A DNA stretch of 64,000 nt, from the NCBI RefSeq assembly GCF_001898575.1, contig NZ_MKUD01000070.1:62001-126000 (forward strand). The letters are read 5' to 3'. The notes beneath the pieces were generated by a model. The model saw nothing but the letters and a program-made list of their open reading frames with translations. It did no database searches and had not been told where the DNA came from. Positions 1 to 64,000 of this stretch are shown one piece after another. Position numbers and translations under genes: made by a program. Origin of the DNA: Spirosoma sp. 48-14. GTDB lineage: Bacteria > Bacteroidota > Bacteroidia > Cytophagales > Spirosomataceae. Numbering within the stretch: the first letter of the stretch is position 1; every line of letters begins with the position of its first letter.

Positions 1-178
1 GGCAGGTATGGGTGTTTCGGTGATGCCTCAGACTATGATTCCTGCTGATTTGCAGGCTATTGATGCGACGTTGTTGCCTAAATTGGCTGATACGCATGTG
101 TCGTTAATCAAACACATGGCCAATAATGCGGCTATCAATACGCTGGAAGAGTTTGTGCTTCGGCGACTTAAACACTGA
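1..178 (+). CDS. LysR-type transcriptional regulator, C-terminal end (partial)
   Basis: The reading frame is open from base 2 to a TGA at 176-178, giving the last 58 residues of a protein whose 5' part lies outside the window. The stretch AGMGVSVMPQ followed about ten residues later by an L-P segment matches the end of the LysR substrate-binding fold, where a glycine-rich loop precedes the last strand and helix. This domain senses a small effector and controls the N-terminal DNA-binding domain. The ending NTLEEFVLRRLKH resembles the usual amphipathic last helix. The effector and target genes cannot be read from this piece. Assignment rests on a short segment, so confidence is moderate. Confidence 0.6.
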   Translation, partial: AGMGVSVMPQTMIPADLQAIDATLLPKLADTHVSLIKHMANNAAINTLEEFVLRRLKH

Positions 179-194
179 ATTGATGAAAAGGTAT

Positions 195-258
195 TTCGAC
201 AGGATTAACAGGATTTGCATGATTTTTAAATCGTGTGAATCCTGTGAATCCTGTCGAA
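195..258. repeat. Imperfect inverted repeat of the CAGGATT family
   Basis: Arms 195-225 and 228-258 pair at 27 of 31 positions with a 2-nt loop. The element ends 3 nt beyond the stop codon of the minus-strand FG-GAP gene and lies after the LysR tail, so it could end both transcripts. It is built from tandem ACAGGATT units and resembles the hairpin at 4533-4607. Confidence 0.7.
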
Positions 259-261
259 CTT

Positions 262-1524
262 TTACTTCTTAATCTTGTTCTCAAGCAGGAAAACCCCGTT
301 TTTGTTCGATACGATAATGTCGGGTTTCCGGTCGCCATTCATGTCGTGAACCGTAACGTTCAGGCCCGAACCTGAATCGGTATCAATGATGTGCTCTTTG
401 TAGTACGGCTCTTTACCGGGCGTAAACTCAAACCACATCAGAATGGCCGGGTCGCTGTCGCCGGGGTCACGGCCGTGGTGCGCCAGAAAACGCTTGCCCG
501 TAATATAATCCTTCCGGCCATCGCCATTCAGGTCGGCCATGATCGACGAGTGGGTTTGAGCGGTTGTGTTGCTCATCAGGTGCGTCTTGAAGTTGATCTG
601 ACCCTGCTCATCGGTGATTTGTTCGTGCCACCACACACCTAACGCGTGTGCCGATGCACTCACTACATCATTTTTGCCGTCGCCGTTTACATCCAGTACC
701 TGCATGTGCGAACAGGGCTCGCCCAGATTGGCCGGATGAAAGACCCAGTTGCCTGATTTTTTGTCGGCCGTTCCTTCAAACCAGCCTTCCCGAATCACCA
801 CATCATTGAAACCGTCCTTGTTAATGTCGCCGAAGCCGATGCCGTGTGAGAAAATTTCGGTGCCAGGTACGTTTTCTTTGCTGAGCGGATAGCGTATCCA
901 TTCTGTTTCGCCGGGTTTCGAGGGCGCTTTCAGCCACACAATCTGCTTTTTGTCCTTATCACCACAAAGGATGTCGAGCCGCCCGTCGCCGTCGATGTCA
1001 ATAAAACCGGGCGACTCGTTGGCAATCCCCATCGAGTTGGCCAGCATGTGTTTCTTCCATTCGCCCGGCGTGGATTCGCCCGGTGCATTGTTCTTCGGAT
1101 TTTCGAACCAGAAGCCGGGCTTGCCGGGGAAGTCGATAATGACCACATCGTCCCAGCCATCCTGATTGACATCCATGCCCATATTCAGAAACGAATCACT
1201 GTACTCTTTACGCGGATCGTACGAGCGCGAAGGGGCCATTTCGTGACGGGTCCAGTTGGGGGCTTCGAACCAGTAATAGCCGGCTACAATGTCCATTTTG
1301 CCGTCTTTGTTCAGGTCGGCCACGGCAGCCCCCTCCGAGATGAAGTCGCGGGTAAGTGTCGTTTTTTTGAAATTACCTTCGGGAACGACTGGCTTGGTAG
1401 CTCGCTCGGTGCTGGTAGCTGCAGCCTGTTGCTCCCGAACCTTCATTAAGGTCTTATCCTGACTGTAAGCCGTAGTGAGCCAGCAGGCTAGTATGGTTCC
1501 ACTCAGTATGATTTTTGTTTTCAT
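262..1524 (-). CDS. Secreted FG-GAP/VCBS repeat protein
   Basis: The 420-residue product starts with a typical signal peptide (MKTKIILSGTILACWLTTAYSQ). I chose this ATG over one 60 nt upstream because the upstream stretch lies in an inverted repeat and would bury the signal. The mature part has seven calcium-binding-type FG-GAP/VCBS loops with the D-x-N/D-x-D-G pattern (for example ADLNKDGKMDIV, IDIDGDGRLDIL, LDVNGDGKNDVV). This predicts an extracytoplasmic seven-bladed beta-propeller. Such proteins commonly bind carbohydrate or partner proteins; no catalytic motif is visible. It is the last gene of a same-strand run with the copper/propeller fusion and the DUF1080 protein, which suggests joint use in extracellular sugar metabolism (inference). 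Confidence 0.85.
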   Translation of the reverse strand: MKTKIILSGTILACWLTTAYSQDKTLMKVREQQAAATSTERATKPVVPEGNFKKTTLTRDFISEGAAVADLNKDGKMDIVAGYYWFEAPNWTRHEMAPSRSYDPRKEYSDSFLNMGMDVNQDGWDDVVIIDFPGKPGFWFENPKNNAPGESTPGEWKKHMLANSMGIANESPGFIDIDGDGRLDILCGDKDKKQIVWLKAPSKPGETEWIRYPLSKENVPGTEIFSHGIGFGDINKDGFNDVVIREGWFEGTADKKSGNWVFHPANLGEPCSHMQVLDVNGDGKNDVVSASAHALGVWWHEQITDEQGQINFKTHLMSNTTAQTHSSIMADLNGDGRKDYITGKRFLAHHGRDPGDSDPAILMWFEFTPGKEPYYKEHIIDTDSGSGLNVTVHDMNGDRKPDIIVSNKNGVFLLENKIKK

Positions 1525-1545
1525 AAGTTCATCGGTTATAGACCA

Positions 1546-1609
1546 CAGATTTTTATGATTCTTATGATTTACGCAGATCATCATTAATCATAAGAATCAT
1601 AACGATCTG
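1546..1609. repeat. Inverted repeat between FG-GAP gene and copper/propeller gene
   Basis: Arms 1546-1569 and 1586-1609 match at 22 of 24 positions around a 16-nt loop. It lies 34 nt past the stop of the upstream minus-strand gene and just upstream of the start of the FG-GAP gene. There is no U-run after the stem on the minus strand, so it is not a textbook intrinsic terminator. Confidence 0.7.
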
Positions 1610-1643
1610 TTGGGGACTCCCGTGCGGGTCTGTTGGTCTTAAA

Positions 1644-4517
1644 TTATTCACCCAATACTTTGGCAATCAATGTCTGAATTTCGTGATTTTCGTGCGAATG
1701 CTCCAGTTTACCAACACGGTCGTTGAACTCTTTCAGTAGCTTTTTCGAGTCGTCGGTATTGATGGCTCCGATTCGCTGAATCATGTAGTTCAGATGCTTT
1801 GGCATTTTCGACTTCTGGGCCAGATCCAGCGCCCGTTTCATGTCGACAGCAGCCAGCGGCTCGGTAGCGTACCACAGCATAAGTGGTTGGTTATGGTCGT
1901 CTTTATCCTGCGCCTTTTGCACGAGGGCATCCAGTACATCCCACCGCTGACCCGGATCAATTCGCCCCATTGCCGAAGCCAGATACAGTCGGACCATTGC
2001 CGAATTGTCGTTTTGCGCCATGGTAGCAAACTGTTTCAGGGTTTCGGGTGAAACAGTTTTGTCTTCGGCTAGCAACTGGATGGCCCAACTCCGTACATAC
2101 TCGTTTTCGTTCGAAAGCAGGTCGTTCAGATCTTTGTCGGTTAGCCCCTGCGTAACGTGTAAGGCCCAGAGTGCCCGTAGTTTACGGGTTGCGTCGGGGT
2201 TTTGGGCCAGAATCTCTTTCAGCGCCTTATGGACTTTTTTGTTCGGACCACGCTCCTGCAAAATGGTCCGGGCCTGCCGCACATACCAGTCGTTCGGGTT
2301 CAGTTGCGCCTTTACCAGTTCCATATCCGACGCCTTCCGTAAATCGACCTGCACCCATTTGTCATTCTCGTGGCTGAGCTTGAAAATCCGGCCCATCGTT
2401 TTGTCATGCACGTCGGGATTGGAGCTGTGGCATTGGTTTTTGTCGTACCAGTCGATCACCCAGACCGAGCCGCTGGCATCGTATTTAAAGTTGAGCCACT
2501 GCGACCACGAATCATTCATGACAATAAAATCGGGCTTGTGCGACACCGCATAACCAGTTCCCGAACGGGCCGGATGGTCTCTGTTGAACCGGGCTCCGTT
2601 GATGTTGTTCATGAAAATATCGTTGCGGTACTCCTGTGGCCAGCTATTGCCGAGGTAGATCATGGCACCCGAATGAGCGTGACCGCCACCCGCCGAGGCC
2701 GACCGGAAATTGCCCGCATGAGGGCCACGCTCACCTACCCAGTGTACGTGGTCGGCGTGGGTTTTGATGTCGTCGTAAGTGTAGGGGTTGAAATGTTTTC
2801 CGGCCTGTCGCTGGTAACGTCCGCCCTGAATCATGTGGTACATGTGCGGAATCACGCAGGCCGTTATGAACGCATGACCGTAATCGTTGAAATCGAGTCC
2901 CCAGGGGTTGCTGGTTCCTTCGGCAAAGAGTTCGAACTTGTGTGTGGTTGGATGATACCGCCAGACCCCCGCATTCAGTTTGGTCCGTTCCGAATCAGGG
3001 GCACCTGGCTTGCCAACGTTGGAGTGCGTAAACACACCGTGGGTACCATACAGCCAGCCATCTGGACCCCAACGCAGACTGTTGAGTGTTTCGTGGGTGT
3101 CTTCAAGGCCCCAGCCATCGAGCAGTTTTTGGGGTGGCCCCAGCGGTTTGTCGGTTTTGAAATCGGCCGGGATAAAGAGCAGGTACGGAGCCGCTCCGAC
3201 CCACACACCACCCATACCAACTTCCATACCACTGACCAGATTCAGGCCTTCGATGAACACTTTCTTGCTGTCGAGCGTGCCGTCGCCGTTGGTATCTTCA
3301 AAGATGAAAATCTTGTCGCGGCCCTGGCCTTCGGGAGCTGGAACGGGATAGGTGTGCGATTCGACCACCCAAAGCCGCCCGCGCCAGTCGACGGTAAAGC
3401 AAATCGGCTTCACAATGTCGGGTTCAGAAGCGGCCAGGGTCATTTTAAAGCCATTGGGCAGTGTCATGGCCTGAGCCGCTTTGACGCCCGAAAGTCCCGC
3501 GTTCAGGACCGGATCGAGCGGAGGTAGAATAATAATGTCTTTCTGTTTCAGCTCATTAGGAAACGTTGGACGAGTGGCATAAAACTGGAAATCATCGAAA
3601 TTGATGTGCGCCCACTTGTCATGCGGAATGTACGGAATCTGCGAAATTCCCGTTTCGTTGTCGATGATACGGATGTAAATGTCCTGATTCAGATACGGTT
3701 GCAGATCAACCACAACGGGCTGAAGCGTGGCGCGGCCTTGTCCGGTGCTGTGAAAAATAACCTTGTTGGTGCTGGCCTGTACAAGTTCGACGCGGGTATC
3801 CTGCAACGCTCCTCCCGACACTTTGAAGGCAGCAAAGGGCTGCGTGACTGTAAAGGGAACAGACGTTAAGGTGCCTGTTTGTTTGGCATTGGCCGTGCCG
3901 CCACTACTCAGAAAATACTTCCCATCGAAGCCGATGTGCATGTCTTTTTCATGAACGGGCGAGGGGTCATCCTGTCCGACAACCGGGTTGCTAAACGCAT
4001 TGCCAGTCGCGGTCCAGTCTTTCAGCGTGCCCGTTTCAAAATTCAGGTTGAGTGGCTGACCGTTCTTCATGGGTGTCTGACCGGCAACAGTGGCATCGTT
4101 GACTGAACCTTCAACCACCTCGAAATTACCGACCATACCAGCCGCCCGGTGGCCCGGAACAGTACAGTAATAGGTGTCGTTTTTGTCGGCTTTGAAGGTG
4201 ATACTGGCTTTGGTTCCCTTTTCCTGTAGCGTCTTGCTCTTAATGCCCAGCTTTTCGAGAGCAATATCGTGGGTCATCAACTCGCCATTGGTGATCGTAA
4301 TGCGGACCCGGTCGCCTTTGTTGGCTTTCAGAGTTGGGTTACGGGCACCGTCCTTGGCGAAAAAGCCCAGCATAGTGGCTTCCAATGCATACTCCCGGTC
4401 GACTTTTGCCGTGTCTGGAGCCGCGGATTTGGTTTTGGGCGATTGGGCTAAAACAAGTGTTGCGGGTAGTAAGAAGGCCGCAACCGCTGAAGGTATACGA
4501 TAACGGAAGTTAGGCAT
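1644..4517 (-). CDS. Blue-copper domain / PQQ-type beta-propeller / HEAT-repeat fusion
   Basis: This is a 957-residue secreted protein with a signal peptide (about 1-24). Residues 40-136 form a plastocyanin/azurin-like domain with a complete type 1 copper ligand set: His83, Cys118, His123 and Met128 (in TYYCTVPGHRAAGM). A carbohydrate-binding-like beta-sandwich follows (about 155-310). Next comes a propeller of the putative membrane-bound dehydrogenase family common in Planctomycetes and Verrucomicrobia (about 345-720; GRLWVVESHTYP, WGPDGWLYGTHGVF). HEAT-like helices form the end (about 750-957). Many relatives carry a C-terminal cytochrome c; I find no CxxCH here, so the copper domain may take the electron-acceptor role (inference). 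The substrate is probably a sugar or polyol. It is followed by the FG-GAP gene and preceded by the DUF1080 gene on the same strand. Confidence 0.85.
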   Translation of the reverse strand: MPNFRYRIPSAVAAFLLPATLVLAQSPKTKSAAPDTAKVDREYALEATMLGFFAKDGARNPTLKANKGDRVRITITNGELMTHDIALEKLGIKSKTLQEKGTKASITFKADKNDTYYCTVPGHRAAGMVGNFEVVEGSVNDATVAGQTPMKNGQPLNLNFETGTLKDWTATGNAFSNPVVGQDDPSPVHEKDMHIGFDGKYFLSSGGTANAKQTGTLTSVPFTVTQPFAAFKVSGGALQDTRVELVQASTNKVIFHSTGQGRATLQPVVVDLQPYLNQDIYIRIIDNETGISQIPYIPHDKWAHINFDDFQFYATRPTFPNELKQKDIIILPPLDPVLNAGLSGVKAAQAMTLPNGFKMTLAASEPDIVKPICFTVDWRGRLWVVESHTYPVPAPEGQGRDKIFIFEDTNGDGTLDSKKVFIEGLNLVSGMEVGMGGVWVGAAPYLLFIPADFKTDKPLGPPQKLLDGWGLEDTHETLNSLRWGPDGWLYGTHGVFTHSNVGKPGAPDSERTKLNAGVWRYHPTTHKFELFAEGTSNPWGLDFNDYGHAFITACVIPHMYHMIQGGRYQRQAGKHFNPYTYDDIKTHADHVHWVGERGPHAGNFRSASAGGGHAHSGAMIYLGNSWPQEYRNDIFMNNINGARFNRDHPARSGTGYAVSHKPDFIVMNDSWSQWLNFKYDASGSVWVIDWYDKNQCHSSNPDVHDKTMGRIFKLSHENDKWVQVDLRKASDMELVKAQLNPNDWYVRQARTILQERGPNKKVHKALKEILAQNPDATRKLRALWALHVTQGLTDKDLNDLLSNENEYVRSWAIQLLAEDKTVSPETLKQFATMAQNDNSAMVRLYLASAMGRIDPGQRWDVLDALVQKAQDKDDHNQPLMLWYATEPLAAVDMKRALDLAQKSKMPKHLNYMIQRIGAINTDDSKKLLKEFNDRVGKLEHSHENHEIQTLIAKVLGE

Positions 4518-4532
4518 AGGAATAGATTTTTG

Positions 4533-4607
4533 TTTCTGACATGATTTACAGGATTGACATGATTTTCAGTCAACAAATCATGTCAATCCTGTAAATCATG
4601 TCAGAAA
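4533..4607. repeat. Perfect 33-bp inverted repeat, CAGGATT family
   Basis: Arms 4533-4565 and 4575-4607 are exact reverse complements with a 9-nt loop. The stem begins 5 nt after the stop of the minus-strand DUF1080 gene and ends 15 nt before the start codon of the next gene, so it forms most of that gene's upstream region. It shares the ACAGGATT-based motif with the element at 195-258. No U-tract follows. Confidence 0.9.
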
Positions 4608-4612
4608 GAACA

Positions 4613-5302
4613 TTACAACTCGTTTATGGTCAGATCTCTAAATTCAACCTGGGCGACACCACCGCTGTGAATTTGAACGGCAATGACGCCCTTGTTCGGA
4701 ATTTTACTGTCCTGCTCTGTATAGTCACAGGTTTTGACACCGTTGATGTATAATTCATGGTGGTTGCCTTTGCAGCGGATGATGTAGCTGTTCCAGCCAT
4801 CTTCTTTCAGCAGGTGTTTGAGCGTTCGCAGATCACCACCAACCAGTTTTTCCCGACGGTGTTCATCGTACAGATCGCCCCAGAAACCATTGCCAATATC
4901 GGCCTGGTACCCAATGATTTTTTTGCCCTCAATAATCGACCGATACTGAATGCCACTGTTGATCATCCCCGTTTTAGGATCGCCGTAAAGCCGAAACAGA
5001 CAACGGAATTCAAAATCACCATACTCTTTTAGGGTATGCAGGTAGGTATTTTCCGGTATCTTGTTAACCCCATCGCCACTATGAATCACGCTGTCTTTCA
5101 CCGACCACCAACTCGCCTGTGCCGGGTCAACGGTTTTCCAGCCGTTCAGTGTCTTTCCATCAAACAATGAAACCGCCTTGACGCTCGACTGGGCGAAAAG
5201 TGAACATGTACTGATAATCAGTAGTACCAAGGTACTCAATGTGGTCTGAAACGGCCTGGATAAATCTTGCGCAAAAAAACGATGTGGCCCGTTTGCGTTC
5301 AT
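4613..5302 (-). CDS. DUF1080 (3-keto-disaccharide hydrolase-like) secreted protein
   Basis: The 229-residue product has an extended signal region (hydrophobic core LSTLVLLIISTCSLFAQ, about 22-38) and then one complete DUF1080 domain. Visible hallmarks are SLFDGKTLNGWK at the start, a mid-domain GDFEFRCLFRL strand and GMINSGIQYR. This concanavalin-like fold occurs in secreted proteins of Bacteroidota and Planctomycetes, and some members cleave 3-keto-glycosides. The neighbouring propeller dehydrogenase-like gene fits an oxidise-then-hydrolyse sugar route (inference). The first ATG is used; no better internal start exists before the hydrophobic core. A 33-bp hairpin follows its stop directly. 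Confidence 0.85.
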   Translation of the reverse strand: MNANGPHRFFAQDLSRPFQTTLSTLVLLIISTCSLFAQSSVKAVSLFDGKTLNGWKTVDPAQASWWSVKDSVIHSGDGVNKIPENTYLHTLKEYGDFEFRCLFRLYGDPKTGMINSGIQYRSIIEGKKIIGYQADIGNGFWGDLYDEHRREKLVGGDLRTLKHLLKEDGWNSYIIRCKGNHHELYINGVKTCDYTEQDSKIPNKGVIAVQIHSGGVAQVEFRDLTINEL

Positions 5303-5500
5303 GCTGTCGAGGTTTACGTACTGGTTGACTTACTAAAGCAACCAATGCGGGTAAAACTCCCCATGTAGACGCAAGAAAATGATTGAATCCGTTAATCGAT
5401 TAAGCTCAGTTGGAACTAGTTACGCACATCGTAAAATACATCAGGTACTTCCCTGGGTAGTGATTGAATCGGCCTCTATAGAGTACTTTTTTGTAAACGG

Positions 5501-5564
5501 CGAGGACGCAAAGACGCTAAAGCTAAACGTTTGATGTATAGCTCTTAGCGTCTTTGCGTCCTCG
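5501..5564. terminator. Perfect 20-bp hairpin after the ferritin-like operon
   Basis: Arms 5501-5520 and 5545-5564 are exact reverse complements of the AGGACGCAAAGACGC type, a motif widespread as an intergenic repeat in bacteria. It lies 32 nt after the stop of the minus-strand ferritin-like gene. The rest of 5303-5596 shows no gene. Confidence 0.7.
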
Positions 5565-5596
5565 TGGTTGACTTGAATTGGGCTATTGTGAAACCA

Positions 5597-6397
5597 TTAA
5601 GTCAGGAAAGGCTTCACAATCTCCAGCACTTCTTCTTTGGTAAGTGGCTCGTCGTAGGCTTCGGTAATGCCTTCCAGCGGTACCAGACCATTCAGAATAC
5701 CCGCCAGATTGATGTTCTTCTGGGTTACATTGTCTTCGCCCTTGTAGACCATAGCGCCTACGGCTGGTGGTAAACCGGATGGGCTAGCCAGTGGAATCCA
5801 GCCTTTCTGACCGCGCAGGAACCGAATCCGGGCTGCATGGGTAGCTTCGGTCGAGTGAATCTGCAAAGCGGTTTCCAGAATTGGTTTGGCGTTCATCAGG
5901 TTTGGAGCCTGTCCTTTATAGGCCCGTACGCCCGTATCTTCAAATGCCTGCGAAACGGCAGCAAAGGTCTGGAAATTACTGAACACATCCGGAAACATCC
6001 CTTTAGCCGTAAAATCAAACTTCGGCTCCGAAATGGCTTTAGGCCCCAGTACACTTTTCAGCAGTTTAACGTGGAGTTCTTCGTGCCGACGAATTAGTTC
6101 AAACGCAGGTTTGTACTGCGAAGGAATCATGGTCAGGTTGTTGCCGATGTCGTAAAAACGATATTCGAGATATTCCAGTGTAAGGGCGAAGTTGAGCACA
6201 TCCACAACATTGTCGGGGAGCATCATACCCTGTCCGTAGGCTTTATTGAGTGCCGAGGCCAGAATGGTTGGTGCGGCAACAGCCACTGTCTTTTTGGTCA
6301 ATGCACTAAATAGTCCGCGACGGGAAACGTGTTCCATCCGTCCGATAAAGTCGCCATCAACCTGTTCGAGTTCGTTGAATAGATTTTGTAAGTTCAT
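5597..6397 (-). CDS. Ferritin-like domain protein, Tat-type leader
   Basis: The 266-residue protein belongs to the ferritin-like (Ferritin_2, desiccation-related) family. The leader has a long n-region and a twin-arginine motif (SRRGLFSA, Arg26-Arg27) followed by a hydrophobic stretch ending ALNKAYGQ, which suggests folded export by the Tat system. The mature part is a predicted four-helix bundle with carboxylate/histidine pairs (LTLEYLEYRFYD, RRHEELHVKLL, STEATHAARIRFL) in the ExxH spacing of di-metal sites. Function in this family is poorly known; metal storage or oxidative protection is an inference. It begins 14 nt after the stop of the related upstream gene, so the two form an operon and may make a hetero-oligomer. 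Confidence 0.85.
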   Translation of the reverse strand: MNLQNLFNELEQVDGDFIGRMEHVSRRGLFSALTKKTVAVAAPTILASALNKAYGQGMMLPDNVVDVLNFALTLEYLEYRFYDIGNNLTMIPSQYKPAFELIRRHEELHVKLLKSVLGPKAISEPKFDFTAKGMFPDVFSNFQTFAAVSQAFEDTGVRAYKGQAPNLMNAKPILETALQIHSTEATHAARIRFLRGQKGWIPLASPSGLPPAVGAMVYKGEDNVTQKNINLAGILNGLVPLEGITEAYDEPLTKEEVLEIVKPFLT

Positions 6398-6411
6398 GAG
6401 CTTAACTGGGT

Positions 6412-7137
6412 TTAGGCGACGGCTGTCGGCAGATTACGACCATCGATTTTTTCAAGGATATATTTTTGCGCTTTGGGCAGTACTTCTGAAGGCTCCATTT
6501 TGATGAATAACCCGTCCATCACGATGTTTTCGCCCGAGAAAGCCGTTTGGTTCATGTATTCCATTTCGCGGATGATGGCTACGTGCCGGGCTTCGAGCGA
6601 AACAATTTTCCCCGCTACTTTCAGGTTTTGGGGATCGGTCAGGTATTTACCACCACCTGTATACGCTGCCGTACCTACTTCGGCAAACATGCGCGAGGCC
6701 TCCATGACGTCGGTACGCTGGCGGAAGTTGATGCTGCTGAAATCGAAGGTTAGATCGGGTATACCGGCACCACCCAGAGCCGTCCGGTAAAAGGCCCGGT
6801 GCGTAACCTCATGGTTACGTAGATCCTGGAACAACTGCATTTCCATAGCAGTCATGCCCGAATAAGGATTCGCCAGCACCATCTGGTAAAAAGTGGCTTC
6901 AAGCTGTTCCAGAACGAAGGCATAGTTTAGGATGCCCAGATCACCGCCGGGAAGTGTAATGACGTCGCCCGGTGCCGCAGCCCGTGCCCCATTGGGACTT
7001 ACTTGAAGATCCGCTGTGGAGCAGGCCGTCAGAATACCACCGGTGACCGCTGCGGCTCCGACAGTTCGCAAAAACGATCGCCGTTGAACGGAAGCCGTCT
7101 CGGGCGCAGTCTGCGTAGGATTGTGCATGTTTTTCAT
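6412..7137 (-). CDS. Ferritin-like protein with Tat lipoprotein leader
   Basis: The 241-residue protein starts with a clear Tat signal (QRRSFLRTVGAAAVTGG, Arg19-Arg20) directly followed by a lipobox-like ILTAC with Cys39, so it is predicted to be exported folded and lipid-anchored. The mature part is a Ferritin_2-type helix bundle with Glu/His pairs (VLEQLEATFYQM, RNHEVTHRAFY, SLEARHVAIIREM). It is first in an operon with the second ferritin-like gene (14 nt apart). The two products share architecture but only limited sequence, so they may assemble together. A periplasmic iron or peroxide role is inferred, not shown. Confidence 0.85.
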   Translation of the reverse strand: MKNMHNPTQTAPETASVQRRSFLRTVGAAAVTGGILTACSTADLQVSPNGARAAAPGDVITLPGGDLGILNYAFVLEQLEATFYQMVLANPYSGMTAMEMQLFQDLRNHEVTHRAFYRTALGGAGIPDLTFDFSSINFRQRTDVMEASRMFAEVGTAAYTGGGKYLTDPQNLKVAGKIVSLEARHVAIIREMEYMNQTAFSGENIVMDGLFIKMEPSEVLPKAQKYILEKIDGRNLPTAVA

Positions 7138-7444
7138 TGAGTAAATAAATAAGTGTTCGTACTGCTGGACTTACACCAATTCGGGCTAACAGGTTATGCA
7201 AAGTGAGGAAATGGGACTTTTCAGCAAGCGGTGGGATGAGTTGAAACAAGGTCGGATAAATCCTGACTGACGGGCCATTACCTCACTATTTTTCGGTGAA
7301 ACTCTAGGCAGAGGGTTGTTAATGTACTAAGTACCCATCATACTATGATTTGTACGTAATAATTAGCTATAAGACTATTGGATCAGTAGATTTTGGCTAA
7401 TTTTACAGAGTTGCTTTATGCCAACATTAACTGAAGAATAACGT
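7138..7444. other. Divergent intergenic region with a 7-codon upstream frame
   Basis: About 300 bases separate the divergent ferritin-like operon and the response regulator, so promoters for both should lie here; I cannot place them with confidence. A tiny frame (ATG 7418 to TAA 7441, MPTLTEE) ends 3 nt before the regulator's ATG and could be a leader peptide or chance. Nothing else is evident. Confidence 0.4.
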
Positions 7445-7903
7445 ATGCGGCAAAACTTCAAACGGGCCAAAGTGCTGGTGATTGATGATAGTTCAGATCA
7501 TTGGCTATTAATTAAAAAGGCCATGCAACACTGTCTTCCTGAGGTGACGCTTGTGCACGTGAGTAGCGTACAGGAAACACTTGAGCTACTTCAGGAGTGG
7601 AATACGCAGGAATGGGAACTACCTCAACTGATTTTGCAGGATTTGTACCTTCCAACTCGTGAAGCCGGGTGGCAGCTATTGAATCAAATTAAGGCAATGT
7701 CTACGACCGTAAGTCTGATACCGTTGATTATGTTCAGTTCATCCAACGACCATCTCGATGTTGAGGAGGCCTACCACGCAGGTGTTTCTTCGTATTTGGT
7801 TAAGCCCATTGATTACACGGACTGGGTTGCTTATTTCAACGAATTACGAGCCTATTGGTGGGAAACCGTTACGCTGCCTCCCGTTCAGTTTTCGATCTAT
7901 TAA
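7445..7903 (+). CDS. Single-domain response regulator (CheY/Rcp-like)
   Basis: The 152-residue product is a lone receiver domain. Acidic Asp14-Asp15 (VLVIDDSS), phosphoacceptor Asp66 (LILQDLYLP), the hydroxyl residue at Ser98 (IMFSSSN) and Lys120 in LVKPID are all present, so it should be phosphorylatable. There is no output domain, and the length with an extended beta3-alpha3 loop resembles Rcp1-type regulators that work with phytochrome-like or hybrid kinases. No kinase gene is adjacent, so the partner is elsewhere, possibly a hybrid kinase such as the one at the end of this window. It stands alone on the plus strand. Confidence 0.9.
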   Translation: MRQNFKRAKVLVIDDSSDHWLLIKKAMQHCLPEVTLVHVSSVQETLELLQEWNTQEWELPQLILQDLYLPTREAGWQLLNQIKAMSTTVSLIPLIMFSSSNDHLDVEEAYHAGVSSYLVKPIDYTDWVAYFNELRAYWWETVTLPPVQFSIY

Positions 7904-7917
7904 ACGGACGGCAGATC

Positions 7918-7943
7918 GTAAAGTCATTAAAAAAATGATTTAC
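7918..7943 (+). terminator. Short hairpin after the response regulator
   Basis: A 10-bp stem with one bulged G (7918-7928 with 7934-7943) sits 14 nt after the stop codon. It lacks a clear U-run and is a weak candidate terminator. Confidence 0.35.
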
Positions 7944-8072
7944 TCTGCAGGGGGCGTCATTGAATGGGGGAAAAGAAGTTTTGGGATGGGTTGGGCGAGC
8001 GTGGGTAGAATTTAGCCGTATTCTGTATTTTCGTTATCAGCAGACTTCGCCATTCTCCTACGCCTTATTTTC

Positions 8073-9584
8073 ATGCAACCATCACCCAGATCCCTGCCGT
8101 TCGACGAGTATGTTACCCATGATGCCACAGCCCTGGCCGAACTTGTCCGAACGGGCGAGGTAACTCCGGCCGAGTTGCTGGAAACGGCCATTGCCCGAGC
8201 CGAGGCTGTCAATCCACAGCTCAATGCCATCGTCACACCCCTGTACGACAAAGGCCGGGCCATGACAAAGGAGTTGCCCGAGACTGGCCCCTTTCAGGGT
8301 GTTCCCTTTTTGCTGAAAGATCTGGAGCTGGAATGGGCCGGAACGCCGATGAAATCAGGTTGTCGGGGCTATCATAACTATGTGTCGACGGTGGATAGTG
8401 AAGTGATTAAACGATTGAAAGCCGCCGGATTAGTTTTCTTTGGTAAAACCAATACGCCTGAATTTGGTCTGACACCCTATACCGAATCGAAGCTGTACGG
8501 CCCTGCCCGAAATCCCTGGAAACTGACGCATTCGCCGGGTGGTTCGAGTGGTGGGTCGGCGGTGGCGGTAGCGTCTGGTATCGTTCCGGCAGCAACGGCA
8601 TCAGATGGGGGCGGTTCCATTCGGATTCCGGCTTCGTGTTGTGGACTATTCGGGCTGAAACCGTCGAAGGGCCGGGTTACGTTGGGGCCTCGTTTTGGTG
8701 AGTTGTGGAACGGAGCGGTGACCGGACTTGCTGTTACCCGTAGTGTGCGGGATAGTGCCCGGCTGCTCGATGCCATTGCGGGACCTATGCCGGGTGATCC
8801 GTATTTTTTGCCTGCCCCTGAGCGCCCCTTTCGGGACGAAGTGGGTCGTGAGCCCGGTAAGTTGCGGATTGCGTTCTCTACCCAGCCCCTGATGCCTGGC
8901 CAAATAGTTGACTCAGAATGCATTCGGGCGGTTCAGGAAACGGTTATACTGCTGGAAAAGCTAGGGCACTCGGTTGACGAAATTCCGTTGCCTTACGAGA
9001 AAACCATCGTCACGGAAGCCTTCTTCGTGAATGTGCTGAGCGAAACAGCCGCTACTCTTCGCGAACTGGGTGAGTATCTGGGGCGCCCGGTTCGGCGTGA
9101 CGATGTCGAACTGAACACCTGGGCGCAGGCCCGACTGGCGGAAGGGTTCTCGGCGGCTGATCTGGCCTATCAGAAACGACGCTGGAATACACTCAACCGC
9201 AGTATGGGGACTCTCCACGAAACCTACGACCTGTTCCTGACACCGACCTTACCCCGCCCGCCTATTGCCATCGGAACATTTCAGAACAAAGCTTCGGAAG
9301 AGCGGCTCCTCAAACTGGTTGACTCGTTGGGTGGCTTAAAATACCTGAAAGGCAGCAAAACGGTCGATGACCTGGCCGAGCGCTCGCTGGGTTATATTTC
9401 CTTTACGGTCATTACCAACATGACGGGCCAGCCATCCATGTCGGTTCCTCTGCATTGGTCGGCAGATGGTTTGCCCATCGGTGTTATGTTTGCCGCCAAA
9501 CTTGGTGACGAAGCCACCTTATTCCGACTGGCCAGCCAGTTAGAGCAGGAACGCCCCTGGTTTATGAAACGCCCGAGTTTATAA
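8073..9584 (+). CDS. Amidase (amidase signature family)
   Basis: The 503-residue enzyme carries the complete Ser-cisSer-Lys catalytic set of the amidase signature family. Lys82 lies in FLLKDLE, the cis-Ser is Ser158 in the glycine/serine loop SPGGSSGGSA, and the nucleophile is Ser182 in DGGGSIRIPAS. The spacings match characterised members. It hydrolyses an amide bond, releasing ammonia or an amine. It is not obviously GatA, since gatB or gatC are absent nearby and full-length alignment features of GatA are not evident. No signal peptide is seen, so it should be cytoplasmic. The gene stands alone and ends at a convergent hairpin. The substrate is unknown. Confidence 0.9.
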   Translation: MQPSPRSLPFDEYVTHDATALAELVRTGEVTPAELLETAIARAEAVNPQLNAIVTPLYDKGRAMTKELPETGPFQGVPFLLKDLELEWAGTPMKSGCRGYHNYVSTVDSEVIKRLKAAGLVFFGKTNTPEFGLTPYTESKLYGPARNPWKLTHSPGGSSGGSAVAVASGIVPAATASDGGGSIRIPASCCGLFGLKPSKGRVTLGPRFGELWNGAVTGLAVTRSVRDSARLLDAIAGPMPGDPYFLPAPERPFRDEVGREPGKLRIAFSTQPLMPGQIVDSECIRAVQETVILLEKLGHSVDEIPLPYEKTIVTEAFFVNVLSETAATLRELGEYLGRPVRRDDVELNTWAQARLAEGFSAADLAYQKRRWNTLNRSMGTLHETYDLFLTPTLPRPPIAIGTFQNKASEERLLKLVDSLGGLKYLKGSKTVDDLAERSLGYISFTVITNMTGQPSMSVPLHWSADGLPIGVMFAAKLGDEATLFRLASQLEQERPWFMKRPSL

Positions 9585-9588
9585 CAAA

Positions 9589-9621
9589 CGGCTCGTCCGC
9601 TATTGTATCGCAGACGAGCCG
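9589..9621. terminator. Convergent hairpin between amidase and lipoprotein genes
   Basis: A 9-bp GC-rich stem (CGGCTCGTC at 9589-9597 with its complement at 9613-9621) begins 4 nt after the amidase stop and faces the end of the minus-strand gene at 9653. It could serve both directions. There is no long U-run. Confidence 0.6.
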
Positions 9622-9652
9622 GGAGCGAATGGGCTTTTGTGTAGTGTGTAGT

Positions 9653-10513
9653 TTACTGACAAGCGTAGGTGTAATCTGTCGTGCTGATGGAAGGGGTTCC
9701 GGCAGCGTTCGGATTTATACCACCTACACCACTTTTATAAAGCATCACTTCCAGTTTTCGTTGAATTTTCCCCTGCTTGTCGTAAGTATAGCTAAACGTT
9801 GATGTAAAGTTTGTGTATAGATTTACATCAAATTGCTGATAATCCTGTGATGATTTAATGAGCAGGTTTCGATTTGGACGACCTTCAAAGAGTTTTTTGG
9901 CTGGCAGATTATCTTTGGTCAGATCGTAGGTGTATACGGTCGTTAGCTTGAAGTTTGGATTCGTAATTTCCTTTTTGATCACATTACCATTATCAATCGT
10001 ATACGTCGTCTTCTGAACGCCCGTCGGGCTGAGTTCCGTCGTTTCGATAAGGTAGCCATTGGCATCGTATTTATAGGTGGTATTACCATTGATAATGGAC
10101 CCGATCAGGCTCTGGCTGTTCAATGAATAGCTGGTCTCTTTGGTAAGGATGCCTCCCGTAAATTCAGATTGCTTAATCGTGGAAACATTATATTCATAGG
10201 TGGTCGCACTATTGGAGCTGTTATACACTATGTTTTCCTGAGAGAGAAGTTTCTGCGAATTATAGGTGTAGGTATGTGTTTCTGTAGGCGCTAAGACAAA
10301 TGTTTGCTTGCCTGCCGGAAGCCCGTACGTAGATCCTTCAAACGTAATCGTTTCGCTGTTAGGTGGGGTTCCAGTCCCTGTGTAATCTTTCTTAATGGTT
10401 TCTTGTACAATCGGACAAGATGGGATCAATTCGGGGAAGCGGTGATCCGTGCAGGAAAAAACGACTGATGCAATGGTTAAACAACTGAGTAATGGGTATA
10501 GCGTGAACTTCAT
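9653..10513 (-). CDS. Lipoprotein with YD-like repeats, unknown function
   Basis: The 286-residue product has a lipoprotein signal with lipobox VVFSC (Cys21). The rest is beta-rich and full of short threonine/tyrosine segments such as TTYEYNVST, TTYKYDANGYLIETTEL and STFSYTYDKQGKIQRKLE. The pattern Y-x-Y-D-x-x-G-x-L/I resembles single units of the YD/RHS repeat, and similar lipoproteins are common in Cytophagales. No catalytic motif is visible. It should sit on the periplasmic face of a membrane or on the cell surface. It is monocistronic, with a convergent hairpin after its stop. Confidence 0.6.
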   Translation of the reverse strand: MKFTLYPLLSCLTIASVVFSCTDHRFPELIPSCPIVQETIKKDYTGTGTPPNSETITFEGSTYGLPAGKQTFVLAPTETHTYTYNSQKLLSQENIVYNSSNSATTYEYNVSTIKQSEFTGGILTKETSYSLNSQSLIGSIINGNTTYKYDANGYLIETTELSPTGVQKTTYTIDNGNVIKKEITNPNFKLTTVYTYDLTKDNLPAKKLFEGRPNRNLLIKSSQDYQQFDVNLYTNFTSTFSYTYDKQGKIQRKLEVMLYKSGVGGINPNAAGTPSISTTDYTYACQ

Positions 10514-10676
10514 AAGTGAAACGTATATAGATAAAAAGTATTTATGCGGTTACTTGTTTAGTAACCCGCAAATGTAAAAAATGAATACTTGAAGATGTAA
10601 TAAATTCTATGCTATGGTTTTATGAAGCTTTAAGATGATGTGCCTTTTGTGACGTTTAAAATAAACAGCCTCAATC

Positions 10677-10787
10677 TTACTCACTATAAGTCAGCTACCT
10701 CCCAAAAAGATCGCTGTTCGCCCGCGATGTAATCGCTGACGAACGGATGTGGGTGATGCGATAGTTTAATAAGTTTACTCACTATAA
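10677..10787. repeat. 13-bp direct repeat spanning the MFS stop codon
   Basis: The 13-mer TTACTCACTATAA occurs at 10677-10689 and 10775-10787. The second copy includes the stop and last codons of the MFS gene. The copy pair may be a scar of a small duplication or recombination, or chance. Confidence 0.5.
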
Positions 10788-12016
10788 TCCAGTTCCTTTC
10801 CATAAGTTTCTTCCATCGTGAAGAGGGACCAGAAGCCTAGTACAAAACAGATCAGGGCGACGATAGCGGCCGATTCGATGACGCCCAGCGACGGCTTCAT
10901 AGCCTGATAGGCCGGAATGCTTAGAAGGGTGGTAGCCCGGACATTGTTGGCTACTGAGGTCGTAGCGGTAGCACGGAGGTTGGTGCCAAAACTCTCCGCT
11001 GTAATGGTCAGGAACATGGCGATGTAGCCGATGCTGAAGCCCATCAGTAAGTAGCTATTGTAAAAGAGGCTGGTCGATTTTATCCCGCCGAACAGATAAA
11101 TACCGACCAGAATAAGGGCTAGCCCCATCATCCAACCAATGGCACTCCGGCGAGCCTGTAACCATTGGCTCAGTATTCCACTGAATAAATCACCCGCCAC
11201 CGTACCGACATACATAAGCATCAGACAACGACCTGGCTGGATCGCTTCGGCAATGCCCAACGCCTTCCCAAACTCGTTGCCGAACGTAGCCAGAATACCA
11301 ATGACAAAATAAGTTGGAACGGCAATGCCCATGCAGCGCAGATAACGAAGCGTCGAGGTTCTGGTTCGAAACAACGCCCAGAAATTTCCTCGTGAGACAC
11401 CTGTTTCCTGCGTCCGTTTGAACATACCCGATTCCAGCACGCTCACCCGCATGAGTAGTAGGCCTAGCCCCAGTCCACCACCAACAAAATAGGTTGTGCG
11501 CCAGTCGAACAGGGTAACGGTGAAATACGCAACGACAGCCCCGAGTAAACCGACACTGGCTACCAGTGATGAGCCATAACCGCGCAGATGCGGTGGCAGA
11601 ATCTCACTGACGAGCGTAATACCTGCTCCCAGTTCACCCGCCAGACCCAGCCCCGCTATCAACCGCAGGATAGCATAGAGTTGAGGGTCATGAACAAAAC
11701 CACAGGCAATATTCGCTAACGAATAGGTAATAATACTGCCAAACAGAACTGACAACCGCCCCCGTTTATCGCCCAGAATACCCCAGACAATGCCACCGAT
11801 TAATAGCCCTGCCTGCTGATAATTCAGAATTTTGCCGCCAATAATGGAGATGTCAGCCTCCGACAGGCCAATATCTTTCAGGCTCGGAACCCGCACGATG
11901 TTGAACAGCAGCAAATCATAAACATCGACAAAGTAACCCAGGGCGGCTACAATAACGGGCAATGCAAAAAGTGGACGTAATGAGTTTGACGGTGATACGG
12001 TAGCAGTTGGCGACAT
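10775..12016 (-). CDS. Major facilitator superfamily transporter
   Basis: The 413-residue protein has about twelve hydrophobic segments typical of MFS carriers. The loop-2 signature is visible as GILGDKRGRLSVL, and the TM4-5 region RLIAGLGLAGELGAGITLVSE resembles metabolite:proton symporters and sugar/organic acid carriers. I chose the ATG at 12016 (MSPTATVSP) because the alternative 36 nt upstream falls at the edge of a long inverted repeat and adds residues outside the usual N-terminus. The substrate cannot be told. The gene is alone, with the hairpin at 12051-12145 upstream. Confidence 0.85.
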   Translation of the reverse strand: MSPTATVSPSNSLRPLFALPVIVAALGYFVDVYDLLLFNIVRVPSLKDIGLSEADISIIGGKILNYQQAGLLIGGIVWGILGDKRGRLSVLFGSIITYSLANIACGFVHDPQLYAILRLIAGLGLAGELGAGITLVSEILPPHLRGYGSSLVASVGLLGAVVAYFTVTLFDWRTTYFVGGGLGLGLLLMRVSVLESGMFKRTQETGVSRGNFWALFRTRTSTLRYLRCMGIAVPTYFVIGILATFGNEFGKALGIAEAIQPGRCLMLMYVGTVAGDLFSGILSQWLQARRSAIGWMMGLALILVGIYLFGGIKSTSLFYNSYLLMGFSIGYIAMFLTITAESFGTNLRATATTSVANNVRATTLLSIPAYQAMKPSLGVIESAAIVALICFVLGFWSLFTMEETYGKELDYSE

Positions 12017-12050
12017 AAGAGGTAAGGAATAATAAGGTCGAATGTACGGC

Positions 12051-12145
12051 AAAAAATAGAACGCAGATGGTTAGGCCGATTATGATTCGCACAGATTTTT
12101 TGCGCGTAAATCATAATCAGCCTAACCATCTGCGTTCTATTTTTT
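12051..12145. repeat. 37-bp near-perfect inverted repeat
   Basis: Arms 12051-12087 and 12109-12145 pair over 37 bp with one mismatch around a 21-nt loop. This is the longest stem in the window. It lies between the minus-strand MFS start (12016) and the end of the gene at 12314. Terminal runs of six A and six T give either strand a U-run at the foot of the stem, so it could terminate in both directions. Confidence 0.85.
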
Positions 12146-12313
12146 AAATCAAAAACTTTCGCAGGTTATAAACGAAGCATCCAGCTTTATGTATCTTCAA
12201 TATAGCTATTAGTCGTATTACGCGTAATTCGCCTGTATTGCCTTTTAGGCGCGGTTGCCATGCACACCGTATTCCCGATTTGGACTTTAACCGAACGCCC
12301 TGATTATACGGCT

Positions 12314-12775
12314 TTATTGAATGACAAACGAATAGCTTATTCCTGGGGTCGGATTTATTTTTACATCGTGGTCTTTCGCTAGTAGAGCAATGCCGCCAAT
12401 TCGCAGGTTTAGCCCTTTCCAGACCATCCAGCGAAACCCGGCTTCAAGGCCCATTGCATTTTGTTCATTGTAGTCAAGGTTTGTACCGCGCAAATACGAA
12501 ATACCTGCGTAAAACGAAGACGGATTTTCTTTTCTGCCAACGGGTAAAAACCAGGTCGTTAAGCCAACCTTCATAAATTTTGTGGTAACGCCTGGTTCCA
12601 GCGCTGTGATGTAGTATCCTGCATGTACTGACACTTGCTGATGACGGTATTCCAGCCCGATCGACGGATTGCGAAAGCCATTCAGGCTAATTTCCTGTTT
12701 AGGAAAACGACTTTGCGAAAAAGTAGTAGTTGATACAAGCACTAGAAGAGCGACGATTGACCGTTTGATTTGCAT
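12314..12775 (-). CDS. Small outer-membrane-protein-like protein
   Basis: The 153-residue product has a signal peptide (MQIKRSIVALLVLVSTTTFSQ) and a beta-rich mature part with alternating aromatic and polar residues (GLEYRHQQVSVHAGYYI, GLTTWFLPVG, FYAGISYLRG, GISYSFVIQ) ending in an aromatic-containing strand. This suggests a small six- to eight-stranded barrel. I chose the internal ATG at 12775 since the 10 codons upstream are not signal-like. No family is recognised. A Crp-like regulator is encoded just upstream on the same strand and may control it (inference). Confidence 0.65.
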   Translation of the reverse strand: MQIKRSIVALLVLVSTTTFSQSRFPKQEISLNGFRNPSIGLEYRHQQVSVHAGYYITALEPGVTTKFMKVGLTTWFLPVGRKENPSSFYAGISYLRGTNLDYNEQNAMGLEAGFRWMVWKGLNLRIGGIALLAKDHDVKINPTPGISYSFVIQ

Positions 12776-12855
12776 GAGATTATTCGTTTTCGATTGACGA
12801 TGCAAAGGTCAGTCGCTTAAAAATGAGGCTACTAGACAAATGTCCAAAAAGAAGA

Positions 12856-12884
12856 AGCGGTAACTTTCCGATGAAATTACCGCT
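12856..12884 (-). terminator. 8-bp hairpin after the Crp-like gene
   Basis: AGCGGTAA at 12856-12863 pairs with TTACCGCT at 12877-12884, 41 nt after the stop of the minus-strand regulator. It is a modest candidate terminator. Confidence 0.4.
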
Positions 12885-12925
12885 CCCTTGAGGCCAGAAG
12901 AAATTGTATTCGGGTAGATTGATTG

Positions 12926-13489
12926 TTATCGAATAGTACTACGGATGCGGCTCAGGTGCCGGGGAGTTACGCCTAAAATCGAGGCCAGGTACTGTAGAGG
13001 AATTTGCTGTAAAAGGAAGGGCTCTTCCCGGAGCATTTTCTCATAGCGTTGTTCAGCGGTCAATACGATCAGGTCAATTCGGCTGGCATCGATACCGCAG
13101 ATGGTGCTTTCCAGAAGCTTAATATAAAAATCCTTGAACTGCGGAACTTCGCTGATCAATGCCTGTAGGTTGGGTTTACTAATCAGGCTGATACTGCCAT
13201 CGGTTAATGCCCTGATGTTTTCGAGAGCGGGCGTTTCGCTGACGAAGCTTAAAACAGAAGCCAGAAACGTATTTTCAATGGAAATGTAGGTTGTTTTCTC
13301 TTCCCCATCCTTAAGCACGTAGTACTGGAACATACCGCTTTCCACAAAGCCAATATGCCGGCTTGTTTTACCAAACTGAACAACGAAGTCGTTCTTTTTG
13401 AACGTCCGACATTGTAACGAAGCCAGAATTTTCTCCAGATCAGGTCCCGCAAAGCCTATACGCTCGAAATATCGTTTTAGTTTTTCCAT
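12926..13489 (-). CDS. Crp/Fnr-family transcriptional regulator
   Basis: The 187-residue protein has a cyclic-nucleotide-binding-like beta-roll (about 20-120; FVVQFGKTSRHIGFVESGMFQYYV) and a C-terminal winged helix whose recognition part is LQYLASILGVTPRHLSRIRS (about 164-183). The effector pocket lacks the standard RxxxR-E cAMP residues, as is usual for this large Bacteroidota group, so the ligand is unknown. It contains no Fe-S cysteine cluster. It is likely a local regulator; the neighbouring small outer-membrane-like gene or the downstream genes are possible targets. Confidence 0.88.
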   Translation of the reverse strand: MEKLKRYFERIGFAGPDLEKILASLQCRTFKKNDFVVQFGKTSRHIGFVESGMFQYYVLKDGEEKTTYISIENTFLASVLSFVSETPALENIRALTDGSISLISKPNLQALISEVPQFKDFYIKLLESTICGIDASRIDLIVLTAEQRYEKMLREEPFLLQQIPLQYLASILGVTPRHLSRIRSTIR

Positions 13490-13571
13490 CGTGGAGGGCC
13501 GGGGGAATTATCTAAAATCAGCGATCAAAACAAAAGTAGGAAGAAGTTTAAGCTGTTGATTGATAATCGGT

Positions 13572-13664
13572 TTGGCCTTTTTGGACGATCGTGTCAATTC
13601 AAAAAGGCCAAAAACAAAAACCAGATGCCTTTTCTGTTTGAAGAAAGACATCTGGTTTTTGTTT
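13572..13664. terminator. Tandem hairpins after the sodium:solute symporter
   Basis: Two adjacent stems occur: a 12-bp one (13572-13583 with 13600-13611) and a perfect 16-bp one (13612-13627 with 13649-13664). The latter starts 14 nt after the minus-strand symporter stop and has A/T-rich feet, so it can act as a terminator on either strand. The Crp-like gene begins beyond the first stem on the same strand. Confidence 0.75.
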
Positions 13665-13678
13665 ATTATGTTGGGTAA

Positions 13679-15376
13679 TTACCAGAAACGAACGTATAGT
13701 ACTGTCAAAATCAGCATAATAACCGTAATCATCGCTGTGACCGTGGGTGGCAGACGGAACATGCTGGTATCGATCTTGAACGCTTTCGGATTCACCGCCG
13801 GACCAGCCAGGCTAATCAGTACCATAGCCAGGATGGTGAAGAAAAACGCCCAACCCATTGCTACCAGGAACGGAATCTCGTATACGCCATCCGCATTTTT
13901 GAAGGCCGTATACAGGATCGTTTCGTGACCAAACCACTCAGGAGCAAAGTTGTTGAACAACGTGGTTAGCGCAAAGCCGAGCAGAATACCGGCCACTGCA
14001 GCCGCGCCCGTAGTACGCTTCCAGAAGAAGCCCAGCAGGAACACCGCAAAAATACCGGGGCTGAGGTAGCCTGTATACTTCTGAATGAACGTAAAACCAC
14101 CCTCACGACCGATACCCAGTGCATCTTTCCAGGTCAACGCAATAGACAGCAGCATGGCGATCAGAATGGTAACTCGTCCGGCCCAGACCAACTGCTTTTC
14201 GCTGGCGTCCTTCTTGATGTATTTGTGGTAGATGTCGAGCGTGAAAATCGTCGAAATCGAGTTGGCTTTACCCGCCAGCGACGCTACAATGGCGGCCGTC
14301 AGTGCGGCCATCGACAACCCTTTAAGACCGTTGGGCAGGAACGACAGAATAGCCGAATACGCGTTGTCGGCCAGGAGTTTACCACCAGGAGCCATTTCGC
14401 TCTGGAGGCTACCGTTTTTATACAGTACGTAAGCCGCAATACCCGGTAGCATCACGATCAGCGGCATAAACAGCTTGATCATGGCTGCAAACAGGATACC
14501 CGTACGAGCAGTTTTCAGGTCGGCGCCAAGCGCACGCTGCGTAATGTACTGGTTACAACCCCAGTAGTTCAGGTTCACAATCCATTGACCTGCAAAGTAC
14601 ATCGTAATACCCGGTACAGTCAGGTATTTATTTACTTCGACCTGTGATGTATTCGGCCCCGGCTTTTCAAAAATTAGGTGGAAATGGTCGTCGGCATCTT
14701 TCATCATGGCTGAGAAACCGGCCACTACATCGTTGCCCAGCCCAAACTTCTGGCTCACCAGCGTTAAGGCAATGTAGCTCGTTACCAGACCGCCAATCAC
14801 CAGTACGACTACCTGAAACACGTCGGTATACCCAATCACTTTCATACCACCCAGCGTAATGATCAGCGCGAAGATGCTGAGACCAATAACGATTGGATGG
14901 AACGACGAGGGCCCTACCAGGCTACTGATGGCCAGAGCACCGAGAAACAAAATAGAGGTCAGGTTGACGAACACATACAGAAACAGCCAGAAAATAGCCA
15001 TGATAAGGCTGACCGTTTCGTTATACCGCGTTTTCAGAAACTGCGGCATGGTATAAATGTGATTTTTGAGGTAGATAGGCATAAACCACACCGCCACGAT
15101 GATCAGGGCCACAGCGGCCAGCCACTCATAAGCAGCCACAGCTACCCCAAACGTAAACCCATTGCCCGACATGCCGATAAACTGCTCAGCCGAGATGTTG
15201 GAAGCGATCAGCGAAGCCCCGATGGCCCACCAGGTCAGTGACCCTTCAGCCAGGAAAAAATCTTTGGTATCGAGTTTAGTTTTCTGTTTTTGTTTGTAAA
15301 TCCAGTATCCGTAGGAGGAAACACCGATAAAATACAGTAAGAAAATTATGTAATCTGTCTGGTTAAGCTGGTTCAT
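13679..15376 (-). CDS. Sodium:solute symporter (SSS/SGLT family)
   Basis: The 565-residue protein has about fourteen hydrophobic segments and the family features of sodium-coupled sugar symporters. These are an N-terminal DYIIFLLYFIGVSSYG, the TM1-2 region ASLIASNISAEQFIGMSG with the conserved small-residue break, and the later GLSMAALTAAIVASLAGKANSISTIF serine-rich helix that holds the sodium site. It is closest in style to vSGLT-like carriers. It would import a sugar or other polar solute with sodium through the inner membrane. The gene is alone; an inverted repeat upstream could be an operator. Confidence 0.9.
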   Translation of the reverse strand: MNQLNQTDYIIFLLYFIGVSSYGYWIYKQKQKTKLDTKDFFLAEGSLTWWAIGASLIASNISAEQFIGMSGNGFTFGVAVAAYEWLAAVALIIVAVWFMPIYLKNHIYTMPQFLKTRYNETVSLIMAIFWLFLYVFVNLTSILFLGALAISSLVGPSSFHPIVIGLSIFALIITLGGMKVIGYTDVFQVVVLVIGGLVTSYIALTLVSQKFGLGNDVVAGFSAMMKDADDHFHLIFEKPGPNTSQVEVNKYLTVPGITMYFAGQWIVNLNYWGCNQYITQRALGADLKTARTGILFAAMIKLFMPLIVMLPGIAAYVLYKNGSLQSEMAPGGKLLADNAYSAILSFLPNGLKGLSMAALTAAIVASLAGKANSISTIFTLDIYHKYIKKDASEKQLVWAGRVTILIAMLLSIALTWKDALGIGREGGFTFIQKYTGYLSPGIFAVFLLGFFWKRTTGAAAVAGILLGFALTTLFNNFAPEWFGHETILYTAFKNADGVYEIPFLVAMGWAFFFTILAMVLISLAGPAVNPKAFKIDTSMFRLPPTVTAMITVIMLILTVLYVRFW

Positions 15377-15430
15377 TGTAACAGCGCGATAAGTTGGTTT
15401 TGGGAATTAGCGTGTAAAAAAAAGATTATT

Positions 15431-15480
15431 TCTCTAAATAGGACTACTTTATGTTAAAATCATTTAGAGATTGGCCAATC
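15431..15480. promoter_or_regulatory. Inverted repeat and palindrome upstream of the symporter
   Basis: TCTCTAAAT (15431-15439) and its complement (15462-15470) are separated by 22 nt, and a 12-nt palindrome GATTGGCCAATC overlaps at 15469-15480. They lie 55-104 nt upstream of the symporter start codon. The layout suggests an operator, but the same region also precedes the BrkB-gene hairpin, so the reading is tentative. Confidence 0.4.
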
Positions 15481-15495
15481 CAATACCATATTTTC

Positions 15496-15564
15496 AGTTT
15501 TTGGTTTGAGGTTTGACTGCGCCTGATAGCAGGCGTACCAGTACCAAACCTCAAACCAAAAACT
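15496..15564. terminator. Perfect 20-bp hairpin starting in the BrkB stop codon
   Basis: Arms 15496-15515 and 15545-15564 are exact complements; the loop contains a further CGCCTG/CAGGCG mini-stem. The stem starts inside the stop codon (15563-15565) of the minus-strand BrkB-type gene. Runs of five T/A occur within the arms but no U-tract follows. Confidence 0.8.
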
Positions 15565-16528
15565 ACTGCTTCGCCTGTTCCACTTTTTTTTCGATCGGAA
15601 TTTCGGATACGTCCCGCTCCCGTTCGGTTTGTTCGACATACACAGCATAATCGGCCGGTTCGATGCGGATGCCGAAATGATTGGCGTACGCTTGTGTGAA
15701 CTCAGCTCCGAAATACAGGATGGCAGCCGTGTAGTAAATCCAGGTCAGGATAACGATCAGTGACCCAGCCGCTCCGTAGGTCGAACTGGTGCTGGTGGTT
15801 TCGATGTAGAGGCCAATCAGGTAACGACCCAGCATAAACAGCAATGCCGTAAATACAGCCCCCAGTCGCACATCCTTCCAGGCGATCTTTGCATCGGGTA
15901 GCACCTTGAAAATAATGCCGAATAAAATCGTAATGATAGATGTACTGAGCAGGAAATTAAACGCCATGACAATGTACACGCCCAGGCCCGGTAGTAAACG
16001 GGTCAGCTGATTGCTCAACGCCAGCACCAGCCCGTTGATGACCAGCGATACCAGCAGTAGAAACCCCAGGCTCACCACCAGCGATGACGACAGGAGCCGA
16101 TCTTTGATCAGTTTTAACCAGCCGCGTTTAGGTTTAGCCTTCACCCGCCAGATCAGGTTAACCGAATCCTGAATCTCAATGAAAATACTGGTGGCGCCAA
16201 TCACCAGCGTAATAATTCCAATGGCCAGCGCTGTATTGGTTTTGCCCGACAGCCCCACGCTTTTAATCATGTCCTGGATCTGCTTGGCGGCTTCGTTGCC
16301 GACCAGCCCGTTGAGCTGACCAAAAATTTGCCCACGAATGGCTTCTTCACCCAAAAAAATACTGGTCAGCGACATGATCAGTACCAGCAGGGGAGCCAGC
16401 GAAAAAACAGTATAATAAGCCAGGGCTGCACTCAGTTTCAAACAACGATCGTCCAGAAAGCCGTTGAACGAATCGCGGAGTACAATCCAGGCATCTGAAA
16501 AGAAGTGATTCACCCGTTTCGTTGCCAT
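15563..16528 (-). CDS. YihY/BrkB-family inner membrane protein
   Basis: The 321-residue protein has the YihY/virulence factor BrkB pattern. It starts with a soluble amphipathic region (RDSFNGFLDDRCLKLSAALAYYTVFSLAPLLVL), and about six transmembrane helices follow. The conserved late segment is YGAAGSLIVILTWIYYTAAILYFGAEFTQAY. The once-proposed RNase BN role of the family is not accepted; a transport or envelope role is likely. A charged cytoplasmic tail ends in VEQAKQ. It stands between unrelated genes and ends directly in a long hairpin. Confidence 0.9.
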   Translation of the reverse strand: MATKRVNHFFSDAWIVLRDSFNGFLDDRCLKLSAALAYYTVFSLAPLLVLIMSLTSIFLGEEAIRGQIFGQLNGLVGNEAAKQIQDMIKSVGLSGKTNTALAIGIITLVIGATSIFIEIQDSVNLIWRVKAKPKRGWLKLIKDRLLSSSLVVSLGFLLLVSLVINGLVLALSNQLTRLLPGLGVYIVMAFNFLLSTSIITILFGIIFKVLPDAKIAWKDVRLGAVFTALLFMLGRYLIGLYIETTSTSSTYGAAGSLIVILTWIYYTAAILYFGAEFTQAYANHFGIRIEPADYAVYVEQTERERDVSEIPIEKKVEQAKQ

Positions 16529-16720
16529 ACGATTGCTGTTTCTTATAATCGGTTTTGGTCATGCATTGACCAATGGTATATTCTTAATACGTACCGAAAT
16601 AACTTGAATACAGCCAGGTTGTTGGCAAACAACCGCGTTTTCTAGGCAAAACTGTTGACTAATTTGGAGGAAGGTTAATGAATGCGTGCAAATCGGATGG
16701 CAAACGCCCCGATCGAGTAG

Positions 16721-17221
16721 TCAGGATTTGTTGCTGCCAAATGAAGCCAGCCAGCCAATAACGCTACCTAAAACCACCAGAGCGCCCAGCACAATAAGCA
16801 TCCATTTAAAAATGGTCAGAAATGGCCATTTGGCAATGAAACAAATGGCAGCAATAAAACCGATAATGACCAACATGCTGATGCCCAGTCCAATAAACAG
16901 CATATAGGCAGAGCCAATCCCTGAATCGCGGCTGTCGTTGTATACGGCAGCTTCGCACAGGAAATTGACCACCAGGAAAATCCCGACCAGGCTGGCTAGT
17001 CCAACCCGAAAGAGCCACCACCATTGTCCACCCGGAAGCCAGTACAGTGTAGCGAATGCGAGCAGCACGCCCAGGCCCGGTAAAAACCAGCCTGCATTGA
17101 GTAGTTTGTCGTGATCGTTTGGCGGCAGCGGTTGGCTGAATGAAATCAATAACCCGGTGATTGCTAATAAACCTACCCAAACGAGTTCAGGCCCTAGCAA
17201 AAAGGGGAGCAAACGGTTCAT
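16721..17221 (-). CDS. Small integral membrane protein, unknown function
   Basis: The 166-residue product has about five hydrophobic segments (for example LGPELVWVGLLAITGLLISF, FLPGLGVLLAFATLYWL, AYMLFIGLGISMLVIIGFIAAICFI, WMLIVLGALVVLGSVIGWL). I recognise no family. It begins 1 nt after the stop of the DUF4468 gene, so the two are co-transcribed and may act together at the inner membrane. Confidence 0.7.
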   Translation of the reverse strand: MNRLLPFLLGPELVWVGLLAITGLLISFSQPLPPNDHDKLLNAGWFLPGLGVLLAFATLYWLPGGQWWWLFRVGLASLVGIFLVVNFLCEAAVYNDSRDSGIGSAYMLFIGLGISMLVIIGFIAAICFIAKWPFLTIFKWMLIVLGALVVLGSVIGWLASFGSNKS

Positions 17222-17222
17222 A

Positions 17223-17774
17223 TTAAAACGGTTTGTAATTTTTTACGTTTTCCTGCAATAGAGCCAGCGTATGATTAACCTGTTTGTCCAGCTCTGCGTA
17301 AATCGCCTGAAGATCTCTGTCGCCTTTCTGGCAGTATAGCTCGATGGGTGTCGAGCGAGCGTTTCCAGTATCCTCAACTGTGATTTGCGTAATGGTGGCC
17401 CGGTATTTTCGATTGGTGCATTCTACCATAAAACTGAAACGGAACGAATACACACCCCCAGCCGAACTCTCCGAGCGGGGTAATGTCACTACCTGCGTCA
17501 TACGACCGACCAGGTCGCCTGTTTCCCTGTCACTCAGCGAAACGTTATCGTTTGCCGAATGGCTTGATTGCATAATCCATAAACGCGCTCTACGAAACAA
17601 CTCGACCTGGGATACGCTACCGCAATCAACGACGTCGGTATAGGTGACGGCCTGATTCATAACGGGTAGTATGCCGTGTAACTTTCCGTTCGTCAGTGTG
17701 GGCGGGCATTGGGCCTGCGCTGATCCAACAAGGAATAATCCGGCGGCCAAAACGGTAAGAAAGAGGGAGTTCAT
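17223..17774 (-). CDS. Secreted DUF4468 (TBP-like fold) protein
   Basis: The 183-residue product has a signal peptide ending at AQAQ (about 22). The mature part matches the DUF4468 pattern of Bacteroidota: VELFRRARLWIMQSS, then a D-R-E-T-G-D-L-V-G strand turn, then a V-x-C strand (FMVECTNRKYRATITQI). The fold is TBP-like; the function is unknown. The C-terminal helix (LQAIYAELDKQVNHTLALLQ) is amphipathic and may oligomerise. It forms a tight operon with the following membrane protein (1 nt gap). Confidence 0.75.
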   Translation of the reverse strand: MNSLFLTVLAAGLFLVGSAQAQCPPTLTNGKLHGILPVMNQAVTYTDVVDCGSVSQVELFRRARLWIMQSSHSANDNVSLSDRETGDLVGRMTQVVTLPRSESSAGGVYSFRFSFMVECTNRKYRATITQITVEDTGNARSTPIELYCQKGDRDLQAIYAELDKQVNHTLALLQENVKNYKPF

Positions 17775-18067
17775 AAGGGTTGTTGTTCAAATAAGTTGAA
17801 TGACTGTTCAGCAGGGGCCTCTGGTTGCCCAGGACGTTAAAAAAGAGGAAGGGTTGTAAACCGATGTAAAGGTAGCCTGTTGGGCAGGCGGCAGGCCAGT
17901 TGGAGTTGGTAACAGGTGGCCCCGAGCCAATAAGTTGCGGGAAAACAACCGTATTCTGTTGGGCTACTGGCACACTTCATCCGGCTTATTCGACAGTTCA
18001 GCCAAAAGGGCGTTTCGGTCGTATGGTCAACTCGCTAGTTTTGAGCAACAGCTAATCGTATCAAGTC

Positions 18068-18724
18068 ATGAAACCGTTTGTGTATATAGTCTTTCTGCTA
18101 ATCGGCAGCACCAGTTTTGGCCAGTATGTCCCCTTGGGGGCAATCACTATGTGGACAGATGGCTATGTGGTTACGCTCCAGAACGATACCCTTCGTGGGC
18201 AGGTACGGGTAGGCTCGCTGATAAACGATTCGCCTGCCAGTATTCTGATTCGTACCAGTGACACTGATAAGATCAAACTGAAAGGGGATGACCTTCGGTT
18301 GGTTGCCCAGTGGATTCCTGAATTTTCGTATTCCACGGGATACATTCCCCGTCAGCGGGAAATGGTTGTTTTTGAACGGGTACCTAATCCGCGCCGGAAC
18401 GGGAAGCCGATGCTGCTGGAGCGACTAACTCCGTTCGGCGGTAGTGTGGCCCTGTATTTTGATGCCGCAGGCTGGAAGAAAATGACCGAATATACCTTTG
18501 GTAATTTCACCGTCGAGACCGATTATCAGGACTTTAGCTATATCGTACTCAAAAATGGACAGGAAAGCTGGGTAGCCAAACGGGGGGATATGGAAGTCGT
18601 TCACGAAAAACTCTTTGGCGACTGCCCGGCGTTTATTCGAAATTACCCATCAGCCACTCGTCGTAGCTGGCGTGAATTTGGCGAAATGGTGGCTTCCTAC
18701 AACCAACTATGTTCGAAGGAATAA
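18068..18724 (+). CDS. Secreted protein of unknown function
   Basis: The 218-residue product has a signal peptide (MKPFVYIVFLLIGSTSFGQ). The mature protein starts with a beta-hairpin (GYVVTLQNDTLRGQVRVGS) seen in many small secreted Cytophagales proteins, followed by beta-rich stretches (QREMVVFERV, GSVALYFDAAGW, YIVLKNGQESWVAKRGDMEVV) and a helical end. No catalytic or metal motif is visible. It is monocistronic; the preceding 290 bases hold no gene I can support and carry the divergent promoters for this gene and the DUF4468 operon. Confidence 0.65.
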   Translation: MKPFVYIVFLLIGSTSFGQYVPLGAITMWTDGYVVTLQNDTLRGQVRVGSLINDSPASILIRTSDTDKIKLKGDDLRLVAQWIPEFSYSTGYIPRQREMVVFERVPNPRRNGKPMLLERLTPFGGSVALYFDAAGWKKMTEYTFGNFTVETDYQDFSYIVLKNGQESWVAKRGDMEVVHEKLFGDCPAFIRNYPSATRRSWREFGEMVASYNQLCSKE

Positions 18725-18923
18725 AAGTTGGTTGGGTTGTGGTAAATCGAGGCAAACGACCACCCGGTCTATCTCACGGAGTGAAAGTTAAAAACAGCCT
18801 TATAGCGCAGAATGAAGATTTTAACCGATAGAATTAAAAAATATTAATCCACGACATGGTTTTTGGGGTATATATTGGCGTATCATCCATGTAGCCGTCG
18901 CTGTTTGTAGCGACCGATTCCTT

Positions 18924-19832
18924 ATGGTGAGGTTGTCCAATATGTCTCGTTTGCGATTGCTCTGGCAAATTCCCCTTATACTGTTTGTTCTTATTGTTGT
19001 GCTGATCCTGGTGAATGAATACGCCATTGCCCGTTCCAGCCGACGCATCAACGATATTCCTTACCGACCAATCAACGCACCCGGTTTTGATGCCGAGCGC
19101 AATAGTCTGGATGTGTATGCGCCTACCGACGATCCATCCCGGCCAAAGCCTGTGGTCATGTTTATTCACGGGGGCAGTTGGAACAGTGGCAACAAGAATA
19201 TCTATGCGTTTATAGGCCGCCGTTTGGCCAAACTAGGTGTAGTGGCTGTGCTGATCAATTACCGATTGGCACCCGCTGTTGAAGTGCCCGATATGGCGGC
19301 CGATTGTGCAGAGGCCGTTCGTTGGGTGAGCCAGCATATCGCCGAATACGGGGGCGATTCGTCACGTATCTTTCTGATGGGACATTCGGCCGGTGCCGGG
19401 TTAGCCGCCTTACTGGCTACCGACGACCAGATTCTGGCTAAGGTGGGCATGTCGCCCAATCCTGTGAAAGGAGTGATTCTCGATGATCCGGCCGGGTTAG
19501 ATATGTTCGACTACCTCAGTCGAATGGACTACCCTAACGATGAGCAGTACCTGATTCCTTTCGGGAAAAAGCCGGACGTTTGGCGGAGCGTGTCGGCCTT
19601 ATATTCATTGACAGCCCATACACCCCCCATGCTGGTCTATGTAGGTGATCAAACGTATCCGAGCATCATCAAAAGTACCGGGCAATTTCTTCAGCGACTC
19701 CAGGCGCTGGGAGTTAACCATGAATTTACCAGAATGCCCAATAAAAAACATGTGGGCATGGTTACGCAGTTGTTCTGGAAAAACAACATCATCTACCGCG
19801 ATTTGCTGGCTTTTGTCGGGGCAAAACGTTGA
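18924..19832 (+). CDS. Membrane-anchored alpha/beta hydrolase (HSL-type esterase)
   Basis: The 302-residue protein has an N-terminal membrane anchor (LLWQIPLILFVLIVVLILV, about 12-30) and then an alpha/beta hydrolase of the hormone-sensitive-lipase/carboxylesterase type. The oxyanion motif HGGSW is at 82-86, the nucleophile elbow GHSAG has Ser155, and VGDQTYP and KKHVGM near the end hold the likely Asp and His. It should hydrolyse short-chain esters, such as acetyl groups on sugars, outside the inner membrane. A second ATG six codons in (18942) is an equally possible start. No operon partner is present. Confidence 0.88.
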   Translation: MVRLSNMSRLRLLWQIPLILFVLIVVLILVNEYAIARSSRRINDIPYRPINAPGFDAERNSLDVYAPTDDPSRPKPVVMFIHGGSWNSGNKNIYAFIGRRLAKLGVVAVLINYRLAPAVEVPDMAADCAEAVRWVSQHIAEYGGDSSRIFLMGHSAGAGLAALLATDDQILAKVGMSPNPVKGVILDDPAGLDMFDYLSRMDYPNDEQYLIPFGKKPDVWRSVSALYSLTAHTPPMLVYVGDQTYPSIIKSTGQFLQRLQALGVNHEFTRMPNKKHVGMVTQLFWKNNIIYRDLLAFVGAKR

Positions 19833-19954
19833 AAATACCAATCGTTTGCACGATGCCCTACGAAATAACGTCCTGAAACCCTTTTAAATCTGAAAATCAG
19901 ATAAATAGCGGAATGAACCGATAAATATAAGGCGATTCGCTTACGTTTGCCCGT

Positions 19955-20059
19955 ATGGAAAATGGCGGGCTTAAGACAAACCGATACTTTATTCAGCGAA
20001 CCAAGGATGGGCTTACTTTAGATAATGATGAGTACCGCGCCTATTTGAGATTGAAATAA
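19955..20059 (+). CDS. Possible 34-residue small protein
   Basis: An ATG at 19955 opens a 34-codon frame with a protein-like composition (MENGGLKTNRYF near the start and DNDEYRAYLRLK at the end), closed by TAA. It lies in the 324-base gap between the esterase and the Crp-like gene. It has no recognisable family or ribosome binding site, so it may be chance or a gene remnant. Confidence 0.25.
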   Translation: MENGGLKTNRYFIQRTKDGLTLDNDEYRAYLRLK

Positions 20060-20156
20060 GCAGCTATATGTTCACTGTTTCTGCTGAAATTGAGTGATTT
20101 TGGGCTTCTTCTAATTTTCTATATTTACAGTAAAGTGCTCAGAGCGAACAGTGTAT

Positions 20157-20744
20157 ATGGCCGACATCGACTTATTGAAATATGCATTATACGAATTTGC
20201 TGGTATCGACGAGGTTGAATTTGCCCGTTCACTGCCTTATTGGGAAAAGAAGCAGTACCGCAAAGGCGAGTTCTATAACGAGTACAAAAACGTGTGTAAG
20301 CATCTGGGCTTTGTGCTGGATGGCTTTTTCAGGGCGTACTGCGTGAATGGCGAGACGGGGGAGGAGAAGAACGTTTTCTTCCTTTCGAAGCACCAGGTTG
20401 TCGTATCGTACAAGAGTTTTGTTAATCAGACGCCCTGCAACTACCATACGGAATCGATGGTTGATTCGACGATCTTGTACATTCATATTAATCACCTGAC
20501 GCAGCTATATCAGCAGTCGCATCAGTGGGAGCGGTTCGGTCGATTGGTGGCCGAAAAAGCGTTTACTATTGCCATGACCCGCACCGAGGATTTTCTCTTT
20601 CAGACGCCAGAACAGCGTTATCTCGATCTCATTACCCAACATCCTGAAATCTACAATACCATCCCACTGTATCATATTTCGTCCTATCTGGGTATTCAGG
20701 GGCCTTCGTTGAGTCGAATTCGCAAACGAATGGCAGGCCGTTGA
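20157..20744 (+). CDS. Crp/Fnr-family transcriptional regulator
   Basis: The 195-residue product has a cNMP-binding-like beta-roll (about 30-115; GFVLDGFFRAYCVNGETGEEK) and a C-terminal helix-turn-helix (YHISSYLGIQGPSLSRIRKRM, about 172-192). I prefer the ATG at 20157 over the in-frame GTG two codons upstream. As in other Bacteroidota Crp-like proteins, canonical cAMP residues are missing, so the signal is unknown. It is convergent with the FAD oxidoreductase of the SusCD locus and separated from it by a strong bidirectional hairpin. Confidence 0.88.
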   Translation: MADIDLLKYALYEFAGIDEVEFARSLPYWEKKQYRKGEFYNEYKNVCKHLGFVLDGFFRAYCVNGETGEEKNVFFLSKHQVVVSYKSFVNQTPCNYHTESMVDSTILYIHINHLTQLYQQSHQWERFGRLVAEKAFTIAMTRTEDFLFQTPEQRYLDLITQHPEIYNTIPLYHISSYLGIQGPSLSRIRKRMAGR

Positions 20745-20748
20745 GCGC

Positions 20749-20796
20749 GTTGCTCTTGTGGAGTCGGTTTTGAGAAACCGACTCCACAAGAGCAAC
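20749..20796. terminator. Perfect 22-bp convergent hairpin
   Basis: Arms 20749-20770 and 20775-20796 are exact complements with a 4-nt loop. It starts 4 nt after the Crp-like stop and lies 21 nt beyond the end of the minus-strand FAD gene, so it can end both transcripts. No U-tract is present on either side. Confidence 0.85.
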
Positions 20797-20817
20797 TACT
20801 TCAGCAAAACCACAGCT

Positions 20818-22404
20818 TTATTTTATGTCTTTAGTACCATTCCAGGTCTGGTGATTGACGCTGATGATGACACCTTTCTGCCGTAGGTTAGTTTGCAACT
20901 CGCTGGTAGCTAGTTGCTGAACGGCTTTTTTCTGACGGAACGCCATAGCCGCTGCAATACCGGCACTGTTGCCCAATTGCATCCAGGTCGATTCGACCCG
21001 CAAGGAACAGAAACCCACATGCGAAGCCGATACACATACTGGAACCAGCAGGTTGGTACACTCGTTCGGTTTAGGCGTAATGGCCCGGTACGATACTTCG
21101 TATGGCTGCGTAATCGACTCCCAGATGCGCCCCTCATTAACAAATTGGGTTTTCGAGACGGCTACCCGCTGTACGTGGTGGCTGTCGATCCAGTGCGATC
21201 CCAGACAAATGGCGTCGGGTTTCGTTCGTTCGTCCAGAATATCCTTCTGCGTCTGGATGTAGGCACCGATCATGCGCCGGGCTTCGCGTACGTACAGGTA
21301 ATACGGGAAGTTTTCGTTGTCGGTAAATTCATCGGCACTGAACCCATACGAAGCTGTTTCCTGGCGTAACGCGTCCGGGACCGACGGGTCGTTGGCGAGG
21401 TAATACATCAGCCCCAGTGTCCAGGCTTTATGGTCGTCGTAGATTGCTTTCCGGCGGGAATAACTGGCCTCCGGGTAATCGACATTGCCGCCGAAATGCC
21501 CAAGCGAAATGACTGCTTTCTGCTTGTTGTTGGTTTCAAATTTGCCCTTCGGATAATTCCACGCATACAGGTCGATGATATCGCGCAGTTTTGTTTCAGG
21601 ATGGTTTTTGAGCAACCGGGTGAGCAACAGGTACCGTTTGGGGTTATACGCGGCCGGTTTGGGAAACGGACGACGGTCGGTATGCGTCGACATCATGAGC
21701 CGGAAATTGTAATTCATCACCCGATCACTCGCCTGTCCTTCCGTTAAGGTAGATCGCTCGACAAAGCCGGGAAGTAGCTTGCCCTTGTCGTCGTAAGGCG
21801 AGGCATCGATGGGCGTGTCAATAAACCGGACCCCCGCCAGCGATTCGCCGTATTGTTCCCGGTTTTCGCGGCCATGTGTATGCGAGACACCAGCTTTGGC
21901 CATCAGATCCCCCTCGTAGGTAGCGTCGATAAACACGGAGCCTGTGTAGCGGTTACCGTTGGTTAAGGTAATCGACTGGATCGTCGTCCCTCGTTTGGTT
22001 GCCGACTGCACAAAGGCATCATACACGACCGTTACGTTGGCTTCTTTCAGCAGATCGAGAAACGTTTTTTCGGCAACGTGTGATTCAAAATAAAACGTAG
22101 GCCCATTGATACCATAAAACTTGCCTAATCGCTGATAAAATTCCAGCGGTAGACCCGAAATAGTTTCTTCAATCATGTGTTCGGATTCGGCTGTACCGAT
22201 GCCGCTGGTGTTGAGGCCGCCTACGTGCCGGGTTTGCTCCAGCAGTATGACACGAGCACCTTCGCGGGCGGCTGCTACAGCGGCAATGACTCCACTGGGC
22301 GTACCGCCATAAACGACAATATCATACGTGGTTGCCTGATGCGGACTAAACGACTGGAATGTCCAGCAGAGCAGCATCAGACAGAGTGATAGAATGGATT
22401 TCAT
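20818..22404 (-). CDS. Secreted FAD-dependent oxidoreductase of the SusCD locus
   Basis: The 528-residue protein has a signal-like N-terminus (MKSILSLCLMLLCWTFQSF) and then a Rossmann FAD-binding motif of the FAD_oxidored type (DIVVYGGTPSGVIAAVAAAR, GGxxxG variant) with a GGLNTSGIG flavin loop. The family covers secreted Bacteroidota enzymes, many mis-named xanthan lyases. Also visible are IDATYEGDLMAKAGV and the C-terminal flavin-binding VCVSASHVGFCSLRVESTWMQLG with GIAAAMA. It is the last gene after susC and susD homologues and probably oxidises the imported or surface-processed substrate. I chose the start at 22404, which gives a clean signal peptide, over one 24 nt upstream. Confidence 0.88.
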   Translation of the reverse strand: MKSILSLCLMLLCWTFQSFSPHQATTYDIVVYGGTPSGVIAAVAAAREGARVILLEQTRHVGGLNTSGIGTAESEHMIEETISGLPLEFYQRLGKFYGINGPTFYFESHVAEKTFLDLLKEANVTVVYDAFVQSATKRGTTIQSITLTNGNRYTGSVFIDATYEGDLMAKAGVSHTHGRENREQYGESLAGVRFIDTPIDASPYDDKGKLLPGFVERSTLTEGQASDRVMNYNFRLMMSTHTDRRPFPKPAAYNPKRYLLLTRLLKNHPETKLRDIIDLYAWNYPKGKFETNNKQKAVISLGHFGGNVDYPEASYSRRKAIYDDHKAWTLGLMYYLANDPSVPDALRQETASYGFSADEFTDNENFPYYLYVREARRMIGAYIQTQKDILDERTKPDAICLGSHWIDSHHVQRVAVSKTQFVNEGRIWESITQPYEVSYRAITPKPNECTNLLVPVCVSASHVGFCSLRVESTWMQLGNSAGIAAAMAFRQKKAVQQLATSELQTNLRQKGVIISVNHQTWNGTKDIK

Positions 22405-22458
22405 AATAACTGATTTCGTTGACTGCATGATAGAAATGGAACAGATAAGAGTCAGCTA

Positions 22459-22470
22459 GCCATTAATGGC
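22459..22470. promoter_or_regulatory. 12-nt palindrome upstream of the FAD oxidoreductase
   Basis: GCCATTAATGGC is a perfect palindrome flanked by imperfectly inverted AGTC/GACT, 55 nt upstream of the start codon. It could be an operator; this is a guess from symmetry alone. Confidence 0.3.
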
Positions 22471-22490
22471 CGACTAGGTGAATTCGCCTG

Positions 22491-22553
22491 TAGTAACGTG
22501 GGTGGAAACCCGCGATCTTAACTAGATAGCGCGGGTTTCCACCCGCGTTACTA
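22491..22553. terminator. 24-bp hairpin including the SusD stop codon
   Basis: Arms 22491-22514 and 22530-22553 pair over 24 bp with one G-U-type mismatch. On the minus strand the stem's first three bases are the TAG stop of the SusD-like gene. It separates the susCD pair from the FAD oxidoreductase, and may reduce or protect rather than fully end the transcript. Confidence 0.8.
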
Positions 22554-23993
22554 AAAGCCAGGGTTTTGCGTTAAGGCCGGATTGGCATCCCGTTCAAACG
22601 TCGGAATTGGGAAAAGCAGGTATTTATCCGTTATTGCGTAGCCCTGCTTCTGGGCGGCTGCCAGTAATTTACCCGTCCGAAGCAAATCCCACCGACGATG
22701 CCCTTCGCCTGCCAGTTCCCAGCTCCGTTCCTGCAATACCGCGTCGCGAAACTGAGCCTGTGTTAGTCCGGTCAGATCCTGTGGTCCCGTCGTAGCGCCT
22801 TTTCGTGCCCGCGCCCGGACCAGATTGATGGCATTATACGCTTCGGCACTGGGCCCATTCAGTTCGTTCAGCGCTTCGGCATACATGAGCAGTACATCGG
22901 CATAACGAATGACCAGGAAGTTGTTGCGAGCCGACGAAGATCCACAGGCATTATAGTCCCAGTATTTGTCGAGGTGTGGCCCCGTACGCGACTGCACCAC
23001 TGTACCGTCGGCCAGGGTTTTCTGCGTGATGACGGCTACCTGTTTGCGGTAATCGCCCGCTACGAACGAGTTGGCGTACGAGTCGGTGACCTGAAATGAG
23101 CCTCCAGTCAGGTTAATGGGATAGCTGAAATAAATGGCAAAATTTGAGGCCATCGAGCTGCCGTACTTAGGCTGGATACAGCTAAACTGAATCGAGAAAA
23201 TGTGCTCAGGTCCGTTTTCTTTTTCCGGGGTGAATACATCTTTGTAATCCGGCACCAGGCTGTAGGTTTTCGCGTCGATCACCTCTTTCGCTTTGGTAGC
23301 CGCATTGGTCCAGTCTTTACGGGTCAGATACACTTTGGCCAGAATCGACTTGGCGGCTCCGACAGTAGCCCGGCCAATTTCGCCAGCGGCTGTATAACTG
23401 ACAGGCAGCACTTTTTCGGCATCCTGCAAATCCTGAATGATCTGTTGGTATACCTTCTCGGTTGGGTCGCGGGGTATTTTGACGTTGACCACATCGGTCG
23501 TTGTTTTTACCACCAGCGGCACATCGCCAAATGCCTGAACCAGATTGAAGAAATGCAACGCCCGGAGAAACTTGGCTTCGCCCACAATCTGATCCCGCAA
23601 CTTGGTGTCCATCTGAATTTTGGGCACGTTTTCGATCACTCGGTTGGCCCGGTCGATGGTAACGTAGGAGTTGGTATAAAAGCTATCGAAGTAGGTGGTA
23701 GAAGCCGTGTATTTGAACTGGTCGATTTCGTTAGCGACCGGATCGCCATCGCTGCGGACCCAGAGGTCTTCTCCGCTTAAATCGCCCAGGATGATCATGG
23801 GCATCTGGTAAATGGCTTTGGCCCGGTCGTAAACAGCGTTGATAGCCGTAGTCGCATCGGCTGCATTGTTGAATGAATTGGATTCACTCAAAAAGCTAAG
23901 CGGAACTTCTTCCAGATTGCTTTGGCAACCACCCGTAACCAGCAGGCCGCTTAGAAAGGTGAGTAGATATAGGATTCGGTTCATGACAGTCAT
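22551..23993 (-). CDS. SusD/RagB-family nutrient-binding lipoprotein
   Basis: The 480-residue protein has a lipoprotein signal with lipobox VTGGC. It carries the SusD pattern of TPR-like helices: the N-terminal SFNNAADATTAINAVYDRAKAI, the LRDQIVGEAKFLRALHFFNLVQAFGDVPLV region (the conserved RaxryF-like helix), and the C-terminal RWDLLRTGKLL and YLLFPIPTFERDANPALTQNPGF. It sits on the cell surface as lid of the SusC channel. Two close ATGs (23993, 23984) are possible; I used the first. It lies 40 nt after the susC stop, so the pair is one operon. Confidence 0.93.
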   Translation of the reverse strand: MTVMNRILYLLTFLSGLLVTGGCQSNLEEVPLSFLSESNSFNNAADATTAINAVYDRAKAIYQMPMIILGDLSGEDLWVRSDGDPVANEIDQFKYTASTTYFDSFYTNSYVTIDRANRVIENVPKIQMDTKLRDQIVGEAKFLRALHFFNLVQAFGDVPLVVKTTTDVVNVKIPRDPTEKVYQQIIQDLQDAEKVLPVSYTAAGEIGRATVGAAKSILAKVYLTRKDWTNAATKAKEVIDAKTYSLVPDYKDVFTPEKENGPEHIFSIQFSCIQPKYGSSMASNFAIYFSYPINLTGGSFQVTDSYANSFVAGDYRKQVAVITQKTLADGTVVQSRTGPHLDKYWDYNACGSSSARNNFLVIRYADVLLMYAEALNELNGPSAEAYNAINLVRARARKGATTGPQDLTGLTQAQFRDAVLQERSWELAGEGHRRWDLLRTGKLLAAAQKQGYAITDKYLLFPIPTFERDANPALTQNPGF

Positions 23994-24033
23994 CGGATTT
24001 ATTCGTGTCGGTTGACGGATGATAAGAGAGGGA

Positions 24034-27000
24034 TCAGAAAGTGAGGGTGCCACCAATCGTATAGGTACGGGAAACCGGGTAGGCGAAATTGTCGATCCCG
24101 TAGGTGGTATTACTGTTGAAATTTGAGTTTACCTCCGGGTCGTAGCCTGAATACTGGGTGAACGTGAGCAGGTTTTGCCCGCTGATGTACACCCGTGCCG
24201 CTTTGATGGCTTTTGTTTTGATGGGCAGCCGATACCCCAGCGATACGTTTTTCAGTCGCAGGAAGGAGCCATTTTCGATCAGGTACGAACTGTTCGAAAT
24301 GTTCCACTGCCGGGCTGATGGGCGATTGTTGGAAGGTTTATCGGTTTGCCAGTGGTCGTCGATAAAGCTTTTCAGGGGTGTGGCGCCGGGGTCGGTTTCG
24401 GTAACGCTACGGGTATAATTAAAAATCTGATTGCCCTGTACGCCCTGAAGAAATACGGATAGGTCCAGCCCTTTGTAGGAGACGGTATTTGTCAGGCCAT
24501 AAATAAACTTGGGTAAGCCGTTGCCAATGATGGTCCGATCGGTTGTGTTGTTGAAAACGCCGTCGCCGTTCACATCTTTAAAACGAGGAGCGCCACCCAG
24601 ATCGCCCGTTTGCGCGAGTGTTCCGGCCGCTTTAACCGCATCGGTCGATTGCCAGACCCCATCGAACACGCGCCCGTAGAACGAACCAATGGGCTCACCT
24701 ACTTTTACAATGGTTTGCATACCCGTATTCGGGTCGGTAACCAGATACTGATCGGCATCGGCCAGCTTCAGGACCTTGTTGCGGTTGAACGACAGATTGC
24801 CGGAGGTTGTCCATTTAACCTGGCCGGTCGTATTGACCGACGAAATGCCCAGTTCAAAACCGTGGTTCTGTAGACTGCCAATGTTACGGGTTACGGTGGT
24901 GAAGCCCGTTGTGGCGGGGAGGTCGATGGCCAGGAGCAGATCGGTGGTCGTTTTGATGTAGTAGTCGGCCGTTACCTGAAAGCGGTTGTTGAGGAAACCC
25001 AGATCGACACCCGCATCAAACTGGCCGGTTTTCTCCCAGCGCAGGTCGGGATTGCCAATCGTAGATGCTTGTGTCGTAAGCACTTCGGTGTCGCCAAAGA
25101 CCGTACGGGAAGTTGCGTAGGAAGACAGTGAATTGTACAACCCAATACCATCGTTACCCGTAAAGCCGTAGCTCAATCGGAATTTCAGATCACTCACTAC
25201 CGGGCTCGATTTCAGGAAGGGTTCGTCGGATACCCGCCAGGCAAAGGCTCCCGACGGAAAGAAACCATATTTGTTGTTCGTGCCAAATCGGGAAGAACCG
25301 TCGATCCGGCCCGTTAGTGTAAACAGGTAGCGATCTTTGAATCGATAGTTGACCCGGCCCAGATAGGAGTTCAGCCCCCATTTTTGTACCGTTGTGGTTG
25401 GAGCGATCAGTACGGAGCCCTGCCCCAGGTTATTGGCACCCAGCGTGTAGTTGGCGAAGTTTTGCGCTTCCTGATAGGTACGGTCTTCTCGGTTCGACTG
25501 GAAGGTAAGTCCGGCCACAATGTCGAAGGCGTGATTGGTGTTCAGCGTACGCGTATAGGTCAGCGTATTTTCATTTAAGAGATTCACGTTGCTGGAGTTG
25601 CCATTGGAGCCATAGCCGTTTAAGGTGTTGGCCACCAGCGTTTGGGGCGTGTAGAATACGTTGCGTCGGCTGGTGAGCAGATCGGTACCAACGCTGACCC
25701 GCGCGGTTAGGCCGTCCAGAATCTGATAGTCAGCAAATACGTTTCCTAACACCCGACTGGTATACAATACGTTGGTCGAGGTGCGGAGTACGGCCACCGG
25801 ATTGGGAATACTGGCCATGCCTGAGCCGGGACCGACATTCAGCAATTGCCAGTTTCCAGTAGCGTCATAGACTGGGCTGGCCGGCGAAATAGTCCGGGCA
25901 GCGCCAACGGGCCCGTTGGTGCCAGCCTCGTTGATGCCGTTGTTGATGCTATAGGTAACCAGAAAATTGGTGCCGATCTTCAGCCGATTGCTGAGTTTGG
26001 CATCCAGGTTCATACGCCCGGTATACCGTTTGAAATTGTTGGCAATCACAATCCCATCCTGGTTGAAATAACTGCCGCTGATCAGATACCGGAGTTTATC
26101 AGTCCCGCCCGATGCCGAAAGCTGGTAGTTCTGCATGGGAGCGGCCCGATAAATTTCCTTCTGCCAGTTGGTACCGACGCCATAGTCCGATGGCTTTTTA
26201 GGGTAGGCGGTTGTATAGCCATAGCGTTCAGAAAAGCCAAGATTGCGCAACTGTTCATTTTTAAGGGCGGTTTGGTCTTCGGCCGTAGCCAGATTGAGGA
26301 GTTTAGTAATGTTGGATACACCGTAATACGCTTCAAAATCGATATTCGACATCCCCTCTTTACCCCGTCGGGTCGTTACCAGCACTACGCCATTGGCCCC
26401 CCTGGACCCGTAAATAGCCGTGGCCGACGCATCTTTCAACACTTCAATGCTCTCAATATCATTGGGATTAATAGTCGATAACACGTTCGGGAAATTGGCG
26501 GAGCCGTTAGCCCCCTGTGCCGATGCCGGATTGGTCACGGGAAATCCATCGATCACATACAGGGGGTCGTTACTGGCCGAAATCGAATTGCCACCCCGCA
26601 CGCGGATTGTTACTCCTCCACCCGGCGCATTCGAGGCATTGGTAACCTGTACGCCACTGACTCGCCCCTGGAGCGCCTGATTGAACGACGAAATTGGTTG
26701 TGCTTTAAGCTCATTAGTTCCAATAGAGCTAACGGACCCAGTCAGGTCACGTTTCTTGACTGCTCCGTAGCCAATGACAACGACCTCGCTAAGTGCCTTG
26801 TCGTCCGTGGCTAAGCGAATGGAGAGGGTTGTCTGATTGCCAATGGCAATTTCCTGGGTTTGGTATCCGACGAAGCTGAACACCAGTACAGAGCCTTTTT
26901 CGGGAACGGCAAGCTGAAACGTGCCCTGGCTATTGGTCGTTGTGCCGCGCTGAGTGCCTTTCAACAAGACACTAACCCCCGGAAGGGCTTCCCCTTTCTC

Positions 27001-27429
27001 ATCGACGACAGTACCGCTAATGAGCTGATCGACGGCCATCATGGCGGGCGTGGGCATAGCCGAACTGGTTGGTTTCTTTCGCAGTACGATGTAATTGCCT
27101 GACACCTGATAGCTGATATTCAGGGGTTTCAGCAATCGTTCCAGTACTGTTTCGAGTGGGTCGTTGCTGGCCCGAACCGATACTTTCTGCTGCGTTTCGA
27201 CCACCTGAGGTACGTAGGTGAATTTAACATTAGCCGCCTTTTCAAGTCGGCGGAGTACGGTTTTTAAATCCCGATTCTCGAATTGAATGGAAATCGGGCG
27301 ATTCAATAAATCCTGCGCCATACCGTCCCGGGCGGCTGTCAGGCTGACCGAAACCAGGGTAATGAGTAACGGTAAACAGGTGAGTTTCATGAGGGTAAAG
27401 AGGGGAAAGGAATCCCGGAATTTTTTCAT
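24034..27429 (-). CDS. SusC/RagA TonB-dependent receptor with N-terminal STN domain
   Basis: The 1131-residue outer-membrane receptor starts with MKKFRDSFPL and a signal core (LPLLITLVSVSLTAA). I rejected the 48 codons upstream, which are not signal-like. Domains follow in order: an STN secretin/TonB short domain (about 40-115; RPISIQFENRDLKTVLRRLE), a carboxypeptidase-regulatory-like domain (about 135-210; ISGTVVDEKGEALPGVSVLL), a TonB box (EVVVIGYGAVKKRDLTGSV), a plug (LQGRVSGVQV, SNDPLYVIDGFPV) and a full beta-barrel ending in ISGQNLLTFTQYSGYDPE and YTIGGTLTF. The STN domain contacts the FecR-type anti-sigma factor, whose gene is just upstream, so substrate binding should switch on its own operon. 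Confidence 0.95.
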   Translation of the reverse strand: MKKFRDSFPLFTLMKLTCLPLLITLVSVSLTAARDGMAQDLLNRPISIQFENRDLKTVLRRLEKAANVKFTYVPQVVETQQKVSVRASNDPLETVLERLLKPLNISYQVSGNYIVLRKKPTSSAMPTPAMMAVDQLISGTVVDEKGEALPGVSVLLKGTQRGTTTNSQGTFQLAVPEKGSVLVFSFVGYQTQEIAIGNQTTLSIRLATDDKALSEVVVIGYGAVKKRDLTGSVSSIGTNELKAQPISSFNQALQGRVSGVQVTNASNAPGGGVTIRVRGGNSISASNDPLYVIDGFPVTNPASAQGANGSANFPNVLSTINPNDIESIEVLKDASATAIYGSRGANGVVLVTTRRGKEGMSNIDFEAYYGVSNITKLLNLATAEDQTALKNEQLRNLGFSERYGYTTAYPKKPSDYGVGTNWQKEIYRAAPMQNYQLSASGGTDKLRYLISGSYFNQDGIVIANNFKRYTGRMNLDAKLSNRLKIGTNFLVTYSINNGINEAGTNGPVGAARTISPASPVYDATGNWQLLNVGPGSGMASIPNPVAVLRTSTNVLYTSRVLGNVFADYQILDGLTARVSVGTDLLTSRRNVFYTPQTLVANTLNGYGSNGNSSNVNLLNENTLTYTRTLNTNHAFDIVAGLTFQSNREDRTYQEAQNFANYTLGANNLGQGSVLIAPTTTVQKWGLNSYLGRVNYRFKDRYLFTLTGRIDGSSRFGTNNKYGFFPSGAFAWRVSDEPFLKSSPVVSDLKFRLSYGFTGNDGIGLYNSLSSYATSRTVFGDTEVLTTQASTIGNPDLRWEKTGQFDAGVDLGFLNNRFQVTADYYIKTTTDLLLAIDLPATTGFTTVTRNIGSLQNHGFELGISSVNTTGQVKWTTSGNLSFNRNKVLKLADADQYLVTDPNTGMQTIVKVGEPIGSFYGRVFDGVWQSTDAVKAAGTLAQTGDLGGAPRFKDVNGDGVFNNTTDRTIIGNGLPKFIYGLTNTVSYKGLDLSVFLQGVQGNQIFNYTRSVTETDPGATPLKSFIDDHWQTDKPSNNRPSARQWNISNSSYLIENGSFLRLKNVSLGYRLPIKTKAIKAARVYISGQNLLTFTQYSGYDPEVNSNFNSNTTYGIDNFAYPVSRTYTIGGTLTF

Positions 27430-27648
27430 ACTTTTAACCAGTTTTTGTTCGATTGAATTGGAAAGCAAAGGGCAAAAACAGTCCCGTCCCCGCTTTTTCA
27501 GGGTTGTTGCAAGGCCGGAAAAGAGAGGAGCGACGTTACATAGGGCCGGACATCGGGTTAATACTGGTTGCAACAGGATTAGCCGGTTGTCCGGTCTTTT
27601 TTGTGCAGGAGGTTAGGGTTGCTTCATCGTGAATGGGTTTAGGGTTAA

Positions 27649-28779
27649 CTAATTTGGTTTAGGGGCCTGACAGCCAGGGCCGGTAATCACAATCCGGGTA
27701 CCCCAGACTTCATACGTAGCGCCAATTGTCTGGCAGATAATATCTAACTTCCGGAAAAGGGGTTCGTTGCCCAGTGGTGCGGTCAGGCTGCAATGGGTAA
27801 ATGTGGTGGTGTCGTACTGAATGGTGACGCCGTAAGCCTGCTCCAACTTGTGGAAAACCTGGTTGACCGGCGCATTCTCGAACACAAAATACTGACTGCT
27901 GCCGGGTTGTTTTAAGAGGGCAGGTTCATCGACCAGGCGTTTGGTGAGTTTTTCGCTGCGGGTGTCGAAAATGGCCTGCTGATTAGGCGTCAACAACAAC
28001 CGATCGGCAATATTACCCTGATTTTTTGCGGCTTCCAGTAGGGCGTTTAACGTATAAACGGCCACTTTCCCAGTCCGTACCGCTACGGATATGGTTGGAC
28101 TTCTTGGTGTAGCCTTAATCGTAAAACTCGTGCCGACCACCTGCGTTATCATCTTACCCGTATAGACTAGAAACGGTTGTTGGGCATTGTGGGCAACCTC
28201 AAAAAAGCCTTCGCCCTCCAGGTAAATCTCCCGTTTAGCCGAATCAAACGTTTGGGGATAACGGAGTCGGCTTTGCGGTTGTAATACTACCTGGCTACCA
28301 TCGGTCAGGTGAATGGTAAGGGGTGATTCCGATTCATTGACCCGTTCTACCAGCGATTTGTCCGTATTGCCACCCCATGCATGCTGCGATACAGATCGGT
28401 CGTTGGAGCTGGTTTCCACCATAAACCACCAACCGAAGCCAATCATCAGGAGTACAGCAGCCGCAGCCACCCAACTCCATCGGAAGCCAATCGGGCGCTG
28501 TATGGGTTCGCTGGTTGGCTCAACCGTATCGACGTCCTGAATCTGATGCTGAATACCCGCCCACATTCGCGTACCCTGCTCCTGCGTAGGCAATCGCTGG
28601 ATGTTTTCGACTGCCTGTAAAAAGGCTCTGGCTGTAGCGACAACGACTTGCTTTTCGGGATAACGCTCCAGAAAATCGTTCCAGAATGCATCGGTTTCGA
28701 CGGTTGGTTGACGGACCGACCGCTGAAAAAAGGCATCCTGCGCCAAGTCTTCAACCGTATAATCCCGGTAATGCTGCAT
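27649..28779 (-). CDS. FecR-family anti-sigma factor
   Basis: The 376-residue protein has a cytoplasmic N-terminus (MQHYRDYTVEDLAQDAFFQR), one transmembrane helix (SWVAAAAVLLMIGFGWWFMV, about 106-125), a periplasmic FecR domain (LTIHLTDGSQVVLQPQSRL, EIYLEGEGFFEV, VVGTSFTIKA) and a C-terminal DUF4974 domain (FENAPVNQVFHKLEQAYGV) that meets the STN domain of the SusC partner. It holds the sigma factor inactive until the receptor signals. It follows the sigma gene by about 117 nt on the same strand and precedes susC by about 220 nt. Confidence 0.93.
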   Translation of the reverse strand: MQHYRDYTVEDLAQDAFFQRSVRQPTVETDAFWNDFLERYPEKQVVVATARAFLQAVENIQRLPTQEQGTRMWAGIQHQIQDVDTVEPTSEPIQRPIGFRWSWVAAAAVLLMIGFGWWFMVETSSNDRSVSQHAWGGNTDKSLVERVNESESPLTIHLTDGSQVVLQPQSRLRYPQTFDSAKREIYLEGEGFFEVAHNAQQPFLVYTGKMITQVVGTSFTIKATPRSPTISVAVRTGKVAVYTLNALLEAAKNQGNIADRLLLTPNQQAIFDTRSEKLTKRLVDEPALLKQPGSSQYFVFENAPVNQVFHKLEQAYGVTIQYDTTTFTHCSLTAPLGNEPLFRKLDIICQTIGATYEVWGTRIVITGPGCQAPKPN

Positions 28780-28896
28780 GGTTGTCGGGTAAGGGAGTAG
28801 CGTGTAACGGCACTTCTAAAAGACAAGAGAGCAGCGACCCTAAAATGTCCCCTTGTTTTTTGAAAAATATTTTTTGTCCCGTTACAGTAATCCAGA

Positions 28897-29502
28897 TCAG
28901 GAGAGCCACCAAAGCAGAAAACCCAGCAAAGGGGCCAGATAAGGCGCCTGTTCGCGTAGATGACTTAGGGCTTTATGAAGCGTGTTGCGAACCGATTTTT
29001 CGGTAATGCCCATGATCTGAGCGATTTCTTCATTTTTGAAACTCTGGTAGAAGCGGAGTGTAATGACTTCCTGCTCGCGTTGGGGGAGTTTGGCTAACGC
29101 CTGGGTTAAACGGTCAATCAGTTGCGACTGCTGTTCCTGACTAATCAGTGCTTGCTCGGCCGAGTAGTCGCTTGATACCGACTGACTGGTTTCGGTTAGC
29201 TCAAAGTCAAGCCCCTGTTCTTGTTTGTCCAGGTGGTGGATTTTCCGCCTGAGCGACCGGAATAGGTAAAATTTGACCGATTGGGCTAGTGCAATCGAAC
29301 GGCGCATACGCCAGATGTCGACGAACAAATCCTGAATGGCATCTTCAACCAGCGCGGTATTGTCGGCTACTTTGTACCCATAGCTGTATAAAATGGCATA
29401 AAAACGCTGGTACAGTTCAGCAAAAGCCGCCTGATCGTCCAGTTTCAGGGCGCTCCAGAGTTGCTCATCCGACTGCCATCCGTTATGTAAATCGCCAGCC
29501 AA
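28897..29502 (-). CDS. ECF RNA polymerase sigma factor (FecI-like)
   Basis: The 201-residue protein has sigma region 2 (QAAFAELYQRFYAILYSYGY with DAIQDLFVDIWRMR) and sigma region 4 (LAKLPQREQEVITLRFYQS and the HTH KNEEIAQIMGITEKSVRNTL). It ends in a hydrophobic tail (LAPLLGFLLWWLS), common in Bacteroidota FecI-like factors. The frame has no ATG before region 2; a TTG at 29502 is the first usable start, since an in-frame TAA lies about 50 nt further upstream. It should direct the FecR/SusCD/oxidoreductase genes downstream. Confidence 0.92.
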   Translation of the reverse strand: MAGDLHNGWQSDEQLWSALKLDDQAAFAELYQRFYAILYSYGYKVADNTALVEDAIQDLFVDIWRMRRSIALAQSVKFYLFRSLRRKIHHLDKQEQGLDFELTETSQSVSSDYSAEQALISQEQQSQLIDRLTQALAKLPQREQEVITLRFYQSFKNEEIAQIMGITEKSVRNTLHKALSHLREQAPYLAPLLGFLLWWLS

Positions 29503-29700
29503 GTTGTTTGTACTTCGGGTTGTGAAATAGATTTTTTTATAAAGTTACTATCTATAATAATATTTCTATTTTTTTGAAGAAATTCATTTTGTTCAGGTAA
29601 TGACGGTTCAGTAGGCTTTAGTGCCGATTCAGTCGATTGGAACTCGGTGGCCGGGCCATACAGGCACAATTTTGATTCATCATGTCAAAACAGCCATTGT

Positions 29701-30276
29701 ATGCAAACGTCAAAAACGGCTGCGCTTAAGAAGGGGCGCACCATCATCAATCCAATTCTGAAAGACGAGGTTATTTTTCTGGAAACCAGCCGCGAAAGTA
29801 ATGGGGCTCAGACATTAGTTGAAGTAGTCTTAGCGCCTGGAGGAGGGAACCCCCTGCATTATCACGAGGATTTTTCGGAAGAGTTCACCTGTCTGGAAGG
29901 CGAGCTGAGTATTCACCTCGGCAAACAGATCATTCGCCTGAAACCCGGCGAGTCCGCTACTGCTCCTGTTTTAAGTAGGCATCGGTTTTTTAACCAAAGC
30001 CAGCAGCCTTGTCGGTTTCGATGCCGGATTGCACCCGGTTGCCCTGGTTTTGAACAAACGCTTCAACTAATGTATGGATTAGCCCGGGATGGTCAGGCGA
30101 ATGCCCAGGGTATACCGAAAAACCCCTATGCCCTGGGGTATACGATCATGATCGGTGGGACTTGTATGACCGGCTGGATGGCGTTAGTACAACCCCTATT
30201 ACACTGGCTGGGTCGTCAGGCTGTTCGGAAAGGTGTTGCGGCTGAATTGCAGCGTCGTTATCTGACAATCTGGTAG
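29701..30276 (+). CDS. Cupin-domain protein with hydrophobic tail
   Basis: The 191-residue product has one cupin beta-barrel (about 30-115) with a metal-binding set GGGNPLHYHEDFSEEFTCLEG (two His and one Glu) and a later His in VLSRHRFFN. The C-terminal third has hydrophobic stretches (YALGYTIMIGGTCMTGWMAL, VQPLLHWLGRQAV) that could form membrane helices, which is unusual for a cupin. I use the ATG at 29701; an in-frame ATG 54 nt upstream adds an odd cysteine/histidine-rich extension. It is divergent from the sigma factor gene. Substrate unknown. Confidence 0.8.
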   Translation: MQTSKTAALKKGRTIINPILKDEVIFLETSRESNGAQTLVEVVLAPGGGNPLHYHEDFSEEFTCLEGELSIHLGKQIIRLKPGESATAPVLSRHRFFNQSQQPCRFRCRIAPGCPGFEQTLQLMYGLARDGQANAQGIPKNPYALGYTIMIGGTCMTGWMALVQPLLHWLGRQAVRKGVAAELQRRYLTIW

Positions 30277-30385
30277 CACCCTATTTAGGATAAGTTTTTG
30301 GGTATCAGTATTCAGTTAGCCTGCTCATCTGCTTGGCCAAACCAATATTACCTGTATTTTTGATGATAAATGATTTGTTTGTCCT

Positions 30386-31411
30386 ATGAAGCGGTGGGCT
30401 AAATTTGACCGATACGACTTTCTGATCTATTTGCTGAATTATCCCGCTGTATTCATTGCCAATTACGTCGTTTTTGGTCCTGCTTACTTTCAGGATCGGT
30501 CGCTGTTTCTGGGGGCTACGCTTATCGTCAATAGTTGGGGTATTGTCATTTTTGTGACGTTGACCCTCTGGATGAAATACATGCGATTTGTGTATGGCGC
30601 CCCCGATCAGTTTGGTCAGCGGCTTCTCTACTCCATGCTCATGTATGTCGGCGTGATGATGTCGGTTATTCTGTCGATCTACTGGATTTACGACCAGCTT
30701 GGCTACCCTTACAAACCCGAAACCATTCCATGGGTATTAATGATCGGCTTCGTGACCAACGTTACATCGGCTGGCTGTCATGAGTCTATATTCACCTACA
30801 ACCAGTTGCGGGAAAGCACCCAGCGTGAATATCGGTTGAAGCAGTTACACATGCAGCAGCAGATGGATGTGCTGAAGCAGCAGGTTAATCCGCATTTCCT
30901 GTTCAACAGCCTCAATTCGTTGCTTACCTTGATTGGTGAGAATCCCAGCCAGGCAGAAATCTTTACCGAAGAGTTAAGTTCGGTTTACCGCTATGTGTTG
31001 CGGGCAAATGAACAGGACCTGACCGACCTGGCTACCGAGCTGGATTTTATCAACTCATACACGCATTTGCTGAAGACGCGCTATGGAGCTGGCTTTCAGT
31101 TAACTGTACAGGTCGATTCGCGCTTCCAGTCGTTTCAATTGCCGCCGTTGACCTTACAGCTACTGGTCGAGAACGCCGTCAAGCATAACATCGTAATGAA
31201 AAGCAGGCCACTTACAGTCGACATTCAAACCGATGGACTCGCTAATCTGCATGTTCGGAACAATATCCAGAAGAAAAAACAGGGCGTTGTGTCGAATGGC
31301 GTTGGTCTGACAAATATTCTGGCTAAGTACGAAATGCTGGGACAGCCCCGGCCATCGGTTCGCGAAGAAACGGGTCAGTTTGTCGTCGCCTTACCCCTGA
31401 TCCCAGCTTAG
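30386..31411 (+). CDS. LytS/YehU-type sensor histidine kinase
   Basis: The 341-residue protein has four hydrophobic N-terminal segments (about 12-130) and then a His_kinase domain with the phospho-acceptor His170 in QVNPHFLFNSLNSLL, and an ATPase N-box (LQLLVENAVKHNI) with a compact G-box (NGVGLTNILAKY). It senses an unknown membrane signal and phosphorylates the LytTR regulator encoded 26 nt downstream. Such pairs control envelope or export functions in Bacteroidota. Confidence 0.93.
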   Translation: MKRWAKFDRYDFLIYLLNYPAVFIANYVVFGPAYFQDRSLFLGATLIVNSWGIVIFVTLTLWMKYMRFVYGAPDQFGQRLLYSMLMYVGVMMSVILSIYWIYDQLGYPYKPETIPWVLMIGFVTNVTSAGCHESIFTYNQLRESTQREYRLKQLHMQQQMDVLKQQVNPHFLFNSLNSLLTLIGENPSQAEIFTEELSSVYRYVLRANEQDLTDLATELDFINSYTHLLKTRYGAGFQLTVQVDSRFQSFQLPPLTLQLLVENAVKHNIVMKSRPLTVDIQTDGLANLHVRNNIQKKKQGVVSNGVGLTNILAKYEMLGQPRPSVREETGQFVVALPLIPA

Positions 31412-31437
31412 TTTAAGCCGCTGTAATACCACACGCT

Positions 31438-32214
31438 ATGCAAGTTCTGATTATTGAAGACGAAGATTTAGCCGCTCTGCGATTAACCCGGTTACTAGCT
31501 GAACTAGAACCGCAAATACAGGTAGTTGAAACGATTTCGAGTGTTGAAGCGTCTGTCAAGTACCTGCAAAGTGAACCCGCTCCTGATCTGATCTTTATGG
31601 ATATTGAGCTGGCCGATGGACAGAGTTTCGAGATTTTCGAACAGGTCCTGGTGCCTGCCCCTGTTATTTTTACCACCTCCTATGATGCGTACGCGATAAA
31701 GGCCTTCAAGGTGAACAGCGTCGATTATTTGCTGAAGCCCATCAAGCAGCCTGAACTGGCAGCGAGTCTGCGTAAATACCATCAACTAAATCCCCAGCCC
31801 GAATCGACCGTGCGGCAGGTAGAAGCCATCGACGCGCTGATACAGCAGTTGCGCCAGCAAACGCAAGCCCCTGAGTATCGACGTCGGTTTCTGGTTCGGC
31901 ATTTGTCACAGTGGTTACCTGTTGACGTTAGCGAGATTGCCTACTTCCACTCCGAAGAGCGGGTTACCTTGTTCCGTACGTTTAAAGGGCAAAAATTTTC
32001 GCTGGATTACCCACTGGACGAACTGGAAACCCTGCTCGATCCGACGCAGTTTTTTCGGATAAGCCGACAGTTTATAGTTAGTATCAATGCTGTGCAGCAG
32101 ATTCATCCGCACGACCATCATAAGCTTAAACTTTTTCTCGACCCGGCCCCCGCTGAGGATGTATTGGTAAGCCGGGAACGAACGGCTGCTTTTAAAACGT
32201 GGATGGGCAAATGA
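31438..32214 (+). CDS. LytTR-family response regulator
   Basis: The 258-residue protein joins a receiver domain (Asp8-Asp10 acidic cluster in IIEDED, phosphoacceptor Asp55 in LIFMDIELAD, Lys in DYLLKPI at about 102) to a C-terminal LytTR DNA-binding domain (about 150-256; FLVRHLSQWLPVDVSEIAYF, FRISRQFIVSINAVQQIH). It follows the histidine kinase gene by 26 nt and is surely its partner. The short sorting-domain-like gene next door, on the other strand, may be under its control (inference). Confidence 0.95.
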   Translation: MQVLIIEDEDLAALRLTRLLAELEPQIQVVETISSVEASVKYLQSEPAPDLIFMDIELADGQSFEIFEQVLVPAPVIFTTSYDAYAIKAFKVNSVDYLLKPIKQPELAASLRKYHQLNPQPESTVRQVEAIDALIQQLRQQTQAPEYRRRFLVRHLSQWLPVDVSEIAYFHSEERVTLFRTFKGQKFSLDYPLDELETLLDPTQFFRISRQFIVSINAVQQIHPHDHHKLKLFLDPAPAEDVLVSRERTAAFKTWMGK

Positions 32215-32223
32215 AGCAGGCTA

Positions 32224-32583
32224 TTACAGTTCCTGCATCACAAAACTCTCATTCGGATTCGCCTGTACAACAAATGTCTTACTAACAGTCTGGCCGCCCG
32301 TAGTCAGTGTCAGTCGGTAGGTGCCTGTGCTTAAGTTCGAGACGTCGAATTGTTGGTGCAATCCTTTCTGAAGAGCCACACGGCTTGTATAAATAGCCTG
32401 ACCATTGGCATCCAAAATGGTAAGCTGGCCTTTGGTTTGGAGCGGTTGCACGTAGAGTTTTATTTTATGGTCGCTGGTCATGACCACGCGGGTATCGGAG
32501 GCCGAAGCAGGGGCAGTTGAAGCATGGGCAAACGATGCGGTACTGGCTACCAGGCTCAGCATCAGAACAAGTACTTTTTTCAT
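32224..32583 (-). CDS. Small secreted protein resembling a type IX sorting domain (DUF3244-like)
   Basis: The 119-residue product has a signal peptide (MKKVLVLMLSLVASTASFAHA). The rest is one beta-sandwich like the type A C-terminal sorting domains of the type IX secretion system: LTILDANGQAIYTSRV, FDVSNLSTGTYRLTLTTGGQ and SKTFVVQ. There is no cargo domain before it. Free-standing copies are known as DUF3244 or similar proteins in Bacteroidota; their role is unclear. It ends 10 nt from the end of the LytTR gene (convergent). Confidence 0.8.
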   Translation of the reverse strand: MKKVLVLMLSLVASTASFAHASTAPASASDTRVVMTSDHKIKLYVQPLQTKGQLTILDANGQAIYTSRVALQKGLHQQFDVSNLSTGTYRLTLTTGGQTVSKTFVVQANPNESFVMQEL

Positions 32584-32983
32584 GGCTTATAGATGTTATG
32601 GTTTGTAGACCGCGTCGGCGATCTGATGGAACAAAGTTGCATCCGGGTTTAATGGCCAGAAAATTGAAGACGATGAGTGCCCGAAATAGCAGGATGAATT
32701 TGGGCTTTTGCTGGATGAATACGCTACTAGGCTATGGTTATCAGTCTTTTATGTTATTTTTATTTAGGATATTTTGGTGAAGTTTTTGGCTTGTGGTAAG
32801 CTTGTCTACGTTCAGAGCCTAGATGATCGAATAGGGTAGTAAGCTATTGGTCAATAAGCCAATAAACGCTCATGGATGAGACGAATGATCTGTACCCCAT
32901 AATAGGTTATTCATACCAATTGAGTTTCTAATCGTCATCCGGTCTATATTCAGCTCGGCTAACAGATCGTCCGTTTGTGTCGT
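32584..32983. other. 400-base gap without a supported gene
   Basis: This stretch separates the divergent sorting-domain-like gene and the FkbM-like gene. It turns A/T-rich towards the second gene. No RNA gene, strong hairpin or repeat is evident. Confidence 0.5.
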
Positions 32984-33907
32984 ATGAAAAGAAAAATAAG
33001 GCAATTTCTCAACGAACCCTTGCAGGCACAGATTCGCGACGTGCAAACCCAGCTTCGGCAAGCCAAAGAAGATAACGTGGCTACTAAACTGGTGACGGGG
33101 GCCGTACTGGCGAAACTGGCAAAAGGGGCGAAGTCTCTGAGGGAAGCAGAATTTAAAGTATTTTCCCAGTTTGGTGATGATGGTATTATTCAGTACTTAA
33201 TCAGTCGTGTTAAGCCCCGTGTGGATACCTTTATTGAGTTTGGGGTTGAAGATTATGAGGAAGCGAATACCCGGTTTTTGTTACTGAATGATAACTGGAA
33301 GGGGCTGATTATCGATGGGTCGTCATTCTTCATCGACGCTATTAAGGCAAGTTCATTTTTCTGGCGTTATAGCCTAAAAGCTATTGCGAGTTTTGTCACC
33401 GCTGAAAACATCAATCAGTTGCTCCTTAGTAGTGGGCTTACTGGGCAGATCGGGTTGCTCAGTATTGATGTGGATGGCAATGATTACTGGATCTGGAAAG
33501 CCATCACCGTGGTTGAGGCCGATATTGTCGTTATTGAATACAATAGTGTGTTTGGGGCTGAGCGAGCGATTAGTGTTCCTTATAAACCTGATTTTGTGCG
33601 TGAGCAAGCGCATTACTCATACTTATACTTCGGCGCTTCACTCCCTGCATTATATAACCTGGCCATTGAAAAAGGATATGCATTTGTAGGCTGTAATCAG
33701 GCAGGGAACAATGCCTACTTTGTCAAGCGGGAGAAATTGAATGGTATAGCTGAACTATCTGTTGAAGAAGGCTATGTGTATTCTCGTTTTCGGGAAAGTC
33801 GAAATCAGGAAGGGCAAATGTCTTTTCTGGATGGCGTCGAGCGAAGCGCCCTGCTTGAAGGCCTTCCAGTTATTAACACAGTAACGAATAAAGACGAATA
33901 CTTGTAA
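32984..33907 (+). CDS. FkbM-like methyltransferase-fold protein
   Basis: The 307-residue protein has a Rossmann-like core with SAM-binding-type segments (VDTFIEFGVEDYEEANTRF, LIIDGSS, LLSIDVDGNDYWIWKAI, ADIVVIEYNS). This recalls the FkbM/Methyltransf_21 group, and relatives occur in polysaccharide clusters. I chose the ATG at 32984; a TTG three codons upstream is also open. It has no signal peptide. No glycosyltransferase neighbours are present. The local base use is more A/T-rich than the flanks, a hint of transfer. Substrate unknown. Confidence 0.6.
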   Translation: MKRKIRQFLNEPLQAQIRDVQTQLRQAKEDNVATKLVTGAVLAKLAKGAKSLREAEFKVFSQFGDDGIIQYLISRVKPRVDTFIEFGVEDYEEANTRFLLLNDNWKGLIIDGSSFFIDAIKASSFFWRYSLKAIASFVTAENINQLLLSSGLTGQIGLLSIDVDGNDYWIWKAITVVEADIVVIEYNSVFGAERAISVPYKPDFVREQAHYSYLYFGASLPALYNLAIEKGYAFVGCNQAGNNAYFVKREKLNGIAELSVEEGYVYSRFRESRNQEGQMSFLDGVERSALLEGLPVINTVTNKDEYL

Positions 33908-33951
33908 GAGTACAACGATTCGGGCTTCTCTAATACCCAGTACAGGCCAGT

Positions 33952-34008
33952 AGTTTCAACATCACAGTGAACATAGCTTATGATAGCGTTGGTTATGATG
34001 TTGAAACT
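33952..34008. terminator. 13-bp hairpin after the FkbM-like gene
   Basis: AGTTTCAACATCA at 33952-33964 is perfectly complementary to 33996-34008. It lies 44 nt after the stop codon. Confidence 0.6.
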
Positions 34009-34065
34009 TGACTCAACAACGTCTACGCCCGAATTCGATCAGGGTTGTAACCGACCCAGATGCGT

Positions 34066-34126
34066 AAGGGGTAGGGTTTACGAAGTTAGTAACCAAGGCT
34101 GCCTGACTCCATAAACCCTACCCCTT
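34066..34126. terminator. 15-bp hairpin after the GH43 gene
   Basis: AAGGGGTAGGGTTTA at 34066-34080 is exactly complementary to 34112-34126. On the minus strand it starts 21 nt after the GH43 stop. Confidence 0.7.
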
Positions 34127-34147
34127 GAGACAGGTAAATCTTCTCGG

Positions 34148-35302
34148 TTATTGACCACCTGAAGGGAGTTTTTGGGGCGTAGTGGTTGGTCCTAAGACCT
34201 TAATAGTGCCTTGCCCTACTTCCATCCGGTCAAGAAAAACGACCCGCTCGTCGCCGGTTTTTGATGTTCTGGCGTGATAAACGCAAAACATCTCTTTCCC
34301 ATCCGGTGAGTAAGCAATGCTATTATGCCCGGTTCCCGTAACCGAGCCCCCGTTGGGCGTGTTTTTCGCTACGATTGGGTTATTGGCGGCTTTTTTATAG
34401 GGTCCTAACGGTGAACTGGCGGTGGCATACCCAATGGCGTAATGCTGTCCACCAAAATAATTGGCCGAATACATCATATAATACGTGTTCCCCTTCCGGA
34501 AAGTGACTGAACCTTCTGTCCAGCGCCGGTTTACTTCGCGAGCCGTTACGGAGCGGCTTTCCCATTCCGACTGCGTATCGTCTAGCTTAACAGGCGGTCG
34601 TAACAAGAGAACGGGCTGACCAACGACTCCCGAAAAATCAGGTTTGAGTTCGACACCGTATACCCAGCTTTCTTCAATCTGGTTAAACCAGCCTTTTTGG
34701 CGGGCTAAATCGGCTACTTCACTCTCGACCGGATGTTTGTAGCAACAACGCGAGTAGTATAGATACGCTTTACCATTGGTGTCGAAAAAAACATTGGCAT
34801 CAATGATGGGATACCCTGGATCAAAAATGGGTTTGTTCGCCAGATCAATGAAGGGACCCGTCGGTTTATCGGCTACGGCTACGCCAATCCGGAAGTTTTC
34901 TTCCTCATGCGTTGGATTGACTTTCCATTGAGCACTGTAAAAAAGGTAGTACTTGCCCTTTACCTCGTAGACTTCCGGCGCCCAGTAGGCACCGCCCCAA
35001 TTCGCGTCTGGATCGCTCCAGCCCTGAGGATTGTCGTGAAAATAGACCTGTCTTTCCCGCTTCCAGTTTACCAGATCGTTGGACGAGTAAGCGACAAATC
35101 CCTTATTGGCCCCTGCGCCTGTGCCGTACATATAGTACTTACCTTTTGTATGCAGAACAAACGGATCGCCAAATTGAACCGATAAAGGGTTCGAATAAGT
35201 GGTTTGAGCTGGCGATACTTTTTGCGACGTCTGGGCTGTTGACTGGTAGCAAAACAGACTAAAAGAAACGAGAAGCAAAAACAGTTTTTTTATCATAGCC
35301 AT
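34148..35302 (-). CDS. Glycoside hydrolase family 43 enzyme
   Basis: The 384-residue protein has a signal peptide (MAMIKKLFLLLVSFSLF, cleaved near TAQ) and a GH43 five-bladed propeller. The catalytic base is Asp46 (QFGDPFVLHTKGKYYMY). A second acidic residue is in IIDANVFFD (near 167), and the catalytic acid is Glu at about 263 in RWTEGSVTFRKG. It should act on arabinose- or xylose-containing glycans outside the cytoplasm. An upstream frame of 51 codons was rejected because it would hide the signal. It lies 158 nt after the FKBP gene on the same strand. No SusCD pair is adjacent. Confidence 0.92.
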   Translation of the reverse strand: MAMIKKLFLLLVSFSLFCYQSTAQTSQKVSPAQTTYSNPLSVQFGDPFVLHTKGKYYMYGTGAGANKGFVAYSSNDLVNWKRERQVYFHDNPQGWSDPDANWGGAYWAPEVYEVKGKYYLFYSAQWKVNPTHEEENFRIGVAVADKPTGPFIDLANKPIFDPGYPIIDANVFFDTNGKAYLYYSRCCYKHPVESEVADLARQKGWFNQIEESWVYGVELKPDFSGVVGQPVLLLRPPVKLDDTQSEWESRSVTAREVNRRWTEGSVTFRKGNTYYMMYSANYFGGQHYAIGYATASSPLGPYKKAANNPIVAKNTPNGGSVTGTGHNSIAYSPDGKEMFCVYHARTSKTGDERVVFLDRMEVGQGTIKVLGPTTTPQKLPSGGQ

Positions 35303-35460
35303 GGTTGTTTCCTGGGTGAGACTGCGCTCAAAGCCTTTTTGTGAAGAAGGTCTACCTAAGAAATGGATAAATTGGGAGTAGGTTAACAGGTAAAGAGGTA
35401 ACGGTTGTTTGGAACGATTCGCATCGAATACCAGAAGACAGTCTTGATTGCTCACCAGCG

Positions 35461-35949
35461 TTAGTGAATGGCCAGCAGATCAATCTGGAAGACAAGAATC
35501 GAATGGGCGGGAATATCTCCCTGCTGTTGATCGCCATAGGCTAACGAAGGTGGTAAATACAACGTAATTCGGCCACCCGGTGCAATAAGCGGAATTCCTT
35601 CCTGCCAGCCCACAATTAGTTGATTAAGGCCAAAGCGAACGTCATCCCCACTATCGAAACGGGTGCCATCGGTTAAATGTCCCTCATAATTGACACTGAC
35701 GTTGGAGCAAACAGTGGGTTTAGCGCCACTACCCGCGTTCTGAATGGTGTAATAGAATCCCCGCTTATCGGCAGTAGCCTTAATCTGTTTCGATTCGATG
35801 AATTGTTTGAGCTGCGCTATTTCCTGGTCAGGCGCTGTTATTGTGACTGGCGTTGGTTCACAGGGGGGCTGATTGGATGACTGACAATTCGCTAGAAGAC
35901 AAAGACTGATTAGTCCGATTCCAGCCGTAGTGAATAAGGTTCTAAACAT
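35461..35949 (-). CDS. FKBP-type peptidyl-prolyl isomerase lipoprotein
   Basis: The 162-residue product has a lipoprotein signal with lipobox LLANC (Cys22) and one FKBP domain (about 60-160; VSVNYEGHLTDGTRFDSG, FGLNQLIVGWQEGIPLIAPGGRITLYLPPSLAYG, IPAHSILVFQIDLL). The ligand-pocket Tyr, Phe-Asp and Trp of the family are present. It helps fold envelope proteins through proline isomerisation. It is upstream of the GH43 gene but probably has its own promoter. Confidence 0.93.
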   Translation of the reverse strand: MFRTLFTTAGIGLISLCLLANCQSSNQPPCEPTPVTITAPDQEIAQLKQFIESKQIKATADKRGFYYTIQNAGSGAKPTVCSNVSVNYEGHLTDGTRFDSGDDVRFGLNQLIVGWQEGIPLIAPGGRITLYLPPSLAYGDQQQGDIPAHSILVFQIDLLAIH

Positions 35950-36568
35950 AGTCGCAAGGTAGGGCTTTTCCGAAAGAGTTTCTCATGGGAGTGCGACCTT
36001 ACTCGTATCCATGTGATTGGTTGACCCGTCAGCGTAACAAGCTCACACATAAAAGCGAGCTTAGTCTGTTGCTCATTTGCTGAAAGGGCTATTCTAGTAA
36101 ATGGCTGGAAGCTTGTAAATCGTAAATTTTTTGAAAAATTATCGGCTCTTTTTTCAGTAGCGAAAACAATTCTTGCTGTAAGTCGTTTTATACGTACAAT
36201 CGCTGATAGACGGGGATGCTGTGAAAAGCACCTGATTAGAGATAATAACTGTTCTAGTAAGCGAATCAAAAGCCAGGTGATCTCGTGTCGTCTGGCTTTC
36301 TTTTTTGTGATAAAGGCTTGGTCAGTAACCCGCCGTCGTTGCAGTTGATTTCCTGGGCCAATTGGTAAGGCATAGCAGAATAAGTGTATGAGATTAAAAC
36401 AATTTGTTTACTCTTCGACTTCCACAACCAATCAATGTTGAGTAAGCCGATGAAACCTGTTTTCCGTTTCCAACCTCCCATTTTTCGTAGTTGTTGGGTT
36501 GACCGTTCCATGATAGCCTTTCTGGTTTTGACAGTTATCGGCATGCCATTTTATCCTATTCATTCTGT
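35950..36568. other. 619-base gap without a supported gene
   Basis: Divergent promoters of the FKBP and FAD/NAD(P) genes should lie here. Overlapping short frames exist on both strands but none has family features. The one clear structure is a terminator-like hairpin at 36268-36306 on the plus strand. Confidence 0.5.
36268..36306 (+). terminator. Orphan terminator-like hairpin
   Basis: AAAGCCAG (36269-36276) pairs with CTGGCTTT (36292-36299) and is followed by CTTTTTT, the only textbook stem plus U-tract in this gap. No plus-strand gene precedes it, so it could end a small RNA made from 36.0-36.3 kb. Confidence 0.5.
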
Positions 36569-38302
36569 ATGCCATCCATAACGCGCCGACTGCACATTGC
36601 CATTCTGGGTGGAGGCCCCAGCGCTTTGTTTATTTACAAACGACTAGTTGAATCCCAGCGTACTGATTTACAGATTGATATCTTTGAGCGGTCGAGCCAG
36701 TTGGGAGCCGGGATGCCGTACAGTAAAGCCGGGGCTTGCTCAGAACATGTAACGAATGTTTCGGGTAATGAAATTCCAGAGCTGGTCACCTCCTTGCCGG
36801 AATGGATAAAAAACCAGCCGGTTGACCAATTGAAACCCTTTCAACTGGACCCTTCTACGATCAGCCCTTACCGCGTAGTTCCTCGCTTACTCTTTGGCCA
36901 ATACCTGGCTGCCCAGTTTGATTTACTGCAACAGCAGGCCTTGGTTCGTGGAGTCGATACCCAGGTCCACCTCAACTGCCCGGTGATTGACATCCGCGAT
37001 GAGCCAGACCGTCAGCAAACTTGGGTGCAAACCACGGACCAACACTGGCACTGCTTCGATAAGGTAATTATCTGTACGGGCCATTACTGGCCGATCCGCC
37101 ATGAAGGCAAGGTACCGCACTACTTCGATTCGCCTTACCCACCCACCAAACTGGCTCATACGTTCAATCATCCCGTTGCCATTCGGGGCGCATCGCTGAC
37201 AGCCATCGACGCCATACGCACGTTGGCGCGTCATAATGGCCATTTCGAGGCTGATGCTACGGATCGACTTACTTATCATCGAGCTGAAACATCTCCTGAT
37301 TTCAAACTGGTATTGCATTCGCGCGAGGGGCTGCTACCTGCCATTCGGTTTCATCTGGAAGAGCCGCTCATTTCGCAGGATGATCAGCTAAGTCCAGAGA
37401 TGATTGCGGCTAATCGGCAACAAAATCAAGGATTTTTGTCACTGGATTTCGTTTTCGAAAAAGCGTTTAAAGACGCTTTCCGGCAAAAAGATCCTGCGTT
37501 TTATGCGCGCATTCGTAACCTGAATCTGGAGGATTTCGTTGAACAGGTGATGGCGATGCGGGAACAACAGGATCCATTTGTGCTTTTTGCCAACGAATAT
37601 CAGCAGGCCGAACAGTCTATTCATCAACGGCAGTCCATCTACTGGAAAGAAATGCTGGCGGTACTGAGTTATGCTTTGAATTACCCCGCTAAATACTTTT
37701 CAGCAGAAGATATGCAGCGGTTAAAAACGGTGCTGATGCCGTTGATTTCTATAGTCATCGCTTTTGTTCCGCAGAGTTCAGCCCGAGAGCTATTGGCTTT
37801 ATACGAAGCTGGATTACTGACACTTATACCCGTTGGCGGAGATAGTGAGGTGATTGCCCATCCACAGGGCGGAGCAACCTATCAGTATCTGGATGCGGAA
37901 AATCGCCCTCAGTCGGTGTACTATCACACATTCGTGGATTGTATCGGTCAGCCGCATCTGGCTTTTGAGGAGTTCCCCTTCAAGAGCTTGCTAACTGGCA
38001 AAACGATTAGCCCGGCCCGCTTACAGTATCAATCGGATGAGCAGGGTCGGGCTGCCTGCCAGCAAGGTCAGGAAGGAGTAGAGTTGTCGACTGATGGGAA
38101 GTATTATCTGAAAGTGCCAGGTTTAGCCATCAATGATGACTTTCAGGTTGTTGATCAGCAGGGACAGCCAAACCCGCGCTTATACATTATGGCCGTGCCG
38201 CACATCGGGGGCTATAATCCCGACTACTCGGGGCTTGATTTCGCAGAAGCAGCTTCGGATCGCATTGGCCATCGGTTGCTGACCGATAATCCGAAAGCCT
38301 GA
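36569..38302 (+). CDS. FAD/NAD(P)-binding protein (NAD_binding_9 type)
   Basis: The 577-residue cytoplasmic protein starts with a Rossmann FAD motif (IAILGGGPSALFIYKRL, Gly14-16) and IFERSSQLGAGMPYS, the hallmark of the FAD-NAD(P)-binding family PF13454. Relatives include putative hydroxylases and reductases of unknown substrate. KVIICTGHYWP marks the second nucleotide-binding strand. The C-terminal part has PHIGGYNPDYSGLDFAEAAS. A 43-nt gap separates it from the DUF3891 gene on the same strand, so they are probably co-transcribed. Confidence 0.82.
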   Translation: MPSITRRLHIAILGGGPSALFIYKRLVESQRTDLQIDIFERSSQLGAGMPYSKAGACSEHVTNVSGNEIPELVTSLPEWIKNQPVDQLKPFQLDPSTISPYRVVPRLLFGQYLAAQFDLLQQQALVRGVDTQVHLNCPVIDIRDEPDRQQTWVQTTDQHWHCFDKVIICTGHYWPIRHEGKVPHYFDSPYPPTKLAHTFNHPVAIRGASLTAIDAIRTLARHNGHFEADATDRLTYHRAETSPDFKLVLHSREGLLPAIRFHLEEPLISQDDQLSPEMIAANRQQNQGFLSLDFVFEKAFKDAFRQKDPAFYARIRNLNLEDFVEQVMAMREQQDPFVLFANEYQQAEQSIHQRQSIYWKEMLAVLSYALNYPAKYFSAEDMQRLKTVLMPLISIVIAFVPQSSARELLALYEAGLLTLIPVGGDSEVIAHPQGGATYQYLDAENRPQSVYYHTFVDCIGQPHLAFEEFPFKSLLTGKTISPARLQYQSDEQGRAACQQGQEGVELSTDGKYYLKVPGLAINDDFQVVDQQGQPNPRLYIMAVPHIGGYNPDYSGLDFAEAASDRIGHRLLTDNPKA

Positions 38303-38345
38303 TCGATTACAGCTCGAAGCAACGAAACACAGCTAGTTTACCTTT

Positions 38346-39080
38346 ATGATTGTTACCAGTAAAGATTTTGGGTGGGAGGTGATCCATCAACAGGCCCACG
38401 GCTTGTTAGCTTTTCAACTGGCCCTGCATTGGGCACCTGATAAACGACCGATTAGCTGGGCCGAGACCCTGGTGGCGCTTACGGAACACGACGACGGACA
38501 GGATACCTGGGAGGCACGCCACCATCTCACACAGGCGGGGGCTCCTCTGGACTTTACCATACAGCAGTATTCAGTAGCACAGGCCCAGCGAATGGTAGAG
38601 ATCGCTCTGGAGAAAAGTCGCTGGAACGCTCTGATGGTGTCAATGCACGCTTCATTTCTGTATGAGCCCCTTCGCAAGGAACAGGCGGAGCTGAAAGAAT
38701 TTCTGGACCAACAGCGTAAGAATCAGCGCGATTGGCTGCGAATGATGAAGGCTACAACAGCCGAGGCACAGTATGCTTACGCTTTTTTGCAGTGGTGTGA
38801 TGCCTTCTCGTTGCTCTTATGTCAGGATAAGATACCTGTCGATGGTCGGCGATTGGAAATTAGCCGGGGACCAGACGATGTACCGTATTTTGTTGCCAAA
38901 GCGCCCGACGATTCGCTATGCGTCGATCCCTGGCCTTTTGACGTAGACTCCTTTGTGGTAGGCGTTGAAGCTTTTCAGCTAAACCAATTAGCCTTTAAAA
39001 ATGATAAGGAGTTGTATGATGCGATTCAACAGGCTGATATTCTTCGCCATGAGTGGCGGATCAGTAATACAGCTCGCTAG
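38346..39080 (+). CDS. DUF3891 family protein
   Basis: The 244-residue protein matches DUF3891: the start WEVIHQQAHGLLAFQLALHW, ALTEHDDGQDTW with a His-Asp-Asp cluster, VSMHASFLYEP and FLQWCDAFSLLLCQ. The arrangement of conserved His and Asp residues (QQAHG, EHDDGQ, MHASF, QWCDA) recalls HD-domain-like metal phosphohydrolases, which is my inference. It has no signal peptide and follows the FAD/NAD(P) gene by 43 nt. Function is unknown. Confidence 0.82.
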   Translation: MIVTSKDFGWEVIHQQAHGLLAFQLALHWAPDKRPISWAETLVALTEHDDGQDTWEARHHLTQAGAPLDFTIQQYSVAQAQRMVEIALEKSRWNALMVSMHASFLYEPLRKEQAELKEFLDQQRKNQRDWLRMMKATTAEAQYAYAFLQWCDAFSLLLCQDKIPVDGRRLEISRGPDDVPYFVAKAPDDSLCVDPWPFDVDSFVVGVEAFQLNQLAFKNDKELYDAIQQADILRHEWRISNTAR

Positions 39081-39085
39081 GGTCG

Positions 39086-39117
39086 AGTGCCCGATTCGAG
39101 TAACCGAATCGGGCACT
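39086..39117 (+). terminator. 13-bp perfect hairpin after DUF3891
   Basis: AGTGCCCGATTCG (39086-39098) pairs exactly with 39105-39117 around a 6-nt loop, 5 nt after the stop codon. No U-tract follows. Confidence 0.75.
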
Positions 39118-39159
39118 AAGCTTCCGAAGAGTCGGTACGGAATCCTTTTCCCTGATCAT

Positions 39160-39867
39160 CTAGGGCAGATCCGTACAAAAGGCGAGGCTGGTTTTTAGAT
39201 CAGTTTCCCGATTGAAATTGATTGAGTTCTCTTTCAGGTATTGCTTGACGGCCTGTTTGTTTTTAGCGAATAAATGCAGAAATCCGGCTTGGCTTGCCGG
39301 ATGAAATTTGCCGTTGCTATCCCGTAATCTGAACTCCTCTTTTTTTGAAAATAACATATCGCTATGGGTGTCTAATCGGGCTAATGATCCGTTGACACCT
39401 GAATAGGTCGTGGTGGTTCGTATCGCTGAGGCACCCGTCGATTGTTTGTAGCCACCTTCCTTTTCCCGGTCAATTAAAACCATGGTTCGTTTAATCAGCA
39501 GCTGGGCTGAACGATAGGCTGATGCCAGCTGCCAATAGGTCTTTGGGTACTCATAATAAAACGAGTCGGGGCCGATAATCACGAGCTGAACGGTGGGGTC
39601 ATTTTCTAAGGCCAGTGTATCGCCGGTAGCGTTAATAAAATGCATCTCATTCAAAAATAGATTGTAGTTGAACCGGGCTGCCGACGACTTATTGGAGGTA
39701 TAAACAAGCTTTCCCATTGTAAAAGCCGGGTATTGGTAACGGTCATTGAAGGAGAGAGAATTTGTCAGATTCTCTCCCGCTTTGACCCGGATATACTGAT
39801 TGCTCTGCGCAGCGACCATCGACTGCATACCAATCAACAAGAAACAAATGAGCGATAAAAATTTCAT
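39160..39867 (-). CDS. Secreted protein of unknown function
   Basis: The 235-residue product has a signal peptide (MKFLSLICFLLIGMQSMVAAQ). I prefer this ATG over one 36 nt upstream. The mature part begins with beta-rich segments (YQYPAFTMGKLVYTS, FLNEMHFINATGDTLAL) typical of small secreted Cytophagales proteins. It ends with a helical part (FAKNKQAVKQYLKENSINF). No known domain is recognised. It lies 27 nt after the stop of the large MG/plug protein gene, so the two are likely one transcript and may be partners. Confidence 0.65.
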   Translation of the reverse strand: MKFLSLICFLLIGMQSMVAAQSNQYIRVKAGENLTNSLSFNDRYQYPAFTMGKLVYTSNKSSAARFNYNLFLNEMHFINATGDTLALENDPTVQLVIIGPDSFYYEYPKTYWQLASAYRSAQLLIKRTMVLIDREKEGGYKQSTGASAIRTTTTYSGVNGSLARLDTHSDMLFSKKEEFRLRDSNGKFHPASQAGFLHLFAKNKQAVKQYLKENSINFNRETDLKTSLAFCTDLP

Positions 39868-39930
39868 GGCTAAGGATAATAGAGAAGTGTAACGGTGAAC
39901 CAACGCTTACTCGGGAAATAAATAGCTATG

Positions 39931-42900
39931 TTATTGAACCTGAATTAACTGAACCCCTAGTACCGGATGCCCATCAGCTGTAATGCCCTGAATGACCACG
40001 CGCAAGGTTCGCACAACGTCCGACAGTGGGAAACGGAGTTGGCTATGCCCCTGGCTATCGGTTTGCATGAGTGGCTTCCAGTATAATACATCGCGCTGAT
40101 CGACGGGGCCAGAAAGGTTGTTGGTTGGTGCCTCCGCATCGTAGCGGGGTACATAAAATTCACGCTGTACCGACGGATAGCCAATGAGTTTAACGGCCCT
40201 CATCCCCTCGCTAGGCATCGCGTTTCCACGCATAGACCGGGCACTTTTGGTGTAAAAAGCAATGACTCCATTTCCTCCCCGAGCACCGTATGTGCCAGTC
40301 GTAATAGCGCTTTTCAACACTTCAATACGTTCAATGTCGCTTGGACTAAAGAAAAACAAAGCCGTTCCATCGGGGTCTTCAATGGGCATACCGTCTATCA
40401 AATACAAAGGTTGTGAACCCATGACAAAGCTAGTCGTTCCGCGTATCGAGACACGATAGGAAAGCGCTACCGCTGCTCCTACGCGTTTAACCGTCACGCC
40501 CGTCAAGCGCCCTTGAAGCATTTCGTATAGATTCTGGTAGGCTGGCGATTTCTCATCGACTACAATAACAGCATCGGCCTCATGGTGCAAACTACGCTGC
40601 TGAATATCCTCGGGTCTTTTATCGAATTTTTGCGCTCGCACGGTCACTTCGCTTAGCTCCTTCGCCGTTTTATCGCGGTAAAAATCGGTGTTTGCTTCCT
40701 GCCGAATTCGAGCCGCTTCCAGTTGAGCTTTCATCGTCGACCAGTTTGGCATATCGATTGGCATGCTGGTGGGCTCCCATCGTTGCCCCGGTTTTTCCTG
40801 AACCAGAAAGGCGTCTTTAGCCGAAAGGGTATGCTGCTTACGATCGGCGATTTTCGTTACTAATTGTACCGTATCGGCAATGGCCATCCCCGCCAGCTGG
40901 AAACGCCCCTGCTCATCAGCAATTGTTGATTTAACGAACGATTGTCTGGGGCCTGTCGACATTACGGTGATCTGGGCACCGGGTATGGGGGCTTTTTGGG
41001 CATTCAAAATACGACCTCTTAAGGATATGCCACCAAGCGAATCCGCTTCGGGCGTGCCACTAACTCGTCGCCAGCCCTGGGTCAGCAGCAGGTCGTCCAG
41101 CGCTCGACGGGTTTCGGACGAGTGATTCATGACGTAGCTATTGGGGCTTTCGATACGGCCCCGAAGCTCTCCTGTTAGCAACAAGTGCGCTGACAATGTG
41201 GCGTTGGCGGTATCATCGGGCACCTGGCCTGCATCGGTAATCGACGCCGATAAAGCGGCCTGAGACGATGATCCATTATGGCTCAGATTGATGCTCAGGA
41301 TGGCTTGCTCGCGTGGCAGATACCGCTTTTTGTTAAAAGCCATTAGCACCCGCACCGGCGCAGTAAATTCGGGAACAAAAACTAGTCGCTCGGCTTGAGG
41401 GTTGGCGCTGGCATCGTACAGAGTGATTTGCGCCAGGCCTGGCAACCAGGTCATCATAGGCAGGCTTACCTTTGCTACCCCATGTTGCAGGAGAATTTTT
41501 CGTCCATCAAGTACACGGCCGTGTTGCTGAATCAGAATATAGGCGGAGTCGAGCGCGGTTCGATTAGTACTTAGTATGGTCAACGCCAGACGGGTTGTAT
41601 CGCTGGTTACATCGGCTGAAAGTAAGAGCCCTTCCGTTTCGGGTCTGGGTAACGGAACGCGCTGGGGCTGGTTGTTGTAGGCTATATCGGCATAATAGGT
41701 CCGCTGTGGCTTTGGCGTCAGCGAGATACTGCTCATACCTTGCCGATTCGTCTTAAATCGGGCGACTTCAGCCCCCAAATCGTCGATAATACGCCCTTCA
41801 ATGGTCAGGCCATGCCCATTCGGTTGCACAATTTTTACACCTAGCCGTGCTGCTAAACCCGAAATCCAGCGACCTCCTTCTGGTAAAATCTGAACATCAG
41901 CCTGTTGAGCGATAGAATCACTGCGTATAGATGCGTTGGGCCGAAGCAGATTATAGACGGCTACAGACCGCTCGAACGCAGGACGTTGCTGGGCGTCGTC
42001 TTCATCGGTATAAGCGCGAAGACGATAGGTTCCCGTTAGGAGTGTATCTGACAGGCGAAAACTGCCTTCACCGCGCCCGTCAATAATACGTACCCACTGG
42101 TGTTGCACGAGCCTGCCTGCTGACGACAGTAGATCAACATGAATAGCTGTTTCACCACTGGCTCGCAGGTAGCTAGCCGGGTCGAGTACATACGTACTCA
42201 TCCACAGCCGATCGCCCGTGGCGTAAAAAGGCTTATCGATGTGAACAAACACGGTAGGCGCCAGCAGCCTGAATCGCTCACTGAAAGCCGCTGCGATACG
42301 CTCCAGGCGAGTATCAGATGGCGCGAGCTTCCCTTGTGTAGCCAATGGTTCAGTCGAAAGCGTCTCTTTCGCCATGTCGCCGGGTTTCCAGTCGGCTGGC
42401 AACATAGTCGATAGCCGGTCATTCCCCATCGAGCCTTTGACTTCCAGGCCTTCCGGCATCGTAATAACCCCATCGACCGTCATTTGCAACTGACCTTTGG
42501 GTAGTCTCATTTCTGTGTAGGCATAACGAGCATCAGGATAAGGAGAGAAATTTGAATTTGCATTCGTGTAGAATACAATCAGCTTCATAGGCGAAACCAA
42601 TCGCCGTTCAGTCGATAGTCGGCCGGGTTGAATCAGCGTAGAGGTTTGAACGGGTATTAATCGTTTATAGTCATTAACCGCAGCCGAGAGGGTAATAGAA
42701 CGCTGTTCCAGGGATACCATTTTAGTCAAATCTTCCTGATAGACCAGAAAACCAGCCTCTTTGAACGTATTATTCGTCAGGCTAGCCATTAAATGGCGAA
42801 TAGATCCTTTGTAAGCGTTCAGTCGGTTCCGCTGGAAGCGGTTGGCTTCCCGTTCGTTTTCGGGTTTTAATTCATCAAAACGGGCCGTACCCCCATAATA

Positions 42901-43491
42901 CGCTTCTCCTGACGTACTACCGTCAAACTGTTGCAGATCATAAATTAGTCGATAACCCAGCGCCTGATTTTCGATAATCAAAGGCGTAGAAGCGGTTGCA
43001 TATAGATGATCTTTATCTTCTTTAAAGCTGAGAACATCACTGTTTACGAGCTGGCACTGCCCACCGAAGGGCTCGCCGAAGAGCAACTTTTTAAACTGAC
43101 GTAACTGCCGTTCTCTATTCTTCGGATTGCCCTTTACGGTTACAGCATCCAACGTTTGCTCACTGGCTTTCAGCCGAAAATTGGCTGTTTGCGGAGAGGT
43201 GTTGTCAAACCGGATTGTGCGTTTATCAGACTGATAGCCAACAAACGAGGCAACAATCTCAACCGTACCAAGAGGAATTCCAGTAAGGGTATACGTGCCT
43301 TTTTCGTCGGTGATAGCTCCTCGCGTTGATCCATTGATATAGACGTTGGCAAATGGCATGGGCTTTCCCGTTGTGGCATCTGCTACGGAGCCGGTCAATA
43401 AGGCTGTTGGCTGGCCATGAGCCAATAAGAATGATCCTAAAAACAGGAAGGCCGCTAACCAGCCGATGATGAATAAACTCCGCATAGTCAT
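39931..43491 (-). CDS. Large secreted protein: CarboxypepD-like, MG2-like and TonB plug domains, no barrel
   Basis: The 1186-residue protein has a signal peptide (about 1-26). A carboxypeptidase-regulatory-like domain follows (about 31-107; GSVADATTGKPMPFANVYI), then an alpha-2-macroglobulin-type MG2 region (about 415-500; VFVHIDKPFYATGDRLWMS) and further Ig-like domains. A TonB-receptor plug module lies near the C-terminus (about 980-1085; YEMLQGRLTGVTV, SQPLYLIDGMPI, SDIERIEVLKS, YGARGGNGVIAFY). After the plug only about 100 residues remain, so there is no beta-barrel. Similar proteins are common but uncharacterised in Bacteroidota. The plug may gate or occupy another receptor's barrel (speculation). 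It is followed by the unknown secreted protein. Confidence 0.88.
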   Translation of the reverse strand: MTMRSLFIIGWLAAFLFLGSFLLAHGQPTALLTGSVADATTGKPMPFANVYINGSTRGAITDEKGTYTLTGIPLGTVEIVASFVGYQSDKRTIRFDNTSPQTANFRLKASEQTLDAVTVKGNPKNRERQLRQFKKLLFGEPFGGQCQLVNSDVLSFKEDKDHLYATASTPLIIENQALGYRLIYDLQQFDGSTSGEAYYGGTARFDELKPENEREANRFQRNRLNAYKGSIRHLMASLTNNTFKEAGFLVYQEDLTKMVSLEQRSITLSAAVNDYKRLIPVQTSTLIQPGRLSTERRLVSPMKLIVFYTNANSNFSPYPDARYAYTEMRLPKGQLQMTVDGVITMPEGLEVKGSMGNDRLSTMLPADWKPGDMAKETLSTEPLATQGKLAPSDTRLERIAAAFSERFRLLAPTVFVHIDKPFYATGDRLWMSTYVLDPASYLRASGETAIHVDLLSSAGRLVQHQWVRIIDGRGEGSFRLSDTLLTGTYRLRAYTDEDDAQQRPAFERSVAVYNLLRPNASIRSDSIAQQADVQILPEGGRWISGLAARLGVKIVQPNGHGLTIEGRIIDDLGAEVARFKTNRQGMSSISLTPKPQRTYYADIAYNNQPQRVPLPRPETEGLLLSADVTSDTTRLALTILSTNRTALDSAYILIQQHGRVLDGRKILLQHGVAKVSLPMMTWLPGLAQITLYDASANPQAERLVFVPEFTAPVRVLMAFNKKRYLPREQAILSINLSHNGSSSQAALSASITDAGQVPDDTANATLSAHLLLTGELRGRIESPNSYVMNHSSETRRALDDLLLTQGWRRVSGTPEADSLGGISLRGRILNAQKAPIPGAQITVMSTGPRQSFVKSTIADEQGRFQLAGMAIADTVQLVTKIADRKQHTLSAKDAFLVQEKPGQRWEPTSMPIDMPNWSTMKAQLEAARIRQEANTDFYRDKTAKELSEVTVRAQKFDKRPEDIQQRSLHHEADAVIVVDEKSPAYQNLYEMLQGRLTGVTVKRVGAAVALSYRVSIRGTTSFVMGSQPLYLIDGMPIEDPDGTALFFFSPSDIERIEVLKSAITTGTYGARGGNGVIAFYTKSARSMRGNAMPSEGMRAVKLIGYPSVQREFYVPRYDAEAPTNNLSGPVDQRDVLYWKPLMQTDSQGHSQLRFPLSDVVRTLRVVIQGITADGHPVLGVQLIQVQ

Positions 43492-43665
43492 TGAATTGCC
43501 CTCTCAAAAGGACCACTGATAACTAATTATACCTATGGCTGTACTAGGCAATAGGCTGTGAATGGCAAGCGTGTAGATTGGACTGGAAAGCTTATCGTAA
43601 TCTCTGTTTATGAGGTCGTTGACAACGTTTGTCGTCGTTGGTAACTTTGCCCGTTTAAGCTATTT

Positions 43666-44044
43666 ATGTATATCCTCCGAACACGTATGTTTTGTATTCG
43701 CTCGCTTATAAGCTCCTCGTTTTTAGCTGCCCAAACAGTTGTATTTACGTTCGGACAGATAGTGCAACCCGGCGATGCAACGCACCGTAGTCAGATTGCT
43801 TCCGATCTGAGTGGGATCGATGGGTTATACGATGACCAGAATAGCCTGATTGCTATTCAAAATCGGCGTTGACCATCCGCTGGCCAGCGAACCTGCCCTG
43901 GGCGTTATGGTTGGGCGTCGGTTTTATTATATTGCCAATAGCCACTGGGATGCTTTCGATGAAGCGGGCAAATCCGTACCTAATTTCCCGGCTCAAAAAC
44001 CAACAGTTCTGGTATTCCCGCTGAATGAAAAGCTGGTAACTTAG
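43666..44044 (+). pseudogene. Remnant of an SMP-30/gluconolactonase-like propeller gene
   Basis: Two adjacent frames together match the end of a secreted SMP-30-like propeller. The first (43666-43872) has a signal-like start, then DLSGIDGLYDDQNSLIAIQN. The second, shifted frame (to 44044) continues HPLASEPALGVMVGRRFYYI and ANSHWDAFDEAG. Intact relatives have one uninterrupted frame with roughly 30 more residues between these pieces and several propeller blades before them. So a frameshift near 43858-43866 and internal deletions have destroyed the gene. It lies in the gap between two large minus-strand genes. Confidence 0.7.
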
Positions 44045-44071
44045 AAAGTACCTATAGCAGACAGAGTAGAC

Positions 44072-47000
44072 TTAGTTCTGAGTTTGAACCGAAGCTGTAG
44101 CATTATCAAATGTTAAGCGAGCGTTTGTACCAAACTGAATACGTTTGGCCTTAGCATTCGGAATGGTTATAGTAACCGTATGCCCATCCTGGATTTGGAC
44201 GAGATCGCATAACGTGGGCACCCTACCACAACTCCAGGTGGAGGCCGATGACCACAAACCCGATGCTAAGCTCTGACAGGGACCCCTGGAAATGATAATA
44301 TCATCAATCCGCAACTCATCCCGAGCATTGCTGCCCACCCCCGTCCAATAGTACTGCCACAACAACTGAACATAGGGCTTGTTCAACACAGTGGCTGGCA
44401 GAGCCACCGGACCCAGTACCTGACTATCGCCCGCTGTGGCACTACGCACATACTCGACAGGGTTGTTCTGACTGTCGAGCACATCGGTGAAGGGCCCTGA
44501 GTCGCCCACCCGGTAGCGGAGCCGGATGCGGTATTGCTTCACATTGGGTGTGACCGTACCAGCCGTCCACTGAACATAGGCTTCGTTGAGACCACTGGTT
44601 CGGATGGCCAGCAGGGCTCCCCCCAGGGTGGAGGCCACGTAGCCCGGATTGGTGTTGTTGTTGCCGGTGTTGATGAAGGAGAAACCGTTCTGATTGAGTC
44701 CGTTGATTCGGGTACGGCTGGTAAAGTTGTAGGCGCCAGTGACGGTGTTTGAGATGGTGGCCGATAGCGTGGGGTCTTCCTGATTCATAGAGACGAAGAC
44801 CATGTTGGGAGGGTAGCTACCCGCTGGTGCGGAGTCGGGCCACTGGTCGAGCTGGTAGTCGCAGGTGGCCAGTGAGTAGGCGGCCGGGAACGAGTTGAAG
44901 GATTCGTCCAGGTAGAATACGGCGGTCAGGCTACGGTTGGCGGATGGGTTGAAGGTGTATACGGAGTCGGTGGAGATAGAGGCATTTGCTTCTGTCCAGC
45001 GGACGAACTTGTATCCGGGTTTGGCTCTGGCAGTGATGGTGACAGCGTTACCCTGGAAGTAGATTCCGGTCCATGGGTAGGGTTGCTGGGGAACGCCTAC
45101 GGTAGAAGGCAGGATGGTGATGGAGTTGACGTTGACGTATCCTCGGGCGGTGTCGGAGACGTTAAGGGTCAGGCTGCGGTTAGCACTCAGGCTAAACTGC
45201 TGCCGTATATGCTTTCGGACGGAGTCGGGACGAACCTGTAGAAAATTCATCATATTTCCAATGTTCCCGAGCCAGCCGTTATAACTGGTGTTGGTTATCC
45301 ATCGATTAAAATGTTCGGCCATGTTAGGCTGGTACTGCTGTTGCATGGAAGTCAGTAATGCCGTCGTTCGGGTGGGGTTGAAGGTGGTGTTCAGCAAGTC
45401 GGCGTATCGGTTGATGAAGTAGGTTTTAAAGGCTGGTATAGCGAGCAACCGACGCAAATAAACTGTGAATTCAGCATCCTGGCCCGTATCCAGCGCCGTT
45501 GGGAATACGTTTTTCTGCGCATAATTCTGCCCGGTTATTCCCCAGTCGAGATCCCGAATCATCCATCGCCACCGGCCATCGTGCCCGCGAGGAGCATTGG
45601 GTTTATACTGGCTGGTCCGTTTACGCCACATCGAGAGGTTGTTGTGAGGCCAGTCGGTGTTGGCTACGAAAATCTCCGACATCTGATAATCGGCGAAGCT
45701 CTCCACATCCATCAGCGTTTGCACATAGGTGTAATTGACCGGACTGGTATTCATGAAGTAGTTCTTCAGAGCAGTAAAGCTGGTTAGATCACCCTCGGTA
45801 GGCTCGTAGGTATATTGCGATACTTCTACCATATCCACACTGTCGGTAGCTACGCCGTAGTTCTGGTTGATGTAGAATCGATCATAGCGTTCGTACAGAT
45901 TGGAGACACCCCAGTATTCGCCGTTGAAAAACAGGGCTACAGGTCGGTTCGACTGCGTGTCGAAGGGAAGATGCCGAACCATGGTTTGTCCGAACGCATC
46001 TACCAGTGTGGTGTAATCCCAATCGTTGCCGCCATTACGAAGCAGGAGCCGATCGTAAACGACGTTGGTTGGCCGATTGTCGAAGAAAGGATAGGCGAAT
46101 TCGCTACTTCCATACAGACGAACACTTTTACGAGGTACGGATCGGGAGCAGCCGCCATGTGTCCGTAAGCCTATTGGCTGGTTGATAACCGAAGCGTTAT
46201 TGATAAAGAATTCGACATTGCCTGGTCGTTCCCAATCATCACCTTCGTTAAAAAAATTGCCGGTTGTACAGAAGGAGGTGCCTGCGCTGGGATTGGCTGC
46301 CCGCCAGGTATCGAAGGTTTTTCCGGCTGTATAAATACCTGTGTTGTAGTCAAATAAATGCTTCTCATTTAGTGAAACCGAAACGACAGGAATGTTATAT
46401 CGGGGGAGCGAGGGGGAGACGAAGTAGGTTTGCGTGACGATATCACTGGGAATGGCATCGGGTTTATAGACCACCGCCCGCACCACCGTGCCCTTAAAAA
46501 CTGGACTTGTAGGGAAATAGGTGGGGGTATAATTCCAGGTCGATGACTTGACGGATAATTTATTCGGTGAGCTGGTTTGGTCAGTAATGGCTATCGTTGT
46601 CGAATAGGGGAAAGTTTGATAAGAGCCTGTCAGGAGCGGACCAGAGGGTTGACCTGGTTGTTCGGTATATCTGTTTTTATACGTATACGTAACGGAGTTG
46701 GGATTGGTAGGATCGGGGTCGGAGCCATCCAGCGTATAGTAAATGGTTGCCGTTGGATCGGATGCACTCAGTGCCAGATTGAAACCCGTCGAATAAAAGC
46801 CTCCAGCCTGCGAAAATGTCGGCCCTGCCAGCCATGCTGTATATCCGGTTTTTCCATTATTCGATGCCTTTGGCGTGCTGTTGGCTTTCTGAAAATAGAC
46901 CCAGCTGGCACTGCCGTTGGGCTGGCGACCCCAGGATATATCGGCCCGCTGGGGTCCGAAACGCAGCGTATCCACCACTGTGGTGCCATCCGGTTGATAC

Positions 47001-47356
47001 AAGCCCAATTGCTCCCCACTGGCCGACAGGCTGAAACCAATGTGATCGGCTCCCCGGTTGGTCTGCCCGCTGGCCCATACCAGCAGAAAACCGTTGGCGG
47101 GAATAATCGTTTTGGTGGATCCGGAAACGAACTGGTATTTGGTGGGATTAGTCAGGTTGTCGGTGATGAAATAACCGGCGATGTTGACTGAGAAGGAGTT
47201 AGGGTTATAGATTTCGAACCAGTCTTCAAAGGCCCCGGTCTGGTCGGCGAGGGTCGTTTGGTTGGAGGCCATCAACTCATTGATATAAAGTTGCTGGCTG
47301 CGTGCAGAGAAGTTAATGCACAGAAAAAAGATGGTGAGGGCAGTAATTGTTTTCAT
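44072..47356 (-). CDS. Secreted CotH-kinase-like protein with lamin-tail domain
   Basis: The 1094-residue protein has a signal peptide (MKTITALTIFFLCINFSARSQ). Domains in order are a lamin-tail domain (about 22-170; LYINELMASNQTTLADQTGA), a chitobiase-like beta-sandwich (about 185-300; ATIYYTLDGSDPDPTNPNS) and a CotH-type kinase-fold domain (about 310-690). The CotH part shows GSSEFAYPFF, LRNGGNDWDYT, GEYWGVSNLYERYD and WRWMIRDLDWG. An InlB-B-like repeat follows (about 725-820; AKPGYKFVRWTE). A jelly-roll region and a G8-like end (LWSSASTWSCGRVPTLCDLV) complete it. CotH proteins phosphorylate spore coat proteins in Bacillus; secreted bacterial forms like this are of unknown target. I see no clear type IX sorting domain at the end. 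Confidence 0.9.
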   Translation of the reverse strand: MKTITALTIFFLCINFSARSQQLYINELMASNQTTLADQTGAFEDWFEIYNPNSFSVNIAGYFITDNLTNPTKYQFVSGSTKTIIPANGFLLVWASGQTNRGADHIGFSLSASGEQLGLYQPDGTTVVDTLRFGPQRADISWGRQPNGSASWVYFQKANSTPKASNNGKTGYTAWLAGPTFSQAGGFYSTGFNLALSASDPTATIYYTLDGSDPDPTNPNSVTYTYKNRYTEQPGQPSGPLLTGSYQTFPYSTTIAITDQTSSPNKLSVKSSTWNYTPTYFPTSPVFKGTVVRAVVYKPDAIPSDIVTQTYFVSPSLPRYNIPVVSVSLNEKHLFDYNTGIYTAGKTFDTWRAANPSAGTSFCTTGNFFNEGDDWERPGNVEFFINNASVINQPIGLRTHGGCSRSVPRKSVRLYGSSEFAYPFFDNRPTNVVYDRLLLRNGGNDWDYTTLVDAFGQTMVRHLPFDTQSNRPVALFFNGEYWGVSNLYERYDRFYINQNYGVATDSVDMVEVSQYTYEPTEGDLTSFTALKNYFMNTSPVNYTYVQTLMDVESFADYQMSEIFVANTDWPHNNLSMWRKRTSQYKPNAPRGHDGRWRWMIRDLDWGITGQNYAQKNVFPTALDTGQDAEFTVYLRRLLAIPAFKTYFINRYADLLNTTFNPTRTTALLTSMQQQYQPNMAEHFNRWITNTSYNGWLGNIGNMMNFLQVRPDSVRKHIRQQFSLSANRSLTLNVSDTARGYVNVNSITILPSTVGVPQQPYPWTGIYFQGNAVTITARAKPGYKFVRWTEANASISTDSVYTFNPSANRSLTAVFYLDESFNSFPAAYSLATCDYQLDQWPDSAPAGSYPPNMVFVSMNQEDPTLSATISNTVTGAYNFTSRTRINGLNQNGFSFINTGNNNTNPGYVASTLGGALLAIRTSGLNEAYVQWTAGTVTPNVKQYRIRLRYRVGDSGPFTDVLDSQNNPVEYVRSATAGDSQVLGPVALPATVLNKPYVQLLWQYYWTGVGSNARDELRIDDIIISRGPCQSLASGLWSSASTWSCGRVPTLCDLVQIQDGHTVTITIPNAKAKRIQFGTNARLTFDNATASVQTQN

Positions 47357-47692
47357 AAGCGGTACTACGCGTACTGGGCAGGCGATATATAGTTAGAAAG
47401 TGCCTGGCTGATTTAATTGGATAAAACACGTACAGACTTTTAACGGGAGGCTTTAGTAGAATGGCTATCTCCCAAAAAACGGATTGAGAGCAGGTATAAC
47501 TAGACAGAATTATATAAGTAAACTTATTTCTGCTATAAGTAAAAAGAGGGCAAGTGCCTTTGTTGGGGCTTCAAATATACTTATGGGAGTTGCAAATGTA
47601 TATAGTCTTATGTTGGTTTGTCTATAATCTTTACTGGAAGGTATGTAAATGCTAACCCTAACTGCGTGAAGCTTGCAGCGGAGTAGCGCGTA
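47357..47692. other. 336-base A/T-rich gap
   Basis: No gene is evident between the start of the CotH-like gene and the end of the bicupin gene. A palindromic ATAAGT-aa-ACTTAT lies near 47514-47527, followed shortly by another ATAAGTAAA copy. Promoter for the CotH-like gene is expected here. Confidence 0.4.
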
Positions 47693-48466
47693 TCACTCAA
47701 ATTGAAAAGCGAAGTACATGCAGTTCCCCTTGCTCGTGTTCTGAAGGGCGTGAGGCACATTCGATTCCAAAAAAATCAAATCCCCTCTGGTCGACGGGCA
47801 GAGCTTGCCATTGATACTTTCCTGAGCGTTGTTATCAACCATCAGCAGGATTTCGGCGGCCCGGTGCGTATGGGGAGCATGGCTCCATAAACCTTCACGA
47901 AGCGTGGTCACGTGCATTTCAAACCGTTTGGTCATGGCCGTAGCCCGGTCGAACATCCGCCGGATTCCCCCTTTATCGTGTGGCTGAAAAGGAACCTCGT
48001 TCCAGTCGATCCAGAAGGAACCACCTGCTATCTGGCCCCGCTCCCGGTCGACAGGTAGTCGGGACGTATACCGCATCACGTAATAGGTTGTCGGGCTGCC
48101 TTCTTTATTGCTAAAGCCGTGCTCATCGCCGGGCATGATCAGGGCAATGCTGCCAGCTCCCAGCGTTTTTGTTTTGCCCTCTATGGTAATTGTCAGTTTG
48201 CCTTCTTTAATGATAATTAATTCTTCGTCGTCATGTTTATGGGCTGGATGGGGCGCCTGATGGGGAGGTAAGGTGGTAGCGTGGACGTCAATATGGCTGA
48301 AATCAATGGTGTTTCCTTCAAGAATTGGTCGTTGTTCCGAAGCTGCTTTTTGTACAACAGGCGCTTCGGCCCAGGCATATACCTTCGAGTCGATGGATTG
48401 GCCAATCACCAACTGAAACGGAATAGTCACCGACAAAGTGGATAGGAGTATAACCAGTAATTTCAT
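47693..48466 (-). CDS. Secreted bicupin protein
   Basis: The 257-residue product has a signal peptide (MKLLVILLSTLSVTIPFQLVIG). It has two cupin domains. The first (about 40-130) has HPAHKHDDEELIIIKEG and PGDEHGF, a complete His/His/Glu/His metal set. The second (about 165-255) has HAPHTHRAAEILLMVDN and SNVPHALQN. Relatives act on sugars or aromatic acids, but no reaction can be assigned. The ATG at 48466 was chosen for its signal peptide; an upstream ATG at 48499 exists. It is monocistronic and divergent from the FAD enzyme/terpene-cyclase-like cluster. Confidence 0.85.
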   Translation of the reverse strand: MKLLVILLSTLSVTIPFQLVIGQSIDSKVYAWAEAPVVQKAASEQRPILEGNTIDFSHIDVHATTLPPHQAPHPAHKHDDEELIIIKEGKLTITIEGKTKTLGAGSIALIMPGDEHGFSNKEGSPTTYYVMRYTSRLPVDRERGQIAGGSFWIDWNEVPFQPHDKGGIRRMFDRATAMTKRFEMHVTTLREGLWSHAPHTHRAAEILLMVDNNAQESINGKLCPSTRGDLIFLESNVPHALQNTSKGNCMYFAFQFE

Positions 48467-48768
48467 AAACGAGACAACGTCTGCCAGTAAAAAAAGCAAT
48501 GAAGAACAATAGTTTGTTCATATGTGATAAGGCAGAAGTCGGGCGTACTTACTGCTACTGGTGAAGTTGGGCATGTCCAGGCGATACGATGGTGGTGTAT
48601 AATCTCAATGGGAAGCTGACTGTAAAGAGCCAAATAGAGGAAAATAGTTGAATTGCCAGGATACTATTGCGTGAAATGCCTCATTTGTAATTTATTATAG
48701 GGGATATGTACTAATTTATTTGAAAAAATTATACCTTGGTCGGTATTCCACTACAGGACTGTAACTAT
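48467..48768. other. Divergent promoter region of the terpenoid-like cluster
   Basis: About 300 bases with no gene separate the bicupin and the FAD enzyme. The part nearest the plus-strand gene is strongly A/T-rich (48680-48735), as expected for a promoter. I cannot fix the exact -33/-7 boxes. Confidence 0.4.
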
Positions 48769-50673
48769 ATGAAGGTCATCATATTGGGGGGAGGGGTAGC
48801 TGGTATGAGTGCAGCCCACGAATTGATCGAACGTGGGTTTTCTGTCGATATTTATGAGAAAAAACCGTATTACATGGGCGGTAAAGCCCGCAGTGTAAAC
48901 GTACCGGGTTCGTCTCCAGATGATCCTGATGGCCAACATTCAACGGAGCCTGGCGCCGATGCCCAGGCGTTACCTGGCGAACATGGCTTTCGTTTTTTTC
49001 CGGGTTTCTATCGGCATATTACCGATACCATGAAACGAATCCCTTATACAGCACCAGACGGGAAGAAAAACGCCCAGGGTGTGTATGATAATCTGGTCGA
49101 TGTGACACGGGTGGGTATTTTGCGAAATGGGAAAAAGCCGATCATCACCATCGTTAGTTTTCCGAAGTCCCTGGCCGATTTGAAAGCGGCTCTGGAAGTA
49201 CTACATACACACGATACGGGGCTGCTACCAGGCGAAGCGCACTTTTTTGCTACGAAAGTCTGGCAATTGATGACTTCCTGCCAGCGTCGGCGTGATATGG
49301 AGTATGAAAAAGTTGGCTGGTGGCAGTATATGGAAGCTGATGGGCACAGCGAGGCTTATCGGCACCTGTTGGTAGAAGGGTTAACACGGACACTGGTGGC
49401 GGCTAATGCCAAATTTGCCAGTACCAAAACAGGGGGGGATATTTTTATTCAGCTACTGTTCAATATCGCCAATCCTGGGATGCATACCGACCGGGTATTG
49501 AATGGCCCTACGAGCGAAAAGTGGCTAAAGCCCTGGGAAGACTATCTGACCGCTAAAGGAGTACGGTTTTTCAAAAGTGCGCTGGTGCAGCGGGTAAACT
49601 GCGTGAATGGAAGCGTTCAGGCGGTCGATATTCAGAATTGGGAGAAGGGGGCCCCCTACGATCCCCCTGCCCAAGGAGATTATTACGTGCTGGCTACGCC
49701 CGTTGAGGTGGCAGCCGCCGTACTACCCGACGAACTAAAGCAAAGTATCGGTAGTCTGCAATACCTGGATGATCTGGCGGCCGATGTAGCCTGGATGAAT
49801 GGCATTCAGTTTTACCTGAATCAGGTGATTGACGTTGTGCATGGGCACTGTATCTATGTCGATAGCGAATGGGCACTGACATCCATCTCACAGCTTCCTT
49901 TCTGGGACGATTATGATATCAGCAAGCGCGGCAACCGTCGGGTAAAAACTATTCTATCTGTCGATATATCGGACTGGCTTACAGATAGTCCCGACCTGCC
50001 GGGGTTGCCAGCCATGAAGGCCAAAGATTGCCAAACCTTTGATGAGATTGCCGACCGGGTGTGGGCGCAGTTGAAGCGTAGTTTGAACGTCGATGGCACC
50101 ATTGTACTCAGCGATGACATGAAAGAAGGGGCTTTTCGCGAGAACGACATGGTATACCGGGGGTACTTTCTCGATCACTCCCTGAACGAGCAGGCGCCAC
50201 CTAGTAAACGGGATCCGATGGCTTCGGTGGTCGGGCAGAAAGGGCAGAAGGGCGATGTGCTGGTCAACCACGAGCCACTGCTGGTCAATACCGTAAATAG
50301 TTGGTTTAAGCGACCCAGTGCCTATATACCGGGTTTGTCGAATCTCTTTCTGGCTTCGGACTATGTGCGCACCAATACTGATCTGGCTACGATGGAAGGA
50401 GCCAATGAAGCAGCCCGACGGGCGGTCAACAGCATTATTGATGTGTCGGGAGTCGATGCTCCGCTCTGCTCGGTCTGGGATTTACACGAGCCCGTCTTTT
50501 TTGCCCCTTTCAAGTGGTACGACAACTGGCGTTTTGGGCGAGGGTTACCTTATAAAAAGCCTCCCGGCTGGTTCGATGCCCTGATGGTGGTCTGGGGTGT
50601 TATGTATGCCATTGGATTTCTGCTATATACTGCCTGGACGGCCCTTACTACCTGGACCCAGAAAATGCGATGA
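48769..50673 (+). CDS. Phytoene-desaturase/hydroxysqualene-dehydroxylase-like FAD enzyme with C-terminal TM
   Basis: The 634-residue protein opens with a perfect FAD motif (VIILGGGVAGMSAAHELIER, Gly7/9/12, ribose-binding Glu30) and the GGKARS loop (37-42) of the amine-oxidase/carotenoid-desaturase superfamily. GEHGFRFFPGFYRHITDTM (70-88) recalls a subgroup near hydroxysqualene dehydroxylases and carotene desaturases. Near the end it has LFLASDYVRTNTDLATMEGA, the usual FAD-binding close, and then, unusually, a transmembrane helix (LMVVWGVMYAIGFLLYTAW). I chose the ATG at 48769 directly before the motif. Its last codons overlap the next gene (ATGA), so translation is coupled to the cyclase-like protein. 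The substrate is probably an isoprenoid (inference). Confidence 0.82.
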   Translation: MKVIILGGGVAGMSAAHELIERGFSVDIYEKKPYYMGGKARSVNVPGSSPDDPDGQHSTEPGADAQALPGEHGFRFFPGFYRHITDTMKRIPYTAPDGKKNAQGVYDNLVDVTRVGILRNGKKPIITIVSFPKSLADLKAALEVLHTHDTGLLPGEAHFFATKVWQLMTSCQRRRDMEYEKVGWWQYMEADGHSEAYRHLLVEGLTRTLVAANAKFASTKTGGDIFIQLLFNIANPGMHTDRVLNGPTSEKWLKPWEDYLTAKGVRFFKSALVQRVNCVNGSVQAVDIQNWEKGAPYDPPAQGDYYVLATPVEVAAAVLPDELKQSIGSLQYLDDLAADVAWMNGIQFYLNQVIDVVHGHCIYVDSEWALTSISQLPFWDDYDISKRGNRRVKTILSVDISDWLTDSPDLPGLPAMKAKDCQTFDEIADRVWAQLKRSLNVDGTIVLSDDMKEGAFRENDMVYRGYFLDHSLNEQAPPSKRDPMASVVGQKGQKGDVLVNHEPLLVNTVNSWFKRPSAYIPGLSNLFLASDYVRTNTDLATMEGANEAARRAVNSIIDVSGVDAPLCSVWDLHEPVFFAPFKWYDNWRFGRGLPYKKPPGWFDALMVVWGVMYAIGFLLYTAWTALTTWTQKMR

Positions 50674-51314
50674 TAAACCAACACGATTATACGAACCTTG
50701 AACTCATTACGTTCGGAGTCGGCTGCTTTCTGTGGGTGATGGTTTACTTCTTCACGCTACGAAGCATTCGGCTGCATCGGTTTGTCGAAATTCCCATTGT
50801 GACAATATGGGGGAATATTGTGTGGGAGTTTCTATGGAGCTGGGTCTTCGTGCCGGATATGGGTAGCCTGTTTGTGTGGGGCTATCGGGTCTGGTTTTTT
50901 ATGGACTGCTTTATTGTGTATGGAGCCATCCGGTTTGGGTATAAGCAGATCAGTGTCCCGTTGTTTCGGCAGCACGTTGGTCTTTTGACGGTGTTGGGTA
51001 TACTGGGCTGGCTGCCCTTGCTCTATTATTACATTGCCGTGTACGATGCACCCCTGAGTCATATGGGGGCTTACTCCGGCTATTTACTGAATATACTGAT
51101 TTCGGCTTTATACATTACGCAGGCTTTGCGGCTCAATAACTGGGCGTTGTTCTCATACCCGGCGGCCTGGTGTAAAGGGGTCGGTACACTCCTGATTTCC
51201 ATATTTTGTTTCCTGCATTTCACCGATCCGTTCCTATTATCGATGTGCGTTATTACGGCTATCCTTGATGGTGCCTATATTGTTCTCTTCACCAGGCAGT
51301 CTACTCATGCCTAA
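50670..51314 (+). CDS. Pyr4-like integral membrane terpene cyclase candidate
   Basis: The 214-residue protein has about seven transmembrane helices. The second carries NIVWEFLWSWVF with Glu53, and the last ILDGAYIVLF with Asp200. As I recall, fungal Pyr4/PaxB-type membrane cyclases have the same size (about 240), seven helices and two essential acids: one in a W-E motif of the second helix and one in the last helix. The match of topology and both acids, with similar spacing (147 versus about 155), supports the call, but overall identity cannot be judged without a search. The start codon overlaps the FAD enzyme stop by ATGA, and the kinase follows 5 nt after its stop. Confidence 0.55.
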   Translation: MINQHDYTNLELITFGVGCFLWVMVYFFTLRSIRLHRFVEIPIVTIWGNIVWEFLWSWVFVPDMGSLFVWGYRVWFFMDCFIVYGAIRFGYKQISVPLFRQHVGLLTVLGILGWLPLLYYYIAVYDAPLSHMGAYSGYLLNILISALYITQALRLNNWALFSYPAAWCKGVGTLLISIFCFLHFTDPFLLSMCVITAILDGAYIVLFTRQSTHA

Positions 51315-51319
51315 CCGTT

Positions 51320-52753
51320 ATGAGCAAACTAGTACACTGGAAAGATAACTTTTGGAAAGGGTTTGGTTTTGACGGACTGGAGCCTGAAGAATTTAAAAAG
51401 CGGACATCTGCCGTTTTGCTGGCTATTTTTACGATAGGGGCTGGGTTGTGTTATTCGTTGATCTACTCTTTTTTAGGTTTCTCGTCGCTGGCTTTTGTTG
51501 TTTATACCTACGTGCCTGTATGCCTGCTGAACATCCTGTACCTGCGTTTTTCGCACCAGTATCAGGTTTTCGGCGGTATTCAGCTTGTGTTAATTTTTAT
51601 ATTTCCTCTAGCCGCCCAATTGGCTATCGGCAGCTATGTCGATGCCAGCGCCGTTGTTCTGTCAACGTTTCTGGCACCCGCAGGGGCACTCATTTATGCA
51701 TCACGCCGGATTGCGCGTCTCAGCTTTTATTTGTTCATGGTGGCCATTGTGGGCGTAACCTGTTGGGAGTATTTTTTCGGGCGACCCGAAATGGTACTAC
51801 CTCGCGGTATTGTCCTTATCTTCTTTTCCTTTAATCTGATTATTGTCTGCGCCATCATTTTCTTCCTGCTCGAAAGTTTTCTCCAAAAACAGGATGAACT
51901 TCGTGCCGAATTGCGCCAGTCGCTTCATACCCTGAAAATCACGCAGAACCAATTAATTCAGTCCGAGAAACTGGCCAGCCTGGGCGAGCTGACTGCGGGT
52001 ATTGCGCACGAAATTCAGAATCCACTGAACTTCGTCAATAACTTTTCAGAAGTAAGTACCGAACTTATAGAGGAGCTAAAAGAAGAGGCCCAGGCCGGAC
52101 GTATCGACGATGTGCTGGCTCTCGCCAACGATCTGGATCAAAATCTTAAAAAGGTTATCTTTCATGGTAAACGGGCCGGTTCCATTGTGCGAGGAATGCT
52201 GGAGCACAGCCGTTCTGGAACGGGCGAGCGGCAACTGACTCAACTGAATGACCTGGCCGATGAATACCTGCGGCTGGCGTATCAGGGGCAACGGGCCAAC
52301 GACAAAACCTTCAACTGTACGCTTCAAACCGACTTTGCGTCAGGGCTTCCTCAACTGAATCTGGTGCCGCAGGATATAGGTCGGGTCTTGCTGAACCTTT
52401 TTCAGAATGCCTTGTATGCGGTACGGCAACGGCAGAAACAGGAACCTGTTGGTTATACGCCAACCGTGTGGATCAGTACTAGTCAGCAACAGGGACAGGT
52501 CGTTGTCAGCGTAAAAGACAATGGAACAGGTATGTCGGAAGTGGTCAGGGGTAAGATTTTTCAGCCGTTTTTTACGACCAAACCCACGGGTGAAGGAACA
52601 GGATTGGGCCTGAGTCTGAGCTATGACATCGTAACGAAAGGGCACAATGGCACACTGGACGTGGAGAGTCGGGCAGGCGAAGGGAGTAAATTTGTCATGA
52701 AACTTCCTCTTGTATATAACGGACCCAGTTCGGCTAAACCAAAAACAACGTAA
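51320..52753 (+). CDS. Six-helix membrane histidine kinase, no adjacent regulator
   Basis: The 477-residue protein has about six hydrophobic segments (30-185), a short coiled coil (about 190-220) and a kinase core with phospho-acceptor His230 (GELTAGIAHEIQNPLNF), N-box (LLNLFQNALYAVRQ), G1 (VKDNGTGMS) and G2 (GEGTGLGLSLSYDIV) boxes. It starts 5 nt after the cyclase-like gene, so it is in the same transcript. No response regulator is encoded nearby; it may work with a single-domain receiver or a distant one. Its place in a biosynthetic operon suggests it senses the product or membrane state (inference). Confidence 0.9.
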   Translation: MSKLVHWKDNFWKGFGFDGLEPEEFKKRTSAVLLAIFTIGAGLCYSLIYSFLGFSSLAFVVYTYVPVCLLNILYLRFSHQYQVFGGIQLVLIFIFPLAAQLAIGSYVDASAVVLSTFLAPAGALIYASRRIARLSFYLFMVAIVGVTCWEYFFGRPEMVLPRGIVLIFFSFNLIIVCAIIFFLLESFLQKQDELRAELRQSLHTLKITQNQLIQSEKLASLGELTAGIAHEIQNPLNFVNNFSEVSTELIEELKEEAQAGRIDDVLALANDLDQNLKKVIFHGKRAGSIVRGMLEHSRSGTGERQLTQLNDLADEYLRLAYQGQRANDKTFNCTLQTDFASGLPQLNLVPQDIGRVLLNLFQNALYAVRQRQKQEPVGYTPTVWISTSQQQGQVVVSVKDNGTGMSEVVRGKIFQPFFTTKPTGEGTGLGLSLSYDIVTKGHNGTLDVESRAGEGSKFVMKLPLVYNGPSSAKPKTT

Positions 52754-52874
52754 ATCGGCTACTTATTTACTCATATCTACCAGTTATTCATTTCCCCGTT
52801 GACGGCCGGTCCCTGGCGTATTGTTTTGTGACGACAAGTGAGCAATACCTCCTTGACTAAATCATAGCAAGACA

Positions 52875-53237
52875 ATGGCAAACGAAAAAACAATCATCGA
52901 CGAGTGGGCGGTGAAAGACCTGGAAGACGGCTCTTCCCTTAAAGTTACGGTTATGAGTTGTTCCGAACTGGGTAATCAATCCCTCCCTGGTATTCAGGTT
53001 TGGTATCTGGGTTATATTGTTAACTACGAACCGCTGATTGTAGAACGTTGGGCATATCAGGCATCGAAAGCGGGTGTTGATGAATACCTGCTGGAAGACC
53101 AGTCGTGGATGGTGCATGCCGATCAGTTTATAAAAAACTACCTGGTGCTGGGCTCTCCGCTGAAAGCCAAAGTAGAAGTTAAAACGCGCTCATCCAAGGT
53201 GATTACTAAAGAGTACGAGCTGCCTTTTGAGGTCTAG
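52875..53237 (+). CDS. Conserved-looking cytosolic protein, unknown function
   Basis: The 120-residue product has no signal peptide. It is a mix of beta strands (LKVTVMSCSELGNQSLPGIQ, VWYLGYIVNYEPLIVERW) and a helix, with charged ends. I recognise no domain. It lies 121 nt after the kinase gene and 6 nt before the lipoprotein gene on the same strand, so it is part of this cluster and probably forms a couple with the lipoprotein. Confidence 0.65.
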   Translation: MANEKTIIDEWAVKDLEDGSSLKVTVMSCSELGNQSLPGIQVWYLGYIVNYEPLIVERWAYQASKAGVDEYLLEDQSWMVHADQFIKNYLVLGSPLKAKVEVKTRSSKVITKEYELPFEV

Positions 53238-53243
53238 AAACCC

Positions 53244-54077
53244 ATGACGCCCCTGTTTCGCAAGGTTTTCCGCGTTTTATTCTTCCCCATTAGCCTGTTA
53301 TTCGTCCGGTGCGGTAATTCATCGCTATCGACAGGAACTGTAATCGATCCTTCACTGCTTCGGGTGAGTGTTAACGTTTACCAGTCTACTGATGAAGATG
53401 GTGACCTAACGGAGCGTGTGGATGCCTATGTTAAAGATGCCAAGGATCGGTCGGTGGCTAACCCAAATATTCAGGTGAAAGTGGATGGACGTAAGCTGCG
53501 GCTGACGACCGGATCAACCAATTATTATAGCTCTTATGCTTATTACATGCTGGCTGATACCACCTGGCATGTGGACGCTACGAAAGCGTATCCTGTCTCG
53601 ATTGTACTGACCGATGGAAAAGAATATAGCCTGGGTACTATGCAGGTTCAGCCAACGCTTACGCCCGCTTTATTTCTGCCTCCTAAAACCCACAGTCGAC
53701 GCCAGGCATTGACCCTATATTGGCAGGATGTAGAACCGAACAACTGGTTGGTCAGCCTCTGGAAAAAGTGGCATGGCGAAACCTCCAAAACAGAATTGAC
53801 GGTTTCGAAAAGACATCGCACCGTTGATGAGTGGAACAATGTATATTACGAAGGCCAAAGTACTGACGAGGCCGATTATCTGCTTAAAGAAATAGGATCG
53901 GGTAAGGGAGCCCTGACCGTTCCTGTGACTTATTTCCAGCGGTCGCAGAACCCATTTAACGAACTCTCGCTGATGGTCAATTCGGAGAAACAAGTCACCG
54001 TCGATGCACCTTTCCTGAAGGGGAGTGCCATCAGTAGTACACGCAGAGCTCTTTACCGCATAGACGTAACGGATTAG
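53244..54077 (+). CDS. Putative lipoprotein, unknown function
   Basis: The 277-residue product has a lipoprotein-type signal (FRVLFFPISLLFVRC, lipobox LFVRC, Cys23). The mature part is beta-rich: LRVSVNVYQSTDEDGDLTER, ANPNIQVKVDGRKLRL and LSLMVNSEKQVTV suggest two Ig-like sandwiches. The arginine next to the lipobox cysteine is unusual for a lipobox, so anchoring is less certain. It starts 6 nt after the preceding small gene, in one operon with it. Confidence 0.6.
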   Translation: MTPLFRKVFRVLFFPISLLFVRCGNSSLSTGTVIDPSLLRVSVNVYQSTDEDGDLTERVDAYVKDAKDRSVANPNIQVKVDGRKLRLTTGSTNYYSSYAYYMLADTTWHVDATKAYPVSIVLTDGKEYSLGTMQVQPTLTPALFLPPKTHSRRQALTLYWQDVEPNNWLVSLWKKWHGETSKTELTVSKRHRTVDEWNNVYYEGQSTDEADYLLKEIGSGKGALTVPVTYFQRSQNPFNELSLMVNSEKQVTVDAPFLKGSAISSTRRALYRIDVTD

Positions 54078-54161
54078 AAAATACAGACGGGCCCATTGCG
54101 TTGGCAACGAGAACCTTTCCGACTAGCGGCAGTTATCTCTGTTCAATAGGTTGAACATACT

Positions 54162-55199
54162 ATGATGACTGTCTCAACGCAAACAAAAGCCCTGCTGTGG
54201 GGATTAGCAGGAGTTGGCGCCTGGGTAGCCCTAAAGTCGGGACTGGCCAGGCAACGTAAAATCGATTTTCAGGGAAAGACTGTGGTGATTACAGGTGGAT
54301 CACGCGGACTTGGACTCGAAATGGCCCGTATTCTGGCGCAGGAGGGGGCTAATCTGGCTCTGTGCGCTCGCAACCCCGCCGAACTCGACGACGCCCGAAA
54401 CGAATTGCTGGCCTATGGCGGAAGGGTTTATACACAAACCTGTGATCTGACTGATAAGCGCCAGATTGAGGACTTCATCGAAGACGTCCGCCAGGCGCTC
54501 GGCCCTGTCGATGTGCTGATCAATAATGCCGGAACGATTCTGGTTACCCCTTTCGAACACAGCACTGAAGCCGATCTTCGGGAGTCGATGGATACCAATT
54601 TCTGGTCGGCTTTTCACACCATCAATGCTGTGTTGCCCCATATGCGCCCTCGTAAGGCAGGCCGTATCGTCAATGTGACCTCCTTTGGCGGGAAAGTGTC
54701 GATTCCGCATTTGCTGACCTACTCGGCCAGTAAATTTGCCTTTGTAGGCTATTCAGAAGGCATTCGCCCCGAATTACAGAAAGAAGGTATTTATGTAACA
54801 ACCATCTGTCCGGGCCTGATCCGAACGGGCAGTCCGCGTAATGCTTATTTTAAAGGGCAGAACGAGAAAGAGTATGCCGCCTTCAAAATTGCCGGATCGC
54901 TCCCTTTTTTCACCATCGACTCCGCCGAATGTGCCCGTGAAATTATAGAGGCCTGCCGCTATGGTGAAGCGGAACGTATTATTGGCCTGCCCGCTAAGAT
55001 TGGCGCTTCCGTTCAGGGATTGGCTCCGAATCTGCTGGCGGAAGTTATGGGAGTGGTAGCCCGACTGTTGCCAAATCCTGGCGGTATTGCGGAAGAGGCA
55101 ATAAAAGGGAAATACAGCGAAACACCGTTATCCGAATCCTTTCTGACCACGCTGACCGACCAGGCCGCTCTACGAAATAATGAACGGGCGGAAGAGTAA
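54162..55199 (+). CDS. Short-chain dehydrogenase/reductase with N-terminal TM
   Basis: The 345-residue enzyme has a short hydrophobic N-terminal anchor (LLWGLAGVGAWVALKSGL, about 11-28) and a classical SDR: cofactor motif TGGSRGLG (44-51), NNAG (121-124), catalytic Ser174, Tyr187 and Lys191 (YSASK). The basic residue in the glycine-rich loop (SRG) suggests NADPH. A C-terminal extension of about 80 residues follows the core. It would reduce or oxidise a lipid-like alcohol/ketone at the membrane. It ends the plus-strand group begun by the FAD enzyme and may belong to the same pathway (inference; the 84-nt gap leaves room for a separate promoter). Confidence 0.9.
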   Translation: MMTVSTQTKALLWGLAGVGAWVALKSGLARQRKIDFQGKTVVITGGSRGLGLEMARILAQEGANLALCARNPAELDDARNELLAYGGRVYTQTCDLTDKRQIEDFIEDVRQALGPVDVLINNAGTILVTPFEHSTEADLRESMDTNFWSAFHTINAVLPHMRPRKAGRIVNVTSFGGKVSIPHLLTYSASKFAFVGYSEGIRPELQKEGIYVTTICPGLIRTGSPRNAYFKGQNEKEYAAFKIAGSLPFFTIDSAECAREIIEACRYGEAERIIGLPAKIGASVQGLAPNLLAEVMGVVARLLPNPGGIAEEAIKGKYSETPLSESFLTTLTDQAALRNNERAEE

Positions 55200-55232
55200 A
55201 AGAGCGAAACCTGCCGGATAAAGCGCTCTTTT
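55198..55232 (+). terminator. 9-bp hairpin starting in the SDR stop codon
   Basis: AAAAGAGCG (55198-55206) pairs with CGCTCTTTT (55224-55232). The stem begins inside the TAA stop (55197-55199) and ends in a run of four T, near a canonical terminator. Confidence 0.75.
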
Positions 55233-55251
55233 ACTCGTTCGCTATTTGAGT

Positions 55252-55509
55252 TTACTCCTCCTCAATGCTTACATCGTGTTTTTTTGCCGCTTTTTTGATG
55301 CGCTCTTTGATCGTATCTACCTCATCGGCATCGTATTTGGCTGCGTTGTCTTTGTGGTTGATGTAACTCCAGGCCGCCCGAACGTGCTCAGGCGTATCAA
55401 TTGGGTATTTTTTGTTGGTTTGGTCGGCGAATTCAACGTCTCCGTATTTATGTTCGCCTTCGGTCGGCCGGACGTCATCGCGCCGACTGATTGTTGAGTC
55501 AGTTGCCAT
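55252..55509 (-). CDS. Small charged protein of the DUF6582 type
   Basis: The 85-residue product has the pattern KYPIDTPEHVRAAWSYINHK followed by an acidic/lysine-rich helix (DEVDTIKERIKKAAKKHDV), which I recognise as DUF6582. It is hydrophilic and without signal peptide. The motif is found in phage and bacterial proteins, often beside capsid or protease-like modules, of unknown role. It is monocistronic between the SDR and the OYE genes. Confidence in the gene is good, in the function low. Confidence 0.75.
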   Translation of the reverse strand: MATDSTISRRDDVRPTEGEHKYGDVEFADQTNKKYPIDTPEHVRAAWSYINHKDNAAKYDADEVDTIKERIKKAAKKHDVSIEEE

Positions 55510-55682
55510 AGTCGTTGAGTGTTTGGTTTATCTCTATAAAACGTTGCGGGTCGATCGGTCATCGCTCCGAAAAAAAATCCATAAACATAAATTGTTGTTC
55601 ATTCGTCAACGATCCTGTTTCAGGGAATGTTTAGGTAAGTAATCCATCGGTCAGGATTAACGCTGACCGGTCAATACGTTGA

Positions 55683-56774
<1,092 letters not shown>

Positions 56775-56879
56775 AAATTCGGTTGAGTATAAACAATTTA
56801 TCCGCAGAAACAGTAATCTTGCCAACGAAAAGCTAAATAACCAGTTGTACTATCACCATTTATTAACTCAAAAGAAATC

Positions 56880-57725
56880 ATGCGTTGGTTAGGAGGACGT
56901 GAAAGTGATAATGTCGAAGACCGCCGGGGAAGCGGTGGCGGTGGACTACTTGTAGGCGGGGGTATCGGTACCGTTGTCATCGCCATCATTGTTACCTTGC
57001 TGGGGGGCGATCCATCAGAAATTCTAAATCGGTCGTCTCAGTCATCGGCTCCGGTCAATCAACAGGCCGACGACCAGGCCGCTTCGTTTACCCGGAAAGT
57101 GCTGGCCAGTACGGAGGATGTCTGGACCAAAATTTTTGCCGAACAGGGAGCACAATACCGGAAGCCGGTGCTGGTTATGTACCGGGGAACAACTACATCC
57201 GGCTGTGGCACAGCCCAGGAAGCGATGGGGCCATTCTATTGCCCTGCCGATCAGAAGGTTTACATTGATCTGTCGTTCTACGATGAGCTGGCTGAGCGCT
57301 TTCAGGCACCGGGCGAATTTGCCATGTCCTATGTGATTGCGCATGAAATTGGCCACCATATTCAGAAACAACTGGGGATTATGGATAAGGTAGACCGATT
57401 GCGGCAGCAGCTAAGCGAACGGGAATACAATCGGGTTTCGGTCCGGCTGGAGCTACAGGCCGATTTCTTTGCGGGGGTCTGGGCAAATCACGCACAGGGG
57501 CAAAGCATAGCCATCGATGAAAACGATGTAGAGTCAGCCCTGACAGCGGCCAATGCCATTGGCGACGATAAAATTCAGGAAGAAACTCAGGGGCGTGTTG
57601 TTCCCGATGCCTTTACACACGGCACCTCTGCCCAGCGTGTATACTGGTTCAAAAAGGGACTCAAGACCGGTGATTTAAATCAGGGTGACACATTCAATAG
57701 TCGCGAAGACGCCAATTTGCAATAG
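56880..57725 (+). CDS. Neutral zinc metallopeptidase (YpfJ/PF04228 family)
   Basis: The 281-residue protein starts with a charged MRWLGGRESDNVEDRRG stretch typical of the family. A glycine-rich segment and one transmembrane helix (GIGTVVIAIIVTLL, about 28-41) follow. The zinc site is HEIGHH at 155-160 with Glu156 catalytic, and ELQADFFAGVW gives the third ligand. Two cysteines (SGCGTAQ, YCPADQK) may form a disulfide. It is membrane-anchored with an exported domain. Substrates are unknown. It ends in a clear terminator. Confidence 0.92.
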   Translation: MRWLGGRESDNVEDRRGSGGGGLLVGGGIGTVVIAIIVTLLGGDPSEILNRSSQSSAPVNQQADDQAASFTRKVLASTEDVWTKIFAEQGAQYRKPVLVMYRGTTTSGCGTAQEAMGPFYCPADQKVYIDLSFYDELAERFQAPGEFAMSYVIAHEIGHHIQKQLGIMDKVDRLRQQLSEREYNRVSVRLELQADFFAGVWANHAQGQSIAIDENDVESALTAANAIGDDKIQEETQGRVVPDAFTHGTSAQRVYWFKKGLKTGDLNQGDTFNSREDANLQ

Positions 57726-57741
57726 TTGGGGTTGTCAACAT

Positions 57742-57780
57742 AAAAATAGCCATCCTGAATTTTTCGGGATGGCTATTTTT
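57742..57780 (+). terminator. Intrinsic terminator after the metallopeptidase
   Basis: A 14-bp stem (57742-57755 with 57767-57780), extended by wobble pairs toward the loop, ends in five T on either strand. It is the best classical terminator in the window, 16 nt after the stop. Confidence 0.85.
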
Positions 57781-57793
57781 ATACCTAAACTTC

Positions 57794-57931
57794 TTACGCA
57801 GGTAATTGAACTCGCGGTTTCAATACGCCTAACCACATACCTACCAAGGCACCAATAACGGCCGAAATAAAAAACTTAAGCGGAAACCAGTCTAACACCA
57901 GGTAAGATGGCCGCTCCTCGTAAAAAATGGC
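57794..57931 (-). pseudogene. Possible fragment of a small membrane protein
   Basis: The minus-strand frame ending at TAA 57794-57796 reads as a plausible membrane segment (FPLKFFISAVIGALVGMWLG) preceded by AIFYEERPSYLVLDW. It has no ATG; the frame runs upstream into the end of the HxlR gene. So it is either a gene using a GTG (within YLVL) or a 5'-truncated remnant. Confidence 0.3.
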
Positions 57932-57939
57932 AGCACTTA

Positions 57940-58233
57940 CTATAATTTCTCTAATTGCTGAAAGACCGGGATCAACGCTTTCCCTCGTTCGGAGAGTGTA
58001 TATTCAATATGGAGAGGCTTTAATTTGATCACTTCTTTAGTCAGGTAGCCTTCGTCCGCCAATTCTTTTAAGGCCAGAGAAAGAGATTGTTTGTTTGCAC
58101 CTTCGATTATGCGTAGCAATGTGTTGAACCGTAACGGACCCTGCATCGCTAATTGAAAAATTTGCGGTTTTAGCTTGCCAGAAAGCCGCTTCAATAGCTC
58201 TTCGGCTGGACAACTCGTTTCAACTTTTTGCAT
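57940..58233 (-). CDS. HxlR-family transcriptional regulator
   Basis: The 97-residue winged-helix protein shows the HxlR pattern: an early Cys (ETSCPAEELL), the start of the helix-turn-helix (GPLRFNTLLRIIEGANKQ), the LALKELADEGYLTKEVI recognition part and EYTLSERGKALIPVFQQL. These regulators sense thiol-reactive or quinone-like compounds in several bacteria. It is divergent from the DsbA-like gene, which it probably controls through the 247-nt shared region. Confidence 0.9.
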   Translation of the reverse strand: MQKVETSCPAEELLKRLSGKLKPQIFQLAMQGPLRFNTLLRIIEGANKQSLSLALKELADEGYLTKEVIKLKPLHIEYTLSERGKALIPVFQQLEKL

Positions 58234-58480
58234 TTTCTTGTAGTCAGCTTTTTTTGACTAATTGACTTGTTGCCTGCTATAAGGCCAATTTTGCAGACGA
58301 ATTAACCAATATCCTGAAACAGTCTGAGCAACCAGTCAGTAGCTGTTACAGAAAGTAGGCTGGCCAATTTTTCAAAAGGGATATTGACAGCATAACGCAA
58401 ACTTTAGCAGAAAATTCAACAGGAATTGGCTGGCTCATGCGGAGCTAACCGGCATTAACAAAACGTACAACCTACTCAAT

Positions 58481-59395
58481 ATGGATAATACGACCATTAA
58501 TCCGCTTTTATGCGATGTCGAATCCGGTATGTGTGAACTACCCGGTTTCGATGCAGAAACCAAAACGGGTGTGCCTGCGCAAGCTAAACAGTCTGTCAGC
58601 GTCATTTATTTCACCGACCCGATCTGTTCTACCTGCTGGGGTATCGAACCGCAGTTGCGTAAACTCAAATTGGAATATGGGCATAGTCTTGACATAGAAT
58701 ACCGCATGGGCGGGTTATTGCCCGACTGGAGTTACAACAGTGGTGGAATAAGTAAACCATCCGATGTGGCGCCCCACTGGGATGAGGTGAGCCTATACTA
58801 TGATATGCCCATTGATGGGGATGTTTGGCTGGAAGATCCTCTGTCATCGTCCTACCCAGCGTCGATTGCCTGTAAAGCTGCTCAATTGCAGGGCGAGAAG
58901 AAAGCACTGTTATTCCTTCGGGAGATTCGCGAAATGGTTTTCCTGCAAAAAACGAATATTGCAACGTGGGAGAATCTGGAAGCTGCGGCCAGGAATGTAG
59001 GTTTAAACGTGGAAACCTTTACTGCCGATTACAACGGGCAGGCTCAGGAGTTGTTTCAGCAAGATCTGGCTTTGGCCCGACAACTAGGTGTTAGAGGATT
59101 TCCAACCCTGTTTTTTGTGGACCAGGCTGGTAATCAGGAAAAAGTATATGGATACAAGCCCTATTCCGATTATGAGAACGCCATTCACAAACAACTCCCT
59201 TCGGTCTCTAAATCGGCGATTGATACAGACTGGCAAAATTTGTTTGCTATATACCGTACCTTAACCTCCCGTGAATTTGCTGAATTGTCGGGAATGGATC
59301 GAAACGAAGTGGATGGGTATCTGCAAAAATTGTCGGAAGCCGGGTATCTTAGAAAATTAGCGTCTAAAAACGGCCCATTATGGATTAGGCAGTAG
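58481..59395 (+). CDS. DsbA-family/SpxH-like thioredoxin-fold protein with HTH-like tail
   Basis: The 304-residue cytoplasmic protein has a thioredoxin-fold DsbA-type domain with active site CSTC (Cys49, Cys52, in DPICSTCWGIEP) and a cis-Pro loop (RGFPTLFFVD). The fold is interrupted by a helical insert as in FrnE/SpxH proteins. The N-terminus has two further cysteines (LCDVESGMCELPG, Cys11 and Cys18). After about residue 245 there is a winged-helix-like tail (SREFAELSGMDRNEVDGYLQ, KLSEAGYLRKLA). SpxH members act as ClpXP adaptors for Spx in Firmicutes, and FrnE members as isomerases; neither can be claimed here. It is divergent from HxlR, which suggests thiol-stress control. Confidence 0.85.
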   Translation: MDNTTINPLLCDVESGMCELPGFDAETKTGVPAQAKQSVSVIYFTDPICSTCWGIEPQLRKLKLEYGHSLDIEYRMGGLLPDWSYNSGGISKPSDVAPHWDEVSLYYDMPIDGDVWLEDPLSSSYPASIACKAAQLQGEKKALLFLREIREMVFLQKTNIATWENLEAAARNVGLNVETFTADYNGQAQELFQQDLALARQLGVRGFPTLFFVDQAGNQEKVYGYKPYSDYENAIHKQLPSVSKSAIDTDWQNLFAIYRTLTSREFAELSGMDRNEVDGYLQKLSEAGYLRKLASKNGPLWIRQ

Positions 59396-59417
59396 GCTCG
59401 TTCAGCGTGTTTAAAAC

Positions 59418-59478
59418 CGTCTATCTGCGAATTGATTTCTATCCTTACTTCAGATAGAAATCAATTCGCAGATAGACG
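59418..59478. terminator. Perfect 25-bp hairpin after the DsbA-like gene
   Basis: Arms 59418-59442 and 59454-59478 are exact complements with an 11-nt loop, 22 nt after the stop codon and facing the minus-strand gene at 59549. No U-tract follows. Confidence 0.85.
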
Positions 59479-59548
59479 TTGGATGCTGGTAGGCTTGTTG
59501 ACGGATTTCCCTGACTCGCCCAGGCAGAGCAAGATCAGTATTTTCTCC

Positions 59549-59812
59549 TCACACCAGGTTTTCTCTGGAGCTGAGTTCTTTTTTTATTGCCTTTAAATTA
59601 TTCCAGTTTATAAATAGGATGGGCATAAAGGCAAAAGGAATCACGCCCAGACCTATGCTCGTTGCATTGAGTCCTTTTTTTGTTGCCAGAAATACGACCA
59701 TAACCAGCAGTGCTAAAAGCATCCCAGCCAATATACCCGTTGCGAGTTCCGTTGTTTTCTTTTGTTTGAGCAAAGCCTCATTGCTCATCTCTTCGATTTT
59801 CTGGCCTTTCAT
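59549..59812 (-). CDS. Small two-helix membrane protein
   Basis: The 87-residue product has a charged N-terminus, two transmembrane helices (LATGILAGMLLALLVMVVFL and TSIGLGVIPFAFMPILFI) and a charged tail. I recognise no domain. It is preceded on the same strand by another membrane-protein gene, 79 nt away. Confidence 0.65.
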   Translation of the reverse strand: MKGQKIEEMSNEALLKQKKTTELATGILAGMLLALLVMVVFLATKKGLNATSIGLGVIPFAFMPILFINWNNLKAIKKELSSRENLV

Positions 59813-59891
59813 GTGTCTGATTTAGCGTTAAGAAAAAGTTACTTTATAGGGGACTATCTGTTCAAAGGTATTTTACAACACCTATAGCGAT

Positions 59892-60341
59892 TTACAACTG
59901 CTTTTTGAGCCTTCTGTAGAGGTATAGGCCTATTGACCAGCTCATTATGAGACTGTAAGCCATCAACTTTCCGGGCAGTAGAATAACCTGGATGTATATG
60001 AGCCATCTGTTATAATCGTCCGATATGCGAAAAGGGTTGTCGATCAGCCCCCCAAACCAACCCACGTTGGTATAGTCAGGGGTAGCGGTAACGACATGAC
60101 TTATCAGCACATAGATAGTTAAAAAGCATAGCTTTACAAATACGGCCCTAAATCCTGCATAACCTAAATTGTAAAATACTGTGTAGAGACTGATACCGAC
60201 CAAAATTAGTCCTATACCAATGGCTACCCAAATCAACCATTTCTTAGGTGGCTCATCGTCATCTGGTTCAGGGGCATTCACTTCCAGTTTGCCAACAGGC
60301 CCTGGATTAGTTGGTTCAAGAAACCATTCAAGGAAGCTCAT
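59892..60341 (-). CDS. Membrane protein, unknown function
   Basis: The 149-residue product starts with a soluble, proline-rich part (EPTNPGPVGKLEVNAPEPDD) and has about three to four transmembrane helices (WLIWVAIGIGLILVGISLYT, VFVKLCFLTIYVLISHVVTA, WLIYIQVILLPGKLMAYSLI). No family is recognised. It lies upstream of the two-helix protein on the same strand, so the two may be co-transcribed. Confidence 0.65.
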   Translation of the reverse strand: MSFLEWFLEPTNPGPVGKLEVNAPEPDDDEPPKKWLIWVAIGIGLILVGISLYTVFYNLGYAGFRAVFVKLCFLTIYVLISHVVTATPDYTNVGWFGGLIDNPFRISDDYNRWLIYIQVILLPGKLMAYSLIMSWSIGLYLYRRLKKQL

Positions 60342-60696
60342 TAATCGATTTTTAGGCCTAATCTAGAGCCCACCAGGATATGAAAATGAAACTTTGTGTC
60401 TATTGGCTTCGCCTATACATTGCTGGTTGAAAACAAGGATAGGGTTACTATAGTATTCACTTTGGAGCCCCTCTTGATCCTGTTCGTCAAAGCCTATTTT
60501 AGTGCGATTGTATTATACGGATTTGAGATTCAGGGAGCCAATAGTTGTGTTGTTCTGATATCCTGTACTTTATCGATTCGAATACTGTTTAATTCTATAT
60601 AGGCTGAAAAGCGCAACGAAGCGTAGGGCTTGATCGTTTCGTACTTTTATAACAACTATGCCATTTACGTTACGACTTTAACCAAAACGCAAACAA
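60342..60696. other. 355-base gap without a supported gene
   Basis: Short frames here have no protein-like pattern. It should hold promoters for the divergent membrane protein and DUF4932 genes. No repeat or hairpin is evident. Confidence 0.5.
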
Positions 60697-61806
60697 GTGA
60701 ATTATTACAGTATATGTGTCATGGGCTGCCTACTGCTCAAGAGTGGTATAGCGGCTGCTCAATCAAACGCTAAGCAGATTACCGTCGAAGTAAACCCTAC
60801 TGTCGAAACCATTGCCACATTAATGAATCAGTTATCGCCGGAATTCCTACCTGATTCAGCGAAAGACCCGACAGGCTACCGACGCTCACAGTCAATGCGT
60901 ATCAACGTTAATGCGTTTCAATTGTACGCCAATCATCCAGCTATTGCGGCCACCAAAGCCTTATCAGATAAAATCGGAACAGGGATCTATCTATTGGGGC
61001 TTTATGCTCGTCCATTGCCGGCGACCGGATGGCGGGCTCCGGTATCACCGTTGATCCTATCTGCCGTACACGCAGACCCGGATTCAGCGGAATACTTAGC
61101 AAACGCCTATATGGATCATGTGGCTCGTTTTTATAAAGATACTCATATGGCCAGATTCATAGCTGAGCAACACCGTACCTACCAGAAAGCGATCGCTCAA
61201 GTGAGCCAAAACCGCCCCTCGACTGCTTTTATTCCAACAATGGAACAGTACTATGGTAGCCGAAAGCAGGCTTATACACTCGTTGTAATGCCTTTTTTTA
61301 TTACGCAATGGGGTATGGGCTGGCAAATCGGGGAAGGGCAGACTGCTCAGATTTTTAACATTAGCGCCCCTTACCGGGATCAGCAGGTGCAAGGGCAACG
61401 GGTAGTCGATCCGGGGTTCAATGACAGCGAAGCGGTTCGTACACTTTGTGTCCATGAATTTGGGCACTCCTTTGTTAATCCGCATACTATGCAACCGTTG
61501 CTGATGGAGCGCATTAATCAGTATAAAGACTTATTCAGACCCGTACCCAATCAGGCCCAGTATACAGATTGGCTAACTCTTTTTAATGAATTGACGGTAC
61601 GGGCCGGCGAAATACGGATTGCCCTAAAAATGGGGTTGCCAGCAGAGAGTCAGCGCCTTCAGGAGTTATATAACGAATGGCCTTACCTCGATCATTTTAG
61701 CAATCAGTTAGCTTATTATGAAAAGAATAGGGACAAATATCCTGCCTTTACCGACTTCCTGCCTGATCTGATTCATTCATTAGAAAAGCTACGTTCTGTT
61801 CGGTAA
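60697..61806 (+). CDS. DUF4932-type secreted metallopeptidase-like protein
   Basis: The 369-residue product starts with GTG and has a signal peptide (ICVMGCLLLKSGIAAAQ). A second possible ATG eight codons later would leave a very short signal. The body matches DUF4932, with an HExxH zinc motif in CVHEFGHSFVNP (about residue 252-263). The later FNELTVRAGEIRIAL and GLPAESQRLQELYNEW helices place a possible third acidic ligand. It is a likely gluzincin-type peptidase acting outside the cytoplasm. It stands alone; its substrate is unknown. Confidence 0.82.
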   Translation: MNYYSICVMGCLLLKSGIAAAQSNAKQITVEVNPTVETIATLMNQLSPEFLPDSAKDPTGYRRSQSMRINVNAFQLYANHPAIAATKALSDKIGTGIYLLGLYARPLPATGWRAPVSPLILSAVHADPDSAEYLANAYMDHVARFYKDTHMARFIAEQHRTYQKAIAQVSQNRPSTAFIPTMEQYYGSRKQAYTLVVMPFFITQWGMGWQIGEGQTAQIFNISAPYRDQQVQGQRVVDPGFNDSEAVRTLCVHEFGHSFVNPHTMQPLLMERINQYKDLFRPVPNQAQYTDWLTLFNELTVRAGEIRIALKMGLPAESQRLQELYNEWPYLDHFSNQLAYYEKNRDKYPAFTDFLPDLIHSLEKLRSVR

Positions 61807-61937
61807 ATCCAACAAGTGAGACTGATGGTCTTCAAGTAACGGAGAGTCTAAGAGGCCAATATCGCCCAATTCGTTAATCCGTAGAATTTACTATTTTTTG
61901 TAATTCAACCGATATCGTCAACCTGTGACTATTAAAC

Positions 61938-61977
61938 TCCTAAAGCGGTGTTAATCTGCACGAACACCGCTTTAGGA
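61938..61977 (-). terminator. 15-bp perfect hairpin after the hybrid kinase
   Basis: TCCTAAAGCGGTGTT (61938-61952) pairs exactly with 61963-61977, 17 nt after the minus-strand stop codon and before the end of the convergent DUF4932 gene's downstream region. Confidence 0.75.
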
Positions 61978-61994
61978 ACTATGGGCTGCTTCCC

Positions 61995-64000
61995 TTACTT
62001 CTTCAATTCGTCCAAAAATTCATGGAATGCTTTTTCAAGCGCCTGTAGCGCATCCGACAGGCCACTGGTGTCATTCACTTTGAGCTTACCTTCGGCGGTT
62101 CGGGCAATATCGGCTACGCGGGATACACCGATGGTCCCGGCACTACCTTTCAACGTATGCAGATGACCTTTTACCGTCGGAATATCGCCCAGTGAATAGG
62201 CTGATAATGAACCACTGACCAGCTCTTCAGCCTCGGTCACAAACTCCTCCATAATGCTATCCACCAAGTCCTGTCCGCCAATGTCACGAAGTTGCCCCAC
62301 GATTTCCTGGTCAATAATGGGCAACGTTGGCTGAGGAGTCAACACAACGGGCTTTACTGGTTCGGGCGAATCAGTGGATTTGGCTCGGTTGGCATCCGAA
62401 ATCTCTTTTACTTTGGCGACCAGACTCTGCGCGCGGATGGGCTTGGCAATGTAGTCGTCGAGGCCCTGACTAATGAATCGTTCCCGGTCTTCCTTCATCG
62501 AGTAGGCGGTCATAGCCACCACCGTAGGCAGGGCTTTCCCAAACTGTTCGCGAAGTCGACGGGTGGTTTCAACACCATCCATATCTGGCATCTGAATGTC
62601 CATGAAAATGACATCGAAGGGAGTTAATGGATTGCTACCTTCTGCTCGTTCCGTCACGGCCTGAATGGCGGCTGGTCCACTATCGGCAGTGGTGACAACA
62701 CAACCCGCTTTTCGTAGGATTTCGCTGGCCACTTTGCGGTTTACGGCATTATCGTCGACCAGGAGTACATCCGGGTGGTAGGTGCTGAAGAAGTTAGCCA
62801 GGGCGATTTCGGCTACTTCGGTCGTTTGCTGCGTTGGGCTGATGGCCGTTTCTTTAAGCTCAATGACGAACCAGAACGTACTGCCCATGCCAACGGTCGA
62901 TTCAACGCCAACTTCGCCTTTCATCAGGTGCGCCAGCTCCTTAGAAATAGCCAGTCCGAGCCCGGTGCCCCCAAACGATTTCCGCGATGAGGTGTCGACC
63001 TGGCTGAATGAGTTGAACAACAGATTGATATTCTGGGGAGAAATGCCAATGCCCGAGTCTTTAACCGCCACACGAATCCGGTTGAATTTGCCCCGTTTGC
63101 TGACCAGCGACGCTTCGACTTCGATGGTGCCATTCTCCGTAAATTTGATGGCGTTGGATGTCAGATTCGACAAAATTTGCAACAGACGCGTCTGGTCGGC
63201 AATGACAAACGTGGGGAGGTCGGGAGCCAGTTTGTACGTTAGCTGGTTGTTTTTTGAGTTGGCCTGCTGCCCAAAAAGCGCAATCAACTTCTCGAAAATC
63301 TCCTTGAAGGCAATGGGCGCTTCGTGGAGAACCATTTTACCCGCTTCGATTTTCGACAGGTCCAGAATGTCGTTCAGGATATTGAGCAGGGTTTCCGACG
63401 ACCGTTTGACGGTTTTGACATAACTGCGCTGCTCTTCATCCAACCGGGTGTCGTTCAGCAGGTCGATCATGCCGATGATTCCGTTCATGGGAGTCCGGAT
63501 TTCGTGGCTCATATTGGCCAGAAACTGCTCCTTCACCTTCAACGAACGCTCGGCCTCGTCTTTGGCCTTTTCCAGTTCGGCCGACTGTCGTTTCAATTCG
63601 GTGATATCACGAGCCAGTACGGCCACTACCGAACCTGTACTGGGGTCGTCGTTCAGCATCAGCATGTTGAACATATATTGCCGTTCACTGCCGTCTTTCC
63701 GGCGCATACTGGCTTCAAAATTCCGAAGGCTTCGGTTTCGGGCCAGTTTGAACATGGCTCGGCGAATGGCTGTCTTATCGATAAAGAACTGGCTGATTTC
63801 ATGCCCCAGCACTTCGTCGGGCGTGTAGCCCATGCGCTTGAACACCGACGGGCTGATCATGGTAATGCAGCCTTTCCGGTCAACACGAGCATAGATATCC
63901 TGAAGGTTTTCAAAAATACCCCGGAATTTCTCTTCACTCTGGCGGGTTGCAATTTCGGCCTGCCGACGGTTGGTAATATTCCGGGCAATGCCCGACACTT
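61995..64000 (-). CDS. Hybrid sensor histidine kinase, C-terminal part (partial)
   Basis: The frame is open to the end of the window, so the protein starts beyond it; about 668 residues are seen. The first residues (GIARNITNRRQAEI) close an upstream PAS domain. Domains then follow: a PAS domain (about 20-135), coiled coil, HisKA with the phospho-acceptor in ANMSHEIRTPMNGIIGM, an ATPase domain (SNAIKFTENG, GGTGLGLAIS), a receiver domain (LLVDDNAVNRKV, phospho-Asp in VIFMDIQMPDMDG, Lys in DYIAKPI) and a C-terminal Hpt domain (HLHTLKGSAGTIG). The complete relay lets it pass phosphate to an outside receiver, such as the lone one at 7445-7903 (inference). Confidence 0.95.
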   Translation of the reverse strand, partial: VSGIARNITNRRQAEIATRQSEEKFRGIFENLQDIYARVDRKGCITMISPSVFKRMGYTPDEVLGHEISQFFIDKTAIRRAMFKLARNRSLRNFEASMRRKDGSERQYMFNMLMLNDDPSTGSVVAVLARDITELKRQSAELEKAKDEAERSLKVKEQFLANMSHEIRTPMNGIIGMIDLLNDTRLDEEQRSYVKTVKRSSETLLNILNDILDLSKIEAGKMVLHEAPIAFKEIFEKLIALFGQQANSKNNQLTYKLAPDLPTFVIADQTRLLQILSNLTSNAIKFTENGTIEVEASLVSKRGKFNRIRVAVKDSGIGISPQNINLLFNSFSQVDTSSRKSFGGTGLGLAISKELAHLMKGEVGVESTVGMGSTFWFVIELKETAISPTQQTTEVAEIALANFFSTYHPDVLLVDDNAVNRKVASEILRKAGCVVTTADSGPAAIQAVTERAEGSNPLTPFDVIFMDIQMPDMDGVETTRRLREQFGKALPTVVAMTAYSMKEDRERFISQGLDDYIAKPIRAQSLVAKVKEISDANRAKSTDSPEPVKPVVLTPQPTLPIIDQEIVGQLRDIGGQDLVDSIMEEFVTEAEELVSGSLSAYSLGDIPTVKGHLHTLKGSAGTIGVSRVADIARTAEGKLKVNDTSGLSDALQALEKAFHEFLDELKK

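Follow-up and report, generated by a model that had tools for sequence, protein, structure and literature searches.

The locus raised the question of why a predicted membrane terpene cyclase should be encoded between an FAD-dependent oxidoreductase and a sensor histidine kinase. The window, i.e., the whole stretch of 64,000 nucleotides from Spirosoma sp. 48-14 that was analysed, contains these three adjoining genes on its forward strand, of which the third (51320-52753) falls outside the interval discussed by an earlier, sequence-only reading (48769-51314). The retention of this arrangement in related bacteria suggests that they make and sense a terpenoid signal of their own. That it is a signalling operon is well supported, through its gene order, its protein families and its link to a transducer; the fuller reading, in which the three genes make and sense a signal and the kinase reads the product of the enzyme pair, is given about an even chance (roughly 0.5).

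Layout and enzymes of the operon

The first gene (48769-50673, + strand, 634 aa) encodes an isoprenoid-type FAD-dependent oxidoreductase, recognised from its sequence and by comparison with PF01593 and TIGR03467. Its ORF runs from an ATG at 48769 to a stop at 50671-50673, with an alternative TTG start open at 48736. As previously described, it overlaps the second gene by ATGA (50670-50673, +), the TGA stop and the ATG start sharing four bases. The second gene (50670-51314, +) encodes a Pyr4-like transmembrane terpene cyclase of 214 aa, and the third (51320-52753, +), a membrane sensor histidine kinase of 477 aa with HATPase_c and HisKA domains, begins 5 bases past the cyclase stop. Cyclase-sensor gaps ranged from -4 to +9 bases in the window and in L052, L055, L058, L061, L057 and L121. 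Judged by sequence, the three genes are probably co-transcribed as one operon; a scan for promoter-like sites (3 versus 5.9 expected) and terminator-like sites (8 versus 5.5 expected) was uninformative.

The proposal that the second protein belongs to the Pyr4-like membrane cyclases was borne out by its Pfam family, its seven helices and its catalytic residues. A profile search matched it to PF25129 (Pyr4-TMTC) at 58.9 bits (cut-off 27; E = 7.8e-16), and AlphaFold returned a confident model (mean pLDDT 95.4, pTM 0.89) with seven long helices at residues 9-36, 43-59, 66-93, 103-129, 134-155, 163-183 and 187-213. The second helix carries Glu53 (in NIVWEF; codon 50826-50828, +) and the last carries Asp200 (in ILDGAY; codon 51267-51269, +), which by sequence, alignment and spacing are the equivalents of E60 and D214 in DmtA1. 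The sequence-only reading had named a lack of conservation of these two residues as one of the ways in which its claim might fail; among 41 aligned sequences, counting that of the window and several near copies, the Glu53 position was Glu in 38 and Ala in 3, and the Asp200 position was Asp in 37, Asn in 2 and Gln in 1, with one row stopping short of it. All seven of the family-conserved, mutation-tested residues of DmtA1 were matched when mapped by spacing, rather than by aligning the DmtA1 sequence: W29, Y33, N56, W59 and E60 correspond to W22, Y26, N49, W52 and E53 of the window protein (offset -7), while D214 and Y217 correspond to D200 and Y203 (offset -14). Conservation among the 41 was 38 for W22, 41 for Y26, 39 for N49, 40 for W52 and 33 for Y203 (Phe in 6). 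By family, the protein is classed as a Pyr4-type terpene cyclase, and on its sequence it is predicted to cyclise an isoprenoid chain. Its fold also resembles those of SWEET, cystinosin and the KDEL receptor (best Foldseek E = 3.3e-3), and a PDB sequence search with the cyclase gave no convincing relative, the only match being at E = 0.44. A SWEET/KDEL-receptor function was rejected on these values and because the catalytic residues are kept; the likeness is one of fold only, and therefore the family match stands.

The first protein matched Amino_oxidase (PF01593, E = 1.8e-10), and its top NCBIfam scores were to HpnE (TIGR03467) and a carotenoid desaturase, both far under their cut-offs. The FAD-binding fold family is common to these enzymes and the window's first gene. 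HpnE was rejected as a name, since the score of 76.2 bits is far below the cut-off of 283.05; the window enzyme also differs in its length, which exceeds that of the HpnE model by approximately 200 residues, and in its neighbours. In 6 of the 10 annotated plasmid loci examined, the gene next to the FAD homologue encoded a polyprenyl synthetase. The isoprenoid-type assignment of the sequence-only reading is supported by the Amino_oxidase family, by these best scores and by the distant homologues beside polyprenyl synthetase genes. When relatives were sought in 395 genomes of the phylum at E <= 1e-30, the window's own genome alone was matched. A role in anti-phage defence was rejected: among four proteins scanned, the sole PADLOC match was the FAD enzyme, weakly, to a desaturase.

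Hydropathy confirmed a C-terminal membrane helix in this enzyme (50566-50637, +; residues 611-634, numbered from 48736). It had been proposed that this helix would keep both partners on the membrane, a role that has become less likely, since the helix is missing from 5 of the 17 FAD sequences examined. In one relative (L063), the enzyme is fused to the membrane protein DUF6989, for which no paper was found in the open-licence literature. DUF6989 was rejected as a divergent Pyr4-like protein, with a profile comparison probability of 0.1%, and is therefore, by sequence, an unrelated replacement.

Recurrence in related genomes

A survey of 150 genomes drawn from the window's own family identified a confirmed Pyr4-like gene (i.e., over the cut-off) in 19, excluding a match in G110 that was under the cut-off and proved to be an MFS transporter. 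The gene run contained a transducer in 15 of the 19; in the other four (G011, G022, G111 and G014, the last on a contig of 5 kb) none was seen, as judged by our own profiles of 12 protein types and not by Pfam analysis of each neighbour. In these 15, the gene upstream of the Pyr4-like one encoded the FAD enzyme in 6 and an MpaB/Lcp-type oxygenase in 9. MpaB/Lcp oxygenases are heme enzymes; they lie outside the window's operon and belong to another Pfam family, replacing the FAD enzyme in these nine family genomes. The order of enzyme, cyclase and transducer was conserved across genera, and the module recurred across nine genus groups of the family, its output being a histidine kinase, adenylate cyclase or SpoIIE phosphatase. 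Strong FAD homologues (E < 1e-80) were present in 14 of the 150 genomes and were adjoined by a six-helix kinase or cyclase in all 14, with or without a Pyr4-like gene; three FAD-kinase loci (G018, G044 and G143) had no adjoining Pyr4-like gene. The four haloarchaeal FAD homologues examined lacked a gene context of this kind. In the phylum there were 23 further matches, and a transducer was seen at just 6 of the 20 Pyr4-like loci fetched (G438, G517 and G527 were not among these regions).

A tree of 38 Pyr4-like proteins was divided, with support of 100/100, into a signalling side, where 22 of 23 had a transducer in view and all 23 had Glu53, and another side, where a transducer was in view for 1 of 15. 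The window protein branches apart from other sequences of Bacteroidota and a single Streptomyces one. Six of the 41 Pyr4-like ORFs were left out of alignment A1 and the trees, namely the near copies L059, L062, L067 and L113, together with L111 (a 162-residue piece with stops in frame) and L118 (an over-long ORF). Neither L118 nor L111 was seen with a transducer, and the count for the other side would be 1 of 17 if both fell there. L053 and L104 are absent from the 41, their gene having been missed by the ORF caller or the profile.

The sensor kinase and its six-helix domain

The kinase matched HATPase_c (E = 6.9e-22) and HisKA (E = 3.3e-6), giving a core at 51980-52711 (+; residues 221-301 and 351-464); the motif GIAHEIQNPLN contains what we take to be the kinase histidine. 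The N-terminal sensor domain (51320-51904, +) showed six hydropathy segments and was modelled with six membrane-length helices. In a Foldseek comparison with the PDB, this mediocre model (pLDDT 74) best matched 7yzk_A, the membrane domain of the Rv1625c/Cya adenylyl cyclase (probability 1.00, TM 0.54, E = 0.046), and no match reached E 0.001.

The window's sensor type was 31% identical to that of L057, which carries SpoIIE in place of the kinase, while another sensor type carries a kinase or an adenylate cyclase (L069, L102); the two types were joined solely by profile-profile comparison (96.7%, E = 4e-10). A six-helix profile, made from module members, produced 19 matches in the 150 genomes, 18 of them within modules. 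A narrower profile of the window's type, which scored at most 21 candidates per genome, found the six FAD-Pyr4 modules and not the other module type; its next matches were a six-helix kinase standing on its own (G082:C12, E = 1.4e-18), followed by a G049 fragment (E = 0.005). Five modules (L066, L067, L078, L077 and L137) had a 7TMR-DISM receptor instead and L108 had a cyclase of other build, so that no single receptor type is common to all modules.

Proposed mechanism, alternatives and known systems

Were the three genes to make and sense a signal, the FAD enzyme would oxidise or isomerise an isoprenoid chain in the membrane, which the Pyr4-like protein would protonate via Glu53 and cyclise. 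Isoprenoid chains are likely to be available, since the genome has a phytoene-synthase-type gene. The oxidised, cyclised membrane isoprenoid would be bound within the bilayer by the six-helix domain, setting the activity of the kinase, perhaps much as CqsS reads CAI-1; it might leave the cell as an autoinducer or stay in the membrane of its producer. In relatives, an MpaB/Lcp-type oxygenase takes the place of the FAD enzyme, and the receptor has an adenylate cyclase or SpoIIE phosphatase output. Catalysis, the isoprenoid substrate, the identity of the ligand and its sensing by the kinase are all putative here. More tentatively, and at somewhat less than even odds, the operon may represent a class of Bacteroidota modules, in which an isoprenoid oxidase (FAD or MpaB/Lcp) and a Pyr4-like cyclase make a cyclic terpenoid ligand within the membrane. 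This would be read by an adjoining receptor of the six-helix or 7TMR-DISM type, with a histidine kinase, an adenylate cyclase or a SpoIIE phosphatase as the output that it drives. Among the matches listed from the open-licence literature, none joined a terpene cyclase, MpaB or an isoprenoid with sensors or signals.

The alternative that survived best, itself unlikely, is an ordinary cyclised-isoprenoid pathway with its own regulator, where the kinase responds to an unrelated cue (membrane state or a nutrient) and controls the pathway. Pyr4-like enzymes of other bacteria do make natural products, according to PMC13307353, and L103, which falls on the tree's other side, adjoins a UbiA prenyltransferase. 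However, a Pfam scan of 36 predicted proteins from the window (short ORFs left out) found neither a prenyltransferase nor a polyprenyl synthase, which lowers the natural-product reading, though not the enzyme family; the transducer persists across changes of upstream enzyme and output domain, and FAD-kinase pairs occur without a cyclase beside them. The meroterpenoid pathway suggested by the sequence-only reading found no support for the same want of a prenyltransferase or polyprenyl synthase, the conserved partner being a sensor kinase or cyclase; its other suggestion, a cyclised lipid, remains the predicted product.

Second in order, and improbable also, the membrane enzymes could themselves be the sensor, a flavin or isoprenoid cofactor bound in the FAD/Pyr4 pair sensing light, oxygen or redox and touching the kinase without a free product. 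The tight coupling of cyclase and sensor genes, the FAD-DUF6989 fusion and the SWEET/KDEL-receptor-like fold would suit such a complex, but the kinase keeps a complete six-helix domain and an oxygenase of another family can replace the FAD enzyme. Third, and less probable again, external isoprenoids (plant terpenoids, polyisoprene or quinones) could be converted into an inducer, with the kinase turning on catabolism or defence. The oxygenases of the sister modules belong to MPAB_Lcp, a family whose name points to rubber oxygenases among its members, and the relatives' names hint at habitats in soil, on plants or in water; against this, no degradation pathway was noted in the gene runs examined, where most genes were unscanned, and the residues kept are those of a cyclase rather than a degrader. 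Chance or neutral clustering with abundant histidine kinase genes (118 HATPase_c matches in the 8.68 Mb genome to which the window belongs) is very improbable, given the recurrence in nine genus groups, the non-kinase outputs and the 100/100 split in the tree.

If the make-and-sense reading is true, Pyr4-like cyclases, so far known from natural-product pathways, would include a branch dedicated to signalling, which would be a new role for these cyclases. Terpenoids would join the lipophilic signals, as a candidate class of natural ligand for the six-helix orphan receptors found in membrane adenylyl cyclases. With a putative ligand synthase encoded beside the receptor, the binding question for the six-helix domains of bacterial kinases and cyclases becomes testable.

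The window cyclase has its Pfam family, seven helices, helix-2 Glu and helix-7 Asp in common with Pyr4, DmtA1, XiaE/XiaH and ZigF; it differs from Pyr4-like cyclases elsewhere in that the scanned window proteins include neither a prenyltransferase nor a polyprenyl synthase, and in running with a sensor kinase. CqsS and Rv1625c share with the window modules a six-helix N-terminal membrane domain and a kinase or adenylate cyclase output. Such domains are treated as orphan or putative receptors in PMC4821796 and PMC9433096 and, according to the former, exchanging the Rv1625c membrane domain for CqsS yields a cyclase that responds to lipophilic CAI-1. The window differs from both systems in its adjoining enzymes, an isoprenoid-type FAD enzyme and a terpene cyclase, and its fold match to Rv1625c is weak. 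As in CqsS-type systems, where CqsA and CqsS are paired, the enzyme genes of the window lie beside the receptor gene.

The window operon and its enzymes

As the sequence-only reading had stated, the FAD oxidoreductase gene, delimited in the sequence at 48769-50673, and the gene for a seven-helix Pyr4-like protein (50670-51314) overlap by ATGA on the forward strand. Both members of the two-gene unit it proposed were present, but a third gene lay outside the span claimed: a histidine kinase (51320-52753, also forward), starting 5 bases past the stop codon of the seven-helix gene. Among 36 predicted window proteins scanned with Pfam (in sets of 6, 10 and 20, shorter ORFs being excluded) there was no prenyltransferase, polyprenyl synthase or P450, and no biosynthetic cluster was seen. 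The product of 44072-47356 is large and combines CotH kinase and Lamin Tail domains; of the loci clustered, only L052 and L059, the two nearest Spirosoma-type ones, had a relative of it close to the operon.

The cyclase identity proposed for the seven-helix protein was borne out by Pfam (PF25129, E = 7.8e-16; score 58.9 bits, cut-off 27), and its closest named relative belonged to Spirosoma panaciterrae (90% identity), which makes the source organism probably a Spirosoma. An AlphaFold model built from a 35-sequence alignment (pLDDT 95.4) agreed with the predicted seven helices and placed Glu53 on helix 2 and Asp200 on helix 7. The fold was nearest to SWEET, cystinosin and KDEL-receptor proteins, all PDB structure matches being weaker than E = 0.001; no convincing sequence relative was found among PDB chains. 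Family-conserved residues of the bacterial cyclase DmtA1 (W29, Y33, N56, W59, E60, D214 and Y217) have been mutated; complementation was lost or much lowered in most cases and partly kept in D214N and Y217F. D94, termed unique to DmtA1-3, was also required, and E133 and C58 were likewise put to test (PMC6173783). By spacing alone, these seven family-conserved residues correspond to W22, Y26, N49, W52 and E53 of the window cyclase, at a constant offset of -7, and to D200 and Y203, at a constant offset of -14. Both acids were conserved in homologues, with Glu53 in 38 and Asp200 in 37 of 41 Pyr4-like sequences (the window protein and several near copies included), all of which shared Tyr26, Pro42 and Asp79. 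Three proteins (L105, L106, L110) carry Ala in place of the catalytic Glu and retain the Asp, possibly having other chemistry or no catalysis. In G357 (L087/L111) two stop codons break the Pyr4-like frame; none occurred in matches from other genomes of the same genus group.

By family (Amino_oxidase, PF01593), the FAD enzyme is of the isoprenoid type suggested for it; its top NCBIfam score was for HpnE (76 bits, well below the cut-off of 283), and the C-terminal membrane helix was absent from 5 of 17 FAD sequences. Homologues at about 37-44% identity occurred in 16 plasmid records, of which 11 were read, 10 of them with gene tables. A polyprenyl synthetase was the next gene in 6 of the 10 annotated records, these being related within each genus and not six independent cases. 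In the two Ruegeria records it lay on the homologue's strand, with an adenylate/guanylate cyclase and encapsulin upstream; in the four from Streptomyces it lay on the opposite strand in a tail-to-tail overlap, each time with an MpaB-type (DUF2236) gene no more than about 3 kb away. The four haloarchaeal plasmid records read showed none of these neighbours at the homologue. The plasmid context gives an independent hint of the enzyme's substrate. On both Ruegeria plasmids (L143:1021-9190 and L154) the FAD homologue and polyprenyl synthetase share a single run with a DUF3237 protein, the encapsulin and the adenylate/guanylate cyclase; the run may represent an encapsulated isoprenoid pathway linked to cyclic nucleotides.

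Signal transducers beside Pyr4-like genes

PF25129 matched in 20 of 150 same-family genomes and exceeded the cut-off in 19; the twentieth match was an MFS transporter and was dropped. A transducer (histidine kinase, adenylate cyclase or SpoIIE phosphatase) lay within the gene run in 15 of the 19, G033 being assigned from match coordinates. With 118 HATPase_c matches in the 8.68 Mb of the window's genome, or roughly one every 74 kb, such an association in nine genus groups would be unexpected by chance, the 19 genomes being related and not independent. Upstream was either an FAD enzyme (6/15: G000, G089, G131, G149, G033, G056) or an MPAB_Lcp oxygenase (PF09995; 9/15: G018, G044, G019, G047, G049, G061, G108, G109, G124), two of the latter called by Pfam and the remainder by custom profile. 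Custom profiles showed no transducer beside the gene in G011, G022 and G111, and in G014, the last of the four genomes outside the transducer set, the gene was on a 5 kb contig. Across the phylum, Pyr4-like matches occurred in 24 of 395 genomes, including the window's own. A transducer adjoined the cyclase in 6 of 20 further loci (L102, L108, L116, L117, L119, L121), that of L116 having no membrane helix by hydropathy; custom profiles, which missed the Pyr4-like gene itself in L104, showed none in 13. A UbiA prenyltransferase stood in place of the transducer in L103.

The partners in these modules are interchangeable. The FAD enzyme was followed by a Pyr4-like protein and six-helix kinase in the window, by a Pyr4-like protein and six-helix SpoIIE phosphatase in L057, by DUF6989 and a six-helix adenylate cyclase in L069, and directly by a six-helix kinase in L064, L065 and L068; in L063 it was fused to DUF6989 and followed by a kinase. 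Wherever a strong FAD homologue occurred (14 genomes), a six-helix transducer lay beside it, with a Pyr4-like gene in between in 6, DUF6989 in 5 and neither in 3. The MPAB form continued with a Pyr4-like protein and then either a six-helix kinase or a 7TMR-DISM kinase or cyclase. In L121 it preceded a membrane SpoIIE phosphatase, the membrane part of which had five hydropathy segments and no profile match, and so may differ from the six-helix domain; in L128-L132 a 7TMR-DISM kinase came directly after MPAB proteins, two with DUF5995 by Pfam. A response regulator and response-regulator cyclase followed in L056, L060, L064, L065, L072, L074, L075 and L137; neither followed the window operon.

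DUF6989, a membrane domain, was beside or fused to the FAD enzyme in 5 of 6 DUF6989 genomes, taking the Pyr4-like protein's place at L069:8131-8811 and, as a fusion, L063:9300-11954. It was rejected as a Pyr4 relative, being unrelated by sequence, and a search of openly licensed literature found no paper on it. Very long MPAB_Lcp-domain proteins (L128:2256-7286, L129:2087-7165) stood directly upstream of a 7TMR-DISM histidine kinase, that of L128 also having caspase-like, GDSL lipase and DUF5995 domains (Pfam, L128 only); those of L130 (with DUF5995), L131 and L132 were shorter. At L077:7681-14479 an MpaB oxygenase and a Pyr4-like protein, with an opposite-strand gene between them, share one run with a 7TMR-DISM adenylate cyclase and an FAD enzyme of a second kind (726 aa). 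The same second-kind enzyme adjoins the Pyr4-like gene of L136.

A tree of 38 Pyr4-like proteins (37 from Bacteroidota, one from a Streptomyces plasmid) was divided by a branch with 100/100 support, the two groups for this test having been chosen after viewing an earlier tree. On one side, hereafter the signalling side, a transducer was in view for 22 of 23 proteins, the exception being L136, on the 5 kb contig of G014; of the 15 on the opposite side, L116 alone had one. Context labels alone (37 rows) gave 3 changes on the tree, against a mean of 11.6 in 500 shuffles, a test in which near copies favour clustering. All 23 signalling-side proteins had Glu53 and 21 had Asp200, with Asn in the other two; D214N of DmtA1 still yielded product (PMC6173783). 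FAD-linked proteins formed one clade within the signalling side and MPAB-linked proteins were dispersed across it, which suggests that the MPAB oxygenase was the older partner. At alignment position 161 (window numbering), a possible branch marker, 21 of the 23 signalling-side proteins have Phe and all 15 of the others have Gln.

The six-helix sensor domain

Six helices precede HisKA in the window kinase, both kinase domains of which were identified by Pfam. A profile of 18 six-helix domains, itself built from module members, produced 19 matches at E ≤ 1e-6 in the 150 genomes, 18 of them inside these modules. A window-type-only profile (8 rows) matched all six FAD-Pyr4 modules; its next matches were a G082 kinase standing free of any module (E = 1.4e-18) and a G049 fragment (E = 0.005). 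Exclusivity to the modules is thus good, if imperfect. The window-type profile did not match the sensor of the other module type; the two were joined by profile-profile comparison only (96.7%, E = 4e-10). The G082 kinase (L133:4440-7753) is accompanied by a response regulator and a pyridine-nucleotide-disulphide oxidoreductase, a flavoprotein again adjoining the window's sensor type.

The AlphaFold model of the domain was mediocre (pLDDT 74). Of its PDB matches, none of which reached E = 0.001, the best was to the adenylyl cyclase Rv1625c (E = 0.046, probability 1.00); AC9 came lower. The Rv1625c membrane domain is regarded as a putative receptor in its structure paper (PMC9433096), and a cyclase in which CqsS replaced it responded to lipophilic CAI-1 (PMC4821796).

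A putative ligand-receptor pair

The FAD enzyme and cyclase would produce an oxidised, cyclised isoprenoid inside the membrane, which the six-helix domain of the kinase would sense. Isoprenoid chains are probably supplied by the organism itself, since its genome has one SQS_PSY gene, adjoining a desaturase-like gene (named by eye). From the conserved gene run we infer a ligand-receptor pair, with a probability of about one half. Alternatively, the run could be a pathway with its own regulation, or the enzymes could convert isoprenoids from outside; lastly, the enzyme pair could itself be a direct flavin or cofactor sensor.

A published account of bacterial Pyr4-like cyclases describes 1107 candidates and retained 264 for nearby terpenoid genes (PMC13307353), a filter that may exclude loci like the window's. 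Among the papers listed by searches of openly licensed literature, none placed a terpene cyclase in an operon with a sensor. Synthase-receptor pairs are already known, so this kind of operon is not wholly new; the Pyr4/FAD-type enzymes and the presumed class of signal would be new for such a pair.
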